Source of the DNA: a virus
Reading direction: 5' to 3' (one strand)
Length of the DNA stretch: 24,656 bases
Virus record (IMG/VR): IMGVR_UViG_3300025853_000619
Location: 1-24,656 of that record
Position numbers and translations under genes: made by a program. This document shows, piece after piece, positions 1 through 24,656 of the stretch. A model generated the notes under the pieces. The model was given only the letters and a program-made list of their open reading frames with translations, did no database searches and was not told the origin of the DNA. Each line of letters starts with the position of its first letter. Positions within the stretch are counted from its first letter, which is position 1.

Positions 1-41
1 GTTTTCATTTTTTATACGCATAATTAAATCTAAATCGTGTG

Positions 42-71
42 GGTATAGATATACCAAACTAAAACCAGTTT
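42..71. promoter_or_regulatory. Paired small dyads upstream of terS
   Basis: Two adjacent inverted repeats lie just before the terminase small subunit gene. GGTATAGATATACC (42-55) is a perfect palindrome, and AAACT (56-60) pairs with AGTTT (67-71) across AAAACC. This is where many phages keep the cos or pac recognition site, so they could be TerS binding sites, or RNA hairpins in the terS leader. Nothing in the sequence separates these options. No TAnnTTTG promoter is seen in bases 1-83. Confidence 0.3.
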
Positions 72-83
72 AAGTTCAATAAA

Positions 84-557
84 ATGAGAGGGAGAAAAAA
101 AATACCAACAAAAATTAAGGAGCTAAAAGGCACACTCGAAAAGTCTCGATTAGTGGGAAACGAGATGGAAACAACGGCAGTTGTAAGTATGCCTCAAGCT
201 CCCTCCTTTCTCAATAAACAAGGTGCAGACGAATGGGACTTAGTCACTAACGAACTAGCCAATATTAAAATGTTACACTTAACTGACCTTTCGATCCTTG
301 CAGCATATTGTAATGAAATTGGAATTTATAGAGAGATAGCTCAAGAGTTACAAGGCAATTTCACAGAGCAAACGGTTGACAAAGATGGTCGGTTGAGGTC
401 TAGTAAGATTGCTCCTAAATATAAAGTAATGCAGAACGCTTTGCAGAATGCGATTAAGATAGCAACTCAATTTGGATTCACTCCAAGCTCAAGAGCTTCT
501 CTTAGTATGCCAGAGCAAGATGAGGAGAGGACTGACGATTTCAATTTCTTTGACTAA
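84..557 (+). CDS. terS: Terminase small subunit, P27 family
   Basis: Recognises phage DNA for packaging and recruits the large subunit. The 157-residue protein begins with MRGRKKIPTKIKELKGT, the typical basic opening of the P27 terminase small subunit family, followed by the family's proline-containing segment (PQAPSFL, about 37-43) and the helical region with EW and LTDLSILAAYC (about 50-75). Length is normal for the family. The gene directly precedes TerL; its TAA overlaps the TerL ATG by one base (TAATG), which suggests translational coupling. The ATG follows an A-rich leader without a Shine-Dalgarno. Assignment rests on N-terminal pattern, length and position. Confidence 0.9.
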   Translation: MRGRKKIPTKIKELKGTLEKSRLVGNEMETTAVVSMPQAPSFLNKQGADEWDLVTNELANIKMLHLTDLSILAAYCNEIGIYREIAQELQGNFTEQTVDKDGRLRSSKIAPKYKVMQNALQNAIKIATQFGFTPSSRASLSMPEQDEERTDDFNFFD

Positions 558-2125
558 TGAAACTAAAGGAGGACAAGACTTTTTACTTTGATGACAAGGC
601 AGCAGATAGGGTTGTTTATTTTATTGAGAATCACATCAAGCACATCAAAGGAGAGTTAGGAGGTCAGCCATTTATATTAGAGCCATTTCAGAAAACAATA
701 GTAAGAGATTTATTTGGTTGGAAATATAGAGATACTGGACTTAGGAGATTTAGAACTGCTTACATTTGTTTACCAAGAAAGAATGGAAAGTCAACTCTTA
801 TAAGTGCCATTGCTCTTTATATGTTATTAGCCGACAACGAGCCTAGTGCCGAATGTTACATTGCTGCTGGAGACAGACAACAAGCTGGTATTATATTTGA
901 TGTTGCTAGTGGAATGGTTAGAGCTGACAATCAACTAAACAAGAATCTTAAAGTATTTAAGAACTCTATTATCCACGAAAAAAGCAACTCAGCATTTAAG
1001 GCTATTAGTTCTGAGGCAAGTTCTAAGTTTGGATACAACGCTAGTTTTATTTGTATGGATGAATTTTTTGTTCAGAAAGATTCTAGCCTATGGGATGCCT
1101 TGACTACTTCGGTTGGTAGTAGGAGGCAACCATTGACAATAGCGATTACTACTGCTGGTTACAATCGTGAGTCGATATGCTACAAGACAGAGGAGTATGG
1201 TCGTAAAGTATCAGAGGGTATAATCAAAGATTCTAGTTTCTACTATGTCAAGTATGCTTGTGATTTAGAAACAGATTGGACAAGTGAAGAGGCTCTCAAG
1301 ATTGCAAATCCTGGACTTGAAAGTGGAGTAGTTAAGTTAGACTATCTTAAAAGAGAACAAGAGAAAGCTATAAAGCTACCAAGTTATGAGAACACATTTA
1401 GAATGTTACATCTTAACCAATGGATGTCATCAGCTAGTAAATGGTTATCAGACCAACAATGGATGGAATGTAATAAAGCTCCCATTAATTTAGAGGACTA
1501 TAAAGGGATGACGGCTTATGCTGGACTTGACCTTGCAAGTGTTAGAGATATTTCTGCTTTTGTTTTAATCATTCCAGAAGATGATAGGTTTACAATAATA
1601 CCTTATTTCTTTGCTCCAAAAGAAAATGCTTTCATTCGTTCAAGACGAGACCAAGTAGATTATATAGGTTGGGAGAAAGAGGGATTAATATCATTAACTC
1701 CTGGAGATGTTACTGATTACAACTACATTGAAAAAAGAATAAAAGAAGTGGCTGAGGTTGTAAACATAAAAGAGATAGCCTATGATAGATGGAATAGCAG
1801 TATGTTAGTAAATAAACTTGTAGAGGATTCTTTACCTATGTATCCCTACGGTCAAGGATTTGCTAGTATGTCAACACCAACTAAAGAACTTGAAAAATTA
1901 GTTTTAGGTAAACAAATTAACCACGCTGGAAATAAAGTATTAAGATGGATGTGTTCTAACTTAGCAATGAAAACTGATCCAGCTGGTAATATTAAAATGG
2001 ATAAAAGTAAATCAACAGAGAAGATTGACGGAATGGTTGCTCTTGTTATGGCTCTTGGATGTTACATGAATGATGACTCTAGTGACTCATCTACTTATGA
2101 CGAGAGGGGAATAATGTGGATTTGA
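557..2125 (+). CDS. terL: Terminase large subunit (packaging ATPase and nuclease)
   Basis: Motor that cuts concatemeric DNA and pumps it into the prohead through the portal. The 522-residue protein shows an N-terminal ATPase with Walker A at 72-80 (LPRKNGKST) and Walker B at 164-169 (FICMDE; D168, catalytic E169), an ITTAG coupling-type motif near 197-201, and a C-terminal RNase H-like nuclease with expected acidic residues D325 (GLDLAS), D410 (AYDRW) and D491 (KIDGMVALVMAL). This matches the HK97-like Terminase_1 type. Length is typical. It starts in the TAATG overlap with terS. The gene end (2121-2124) also supplies the -33-like TTTG of the promoter in front of the portal gene. Confidence 0.96.
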   Translation: MKLKEDKTFYFDDKAADRVVYFIENHIKHIKGELGGQPFILEPFQKTIVRDLFGWKYRDTGLRRFRTAYICLPRKNGKSTLISAIALYMLLADNEPSAECYIAAGDRQQAGIIFDVASGMVRADNQLNKNLKVFKNSIIHEKSNSAFKAISSEASSKFGYNASFICMDEFFVQKDSSLWDALTTSVGSRRQPLTIAITTAGYNRESICYKTEEYGRKVSEGIIKDSSFYYVKYACDLETDWTSEEALKIANPGLESGVVKLDYLKREQEKAIKLPSYENTFRMLHLNQWMSSASKWLSDQQWMECNKAPINLEDYKGMTAYAGLDLASVRDISAFVLIIPEDDRFTIIPYFFAPKENAFIRSRRDQVDYIGWEKEGLISLTPGDVTDYNYIEKRIKEVAEVVNIKEIAYDRWNSSMLVNKLVEDSLPMYPYGQGFASMSTPTKELEKLVLGKQINHAGNKVLRWMCSNLAMKTDPAGNIKMDKSKSTEKIDGMVALVMALGCYMNDDSSDSSTYDERGIMWI

Positions 2126-2149
2126 CTTTTGCGATTTATGTTATCTTTG
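2121..2149 (+). promoter_or_regulatory. Bacteroidota-type promoter before the portal gene
   Basis: TATCTTTG at 2142-2149 matches the Bacteroidota -7 consensus TAnnTTTG at every fixed position. TTTG at 2121-2124 lies 17 bases upstream, at the short end of the spacing reported for -33 elements. Transcription would start a few bases before the portal ATG at 2168, giving a very short leader. It would drive the head genes separately from the terminase genes. The -7 box is overlapped by the dyad at 2147-2163. Confidence 0.6.
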
Positions 2150-2163
2150 TAATGTAATTACAA
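2147..2163. promoter_or_regulatory. 17-base dyad overlapping the -7 box, operator-like
   Basis: TTGTAAT (2147-2153) and ATTACAA (2157-2163) form a perfect 7+7 inverted repeat around GTA; it contains the 10-base palindrome TGTAATTACA (2153-2162). The left arm shares its first three bases with the end of the -7 element, so a bound dimer would cover the expected transcription start. It could equally form a weak AU-rich hairpin at the 5' end of the portal mRNA. No protein in the window is an obvious partner. Confidence 0.4.
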
Positions 2164-2167
2164 TTTT

Positions 2168-3358
2168 ATGGGACTATTTGACTTTCTCAAATCTGAAAAA
2201 AGAGGAGACAACTTTTTAAGAGCTGTTTTTGGTGGCTATGGAGCTGCTAATAGAACAGCTGTAAATAGAGACACTTCACTAACTTTTAGTGCCGTCTATT
2301 CATGTGTTCGTGTTATTAGTGAATCAATATCTAGCTTACCCATAAAAGTTTACAAAGTAGAAAAGGATGATGACAAGATTACCGACATAAGTCATCCAGT
2401 TTACGGACTACTTTCTAGATACCCTAATGAATACATGACTCCTTATACTTTCCTTGATACTTTAATGACTAACTTATTGCTTGAGGGAAATGCTTATTTT
2501 TATATAGAGAGAGACAACAATGCAAGACCAGTTTCATTAATACCTATCAATCCAGAGGATGTCAAAGTAATAAAGCATGAGGGCAATATTTACTATGACA
2601 TTAAAGACTATGAGATTGGAGTGATGAAAGAGGACATGCTTCACTTCTTTAATTTAACTTTTAATGGTTGTGAGGGAGTGAGTGTACTCAAAGCACAAAA
2701 CACTACAATAGCAACTTCAATAGCTGCAAACGACACTGCAAATAGTTATCTTGGAAACTCAGCTCAAGTTGGTGGAGTGATTAAACATCCAGGCAAACTT
2801 TCAAAAGAAGCTGTTGAGAGATTAAAGACTTCATGGAATCAAAACTATTCTGGCTCTTTTGTAGCTGGTAAAACGGCAATTCTTGAAGAGGGAATGACAT
2901 TTGAGCAGACTAACATAGATGCTAACAAGTATCAACTTTTAGAGACAAGACGTTTTCAAATAGAAGAGATTGCTAGAATCTTTAAAGTTCCATTATCATT
3001 AATTGGACATTTAGAAAAGGCTGCAAACTATTCTAGTATTGAGGCTTTATCTATTGACTTTGTTAGATTTACATTAACTCCTTACATGGTTTTAATAGAA
3101 CAAGAGTTAAATCGTAAATTATTCAGACAAAACGAATTTGGGCTATTTACAATCAAATTGGATGCTAATGCTTTATTGAGAGGAGATAGTTCCTCTAGAG
3201 CCACCTATTATCGTGAGATGGCTAGTATTGGAGCTTTGTCTATTAATGAAATAAGACGAATGGAGGACTTGAATAGTGTTGGTCCAGAGGGAGACCAATT
3301 ATTCATGCCATTAAATTATGCTCCTATTGGAGATGTTGAAGAGGAGGATAAAGAGTAA
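2168..3358 (+). CDS. Portal protein, HK97 gp3-like
   Basis: Forms the dodecameric ring at the capsid vertex through which DNA enters and leaves. The 396-residue protein has the family layout: FSAVYSCVRVISESISSLPI near 37-57, the YPNEYMTPYTFL segment near 92-103, LLEGNAYFYIERD near 110-123, and the later FKVPLSLIG (about 275-283) with SIEALSIDFVRFTLTPYM after it. Length is usual for HK97-type portals. It sits between TerL and the protease as expected. Its stop overlaps the protease ATG (TAATG). The start is the first ATG, ten bases after the promoter dyad TGTAATTACA. Confidence 0.95.
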   Translation: MGLFDFLKSEKRGDNFLRAVFGGYGAANRTAVNRDTSLTFSAVYSCVRVISESISSLPIKVYKVEKDDDKITDISHPVYGLLSRYPNEYMTPYTFLDTLMTNLLLEGNAYFYIERDNNARPVSLIPINPEDVKVIKHEGNIYYDIKDYEIGVMKEDMLHFFNLTFNGCEGVSVLKAQNTTIATSIAANDTANSYLGNSAQVGGVIKHPGKLSKEAVERLKTSWNQNYSGSFVAGKTAILEEGMTFEQTNIDANKYQLLETRRFQIEEIARIFKVPLSLIGHLEKAANYSSIEALSIDFVRFTLTPYMVLIEQELNRKLFRQNEFGLFTIKLDANALLRGDSSSRATYYREMASIGALSINEIRRMEDLNSVGPEGDQLFMPLNYAPIGDVEEEDKE

Positions 3359-4482
3359 TGCCGATACCTCAAAAAAATACAAACGAAACGGAAGAGCAAT
3401 TCATTGAGAGATGTGTTGCTGATAAGTTTATGCAAGAGTATGACAATGACCAAAGATTGGCTATTTGTTACGCTCAAATAGAGGATGATGAGGATAGAGC
3501 TTTAGAGGACATAAACACTAAGCCAACTCAAGAGATGTCAGACGAAGCTCAACAAGGATTAGAATGGAGAGAAGAGTTTGGAAGAGGAGGAACAGAGGTA
3601 GGAGTTGCAAGAGCTAGAGATTTAAAAAATAGAGTAAATCTAAGCATTGAAACTATTAAAAGAATGTACTCTTATTTTAGTCGACATGAAGTTGATAAAG
3701 AAGGTCAAGGCTTTTATAGTGGAGACGATGGTTATCCAAGTGCTGGTAGAATAGCATGGGCTTTATGGGGTGGTGATCCTGGCTTTGCTTGGACTAAACG
3801 AAAAATGGAAGAGATTGGAAAAGAAGAAAAATCTATAAATATGAATAATAAAGAAATAAGAACAATTGATGTTCAAGATTTAGAAGTCAGAATGGATGGT
3901 GAAAATCCAGTTGTAGTTGGCTATGGTGCTGTGTTTAATTCAATGTCAAATGACTTAGGAGGCTTTAGAGAATTTATCGGCTCGGAGGCTTTTGAAGGTC
4001 GTTTAGAGGATGATGTTAGATTCTTAATTAATCATGACGGTATTCCTTTAGCAAGAACAACTAATGGAACTTTGAAACTATCTGTCGATGAAAGAGGCTT
4101 AAAATATGAAGCTAAATTGAATCCTAATGTATCAACATCAAGAGATTTAATGGAGCTTTTAAAAGACGGAACAATTAATCAATCTAGCTTTGCTTTTATT
4201 GTAGAGGATGATTCTTGGGAGATTAAAGATGGAATGAATATTAGAACCATTAACAAAGTCTCAAGATTGTACGACGTAAGTGCAGTGACTTATCCAGCAT
4301 ATAATGAGGCATCTAGTTCGGTTGCTTTACGCTCAATGCAAGAGTGGAAAGAAAAAGAAGAGGCTAAAAAAATTGAAGAGAATTTAGCTAAAGAAAAAGA
4401 AGAGGGCATAAAAGAAGAGATAGACTTAACCCAACGCTCCCTCGCTGAAATGCGTTTGAAAGTCTTAAAACACAAATTATAA
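3358..4482 (+). CDS. Head maturation protease, S78 family, with extra N-terminal region
   Basis: Cleaves capsid scaffold sequences inside the prohead. The protease core runs from about 168 to 325: GYGAVFN near 188-194, catalytic H226 in LINHD, catalytic serine S277 in QSSFAF, and LYDVSAVTYPAY at 304-315, where D306 takes the place of the usual glutamate. Residues 1-160 are not protease. They hold an opening section (FIERCVADKF) and a second part (about 75-150) with RARDLKNR, SRHEVDK, DDGYPSAGRIAWALWGGD and AWTKRKM, a module I have seen in other phage structural proteins but whose role I do not know. The acidic/basic tail (330-374) looks helical. A second ATG at 3841 (M162) would give the protease core alone. 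Confidence 0.92.
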   Translation: MPIPQKNTNETEEQFIERCVADKFMQEYDNDQRLAICYAQIEDDEDRALEDINTKPTQEMSDEAQQGLEWREEFGRGGTEVGVARARDLKNRVNLSIETIKRMYSYFSRHEVDKEGQGFYSGDDGYPSAGRIAWALWGGDPGFAWTKRKMEEIGKEEKSINMNNKEIRTIDVQDLEVRMDGENPVVVGYGAVFNSMSNDLGGFREFIGSEAFEGRLEDDVRFLINHDGIPLARTTNGTLKLSVDERGLKYEAKLNPNVSTSRDLMELLKDGTINQSSFAFIVEDDSWEIKDGMNIRTINKVSRLYDVSAVTYPAYNEASSSVALRSMQEWKEKEEAKKIEENLAKEKEEGIKEEIDLTQRSLAEMRLKVLKHKL

Positions 4483-4493
4483 TATTTTTAAAA

Positions 4494-5699
4494 ATGAAAA
4501 ACTCAAAATCTTATAAAGAGGAAAGAGCTGAAATCGTTGAGAAAATGGAATCTCTTGTTAACTCAATCGAGGGAAGAGATATGAATGATGACGAAAAAGG
4601 TTCTTTTGATTCTTTAAACGAAAAGGTTGAAAACCTAAACAAAATGGTTGCAAGAGCTGAGTCTTTTGAAAAGTTACAAGCTACTAAAGTTGTAAGTGAA
4701 GAGAGACAAAACACTCCAAAAGAAATCAGAGATTATTCTTTCCAAGATGCTATGAAACAAGCTGCTACTGGTCGTTTGGAAGGTCTTGTAAAAGAGATGG
4801 ATCAAGAGGCTCGTAATGAGGCTCGTTACACTGGTCAATCTTTTAAAGGTATTGGTATACCATCATCTATCTTAACTCGTGCTGCTGTTGCTACTGGTGC
4901 TGGTAATGCTACTGAGGTTATGGCTTGGACTGACCAATTAGAGGCTAATCTAGTTTTAGCTTCTGCTGGTGCTAATTTCTACTCTGGTGTCGATAACATG
5001 AAGTTCCCAGTATTTAGTTCTATTAACTCTGGTTTTGTTCAAGAGACTGGTGGTTCTGCTCCAGCTGCTAACGGTACTGCTACTAGTGTAGAATTATCTC
5101 CAAAGAAACTTATCTCTATTGTAAATGTTTCTGCTGAGGCTATCGCTCAAAATGCTTCAATCGAGGCTGCATTGAGAAGAAACATGGCAATGTCGGTAGC
5201 TTCTACTTTAGAGGCTGCTTTATTAGGAACTGGAGATGTTACTAATGCTCCAGAATCTATATTTGCTGATGCTGCAACTGGACCAACTACGGTAACTGCT
5301 GCTGATTGGTTATCTATGGAAACTGACCTAATTGCTGCTGGTGTTCAATTACAAGGAGCTAGAATGGCTTACTTATTGAATCCATCAGCTTACGCTACCG
5401 TTAAAGCTCTTGCTCAAGTTACATCTGTTTCTCCAATATGGGACAACGCTAACAAAGAGTTGAATGGTTACTATGGTTTTGTTTCTCCAAACGTTGGTAA
5501 TGGTGGTACTTCTGGTAAAGACCACGCTTTAATGGGAGATTTCTCTAAAGTACACATTGCTCAATTCGGTGGTTTAGATGTTATTTATGACATTTACACT
5601 AACGCTGGAACTGGAGAGCCAAGATACATCTTGACTTCTTTAGTTGACGGAGATGCTGTTCAAAATGATACAGCTTTCGTTAAATTGATTGAGGCGTAA
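4494..5699 (+). CDS. Major capsid protein, HK97 gp5-like
   Basis: Forms the icosahedral shell. The 401-residue protein has a charged N-terminal coiled-coil region (about 5-75), equivalent to the HK97 delta/scaffold domain normally removed by the protease encoded upstream. The HK97 fold follows: GIGIPSSILTRAAV near 121-134, a variable G/A/T/S-rich centre, and a C-terminal part with LLNPSAYATVKAL and GLDVIYDIYT. Codon choice is notably more uniform than in neighbours (repeated GCT, ACT, GGT), consistent with high expression. A hairpin terminator follows the stop. The leader is TTTTTAAAA before the ATG, without Shine-Dalgarno. The cleavage point cannot be fixed from sequence alone. Confidence 0.95.
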   Translation: MKNSKSYKEERAEIVEKMESLVNSIEGRDMNDDEKGSFDSLNEKVENLNKMVARAESFEKLQATKVVSEERQNTPKEIRDYSFQDAMKQAATGRLEGLVKEMDQEARNEARYTGQSFKGIGIPSSILTRAAVATGAGNATEVMAWTDQLEANLVLASAGANFYSGVDNMKFPVFSSINSGFVQETGGSAPAANGTATSVELSPKKLISIVNVSAEAIAQNASIEAALRRNMAMSVASTLEAALLGTGDVTNAPESIFADAATGPTTVTAADWLSMETDLIAAGVQLQGARMAYLLNPSAYATVKALAQVTSVSPIWDNANKELNGYYGFVSPNVGNGGTSGKDHALMGDFSKVHIAQFGGLDVIYDIYTNAGTGEPRYILTSLVDGDAVQNDTAFVKLIEA

Positions 5700-5711
5700 T
5701 TTATTTAATAT

Positions 5712-5743
5712 GGAGGGAGGAGAAATCCTCTCTCCTTTATTTT
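5712..5743 (+). terminator. Rho-independent terminator after the capsid gene
   Basis: GGAGGGAGGA (5712-5721) pairs with TCCTCTCTCC (5726-5735) around a GAAA loop, ten pairs with one G-U, followed by TTTATTTT (5736-5743). It lies between the capsid gene and the next head gene on the same strand, so it probably stops part of transcription and keeps capsid mRNA more abundant than the neck genes. Confidence 0.85.
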
Positions 5744-5749
5744 AAAACA

Positions 5750-6379
5750 ATGGAATACTACAACTATAATTTTAATGCTTTAAGAGGGACTGACTTTGTT
5801 CCTTATGGTAAGTTAGTTTTAAAGACTGCTCCAGCTTCAACTCCAATTACTTTGGCTGAGGCTAAGGCTTTTTTAAGAGTTGATTCTGATTATGATGATG
5901 ATGATACTTATATCACTTCTCTAATTAGTGTTGCTACTCAAGTTGTAGAACAATATACAAGAAGAAGATTAATAACACAGACATACATAATATATTATGA
6001 TGAGTTCCCTCCTTACATTGATTTACAAATAGGAGAGGTCGCTAGTGTTGTAGAAATAAGATATTATGATGAAAATAATGATTTACAAAGACTTGCAACT
6101 AATCAATACGATGTTGATACTAGAGTAAGACCTGGCAGAATTTATCAATCTAATACTGGAGACTTTCCTAACACTTACGAGAGACCTAATGCAATAGAGG
6201 TTGAGTTTATTGTTGGTGGAAGTGCAAGTGATGTTCCAGCTCCAATAGTACAAGCTATTTATATAATTGTTGGTCGATATTATGAAAATCGACAAGATGT
6301 TGTCATGGGAACACAAGTAAATGAATTACCTTTAATGGTTGAGTACTTACTAACTCCTTATCGCTTTCTTGAGCTATGA
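5750..6379 (+). CDS. Head-tail connector, gp6/phiE125 gp8-like
   Basis: Adaptor that sits under the portal in the neck. The 209-residue protein contains the family segment ITLAEAKAFLRVD (about 33-45), an acidic stretch (DYDDDDTY), then VVEQYTRRRLITQTY (about 65-79) and a later GRYYENRQDV helix near 175-184, the pattern of the Phage_connect_1/phiE125 gp8 family. It is the first gene after the capsid terminator. It overlaps the following gene by four bases (ATGA at 6376-6379). The first 30 residues are outside the usual core. Confidence 0.85.
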   Translation: MEYYNYNFNALRGTDFVPYGKLVLKTAPASTPITLAEAKAFLRVDSDYDDDDTYITSLISVATQVVEQYTRRRLITQTYIIYYDEFPPYIDLQIGEVASVVEIRYYDENNDLQRLATNQYDVDTRVRPGRIYQSNTGDFPNTYERPNAIEVEFIVGGSASDVPAPIVQAIYIIVGRYYENRQDVVMGTQVNELPLMVEYLLTPYRFLEL

Positions 6380-7782
6380 TAATAGGCAAACTAGATAGAA
6401 AGTTAAAACTATACACTCAAACCTACTCCACTAATGCTTATGGAGAGAGAGTAGTAGCAAATAATACTTTTGTGACCATTTATGGAGACTTTGACTTCAA
6501 AGGTGGGAATACTAGTTTTGATGCTGATGATTTAATCAATGCAGAGAGAATAGAGTGTCTAATAAGATACAGAACAAGCATAGGAGTATCTCCTCAATAT
6601 TTTATTGCAAATGGATCAACTAACTACTCAATCAAGAGTATTAAAGAGGTAGGTCGAAAGGATGCAATGATTTTAACTTTAGAGAAAAACGATGTTGTTG
6701 ATTTATCACAGACAGCTCCTAATCAATTTGTCTTTACTATTGACACAGAGAACACTTCAAGTGGCTCTAGCTTAAATACTCAATTTATGATGCCATTGGT
6801 CAGTGGTGGTAGTTATAACGCTACGGTAAACTGGGGAGATGGGTCAAGCGATGCAATAACAAGTTATAATCAACAAGAAGTCACACACACTTATAGTAGT
6901 GCTGGACAATACGAAATAAGCATTGAGGGAACATTACAAGGATGGCAATTCAATAACGCTGGAGATAGGCTTAAAATGTTAGATGTAAAACAATGGGGAG
7001 TTTTAGACCTATCTACCGATGCTGCTTTTTATGGATGTACTAATTTAGATGCTAGTGCGACAGATTCTCCTATTATTTCTAGTACATCATTTTATAGAAT
7101 GTTTAGAGATTGTACTAACTTTAATGGAGCTATTGGCAACTGGGATATAAGTACAGTAACAAACATAAGAGAATCATTATATAATGCAACTACATTTAAT
7201 CAGCCATTAAATGAATGGAATATATCAAATTGCACGAGTTTGAGATTTATGTTTAGTCATTGCAAATCTTTTGACCAAGACTTAAACTCTTGGGATACTT
7301 CTAATGTTGAAGATATGAGTTATACATTTTTGGAATGCTCTCAATTCAATGGAGACATATATAGCTGGGACACTACTAACGTAGAAAATATGCAACAAAT
7401 GTTGTATAACTGCGACTTATTCGACCAATCTCTAGCAGAGTGGTCTATTGGAAACGTCACTAACTTTACTAACTTTATGCAGAACGCTACTGGTCTAAGC
7501 ACTTCTAACTACGATGCAACGCTAATAGCTTGGGCTGCTGGTGTAGTAGATACTGGTATAAGTATAAACTTCGGTGGCTCACAATTTACAGAGTCTGCTT
7601 ATGCTTCAAGATTTAGCTTAATAGAGGACGATAGTTGGACTATTGTTGATGGTGGTATATTTGACCCATCTCCAGCCGATTACATAAGCGTATTAAACAC
7701 GAGAGTAGTAGCTGCTGGAGGAGTAGTTGAGAACACTACAGATAGCCAAGCATTCTTACAAACATTAAATGACATAAGCTAA
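6376..7782 (+). CDS. Head-closure protein fused to PKD and BspA-like repeats
   Basis: Residues 1 to about 110 look like a phage head-closure/head-tail adaptor (GKLDRKLKLYTQT, later SIKSIKEVGRKDAMILTLEK), which normally ends near here. The chain continues for about 350 residues of surface-protein type. A PKD-like segment (about 118-190) contains VNWGDGSSDAIT and HTYSSAGQYEISI. Five repeats with an exact 25-residue period begin at 243, 268, 293, 318 and 343, each with an F-N/D core followed by WD/WN-x-S/T-N-V, the BspA/DUF285 pattern. A C-terminal tail (about 434-468) includes NTRVVAAGGVVENTTDSQAF. The frame is unbroken and no internal start suggests two genes. Inference: the adaptor anchors an adhesive appendage at the neck. 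Its stop overlaps the next ATG. Confidence 0.82.
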   Translation: MIIGKLDRKLKLYTQTYSTNAYGERVVANNTFVTIYGDFDFKGGNTSFDADDLINAERIECLIRYRTSIGVSPQYFIANGSTNYSIKSIKEVGRKDAMILTLEKNDVVDLSQTAPNQFVFTIDTENTSSGSSLNTQFMMPLVSGGSYNATVNWGDGSSDAITSYNQQEVTHTYSSAGQYEISIEGTLQGWQFNNAGDRLKMLDVKQWGVLDLSTDAAFYGCTNLDASATDSPIISSTSFYRMFRDCTNFNGAIGNWDISTVTNIRESLYNATTFNQPLNEWNISNCTSLRFMFSHCKSFDQDLNSWDTSNVEDMSYTFLECSQFNGDIYSWDTTNVENMQQMLYNCDLFDQSLAEWSIGNVTNFTNFMQNATGLSTSNYDATLIAWAAGVVDTGISINFGGSQFTESAYASRFSLIEDDSWTIVDGGIFDPSPADYISVLNTRVVAAGGVVENTTDSQAFLQTLNDIS

Positions 7783-9353
7783 TGGCAGACGGACTATTAA
7801 ATAAAGCAAGTATAATCTTAACTCCTACTGGTTACAAGGCTGGAACGCTTTACAACGTAGCACCAATAGACGAGCCTTATGAGGACTTTGACTTTGCTAG
7901 AGCTAGTGTTGCTAGTCGAGTTAATTCTAGTGGCTTAGTCGAGATGGTAGGACGTACTCTTGGTAGTGAGTTGGTTACCAATGGGGATTTTTCTAATGGT
8001 ACAACTGATTGGACTAATGCAAGTTCTGATACTTTTGAAGTTGTTGATGGTGGAGTAGGACATAGCACTTCTTTACATATAGTAGTTTCTGCTGTAAATA
8101 GAGGTGCTTATCAAAGTGTTTTTGTTGCAGACAAAACTTATTACGTCAGTTTAGATTTGAAAGTAGTTAGTGGTAGTGTTTACATTGGAAAAAACACTAG
8201 AAAATTAAATAATCAAAACTATAATAATTCAGATTGGCAAACTATAACAGGTTATTTAGTTGCTATTGATGATAAAATAAGAATTTATAGCAATGAGGCA
8301 TCTGAATTTTATGTAGACAACGTATCAGTCAAAGAAGTAATAGACACCAACAACATTCCAAGAATAAGCTATGATAGTAATGGAGAGAATGGGCATATAT
8401 TATTAGAGCCTACTTCTACTAATCTTATACCTTATAGTGAGGATTTTACTCAATGGTCTGCATTAAATGGTGGCACAGGTTCTTTACCTGTCGTTACTTC
8501 TAATACTACTATTTCACCTAGTGGTGAACAAAACGCAGACACAATATCTTTTGATAAAGGCTCTGCTAGTGGTGGTGGTGATTATAGTCTTTTAAGATTA
8601 GATTATGGTGGTGCTGACGTAGATGGTACTGCTTCAATTTATTTAAAAGCAGACACTAATGTAGATATAGAAATATCATCTGATGACGGAAGCTATCAAA
8701 CAGTAAGTGTTACTAATACTTGGCAACGATTTAGTGTTAGTGATGCAACTTCTGATAGATTATCTATGGGTTTAAGAGGTACTGTACCATCAAACAATAC
8801 TGCTACTGTATATGCTTGGGGAGGACAACTAGAAGCATTACCCTACGCTACATCATACATACCAACATACGGTAGTACAGTTACAAGAGCTACAGAGACT
8901 GCAACTGGTGCTGGTAGTGCTGACTTAATAAACTCAACAGAGGGTGTGTTATATGCAGAGATAGAATCATTAGTTAATGGTGGAGTTGACAGAATAATTT
9001 CTTTATCAGACGAAACAAATAACAATTTAATTTATATAAGAATTGACAACACCGCCAACAGAATAAATTCATTTGCAAGAGGTGGAGGTGGTACTTATAA
9101 TATATTAACAGTAAATGGAGTAAACCAAACAAACACTAATAAAATTGCTTTAGTTTGGGATGCTTCAAATGTTAGGGTTTGGATTAATGGTAGCCAAAGC
9201 CTTACACAATCAATTAACAACTTACCTACTGGAATGAAAACTTTAAGTTTTACAAGTCCAACTGGTGGCTCTCCTTTCTACGGTAAAGTCAAAGCAGTAG
9301 CTGTATTTAATGAGGCTTTAAGTGATAGCGAACTAACACAACTAACAACGTAA
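7782..9353 (+). CDS. Structural protein with carbohydrate-binding and LamG-like domains
   Basis: Likely virion surface protein that binds glycans. The 523-residue protein starts with the phage fibre-like lead ARASVASRVNSSGLVE (40-55). A first jelly-roll (about 63-185) begins ELVTNGDFSNGTTDW and ends FYVDNVSVKEV. A second unit (about 193-370) has PRISY, ILLEPTSTNLIPYSEDFTQW, WQRFSVS and WGGQLEALPYATSYIPTYGS. The C-terminal region (about 385-520) resembles a LamG/concanavalin-like lectin fold (GVLYAEIES, VRVWINGS, GKVKAVAVFNEALSDSEL). No catalytic residues are recognised. It lies inside the neck cluster instead of with the tail genes, immediately after the BspA-repeat fusion and coupled by TAATG, so the two probably act together. 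Confidence 0.78.
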   Translation: MADGLLNKASIILTPTGYKAGTLYNVAPIDEPYEDFDFARASVASRVNSSGLVEMVGRTLGSELVTNGDFSNGTTDWTNASSDTFEVVDGGVGHSTSLHIVVSAVNRGAYQSVFVADKTYYVSLDLKVVSGSVYIGKNTRKLNNQNYNNSDWQTITGYLVAIDDKIRIYSNEASEFYVDNVSVKEVIDTNNIPRISYDSNGENGHILLEPTSTNLIPYSEDFTQWSALNGGTGSLPVVTSNTTISPSGEQNADTISFDKGSASGGGDYSLLRLDYGGADVDGTASIYLKADTNVDIEISSDDGSYQTVSVTNTWQRFSVSDATSDRLSMGLRGTVPSNNTATVYAWGGQLEALPYATSYIPTYGSTVTRATETATGAGSADLINSTEGVLYAEIESLVNGGVDRIISLSDETNNNLIYIRIDNTANRINSFARGGGGTYNILTVNGVNQTNTNKIALVWDASNVRVWINGSQSLTQSINNLPTGMKTLSFTSPTGGSPFYGKVKAVAVFNEALSDSELTQLTT

Positions 9354-9562
9354 TGAGTTTAAGATTAACAGAAATATGCTACCCAGAGGTAAAGAGTTAC
9401 TACATCGTATGGAACGATAGTGATGCGATAGTATCGTATGGGGTGCTAGAGACTTATCAATGCTTAGAGACTAAGTGGGACAATGTAGACTTATACACTA
9501 AGGAAATAGATTGGATAAACATATTAATAGATAACGGTATTAACCCTTTTCCAGAGCAATAA
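9353..9562 (+). CDS. Small hypothetical protein after the adhesin genes
   Basis: A 69-residue acidic protein with no family I recognise. It is rich in aromatic residues (YYIVWND, WDNVDLY, IDWINILIDNG) and lacks a signal or membrane segment. It is bracketed by TAATG overlaps on both sides, which supports translation. Position suggests it belongs to the inserted adhesin cassette, perhaps as a chaperone or accessory of the preceding protein, but that is only inference. Confidence 0.7.
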   Translation: MSLRLTEICYPEVKSYYIVWNDSDAIVSYGVLETYQCLETKWDNVDLYTKEIDWINILIDNGINPFPEQ

Positions 9563-10041
9563 TGGCAATAGGAACAAGTAAAATATTAAGAGGCAATCAA
9601 GGTGGCCATGCTGGTTTTGTTACAGCTACTATTGACGATAGAGAGCTTAAATCTTTAATAAAGGATTTAGAGAGCTTAGATATGTCAGAAAGCAGAAATA
9701 AGACTTTGCTTAGACAAGGAATGAGAAAGGCAGCCAAACCATTATTGCAAGAGCTTAAAAGTTTAGTTCCTAAAAAAAGTAAACAACTTGAAAAGTCTTT
9801 GGCTATAATAAACGGCAAAAACAGAAGAGGTATTCCTCCAAGTGTTTATATAGGACCAAGAGTTAAAGGTGCATGGGCTGATATGAAAAAATCTGGATTT
9901 TATTTCTACTTTTTAGAATATGGTTTTAGAGGTATTCCAGGACTTAGAATGCTAGACAAAACAGCAATAAACAAAGGAAGTGTAGCTCAAAATGATGTCA
10001 TCAATCAAATAAAAAAATTGATAGATAAAAGAATGAAATAA
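9562..10041 (+). CDS. HK97 gp10-like neck protein
   Basis: Neck/tail-completion protein. The 159-residue chain has the family features: an N-terminal helix region with DRELKSLIKDLESLD (about 26-40), RQGMRKAAKPLLQELKSLVP (about 52-71), a basic segment with PPSVYIGP (about 92-99), and FYFYFLEYGFRGIPGLRML (about 112-131). HK97 gp10-type proteins follow the head-closure gene in most phages of this type; here two large genes and one small gene separate them. It is joined to the next gene by a TAATG overlap. Confidence 0.85.
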   Translation: MAIGTSKILRGNQGGHAGFVTATIDDRELKSLIKDLESLDMSESRNKTLLRQGMRKAAKPLLQELKSLVPKKSKQLEKSLAIINGKNRRGIPPSVYIGPRVKGAWADMKKSGFYFYFLEYGFRGIPGLRMLDKTAINKGSVAQNDVINQIKKLIDKRMK

Positions 10042-10457
10042 TGGAGATAGGAAAAGTAATATATAACATTCTAAGCAATGACTCAAATGTAGCTCCATTA
10101 GTTACTACTGATGGTAATTTAAGGATATTCCCTAGTAGATATAACTTTCCTACTAATAGCAAATTACCTTATATTACATATCAAATGATTTCAGATATTC
10201 CTAACAATACAAAGAACGGAGTTAGTCAATATGATTATGTTACGGTGCAAATCAGTATTTATGACAATGTTTATTCTGATTTAGTGACATTAGCTGGATA
10301 TGTAAGAACTGCTTTGGATTATACAAGTGGAACATTCTCTGGAGTTGTTGTAGATAAAATATTCTATGATTCTCAAGATGAGTTATACGATGATAGTGCT
10401 GGGAGCATAGGATTTTACGGAATTAGACAAGATTATAGATTCAACATAAATAGATAA
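10041..10457 (+). CDS. Tail terminator/completion protein, DUF3168-like
   Basis: Caps the tail tube and joins it to the head. The 138-residue protein shows IGKVIYNILSND at the start, RIFPSRYNF and LPYITYQMIS near 29-51, and the segment DYVTVQISIYDNVYSDLVTLAGYVRTAL at about 65-92, the pattern of the DUF3168/gp17-type tail completion family. Order after gp10-like and before the tube protein is as expected. Confidence 0.82.
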   Translation: MEIGKVIYNILSNDSNVAPLVTTDGNLRIFPSRYNFPTNSKLPYITYQMISDIPNNTKNGVSQYDYVTVQISIYDNVYSDLVTLAGYVRTALDYTSGTFSGVVVDKIFYDSQDELYDDSAGSIGFYGIRQDYRFNINR

Positions 10458-10459
10458 AT

Positions 10460-10633
10460 ATGTTTAAAGTATATATTAAAAAAGATATTGAGATTCGAGG
10501 AGTAGAATATACCAAAGGCGAATCTTATGAGGTTTCAGAAAAAGTATTTAGATTATTATCTTTCTATGATGCTTTAGGAAAACCCAAAAAGAAATCTAAA
10601 AAGGATGCAAACCTTGATGATTTAGATAACTAG
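10460..10633 (+). CDS. Small lysine-rich hypothetical protein (57 aa)
   Basis: Open frame from ATG to TAG in the gap between the tail terminator and tube genes, starting two bases after the previous stop. The protein begins MFKVYIKKDIEIRGVEYTKG, continues with YEVSEKVFRLLSFYDALG and ends in a K-rich stretch (KPKKKSKK) and an acidic tail (DANLDDLDN). Small proteins with a beta-strand start and an E/V-rich middle occur at this place in other siphophages, with unknown role. Tight spacing and a protein-like composition support it. Confidence 0.7.
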   Translation: MFKVYIKKDIEIRGVEYTKGESYEVSEKVFRLLSFYDALGKPKKKSKKDANLDDLDN

Positions 10634-10659
10634 TTACTAATTATAATTTATAAAAAACG

Positions 10660-11100
10660 ATGGCAATTTTCAATGGAACAGACCTAATATTAAAGGTCTC
10701 AGAAACAAGTGAAGGAACAGAGTATAAACTGCTCCATTCACAAAATGTAAGTTTATCAGTTAATGCTGATACAATAGATGTAAGTACTAAAGATAGCTCT
10801 GGATGGAGAGATTTAATCGGTGGTCAAAAGTCTTTTAGCCTTTCGGCTGATGGTCTTTATGACTATTCTCCTACTTCTGGAACTACTACTGATCCAAGTG
10901 ATTTAGTAACTCAAATGCTTAACAGAACAGAAGTAACATTCACTTTCACTTATGGTGGTTCTCTGTCAGCTGGAGATACTTATTACACTGGCTCTGGTTT
11001 AGTTACTAGCTTTGAGGTAAGTGGTGGTGTTGAGGATGCTCCAACTTATTCAGTAAGTATCGAGGGTACTGGTGCATTAACTCAAGCAGTACAAGCATAA
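10660..11100 (+). CDS. Major tail tube protein
   Basis: Forms the tail tube as stacked hexamers. The 146-residue protein has the TP901-1/GTA-type tube pattern: MAIFNGTDLILKV at the start, NVSLSVNADTIDVSTKDSSG (about 29-48), SFSLSADGLYDYS (about 58-70), and a strand-rich second half ending TYSVSIEGTGAL. Length is typical of the short tube family without an added Ig domain. It lies 26 bases after the small gene and is followed by a strong hairpin, consistent with separate control of an abundant protein. Confidence 0.88.
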   Translation: MAIFNGTDLILKVSETSEGTEYKLLHSQNVSLSVNADTIDVSTKDSSGWRDLIGGQKSFSLSADGLYDYSPTSGTTTDPSDLVTQMLNRTEVTFTFTYGGSLSAGDTYYTGSGLVTSFEVSGGVEDAPTYSVSIEGTGALTQAVQA

Positions 11101-11112
11101 TAATTCCTTTTG

Positions 11113-11149
11113 TTGGTTGGGGTAAGGGCTTCGGCTCTGCTCCTACCAA
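11113..11149 (+). promoter_or_regulatory. UUCG-capped hairpin after the tail tube gene
   Basis: TTGGT pairs with ACCAA at the base, then GGGGT with GCTCC (two wobbles), then AGGGC with GCTCT around a TTCG loop; there is one T/T mismatch and one bulged A. It begins 12 bases after the tube stop codon and 20 bases before the next ATG. The downstream sequence is A-rich with no T-tract, so it is more likely a 3'-end stabiliser or processing site than an intrinsic terminator. Confidence 0.65.
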
Positions 11150-11169
11150 TAAAGATTAAAACCAACAAG

Positions 11170-11520
11170 ATGTACGAAATAGTTATAATAAACGGAAAAG
11201 ATTACCCAGTTAGATTTGGGATGAATAGTTTGAGAAACTTCACTAAGGCAACTAATAGAAGTTTACAAGACTTAGACAAGTTAGGAGAGGGAATGAGCTT
11301 AGATGATGCTTGTCAGTTGATTTTAGCTGGTTTAAAAGACGGAGCTAGAGTTAGTGGGGTTGAATGTTCTTTAAATGTTGATGATGTCGCAGACTTATTA
11401 GATGAGGATTTTAACGCTTTAAATAATGTGTTAGAGATATTCTCTAATCAATTTACTGCTAAATTTGAATCTGAGGGAAACGACCAAGCCACGAAGAAAG
11501 TGGCGAAAACAAAGAAATAA
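11170..11520 (+). CDS. Tail assembly chaperone, short form (gpG-like)
   Basis: Chaperone acting on the tape measure protein during tail assembly. The start chosen is ATG 11170 (MYEIVIINGKDYPVRFGMN), giving 116 residues; the frame extends back to a TTG at 11110, but that extension would run through the hairpin and has an unlikely composition. Helical features LRNFTKATNRSLQDLDK and DACQLILAGLKDGAR are consistent with lambda gpG-type proteins, and the place between tube protein and tape measure is diagnostic. It ends in a lysine-rich segment (ATKKVAKTKK) whose A-rich codons form the slippage region for the longer product. Confidence 0.8.
   Translation: MYEIVIINGKDYPVRFGMNSLRNFTKATNRSLQDLDKLGEGMSLDDACQLILAGLKDGARVSGVECSLNVDDVADLLDEDFNALNNVLEIFSNQFTAKFESEGNDQATKKVAKTKK
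11475..11520 (+). promoter_or_regulatory. Probable -1 ribosomal frameshift window
   Basis: The -1 frame is closed by TGA at 11472-11474 and is then open through 11843, so slippage must occur between 11475 and the frame-0 stop at 11518-11520. The interval contains AAAACAAAGAAATAA. The best candidate is A AAG AAA at 11511-11517, directly before the stop; P-site AAG can re-pair as AAA, while the A-site match is imperfect. No canonical X XXY YYZ heptamer is present. Confidence 0.6.
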
Positions 11521-11846
11521 ATTGGGATAGTTTAGAGGCTGTTGCATACGGTCTTGGACTATTACCTAAGGAGTTTTGGGATTTAACTTTCCATGAGTTC
11601 TTTTGTATTCAAAAAGGTAGGAATGACCGATTTGAATTAGAACAAAGGTTTGAATGGGAACGGATAAGATGGTTGGCTTGTTGTAATTTACAGCCACACA
11701 CAAAAAAGGGACAATCCTTAACTCCTCAAAAACTTATTAAGTTTGATTGGGAGAAAAAAGAAGTTAAGACCGACATCGACAAACAAAGAAAAAGAGCTGA
11801 GTATATTAAAAAGAAATATGATTTGCTAAATAAGAAAAATGGCTGA
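11475..11846 (+). CDS. Tail assembly chaperone extension (gpT-like), reached by frameshift
   Basis: Open -1 frame filling the 318 bases between the short chaperone and the tape measure gene. It has no ATG; reading on from the slippage window gives INWDSLEAVAYGLG, LLPKEFWDLTFHEFFCIQKG, then FELEQRFEWERIRWLACC and a basic helical end (KKKYDLLNKKNG), stopping at TGA 11844-11846. The first part resembles TAC_6/rcc01693-type tail assembly chaperones (lglsp-efW-ltp-El pattern). It overlaps the tape measure start by eight bases. Coordinates give the open frame; the product is most likely a fusion to about 115 residues of the preceding protein, as in lambda gpGT. Confidence 0.78.
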   Translation, partial: GKRPSHEESGENKEINWDSLEAVAYGLGLLPKEFWDLTFHEFFCIQKGRNDRFELEQRFEWERIRWLACCNLQPHTKKGQSLTPQKLIKFDWEKKEVKTDIDKQRKRAEYIKKKYDLLNKKNG

Positions 11847-13407
11847 GAAAAATTTAAGTATAAAATTATCATTAAACGATAAGCAATTCCAGAGCAATCT
11901 GAAGAAAGCCACTAAGTCAATGGCTAAATTTGGCAATAATATGAAGTCTTTAGGTCGTACTATTTCAACTGGTGTTACTTTACCTATTGTGGCTTTAGGA
12001 GTTGCAAGTGTTAAGGCTTTTGATGACCAGATAAAAGCTGAGACATTACTTAGAACATCATTAAAAGGTAATGCAGAGGCTTACAAAAACTTGACCGAAC
12101 AAGCTCGAGAATTACAGAAAGTTACAATATTTGGAGATGAAGCTACAATACAAGCTCAATCTTATTTAGCTCAATTAGGACTAACTGAGGAGGCTATTTT
12201 AAGACTTACTCCATTAATTCAAGACTTTGCAACTGCTCAAGGAATTCAACTAACTGATGCTGCTAAATTAGTTGCTAAGTCGGTTGGATCAAGCACAAAT
12301 GCTTTGAGTCGTTATGGTATAGCCATTGAGGGAGAAGTTGGAAGTACAGAAAGATTAGAAAGTGCTGTTAATGCTCTAAGTACGGCATTTGGAGGACAAG
12401 CTGAGGCTATTGCAAAAGAGGGACTTGCTCCATTACAACAATTACAAAATCAATTAGGAGACGTTGCGGAACAATTTGGAGAGTTGATAATCCAATTTAT
12501 TCAGCCATTGACGGAAATATTACAAACTTTAGCCGATTATTTAAGTAATTTAACAGAAGAGCAAAAAAAGAATATTCTTGAATGGGGTTTATTATTAGCT
12601 GCTTTAGGACCAGTTATTATAGCAATAGGAAGTCTTGTTACTACATTAGCTACACTTATACCAATAGCAGCTTCAGTAGTAGCTGCAATAACTCCTATAA
12701 CTGCTGTGATAATGGCTGCTGGTGCAGCTGTTTTATATCTTGTAAATAGATTCAGAGACTTACAAAAAGAATACGAGGATTATAATGAAGTAGTAGGAGA
12801 TTTTGAGCCTATTGCTCCTTTTGTACCTACAACTACAACTCCTACAACACCTACTGAAAGAACTCCAGATGCTAATTTTTCCTTTAATTTTATTGAGCCA
12901 ATAAAAGCTACTAATGTAGAATTAAAAAAATTAAAAGAACTTACACCAGTTTTAGAAGAGTTTGAAGAGGGATTATCTTCTATGGATATAGTAGCTAACG
13001 ACATTAATCAGAGCTTTATGACTTTTGGTAATGTAATTCAAGGAGTATTTGCTCAAGCATTACAAAGTCAAGAAGGCTTCTTTAAATCATTCTTAGAGGG
13101 TGCTAAACAAGCATTAAAAGCAATGTTAGCTCAGATTGCTGCTATGCTTATATTAAATGCTTTACTAGGAGGTACTGGTATAGGTGCTATGATGGGACTA
13201 AAGAATATAGGAGGATTAGCTGGTATAGGAGATGTATTAGGAGGAGTGGGTAATGTTAATGCTAACTCAGTAGGTGGAGGAGTAGGACTAAAATCAATGA
13301 TAAATACTGGAGGCTCTACAGAAGTATTTGGCACAATAAGTGGAGCTGATATATTACTAAGCTCAGATAGAGCAAGAAACAATAGAAACAGAACAAGAGG
13401 TTACTAA
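11839..13407 (+). CDS. Tail tape measure protein
   Basis: Sets tail length and may enter the host membrane during DNA delivery. The 522-residue protein has LSIKLSLNDKQFQSNLKKATKSM at the start, a Gly/Ser region GRTISTGVTLPIVALG (about 39-54), alanine-rich helices (about 60-230), a strongly hydrophobic stretch (about 245-303, LLAALGPVIIAIGSLV onward) with two to three membrane-like segments, a TTTTPTTPT linker (about 332-340), and a Gly-rich C-terminus. It is short for a tape measure; at roughly 0.15 nm per residue, an established rule, the tail would be near 75-80 nm. TAATG overlap couples it to the next gene. Confidence 0.9.
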   Translation: MAEKNLSIKLSLNDKQFQSNLKKATKSMAKFGNNMKSLGRTISTGVTLPIVALGVASVKAFDDQIKAETLLRTSLKGNAEAYKNLTEQARELQKVTIFGDEATIQAQSYLAQLGLTEEAILRLTPLIQDFATAQGIQLTDAAKLVAKSVGSSTNALSRYGIAIEGEVGSTERLESAVNALSTAFGGQAEAIAKEGLAPLQQLQNQLGDVAEQFGELIIQFIQPLTEILQTLADYLSNLTEEQKKNILEWGLLLAALGPVIIAIGSLVTTLATLIPIAASVVAAITPITAVIMAAGAAVLYLVNRFRDLQKEYEDYNEVVGDFEPIAPFVPTTTTPTTPTERTPDANFSFNFIEPIKATNVELKKLKELTPVLEEFEEGLSSMDIVANDINQSFMTFGNVIQGVFAQALQSQEGFFKSFLEGAKQALKAMLAQIAAMLILNALLGGTGIGAMMGLKNIGGLAGIGDVLGGVGNVNANSVGGGVGLKSMINTGGSTEVFGTISGADILLSSDRARNNRNRTRGY

Positions 13408-15533
13408 TGGCAAGAGATAAACGATTTGAGTGTAGTTTCCAAAGTGATAACGGAACTTATTACAGAGTAGAAATATATGACAATAATTCTACAAGTGCCA
13501 CACTATTTACTCCAGATTTAGGAGCTGATGGATTTAGCCTAACTTATCAAACTGACGATAATAATAGATTTACTGGATTAATACCCTCAGAGGTTAAGTT
13601 AGATGTATTAATAACTCAAAATGGAGAGCAATCAGTCATCAATGAGATTAGGAGTTCGGCTTATGGAGATTATGACATAGGGATTTATAGTAGTTCTAAC
13701 GATGTTAGTTATTCTTTGTATTGGGCTGGATTATTATTAAATGATATATCTCCAGAGGAGGACATTGCTTATCCAAGAAGAGTATCATTGACAGCCGTTT
13801 GTGGTTTAGCTCCTTTAAAAGATATTGCTTTTAATACAAATATACCATACATAAATCCTACATCATATCAAACAATAGTATATTTTAGAAATGCTTTTAT
13901 TAATCAAATAGCAACATCTACAAACTACTGGTCAGATACTTCTCCAACATTTATTTGGACTTCTGTTGATTGGACTACTGATGAAATGACAAGTACAGAT
14001 AGTCGTGATCCTTTAGTTGCTAGTAGGTTTAATTTTATGGCTTTTGTTGAGGTTGATGATGACGGCTCTAAAAAATATAAAGACTCATTCACATTATTAG
14101 ACAATATTTGCAAAGCATGGGGAATGAGATGTTTTATGTCGGCTGGTCGATGGAACTTAATACAAGTCAATAATTATGACGATTGGACTTCTCCAAGTAC
14201 ACACTATTTCAGAACTTACAATAAAAATAGTATAACAACTCCAGCAAGTTATGGATCAACTTCTTTAAACTTGACAGAGGGTACAACAAAGAAAAGATAT
14301 AATGCTGACTTTGATTTCTTACCTATTTTGAGAAGTGTTGAGACATATTACAACCATTTACAGAGTTTTGATATGCCATTTTATTACTACTATATTGATG
14401 GAGATACTGGAACAGCATATCAAAGCCAATCAAATGAAATAGCTATTTGGAATGGATTTATATATAATGGCAATACATATACTGGCTCTAGTTATTCAAT
14501 AAATAACTCTGCAAGTGATAGACTAATAATTTCTTTAGGTAATGTTACTCAAGTAACTGGATCAAGTATTTTATTTAATAGAGATATACAAGTTAACAGA
14601 GTCAATAATTTGACTTTTACTGATGTTTCTGGAGCAAATGAAAAAGTAGAAGTGAGAATAAGTGCAAGATTTAAACTTGTAACGGATGCAACTACTTACT
14701 ATTGTCCTATTTCATCTTTAGTTCCTAATCAATGGACTACATCGGATTTCTTTACAACAACTGGTTCTCCAATAGGTCCAGTATATTTAAATGACAATTA
14801 TAGTCCTGGAGTTTCAACGGTAAACATTAACCTACAAACTGAAGAGCTACCAGCAGATGGAGAGTTATTTTTAGAAATATATAGTCAAGCATACTATAAT
14901 AACTATGTAAGTGCTTTAGCTATAAATAGTCAAATAGAAATTACAGAAACAACGACCACCACTAATGAGGATGACATTTTAATTTATTCTGCTCCAGAAT
15001 TAAGTGAAGAGCAAGGAATAAAATATTTAATAGATAATGAGGTAGTCATTAAAAAGTATTTTAGAGCTTACAACTCACCCGGAGGAACAACGATTGATAA
15101 TGGTGTTAAGTTTGAAATTCCTGAGCTATTTATTGGAACTGGTCCTACAAGTGGAGCGGTCGGCAGAATTGAAACATATAACTATACAACATCAAGTTGG
15201 GATAGTGGAACGAATGCAACATGGAAAGCCTATAATACTGGAACTGGTGTTGAGTTTACTCAATTACTTGTTGAGGAGGTATTAAAAGGACAGATGAGTG
15301 GAGCTAAGGTATTTAACGGAAATATCAAGACAATTAGTGGTCAAATATTACATTATTTAAATGGAATTAATATAGATGGAACTCCTTACATTCCTTATCA
15401 AGTTACTTATAATGCTAATGAGGACACTTGGAGTGGCGAATGGTACGGAATAGATTTAAGTGGAAACACACAAACAATAGTAGTTGGTAATCTGAATGTA
15501 TTACCAGCATCACAAGAATTTGAACTTTGGTAA
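13407..15533 (+). CDS. Large tail-tip/baseplate protein
   Basis: A 708-residue protein directly after the tape measure, where distal tail and tail-associated proteins are encoded. The N-terminus (RFECSFQSDNGTYYRVEIYD, then FTGLIPSEVKLDVLI, SVINEIRSSAYGDYDIGIY) is strand-rich and resembles baseplate proteins in other Bacteroidota phages; DSFTLLDNICKAWGMRCFMSAGRW (about 229-252) resembles a hub-type segment. The rest is Ser/Thr/Asn/Tyr-rich with a TTTTNED linker near 514-520 and may bind receptor. No enzymatic motif is recognised. Role at the tail tip is inferred from position and composition. Confidence 0.7.
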   Translation: MARDKRFECSFQSDNGTYYRVEIYDNNSTSATLFTPDLGADGFSLTYQTDDNNRFTGLIPSEVKLDVLITQNGEQSVINEIRSSAYGDYDIGIYSSSNDVSYSLYWAGLLLNDISPEEDIAYPRRVSLTAVCGLAPLKDIAFNTNIPYINPTSYQTIVYFRNAFINQIATSTNYWSDTSPTFIWTSVDWTTDEMTSTDSRDPLVASRFNFMAFVEVDDDGSKKYKDSFTLLDNICKAWGMRCFMSAGRWNLIQVNNYDDWTSPSTHYFRTYNKNSITTPASYGSTSLNLTEGTTKKRYNADFDFLPILRSVETYYNHLQSFDMPFYYYYIDGDTGTAYQSQSNEIAIWNGFIYNGNTYTGSSYSINNSASDRLIISLGNVTQVTGSSILFNRDIQVNRVNNLTFTDVSGANEKVEVRISARFKLVTDATTYYCPISSLVPNQWTTSDFFTTTGSPIGPVYLNDNYSPGVSTVNINLQTEELPADGELFLEIYSQAYYNNYVSALAINSQIEITETTTTTNEDDILIYSAPELSEEQGIKYLIDNEVVIKKYFRAYNSPGGTTIDNGVKFEIPELFIGTGPTSGAVGRIETYNYTTSSWDSGTNATWKAYNTGTGVEFTQLLVEEVLKGQMSGAKVFNGNIKTISGQILHYLNGINIDGTPYIPYQVTYNANEDTWSGEWYGIDLSGNTQTIVVGNLNVLPASQEFELW

Positions 15534-16334
15534 ATGGCAAGGATTAACAATTATTTAAGAGGAGAGAGTGTTGCTGTTACAAGTAGTGATACAACATCAT
15601 TGACAATATCATCTATTGATATAATTCCTACAAGTGGAACGAATACTCTTTTACTTGCTGATGATGTTATTTATGTTATATGTGCTGATACTGGTCAGCC
15701 AATACAAATCACGTTGAATAATGATGTCTATTTTGATTCTAATAGATTGACCTTTGCATCAACTACCGTTTCACAACTTATTCCAGCTGGCAGTATTGTT
15801 ATTTTAGATAGAGAATATAAGTTCGATTCACTATTTAGAAAAAGAGTTAATGCTCATTGCCACGTTTATATGACTGGAAGTACTAATGGAAATGACTTTT
15901 TGCCTAACTTTAGTCAATGGAACTTCAATGTCAATTCTGGAGCTGTATTATCCGATGGCGATTCAAAGCCTAATAGATGGACTAGTCAATATGGCTTTTT
16001 TATTGCTCCTACTGGTGGAGCTATAATAGAAAAAATCATATATAATTTTAGTACAAATTCAGCAACTGGGCATGATTTTACTTTTTCTTTGTGGGATATG
16101 CCTACCGATGCAAACGATAATAAAAATCAATTAATATCTCTTATTGATAAATTAGATGCTACGTCACAAAACGACCAAAACTATGTATTCAATAGAGTTT
16201 ATGAGACTCCTTACACTTTAGATGAGGGAAATATTATCTTTCCAAGTGTCAAAAAAACTGGAGAGACTGGAACTGGCTCCAATAAGATTTATGGAGATGT
16301 TGAAATTTACTTAAGTTACGATCCAAGATTATGA
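15534..16334 (+). CDS. Tail-tip or fibre-like structural protein
   Basis: A 266-residue protein starting immediately after the previous stop. It has no family I can name. The first 100 residues (VAVTSSDTTSLTISSIDIIPT, YVICADTGQPIQITL, SIVILDREYKFDSLF) look like a strand-rich attachment domain. The second half (about 105-266) contains GFFIAPTGGAIIEKIIYNFS and FTFSLWDM, a beta-sandwich-like composition suited to a fibre head. Its position at the end of the tail module fits a receptor-binding or fibre protein. Its stop overlaps the next small gene (ATGA at 16331-16334). Confidence 0.6.
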   Translation: MARINNYLRGESVAVTSSDTTSLTISSIDIIPTSGTNTLLLADDVIYVICADTGQPIQITLNNDVYFDSNRLTFASTTVSQLIPAGSIVILDREYKFDSLFRKRVNAHCHVYMTGSTNGNDFLPNFSQWNFNVNSGAVLSDGDSKPNRWTSQYGFFIAPTGGAIIEKIIYNFSTNSATGHDFTFSLWDMPTDANDNKNQLISLIDKLDATSQNDQNYVFNRVYETPYTLDEGNIIFPSVKKTGETGTGSNKIYGDVEIYLSYDPRL

Positions 16335-16495
16335 AAATATTAAAAGAAACAGCAGACGTATTGTTTGTCAATACATCAATATTCACTTTTGTAAGTTTAG
16401 CAGATGTTGAGATTGTTTTAAAGATAGTTCTCCTATTAATGTCAATAATATACACAACTGATAAATTCATTTATAATAGAAAAAATAAGAAATGA
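16331..16495 (+). CDS. Small single-span membrane protein (54 aa)
   Basis: Starts in an ATGA overlap with the preceding gene and ends in an ATGA overlap with the next, strong support for translation. It begins MKILKETADVLFVNTSIF; one hydrophobic helix follows (IVLKIVLLLMSIIYT, about 28-42) and a basic tail (YNRKNKK). It stands at the head of the lysis cassette, so a holin, pinholin or holin regulator role is possible; a larger holin candidate is at 17006. No family is recognised with certainty. Confidence 0.75.
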   Translation: MKILKETADVLFVNTSIFTFVSLADVEIVLKIVLLLMSIIYTTDKFIYNRKNKK

Positions 16496-16614
16496 GCAAA
16501 AAAAATATAGTAAACTTTGTAAAGCAAACAAAGAGAAAACGCAAGGGAGTTCATTCTAAAAATGCCTCAAAAGGTCAAAATGGTTATAAATCTAAATCAA
16601 GAGGTCAAGGGTAA
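16492..16614 (+). CDS. Small basic glycine/lysine-rich protein (40 aa)
   Basis: Sits between the small membrane protein (four-base overlap) and the peptidase gene (one-base TAATG overlap). It begins MSKKNIVNFVKQTKRKRKG and contains GVHSKNASKGQNGYKSKSRG near the end. It is very basic, with no acidic residue and probably no stable fold. From memory, short proteins with a GVHxK...S.KGQ-type ending recur near the tail/lysis genes of Bacteroidota phages, with no established function. RNA or DNA binding, or a virion-associated basic peptide, are possibilities only. Confidence 0.7.
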   Translation: MSKKNIVNFVKQTKRKRKGVHSKNASKGQNGYKSKSRGQG

Positions 16615-17018
16615 TGGATATGAAACTTGAAACTTGGAAAGAGAGTTTAAAAAAATTAGATAAATCAATGGCATTAAAATACTTTAAACTAGAAGAGTTT
16701 GACGATGCTCCAGGAACTGGCAAGAATATGAAAATGGACTTTTTATTAAAATTAGATAAGGCTAGAGATATTGCTGGAATACCATTTAAGATAACAAGTG
16801 GATGGAGAAGTGAGGAAACAAATAAAAGAGTTGGAGGAGTTTCTAATTCAAGCCATCCAAAGGGATTAGCAAGTGATATATCTTGTAATGATAGTAATAC
16901 TAGACAAAAGATAGTTAATGCTCTTATAATGGCTGGATTTACTCGAATTGGCATAGCTAAGACTTTTATCCATTGCGACACAGATAATGACAAACCAAAT
17001 GCTATATGGCTATATTAG
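16614..17018 (+). CDS. Endolysin, M15-type zinc peptidase
   Basis: Cuts peptidoglycan peptide bonds to lyse the host. The 134-residue protein matches Peptidase_M15_3: YFKLEEFDDAPGTG (23-36), a first helix (MDFLLKLDKARDIAG), FKITSGWRSEETNKRVGG (59-75), zinc ligands H81 and D88 in SSHPKGLASDI and H120 in FIHCD. All three ligands are present. There is no signal peptide, so release depends on a holin. Length is typical. The ATG at 16614 overlaps the previous stop; an in-frame ATG six bases later is an equal alternative. It overlaps the holin gene by 13 bases. Confidence 0.92.
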   Translation: MDMKLETWKESLKKLDKSMALKYFKLEEFDDAPGTGKNMKMDFLLKLDKARDIAGIPFKITSGWRSEETNKRVGGVSNSSHPKGLASDISCNDSNTRQKIVNALIMAGFTRIGIAKTFIHCDTDNDKPNAIWLY

Positions 17019-17389
17019 GAACTATTTTAAGTGGATTGCTTGGTAAAGCTGACACAATTATTGATGAATGTATCACAAGCAAAGAGGAGAAAATGCAACT
17101 CAAAAACGAGATGCAAAAAATTATCCAAGAACAAGAGGCTTTAATTGAGCAAGAAATAACTAAAAGATGGCAATCAGATAATCAACAATCCTCATGGCTA
17201 CCTAGAAATATAAGACCTTTAGTGTTGGGATGGCTTGTAGTTTCAACAACTTTTCTTATATTTATCGACGCTGGAGTCATTTCTTTTGTAGTTGAAGAGA
17301 AATGGGTTGACCTTTTAACGGTAGTTCTTATCACAGTTATAGGTGCATACTTCGGCTCAAGAGGTTTAGAGAAAATCAAAAACAAATGA
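17006..17389 (+). CDS. Holin, 3TM-type
   Basis: Inner-membrane pore protein that releases the endolysin. The 127-residue protein begins with an amphipathic helix (MAILGTILSGLLGKADTIID), a charged coiled-coil region (about 24-58), then SWLPRNIRPLVLGWLVVSTT (about 62-81) leading into a first membrane span and a second span at about 100-117 (DLLTVVLITVIGAYFGSRGL), ending KIKNK. This is the pattern of the 3TM holin/GTA-release family. It overlaps the endolysin gene by 13 bases and the next gene by four (ATGA). Confidence 0.85.
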   Translation: MAILGTILSGLLGKADTIIDECITSKEEKMQLKNEMQKIIQEQEALIEQEITKRWQSDNQQSSWLPRNIRPLVLGWLVVSTTFLIFIDAGVISFVVEEKWVDLLTVVLITVIGAYFGSRGLEKIKNK

Positions 17390-18441
17390 AAGACGGAAAA
17401 AGGTATCGGTTGAAACCAGACGAATGGAAACTGATTGACCAATACCGAATTGACAAACAAAAGGATTCATTATTAGCTGATGAATGTGATTCGGCTGGTA
17501 TTGACATTAATAGTATATCACATTATTGGTATAAGAGCCAAAAGTTCTCAATCTTTGCAAAGCCAAACGAGTTCACAAAAGATGAGTTCTTAAATTCTAT
17601 TGAGGAGCTTATATCTAACTACTCTCCTAAATATCCAACAATAGATTATCCCAAAAGAGAGGATGGCCATTTGCTTATCATTAATCCAGCTGATGTTCAT
17701 ATCGGTAAATATGCTGATAGTAAAGAAACTGGAAACGAGTATAATGTAGAAATAGCAAAGCAAAGAGTCATGGATGGTGTTAAAGGTATTTTAAGAAATG
17801 CTGAGGGCTTTCCTATTGAACGAATATTGTTTTGCATAGGCAATGACATACTACATACGGATAATGTCCAAGGAAACACAACTAAAGGAACTCCACAAGA
17901 TACAGACGGCAAATGGTATAGACACTTTACAGAGGCTTTAGAGTTATATGTTGAAATTGTAGAGATGTTAATTCAAATAGCTCCAGTTGATTGTATTCAT
18001 TCAATGAGCAATCATGACTATATGAGTGGCTTTCATTTAGCTCATGCTTTGAAATCTTGGTATAGAAATACCGATGCTGTTTATGTAGATGCTGATCCTA
18101 TGCATCGTAAATATTATAAATACAAAAATAGTCTAATAGGATTAACACATGGAGACGGAGCAAAGCTCCCTAATTTGCCCTTACACATGGCTCAAGAAAA
18201 GCCTATAATGTGGGCAAATACTAAATATAGATATTGGTATTTACATCATTTACATCATAAACAACGATATAAGTTTCTAAGCTCTTTTGATAATATCGGA
18301 GTGACGGTTGAGTTCTTACGCTCTCCAAGTGGATCAGATTCTTGGCATTATCAAAAAGGTTATACTGGTAGCATTAAAGCAGTTGAGGGATTTATTCATA
18401 ATGAATTTGGACAGATAGCACATTTAACACACATATTTTAG
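17386..18441 (+). CDS. Metallophosphoesterase, calcineurin-like
   Basis: Probable metal-dependent phosphoesterase or nuclease. The 351-residue protein has an N-terminal basic region of HTH-like size (about 1-60), then the phosphoesterase motifs in order: DVH (103-105), GND (152-154), NHD (209-211), THGD (254-257) and HLH (288-290). All metal-binding positions are present. The second motif is GND where the family often has GD. It begins in an ATGA overlap with the holin gene and is the last gene of the late block, before a strong terminator. Substrate is unknown; related genes occur in many phages near the lysis or tail end. Confidence 0.85.
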   Translation: MKDGKRYRLKPDEWKLIDQYRIDKQKDSLLADECDSAGIDINSISHYWYKSQKFSIFAKPNEFTKDEFLNSIEELISNYSPKYPTIDYPKREDGHLLIINPADVHIGKYADSKETGNEYNVEIAKQRVMDGVKGILRNAEGFPIERILFCIGNDILHTDNVQGNTTKGTPQDTDGKWYRHFTEALELYVEIVEMLIQIAPVDCIHSMSNHDYMSGFHLAHALKSWYRNTDAVYVDADPMHRKYYKYKNSLIGLTHGDGAKLPNLPLHMAQEKPIMWANTKYRYWYLHHLHHKQRYKFLSSFDNIGVTVEFLRSPSGSDSWHYQKGYTGSIKAVEGFIHNEFGQIAHLTHIF

Positions 18442-18470
18442 TATTTATTTTAGTATTTATTTAGTATATA
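18436..18470 (+). repeat. 12-base tandem repeat at the end of the late operon
   Basis: TTTTAGTATTTA occurs twice in perfect tandem (18436-18447, 18448-18459), followed by a shortened, altered third copy (TTTAGTATATA, 18460-18470). The first copy includes the metallophosphoesterase stop codon. A few bases on, TATATTTG (18477-18484) matches the -7 consensus but has no TTTG at the right distance. Role unknown. Confidence 0.7.
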
Positions 18471-18524
18471 TTTCACTATATTTGTTCACTTGTTTGTTAG
18501 TTTAATTACTTTTTTATTGTTTTG

Positions 18525-18559
18525 AGAGGGGTGTTTTTTACAAATATCCCTCTTTTTTT
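18525..18559 (+). terminator. Strong rho-independent terminator ending the late operon
   Basis: AGAGGGGTGTTT (18525-18536) pairs with AAATATCCCTCT (18542-18553), twelve pairs with two G-U, around TTTAC, followed by six more T (18554-18559). It lies about 85 bases past the metallophosphoesterase stop and separates the late genes from the early block. Confidence 0.88.
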
Positions 18560-18634
18560 ATGGTAATTTATTAAAAAGTTTAACACTTGTCTAATCTAGT
18601 AAACTAAAAAATATTCACTTTTTTTGTTAAAAAG

Positions 18635-18666
18635 TTTGCACAATTAAAAAAGTCGTTTTATATTAG
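18635..18666 (+). promoter_or_regulatory. Early promoter, Bacteroidota type
   Basis: TTTG (18635-18638) and TATATTAG (18659-18666) are 20 bases apart, the usual -33/-7 spacing; the -7 box differs from TAnnTTTG at one position. Transcription would start near 18670, giving a leader of about 25-30 bases before the ATG at 18698. It is the only clear promoter in front of the early genes. Confidence 0.68.
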
Positions 18667-18697
18667 CACCATAATTAACAAACTAAAACACAAAACA

Positions 18698-18868
18698 ATG
18701 ACAACAATAGAAACAACAACATTAAGAAACGGATTAAAAGTATTAGACAAATATTATGTAAATAGAAAACAAGCTGAAAAAGGACAGCATAAATTAATGA
18801 GAGAATATGGTGTAGAAAGTTACATCTGGAATAGAGGTGGCAGAGTTTTTTATGTAGCAATAAAATAA
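18698..18868 (+). CDS. Small early protein of unknown function (56 aa)
   Basis: First gene after the early promoter and closed by its own terminator, so it can form a short single-gene transcript. The protein starts MTTIETTTLRNGLKVLDKYY, has a charged middle (NRKQAEKGQHKLMREYGVE) and ends WNRGGRVFYVAIK. No family is recognised; the composition suggests a small helical domain with a C-terminal strand. The position is typical for host-takeover or regulatory peptides, but nothing in the sequence shows which. Confidence 0.75.
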   Translation: MTTIETTTLRNGLKVLDKYYVNRKQAEKGQHKLMREYGVESYIWNRGGRVFYVAIK

Positions 18869-18875
18869 TAACAAT

Positions 18876-18898
18876 GGGGAGAGCAATCTCCCCTTTTT
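18876..18898 (+). terminator. Rho-independent terminator after the first early gene
   Basis: GGGGAGA (18876-18882) and TCTCCCC (18887-18893) form seven perfect pairs around GCAA, followed by TTTTT (18894-18898). It lies seven bases past the stop at 18868. Downstream early genes have no obvious promoter of their own, so it is probably a partial terminator or a target of antitermination. Confidence 0.88.
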
Positions 18899-18911
18899 AA
18901 ACTAACTAACA

Positions 18912-19148
18912 ATGAAAAATAAAGATTTACACAAACCAACTTATTTAGATGCTAAATTAGAGCTTGGAACACAAGTTCAATTCTTTAGCTACACATTAAA
19001 CGATTTATGCCTTTATAGTGTATTTATAGCCGTTTTAACGCTACTTCTCATTTATTTAATACCTACATACTATACAGAGGTGTTTTGCTCTTATATCGGC
19101 TCTTTATTCACTATGATAATTTTTTACATAAAATGGGGAACAAATTAA
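18912..19148 (+). CDS. Two-span membrane protein of unknown function
   Basis: A 78-residue protein with a polar start (MKNKDLHKPTYLDAKLELG) and two hydrophobic segments (LCLYSVFIAVLTLLLIYLI, about 32-50, and SYIGSLFTMIIFYI, about 60-73). No family is recognised. It follows the terminator after an A/C-rich leader and overlaps the next small gene by 16 bases. It could be a superinfection-exclusion or host-membrane protein by position, which is inference. Confidence 0.65.
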   Translation: MKNKDLHKPTYLDAKLELGTQVQFFSYTLNDLCLYSVFIAVLTLLLIYLIPTYYTEVFCSYIGSLFTMIIFYIKWGTN

Positions 19149-19234
19149 ACAAAGAAATGTTTAAATATTTTATTATGTATTTAGGCTTATTATCAATTAT
19201 TATTTTAACAATTAAAAACTATTTTCAATTATGA
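19133..19234 (+). CDS. Very small membrane peptide (33 aa)
   Basis: Open frame filling the gap between two genes: it overlaps the preceding gene by 16 bases and the next by four (ATGA at 19231-19234). It begins MGNKLNKEMFKYFIMYLG and is followed by the hydrophobic LLSIIILTI and a short NYFQL end, a single membrane helix with a positively charged N-side. The two overlaps are the main support. It may work with the two-span protein upstream. Confidence 0.55.
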   Translation: MGNKLNKEMFKYFIMYLGLLSIIILTIKNYFQL

Positions 19235-19665
19235 ACAAAATCGTAAAATCAGTAAATCCTCAAGGAAGTTTTGACTCTCAATGGGGTACATTCTACAAAT
19301 TCAATTTGGAGTTTGAGGATGGAATGAAAGGAGAGTATCTTTCTAAAAGTGAACAACAAAACAAATTTATAGTCGGTCAAGCTGTTGACATTGAAGTAAC
19401 AACAAGAGACTATAATGGTTCTAAAGTCAACAAGATAAAACCAGCATCAACATTTGAGGGCAATTTTAAGGCTTCTAATGGACAATCTAATAACAAAGAT
19501 ACTCAAGTGTATATCATTAAACAAAACGCTCTTACAAACGCTTGTAATATCGTTGGAACTGATGATGTGGCAAAGATTATAGAGATAGCTGACTTATTTA
19601 AAGAGTGGGTGTTAAATGATGTAAAACCTAAATCTAATGGCAATGGCACAGACTTACCTTTTTAG
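19231..19665 (+). CDS. Single-stranded DNA-binding-like protein
   Basis: Likely binds ssDNA during phage replication or recombination. The 144-residue protein begins with strand-rich sequence compatible with an OB fold (SQWGTFYKFNLEFEDGMKGEY, then VDIEVTTRDYNGSKVNKIKP), has a low-complexity Asn/Ser/Gly part (about 78-88), a helical part (ADLFKEWVLNDV), and ends TDLPF, which resembles the SSB C-terminal tip that recruits replication partners. The sequence is far from standard SSB, so the call rests on the fold pattern, the tip and the replication context. Confidence 0.68.
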   Translation: MNKIVKSVNPQGSFDSQWGTFYKFNLEFEDGMKGEYLSKSEQQNKFIVGQAVDIEVTTRDYNGSKVNKIKPASTFEGNFKASNGQSNNKDTQVYIIKQNALTNACNIVGTDDVAKIIEIADLFKEWVLNDVKPKSNGNGTDLPF

Positions 19666-19927
19666 TAAACAATCGCGTGACGAAGTTTATGACCATGAGA
19701 CTAGTTATTGTTTTAGACTGAGACGAGGGAATGGATGGTTACATCTTAATAGAAAAGCTACTGAGCTAATAGAACACGATGACCATTTTGAAGTTATATT
19801 GCAAGATTGGTATATTAGCGTTAATCATTCTGGTAAATTTATTTCTCAAAGAATAATAAGACAAGAACAATGTCAAGAGCTTCAAGAGTGGTATTTAAAA
19901 GATAAAGAATATGACAAAGAAAGATAG
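19637..19927 (+). CDS. Hypothetical early protein (96 aa)
   Basis: Overlaps the SSB-like gene by 29 bases and the next gene by 17. It contains CFRLRRGNGWLHLNRKATE (about 25-43) and HFEVILQDWYISVNHSGKF (about 50-68), a compact alpha/beta composition, and ends in a charged helix. I recognise no family. Start may be the first ATG or the ATG two codons later (19643). Confidence 0.7.
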   Translation: MAMAQTYLFSKQSRDEVYDHETSYCFRLRRGNGWLHLNRKATELIEHDDHFEVILQDWYISVNHSGKFISQRIIRQEQCQELQEWYLKDKEYDKER

Positions 19928-20093
19928 AATTAACAAGATTCTTAAAGAATCACACATGATAATCAACAATGCAACTGGATTGGATATTTCCAAAACTTGT
20001 AAAGAGAAAGCAAAGAGAGAATCAAGAAAAAAACTAAGAGAGCTAAAAGACTTAGCTCCAGATATTTATGAACGATTAAAAGTAGAACTATAA
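19911..20093 (+). CDS. Small charged helical protein (60 aa)
   Basis: A lysine/arginine-rich, mostly helical protein: MTKKDRINKILKESHMIINN, then KTCKEKAKRESRKKLRELKDL and DIYERLKVEL. It is unlike any domain I know. It overlaps the upstream gene by 17 bases and the DnaA-like gene by one (TAATG), so it is translated with the replication cluster. A DNA-binding or adaptor role would fit its charge but is not shown. Confidence 0.65.
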   Translation: MTKKDRINKILKESHMIINNATGLDISKTCKEKAKRESRKKLRELKDLAPDIYERLKVEL

Positions 20094-20494
20094 TGGATAG
20101 AGTAAAACAAATAGTGCAAACAAGTTGCTTTGTATCTAATTTAGATATAAACGAATTTAATACAAGAAGTCGAGAGAGACATATTTTAGATGTTAGGAGG
20201 ATGGTTTATTCCATTTGTAAAGACATTTTGAATATGCCTTGGACCCACATAGCAAAGTATTTTAAAGTAAATCATGCAACTATTATACATCATTACAACA
20301 TACATTCAAGTATATTGAGATATGACAAAAATTATGAAGATATTTATATGACGATCCTCGAGCTTGTAAAAGCTGATTTAGGATATGTAGATGCTAAAAA
20401 TTTACTGGAGGAAATAAGAAAATTCAAATCAGATAAAATAAGGGAAAAAATAGAATTAAGAAATCAATTAAGAGTATATTATGAAAACGAATAA
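20093..20494 (+). CDS. DnaA domain IV-like DNA-binding protein
   Basis: Probable origin-binding or DnaA-mimicking protein. Residues about 24-75 (RSRERHILDVRRMVYSICKD, WTHIAKYFKVNHATIIHHYN) match the C-terminal DNA-binding domain of DnaA: the basic helix followed by a helix-turn-helix, with VNHATIIHHYN in the place of the DnaA signature (RDHSTVxHA type). The AAA+ domain of DnaA is absent and the C-terminal half (about 75-133) is a charged helical extension. It sits two genes upstream of the initiator-like gene with repeats. It overlaps the next gene by 14 bases. Confidence 0.82.
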   Translation: MDRVKQIVQTSCFVSNLDINEFNTRSRERHILDVRRMVYSICKDILNMPWTHIAKYFKVNHATIIHHYNIHSSILRYDKNYEDIYMTILELVKADLGYVDAKNLLEEIRKFKSDKIREKIELRNQLRVYYENE

Positions 20495-20711
20495 ACTAAC
20501 ACAGAGGGAGCAAGTCATTAATCATTTAAAGACTTATAAATCAATAACATCTTGGGATGCTATTATGGAATATGGAATAACAAGACTATCTCATCACATT
20601 TATTGCCTTAGAAAAGATGGTTATATTATTCCTGATAAAAGGATTAAAGTTAAAACTAGATTAGGAAATTTTACAACTATTTCTAAATACACTATAAATG
20701 AAACGAATTAG
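20481..20711 (+). CDS. Helix-turn-helix protein (HTH_39-like)
   Basis: A 76-residue DNA-binding-type protein: LTQREQVINHLKTYKSITSW, DAIMEYGITRLSHHIYCLRKDGYII, then a short strand end. The pattern Q-x-V-I-x-H-L...A-x-x-x-YGI-x-RL...LR-x-x-GY is that of the small winged-helix HTH_39 family found in phages. It starts and ends with 14-base overlaps in the replication cluster, suggesting a replication or local regulatory role. Confidence 0.8.
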   Translation: MKTNKLTQREQVINHLKTYKSITSWDAIMEYGITRLSHHIYCLRKDGYIIPDKRIKVKTRLGNFTTISKYTINETN

Positions 20712-21396
20712 AGTTGAGAAGTCAAAGAACTTTACTACTATCAACAATGAGTTCATTTTTAATAAGAACCTATCGTTAAAAGCTAAGGGGTTGCTTTGTC
20801 ATCTCCTGGCTTTACCTAACGATTGGAAGTTATATGTTGAGGAGGTTGAGAAATGGCATTTAGACGGTAAATCAGCCATTTATAGTGCATTTAAGGAACT
20901 AACAGAGAACGGTTATATGACAAGAGAGCAGAAGAGAGATAAGCTCGGAAAGATAATCTCTTGGGATTATATAGTCTTTGAGAAGCCACATACCGATTAT
21001 CCAGATGTTGATTATCCAGATGTTGATTATCTAGATGTGGAAAATCGACCACTACTAAATACTAATAATACTAAAGACTTAAATAAAGTAAATACTAATA
21101 ATACTAAAACAGAGGAGATTTATCCTTTTGAGTTAAATTTAGAGGCTTGGAAATTATGGAAGTCATTTAGAAAAGAGGAATTTAGAACATCTTATAAGAA
21201 ACTGGGGGAGGCGGCGGCGATTTCCAAGCTACTAAGGATCTCAAACAATGATAAGGAGGTTCAGTCGAAAATCATTGAGCAATCTATTGAGAATGGATGG
21301 AAAGGATTATTTGAAATAAAAACAGAAAAACAAACCAAAGTACAAAAGATACTCAGCAACTATCATAAAGGATTAGAAATGTTAAACAATGAATAA
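20698..21396 (+). CDS. Replication initiator-like protein (HTH_36/DnaD-type)
   Basis: Probable origin-binding protein that recruits the host helicase. The 232-residue protein has an N-terminal winged-helix region (about 8-95: FTTINNEFIFNKNLSLKAKG, LLCHLLALPNDWKLYVEEVE, GKSAIYSAFKELTENGYMTRE), a repetitive linker (about 98-138) with DYPDV, DYPDV, DYLDV and two NTNNTK copies, and a helical C-terminal part (LEAWKLWKSFRKEEFRTSYK, ISKLLRISNNDKEV). This matches phage replication proteins with HTH_36 and DnaD-like tails. The linker DNA is an iteron-like repeat block, as in lambda O-type origins. No ATPase motif is present. Confidence 0.78.
   Translation: MKRIRVEKSKNFTTINNEFIFNKNLSLKAKGLLCHLLALPNDWKLYVEEVEKWHLDGKSAIYSAFKELTENGYMTREQKRDKLGKIISWDYIVFEKPHTDYPDVDYPDVDYLDVENRPLLNTNNTKDLNKVNTNNTKTEEIYPFELNLEAWKLWKSFRKEEFRTSYKKLGEAAAISKLLRISNNDKEVQSKIIEQSIENGWKGLFEIKTEKQTKVQKILSNYHKGLEMLNNE
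20995..21108 (+). repeat. Iteron-like repeat block inside the initiator gene, possible replication origin
   Basis: Three tandem 15-base units begin at 20995, 21010 and 21025: GATTATCCAGATGTT twice exactly, then GATTATCTAGATGTG. After 17 bases comes a 20-base direct repeat TAAATACTAATAATACTAAA at 21056-21075 and 21089-21108 (33-base period), extremely AT-rich. Repeats next to an AT-rich stretch inside the initiator gene are the layout of the lambda O gene origin. The units also encode in-frame peptide repeats, so a purely protein-level cause is possible. Confidence 0.55.
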
Positions 21397-21586
21397 ATAA
21401 AAAATATCAATATTAGCTTGATGTCGCAATTTGAGACCTCAAGTTCGACAAGCAAGTAGATACAATTATGATATAGATATGTTACAAATAAGTAAAAACT
21501 TGTTGGTATGATAGGTAAAAGTCAGTTGCGAATGACCGAGCAATCCAAGGTTGTTGCCCGTTTTGTTAAACAATTAAAAAAATAAA
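21397..21586 (+). promoter_or_regulatory. Structured 190-base intergenic region, possible leader RNA or ncRNA
   Basis: The largest gene-free stretch inside the early block. A stem-loop spans 21416-21453 (GCTTG/CAAGC at the base, TCG/CGA, then AATTTGA/TCAAGTT around GACC, with one 3-base and one 1-base bulge). ACAAGCAAGT (21448-21457) can instead pair with ACTTGTTGGT (21498-21507), which is incompatible with the first stem. At the 3' end, CGAGCAAT (21537-21544) pairs with GTTGCCCG (21553-21560) with one mismatch, followed by TTTTGTT. GTTGC at 21525-21529 can compete for GCAAT at 21540-21544. It resembles an attenuator or a terminated small RNA; no known family is recognised. An A-rich leader precedes the ATG at 21587. 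Confidence 0.5.
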
Positions 21587-21841
21587 ATGACTAAAGAACA
21601 AACCGTTGAATTAAATCTATTATTAGCTACTTTTAGATGTTTTAATGAGCAGTTATACCATTTAAAAGGAACTCATGCTGGAATAGTAAAATTAAAATTT
21701 AATAGACTTTTGAATGTTGCTAAACAATATGAAAAAGAAATTGTTAAATTTACTGGAGGAAGTCAAGAGATTGAGAATATCTACGATGGACTTATGGAAA
21801 TATTAATTGAAGTAAAAAGACAAGTGAATGAACAAGAGTAA
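21587..21841 (+). CDS. Hypothetical helical protein (84 aa)
   Basis: A mostly helical protein (MTKEQTVELNLLLATFRCF, NEQLYHLKGTHAGIVKLKFN, NIYDGLMEILIEVKRQVNE) with no recognised domain. It is the first gene after the structured leader and so may be the one controlled by it. It overlaps the following gene by 14 bases. A DNA-replication accessory role is suggested only by context. Confidence 0.7.
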   Translation: MTKEQTVELNLLLATFRCFNEQLYHLKGTHAGIVKLKFNRLLNVAKQYEKEIVKFTGGSQEIENIYDGLMEILIEVKRQVNEQE

Positions 21842-22247
21842 ACAAGTATGGTTTCTTTATGCTCATAATATCAAAGAGCTTAAAACACAATGTTATGATA
21901 TAATATCAACGCTTTATGTCCAATTAGGGCAATCTCCAGAGGCTGAGATAATAGTACAAATGACTAATCTATTGACTAATGACTTAGCTAATGGATATGG
22001 ATCAATGGAATTGGATGAGGTAAGATTTGCTATAAATAAATACATAAGAGAGAACGATGGACCTCACTTTGTCAATGTTCCAATGTGGAATGAGGCTTTA
22101 AGAAATTACAAAGTATCTAAAGCTCTTAAAAGACAAACTAATCAAATTGACCAATACGAACTCTACAAAAAAAGAATAGATACAATGGATAAGGCTTTGC
22201 AAAATAGAGAGATAAAAAAGATAGGGAATGCCAACGACAATAAGTAA
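21828..22247 (+). CDS. Hypothetical replication-cluster protein (139 aa)
   Basis: Helical protein with YAHNIKELKTQCYDIISTLY at the start, then LTNDLANGYGSMELDEVRFA and INKYIRENDGPHFVNVPMWN, and a basic tail. The middle section resembles a pattern seen in phage proteins next to initiators (short helices, YG-S, E-x-x-x-A, then a conserved W). A helicase-loader function is possible because no loader is otherwise visible, but I cannot name a family. It overlaps the NinG gene by 20 bases. Confidence 0.65.
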   Translation: MNKSKQVWFLYAHNIKELKTQCYDIISTLYVQLGQSPEAEIIVQMTNLLTNDLANGYGSMELDEVRFAINKYIRENDGPHFVNVPMWNEALRNYKVSKALKRQTNQIDQYELYKKRIDTMDKALQNREIKKIGNANDNK

Positions 22248-22617
22248 ATTAAAGCAAAAGCTAGACAAGTTGTTTAGTGAATACATAAGGAGGAGAAATG
22301 CAGACCACTTAGGACTAGTAAGTTGCTTTACTTGTGGAATAAAAAAACACTGGAAAGAGCAACAAGCTGGTCACTTTCAAAGCAGAACACATCATGCAAC
22401 TCGTTGGGATGAGGTCAATGTTCAAGTTCAATGTATAAAATGCAATATGTTTAGACAAGGAGAGCAATATAAGTTCGGAAATTACTTGGATTTAATTTAT
22501 GGACATGGAACAGCAGAGGAATTAGAACAACGCTCTAAAACAATAGTAAAACTAAACAGAATAGATTATGAAGAGGCAATCGAGACATATAAGCAAAAGA
22601 TTAGAGAACTGGATTAA
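22228..22617 (+). CDS. ninG: NinG-like recombination protein
   Basis: Relative of lambda NinG/Rap, which promotes recombination at branched DNA. The 129-residue protein has a basic helix with LFSEYIRRRNADH (15-27), a zinc-finger pair C33-x2-C36, then HFQSRTHHATRWDEVNVQVQ (49-68) with H49, followed by C69-x2-C72 and GEQYKFGNYLDLIYGHG (78-94), and an acidic/basic helical tail. All four cysteines are present. Length is shorter than lambda NinG, mainly at the N-terminus. Its last 50 bases overlap a possible small frame at 22568. Confidence 0.88.
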   Translation: MPTTISKLKQKLDKLFSEYIRRRNADHLGLVSCFTCGIKKHWKEQQAGHFQSRTHHATRWDEVNVQVQCIKCNMFRQGEQYKFGNYLDLIYGHGTAEELEQRSKTIVKLNRIDYEEAIETYKQKIRELD

Positions 22618-22708
22618 CAATCGTTTGTTTAAAACTTTGAACGCTAAAGATTGGGAAATAGAGGAAATTTTGTATATTTATAACAATGAAAAAGACGGTA
22701 ATATTTGA
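22568..22708 (+). CDS. Possible small protein bridging NinG and the next gene (46 aa)
   Basis: An open frame from ATG 22568 to TGA 22706-22708 spans the 68-base gap between NinG and the following gene, overlapping NinG by 50 bases and the next gene by 23. It begins MKRQSRHISKRLENWINNRL and continues NAKDWEIEEILYIYNN, a protein-like amphipathic pattern with two Trp. Against it: no independent start support and a competing promoter-like TATATTTA (22673-22680) in the same gap. Confidence 0.4.
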   Translation: MKRQSRHISKRLENWINNRLFKTLNAKDWEIEEILYIYNNEKDGNI

Positions 22709-23051
22709 GGGAGGAGTGAACAAGGTTTCAACTCTAGCTGACGGAACTCTAAGTATTAACATACACACACAAGAGTTACCAGAGGAAACAATGATGAGAG
22801 TGTTTAGCTTGAGAAAGTCTCCTGGAATGGTTCTAATTAGCTCAGATGACATCTCAAGAGCTGAACAAGAAGAGGTCGAAAAGTTTACAACTGATTTTGA
22901 AGTTGGTAAAAACAAAACAGCCTCACAAAGATTGAGAGCAGTTCTTTATCGAGTATGGGAACAAGGAGACCAGACATATGACTTTCCAATATGGTATGAA
23001 TCACAAATGGAAAGAATAATAAATAAATATAAATCCACGCTTGAAATCTAA
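22686..23051 (+). CDS. Conserved-looking phage protein of unknown function (121 aa)
   Basis: The N-terminal half is strand-rich (KTVIFEGGVNKVSTLADGTL, SINIHTQELPEETMMRVFSL); the second half is helical with TASQRLRAVLYRVWEQG and FPIWYESQMERIINKYKSTL. The segment SQRLR-VLY-xWEQ ... F-x-x-WYE-x-QMERII recurs, from memory, in Bacteroidota phages, with no assigned function. The start is the ATG at 22686; the next gene overlaps its end by 11 bases. Confidence 0.8.
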   Translation: MKKTVIFEGGVNKVSTLADGTLSINIHTQELPEETMMRVFSLRKSPGMVLISSDDISRAEQEEVEKFTTDFEVGKNKTASQRLRAVLYRVWEQGDQTYDFPIWYESQMERIINKYKSTLEI

Positions 23052-23262
23052 TAGGGCAACCAGACATCAAGAGATATGGAAAAGAACGAAAAACGGACTA
23101 GAGCTTGTATTACCGAAGAAAATAAATTCAGACATAGGATTTCAATTAATGTTTGGTTATAGAGAGGACTATCGAGAATGGGACAGAAAAATAGAAATCA
23201 ATGCAAACAAATATATTACAAAAGTTTATCACGATGTATATGATTTTAAAAAGCATATTTAG
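23041..23262 (+). CDS. Hypothetical protein with TTG start (73 aa)
   Basis: The frame opens after a TAA at 23020-23022 and has no ATG before the LMFGYRED region. TTG 23041, overlapping the preceding gene by 11 bases, is the best start. Residues include ATRHQEIWKRTKNGLELVLP, INSDIGFQLMFGYRED and ITKVYHDVYDFKKHI. No family is recognised. Charged, aromatic composition argues for a real protein. Confidence 0.6.
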   Translation: MKSNRATRHQEIWKRTKNGLELVLPKKINSDIGFQLMFGYREDYREWDRKIEINANKYITKVYHDVYDFKKHI

Positions 23263-23389
23263 AACACTACTCGCATTGATAATTTTATTAAGTTGTTTGC
23301 CAATATTTGTATTGATATTCATTCACTATTTTATTGTTGGATTTATATCAGAAGAGAATAAGAAAAATGAAAATAATCGCATCAGTTAG
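23234..23389 (+). CDS. Small membrane protein (51 aa)
   Basis: Start ATG 23234 (MYMILKSIFRTLLALIILLS) is preferred over the upstream ATG at 23201, which would overlap the previous gene by 62 bases; 23240 is an alternative. A long hydrophobic stretch (LLALIILLSCLPIFVLIFIH onward) is enough for one long or two short spans, followed by a charged tail (SEENKKNENNRIS). Function unknown. Confidence 0.55.
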   Translation: MYMILKSIFRTLLALIILLSCLPIFVLIFIHYFIVGFISEENKKNENNRIS

Positions 23390-23564
23390 TATAGAAATAT
23401 CGGTTGACGATTTAGAGCCTTTAGACGATGCTAAGGACAGAGCAATAGATACTTTGATTGATACAATGGATGATTGGCTAAATAATAATGGAATACCTCC
23501 AATTATATCAATAGCTTATAAGATACCAGAGATTGATGATAATGACAACATACTTTTAAACTAA
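23367..23564 (+). CDS. Acidic hypothetical protein (65 aa)
   Basis: ATG 23367, preceded by an A-rich leader, is a better start than the upstream TTG at 23334. The protein has IIASVSIEISVDDLEPLDDA, KDRAIDTLIDTMDDWLNNNG and a hydrophobic IISIAYKIPEIDD end; it is strongly acidic. No family is recognised. It overlaps the previous gene by 23 bases and the HNH gene by one (TAATG). Confidence 0.68.
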   Translation: MKIIASVSIEISVDDLEPLDDAKDRAIDTLIDTMDDWLNNNGIPPIISIAYKIPEIDDNDNILLN

Positions 23565-23905
23565 TGCCAAGTTTACCAAAAGGAAAGAAAAAGAAATGGA
23601 TCGCAAGTAGCAAAAAGACTACTGGCTTTACTAAAGAACACAAGTCGGAAAATTATGACTTCTACAATAGTACAGCTTGGAGAAACCTTAGAAAGTGGCA
23701 TATCGAAAGAAATCCAGTTTGTGAATGGTGCTTAGAAGAGGGCAAAGTAAATTATAAAGATAAAATTATTATTGACCATATTGTGGAGATAAAAGACGGA
23801 GGAGATAGATTGAATCAAGATAATTTGATGACATTATGTTTACCTCATCACAATCAAAAAACTGCATGGGCAAAAGCAAAAAGAAATAAGAATGGCAAAG
23901 AGTAA
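23564..23905 (+). CDS. HNH endonuclease
   Basis: Metal-dependent DNA nuclease. The 113-residue protein has a basic N-terminus, FYNSTAWRNLRKWHIERNP (33-51), zinc-type cysteines C53-x2-C56, the catalytic DH at 71-72 (IDHIVEI), N87 (DNLMTL), and C92 with H95/H96 (CLPHH). All HNH key positions are present. In HK97-type phages this protein often sits next to terS and helps terminase cleave cos DNA. Here it lies about 750 bases from the right edge of the window, compatible with a genome that runs on to terS. Short overlaps join it to both neighbours. Confidence 0.92.
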   Translation: MPSLPKGKKKKWIASSKKTTGFTKEHKSENYDFYNSTAWRNLRKWHIERNPVCEWCLEEGKVNYKDKIIIDHIVEIKDGGDRLNQDNLMTLCLPHHNQKTAWAKAKRNKNGKE

Positions 23906-24179
23906 ATACTATTACGACTATACAAGAAATATGAATGAAGCTAAAGAAGTTATTGAGGACTTAAAAAGGAATCCAATACCAAACTACTATGTAGGTAGCA
24001 CTTATGGATATGAGGCTCGTAAGGTTGTTGAGGATTGGGATTTAAGTTATAATGTTGGGGTTGCTGTTAGTTATCTTCTTCGTTGTAATTATAAACACGA
24101 ATCGCCATTTGAGGATATACAGAAGGCTATAAACCATTTAAACTTTGAATTAGATAAACTAAACAATAGAGAACAATGA
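23892..24179 (+). CDS. DUF3310/nucleotide kinase-like small protein
   Basis: A 95-residue protein whose second half follows the DUF3310 pattern: GYEARKVVEDWDLSYNVGVA (about 39-58), VSYLLRCNYKHES, FEDIQKAINHLNFEL. The family usually shows W-x-L-x-x-x-x-G-x-A-x-x-Y-x-x-R and an ExxxKAxxYL helix; here YL-x-R and EDIQKAI are kept. Such proteins are common in phage early regions; nucleotide-related roles are proposed but unproven. It overlaps HNH by 14 bases. Confidence 0.72.
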   Translation: MAKSKYYYDYTRNMNEAKEVIEDLKRNPIPNYYVGSTYGYEARKVVEDWDLSYNVGVAVSYLLRCNYKHESPFEDIQKAINHLNFELDKLNNREQ

Positions 24180-24406
24180 AGAAATTAAAAAAAGGATTTT
24201 GGGCTGGAGTGTTAGCCTTTGTAATTGCAAGATTTAGTCATCTACTTATTACATTTATAATAGGATTACAAATAGCATTAATATATGAGGATACAATAAT
24301 ACCAGACTCAGTATGGACAACAATAGCAATAATTGATAGTTGGATAGTTGGATTAATATATATTATACCAGTATCAATGTATATATATAAAAAGATAACA
24401 AAATGA
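24176..24406 (+). CDS. Two-span membrane protein (76 aa)
   Basis: Begins MKKLKKGFWAGVLAFVIARF and shows two membrane segments (about 9-37, with HLLITFIIGLQIALIY, and 53-71, IDSWIVGLIYIIPVSMYIY), separated by an acidic loop (EDTIIPDS). No family is recognised. ATGA overlaps join it to both neighbours. Confidence 0.65.
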   Translation: MKKLKKGFWAGVLAFVIARFSHLLITFIIGLQIALIYEDTIIPDSVWTTIAIIDSWIVGLIYIIPVSMYIYKKITK

Positions 24407-24630
24407 GTGAATTAATGGACTTATTCGATGATGCAAAACAAATCATTGAGAAACAAGAGAAACTAATCAATGCTCAAAGAAACTTAATAGAAACAATGCA
24501 AATGGCTTTAAGTGGGATAGAAATGAATGAGCTATTGTTAAAAAAACAACTAGCAGACTTACAAGAGGAGCTAAAAGCTATAACTAATGACTATATAGAT
24601 AACATAAACTACTATAAGGGGGGGGCATAA
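24403..24630 (+). CDS. Coiled-coil hypothetical protein ending in a G8 tract
   Basis: A 75-residue helical protein with heptad-like spacing (LFDDAKQIIEKQEKLINAQR, LLLKKQLADLQEELKAITND) and an end NYYKGGA encoded by AAG followed by a run of eight G in total (24618-24625). No known family. With nine G the frame would continue in phase with the ATG at 24645; with seven it also stays open to the window end. This is the only such G run seen in this AT-rich window. Confidence 0.65.
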   Translation: MSELMDLFDDAKQIIEKQEKLINAQRNLIETMQMALSGIEMNELLLKKQLADLQEELKAITNDYIDNINYYKGGA

Positions 24631-24644
24631 AAAGTATAACGATA

Positions 24645-24656
24645 ATGGATATACAT
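24645..24656 (+). CDS. Possible start of a further gene, cut by the window edge
   Basis: ATG followed by three codons (M D I H) at the right edge, 14 bases past the coiled-coil stop. Too short to judge. Joined to the left edge of the window, it would stop after 12 codons. Confidence 0.2.

Follow-up and report, generated by a model that had tools for sequence, protein, structure and literature searches.

Low-level −1 slippage occurs at the G/GT genes of lambda and in most long-tailed phages, in which the ratio of the two products matters for tail assembly (PMC5009743). The strongest slip sites in E. coli end in AAG (A_AAA_AAG, C_CCA_AAG and G_GGA_AAG), and the spacers most often studied are 5–9 nt long (PMC5009743). 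The heptamer GGGAAAC has been reported for Burkholderia phage KL1 (PMC3483164) and for Caulobacter phage Colossus (PMC3556154), and as G_GGA_AAC it is the site listed for the haloarchaeal virus HCTV-1 (PMC5009743). In reporters, two HK97-like tail-chaperone pairs showed 6–7% frameshifting (PMC3711429). Here, we compare these systems with a pair of overlapping frames, G and T, in a viral DNA stretch of 24,656 nt (the window). This pair is almost certainly a case of programmed −1 ribosomal frameshifting as in lambda G/GT.

All features of the locus were on the plus strand, in the order major tail protein, G, T and tape measure. The major tail (tube) protein gene (10660–11100; PF06199, E 5.8e-19) was followed by G, a putative G-like tail assembly chaperone in its short form (11170–11520; ATG at 11170, stop TAA at 11518–11520; 116 aa), and the tape measure protein gene (11839–13407) matched tail length tape measure PHROGs with a best E of 2e-19. 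The T frame is in −1 phase relative to G. Many stops interrupted the −1 frame up to a TGA at 11472–11474, after which it was open from 11475 to the TGA at 11844–11846; within 11475–11846 it contained no usable ATG, GTG or TTG start for the conserved T domain. Two overlapping frames, the second of them start-less, thus lie between the gene for the major tail protein and that for the tape measure, which is the lambda G/GT-type arrangement. An earlier note made from the sequence alone had described T as a good protein frame without a start codon, open only after 11474 and in −1 phase, and these frames and coordinates were confirmed. Its statement that 318 bases hold the frame was correct for the distance from the G stop to the tape-measure ATG at 11839, but the frame itself measured 372 bases and overlapped the 3′ end of G. 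The T stop fell just within the tape-measure gene, the ATG of which overlaps the end of T at 11839–11846 (ATGGCTGA). In 90 of 94 relatives, the tape-measure ATG was 5–23 nt upstream of the T stop, and in the other four no long ORF start was found. Translation of the tape measure could be coupled to that of the frameshifted T product.

Elsewhere in the window, the prohead protease (Peptidase_S78; 3358–4482) carried an N-terminal extension of ~170 aa without a Pfam match. At 6376–7782, a head-completion protein (Phage_HCP, a weak match) was fused to a PKD domain and DUF285 repeats, which form an unusual surface-type extension of this connector protein. The gene at 7782–9353, between the head-completion and neck genes, encodes a large protein, the C-terminal domain of which is concanavalin/laminin-G-like. 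No Rfam families or tRNAs were found within the 24,656 nt of the window. Searches of cultured phages, with the nucleotide sequence of the G/T region or with the G protein, gave no matches, and a single match to a GTDB genome (L236) was set aside as a chance match.

The identity of the two proteins was investigated using profile matches and structure models. The T protein of the window matched Pfam Phage_TAC_6 with an E of 7e-4 and 20.3 bits, which does not reach the curated cut-off of 23.4, while 19 of 19 aligned T members matched this family at an E of 0.01 or better (best 5e-4). These matches suggest, below the formal threshold, that T belongs to Phage_TAC_6, which the earlier note had called TAC_6-like. 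T also matched PHROG 16333 (E 1e-16). The match of G to Pfam Phage_TAC_12 was weak (E 0.0025, 18.7 bits, not reaching the curated cut-off of 26.2) and was shared by two of 17 G members at an E of 0.01; G matched PHROG 2115 (tail protein) with an E of 1e-7. For both G and T, AlphaFold gave models of low confidence (pLDDT < 55). That both proteins act as tail chaperones is suggested mostly by gene order, the PHROG matches and the frame architecture. Across 63 relatives, pairwise differences in T fell at third, first and second codon positions as 65673:28493:14256, and this third-position bias indicates selection on the protein encoded in the −1 frame.

Contrary to the claim of the earlier note that the slippage interval has no X XXY YYZ heptamer, GGGAAAC was present at 11475–11481. 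It begins at the first base past the last −1 stop, the TGA at 11472–11474 that abuts it, and G-frame reading divides it into G GGA AAC, with GAG GGA AAC as the codons, which is the canonical arrangement and the required phase. In-phase X XXY YYZ strings occurred four times in the 117 codons of G; the other three (11331, 11370 and 11418) were ruled out by stops that interrupt the −1 frame further downstream. The frequency of GGGAAAC across the window was close to chance expectation. A single heptamer could easily fall within an interval of 45 bases, and the weight consequently rests on comparison with relatives. IMG/VR scans gave 80 loci for the T protein and 80 loci for the G protein, with overlapping loci added by a scan with the T alignment, and the comparison set comprised 94 gene pairs with distinct, ATG-starting sequences. 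The shift was −1 in all 94. GGGAAAC was invariant and in phase in every pair, starting at base 306 of G with GAG GGA AAC as codons 102–104. Sixty degenerate codons in G specify an invariant amino acid, and nine of these were also invariant as codons, including the consecutive GAG GGA AAC; the chance that three given positions all fall among nine of 60 is ~0.0025 by simple arithmetic that ignores relatedness. Elsewhere in G the codons for the same amino acids vary, with glycine encoded by GGA (438), GGT (226), GGC (63) and GGG (37) and asparagine by AAC (258) and AAT (245). Heptamers that end in AAC are less common in bacteria, which counts against a ribosomal site here, although the tail genes of KL1 and Colossus are reported to have them.

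Downstream of the heptamer, a spacer of six nucleotides (GACCAA, 11482–11487), always 6 nt in the relatives, is followed by a hairpin at 11488–11504 (GCCAC-GAAGAAA-GTGGC) with a stem of five base pairs, a folding energy of −8.7 kcal/mol and a z-score of −5.0. An RNA structure 5–9 nt past the heptamer is a common, though not obligatory, part of canonical −1 frameshift sites, and the 6 nt seen here fall within this range. Stem versions among the relatives were GCCAC/GTGGC, GCTCC/GGAGC and GCTCC/GGGGC, some with loops three bases shorter; the two alternative stems compensate for each other's changes, so that all five pairs formed in 93 of 94 relatives. Covariation was assessed on a loop-free alignment, as a MAFFT alignment that included the loops misplaced the loop deletion and gave an uninformative stem count. 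This alignment held 20 distinct versions; 99% of its cells were paired, compared with 31–55% in slid controls, and two of the five stem pairs showed changes on both sides. Neither the paired fraction nor the covariation score was reached by any of 500 shuffles. A tree of G required the stem to switch type 13 times, with at least six of the switches forced by well-supported branches. Since the arms lie only a few bases apart, recombination that swaps the entire hairpin can account for some of this switching. Its folding energy, stem conservation and covariation make the hairpin a likely frameshift stimulator.

In the proposed mechanism, the majority of ribosomes would translate G and terminate at the TAA at 11518, releasing the protein of 116 aa. 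The hairpin at 11488–11504 may hold up some ribosomes while GGA and AAC are decoded, and these ribosomes would slip one base back on G GGA AAC (11475–11481). Their tRNAs would re-pair with GGG and AAA, and the next codon would be CGA (11481). Translation would then continue to the TGA ending at 11846 and yield a GT fusion of ~225 aa, with a predicted junction of ...SEGN-RPSHEESGENKEINWD... in which T is entered only via the frameshift. If the proteins work as they do in lambda, the tape measure protein may be coated by G and GT, and the T part may recruit the major tail protein as the tail is built.

Alternative explanations were weighed against these observations. RNA polymerase slippage could in principle make the window fusion, given that distant homologues carry A8 or A9 runs, a type of substrate known for polymerase slippage in other genes. 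The window clade, however, carries no long homopolymer at the site, and GGGAAAC followed by a hairpin after a spacer is the pattern of ribosomal slippage, which leaves polymerase slippage very unlikely for this locus. Translational coupling is frequent between neighbouring phage genes, and T might accordingly be made as a separate protein by reinitiation or internal initiation. Against this, 92 of 94 relatives contained no ATG, GTG or TTG before codon 26 of the −1 frame, and the remaining two had a TTG at codon index 18. In nearly all relatives, the T frame became open at the heptamer or a short distance before it, and the conservation of both heptamer and hairpin also speaks against separate synthesis, to which we likewise assign only a slight probability.

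The earlier note had instead placed the slip at A AAG AAA (11511–11517), directly before the stop TAA, as a variant of the lambda gpG/gpGT mechanism, and had proposed alignment of related phages to assess the slip site and its downstream structure. The −1 frame is open there too, but this string is not an X XXY YYZ heptamer and a canonical one is present 36 nt upstream. The lysine pair was not conserved among the relatives, in which AAG AAG TAA/TAG (69 of 94) and AAG AAA TAA (25 of 94) both preceded the end of G; GGGAAAC and the hairpin were conserved while the stop-adjacent site varied freely. The conserved hairpin lies upstream of A AAG AAA and cannot be a downstream stimulator for that site. 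Comparison thus supported the −1 chaperone extension, whereas slippage at the stop-adjacent lysine pair was contradicted by the invariant GGGAAAC and the hairpin and is highly improbable. That a sequencing error or mutation broke one gene in two, which has only the frame change in its favour, is already refuted by the −1 relation in 94 distinct pairs from many metagenomes, none of which showed the frames joined by an indel, and its probability is negligible.

More distant T homologues (hhalign E 1e-25 and 2e-19) carried homopolymer sites in place of GGGAAAC. In gut Bacteroides-type phages including Bacuni_F1, an A9 run was present in 15 of 15 distinct pairs with T in −1, and loci of this type with A9 at the G/T junction and T in −1 were L160, L237–L253, L256, L272 and L273. 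A first aquatic-type lineage carried A9 in 19 of 19 distinct pairs with T in +1 (equivalently −2). The loci listed for this case were L275, L278–L289, L292, L294, L295, L303, L309 and L312, in which the A-run lay shortly before or at the start of the T match. Lysine codons elsewhere in G of this lineage were AAG in 95 cases and AAA in 10, which indicates that the A9 run goes against codon preference. A second aquatic-type lineage, with a G protein 69% identical to that of the first, carried A8 in 13 of 13 pairs with T in −1. The habitat labels of these lineages are putative and come from the company of their contigs. Cellulophaga phage phi39:1 (gp19/gp20; L271 2445–2460) has an A8 run ahead of the gp19 stop, and its T homologue was open from this run in the +1 frame, with a later ATG as the annotated start. 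A +1 frame is unreachable by ribosomal −1 slippage; −2 slippage or RNA polymerase slippage could reach it. In other genes, such as Thermus dnaX (cited in PMC3711429), polymerase slippage takes place on runs of nine or more As. These patterns may reflect one chaperone family in which the recoding signal was replaced several times (GGGAAAC and hairpin with −1; A9 with −1; A8 with −1; or A9 with +1 or −2), the A9/+1 lineage perhaps setting its G:GT ratio by RNA polymerase or −2 ribosomal slippage, and we give this reading about an even chance.

The window case is an ordinary tail-chaperone frameshift, with a heptamer already published for tail genes of other phages and of an archaeal virus, and the window itself matters little. 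Its annotation is corrected, with T as part of a G–T fusion and not a start-less orphan, and the known cases gain a well-conserved example, its hairpin covarying, from phages with closest cultured homologues in Bacteroides and Cellulophaga phages. Of greater weight would be the comparison across the family, in which G and T seem to have retained a fixed requirement for a minor fusion product even as the slip signal, and in places the direction of the shift, changed. If this is true, one could test whether slippage by the ribosome and by the polymerase can replace each other in setting tail-chaperone ratios.

Compared with known systems, the window shares with lambda gpG/gpGT (G GGA AAG) the position between the major tail protein and the tape measure, the −1 shift, a G GGA AAN site near the end of the short gene and a start-less second domain (PMC5009743 and general knowledge). 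It differs in that its heptamer ends in C and not G and that a short hairpin lies 6 nt downstream, and its proteins had no sequence similarity to lambda gpG/gpT recognisable by the tools used. KL1, Colossus and HCTV-1 share the G GGA AAC heptamer, the tail chaperone role and the −1 shift with the window but belong to other phage lineages and hosts; KL1 also has a stem-loop predicted downstream, whereas its heptamer is directly upstream of the stop codon. The PANG_00010/PANG_00011 pair of Paenibacillus phage PG1 resembles the window in an in-phase GGGAAAC within the overlap, a −1 shift and a weakly similar T region, although the pair is annotated as two separate hypothetical proteins and the host is a Firmicute. 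The pair in Bacteroides phages Bacuni_F1, F2 and F4 has a homologous T domain (hhalign E 2e-19) and T in −1, like the window, whereas its slip site is an A9 run and its members are annotated as separate hypothetical proteins.
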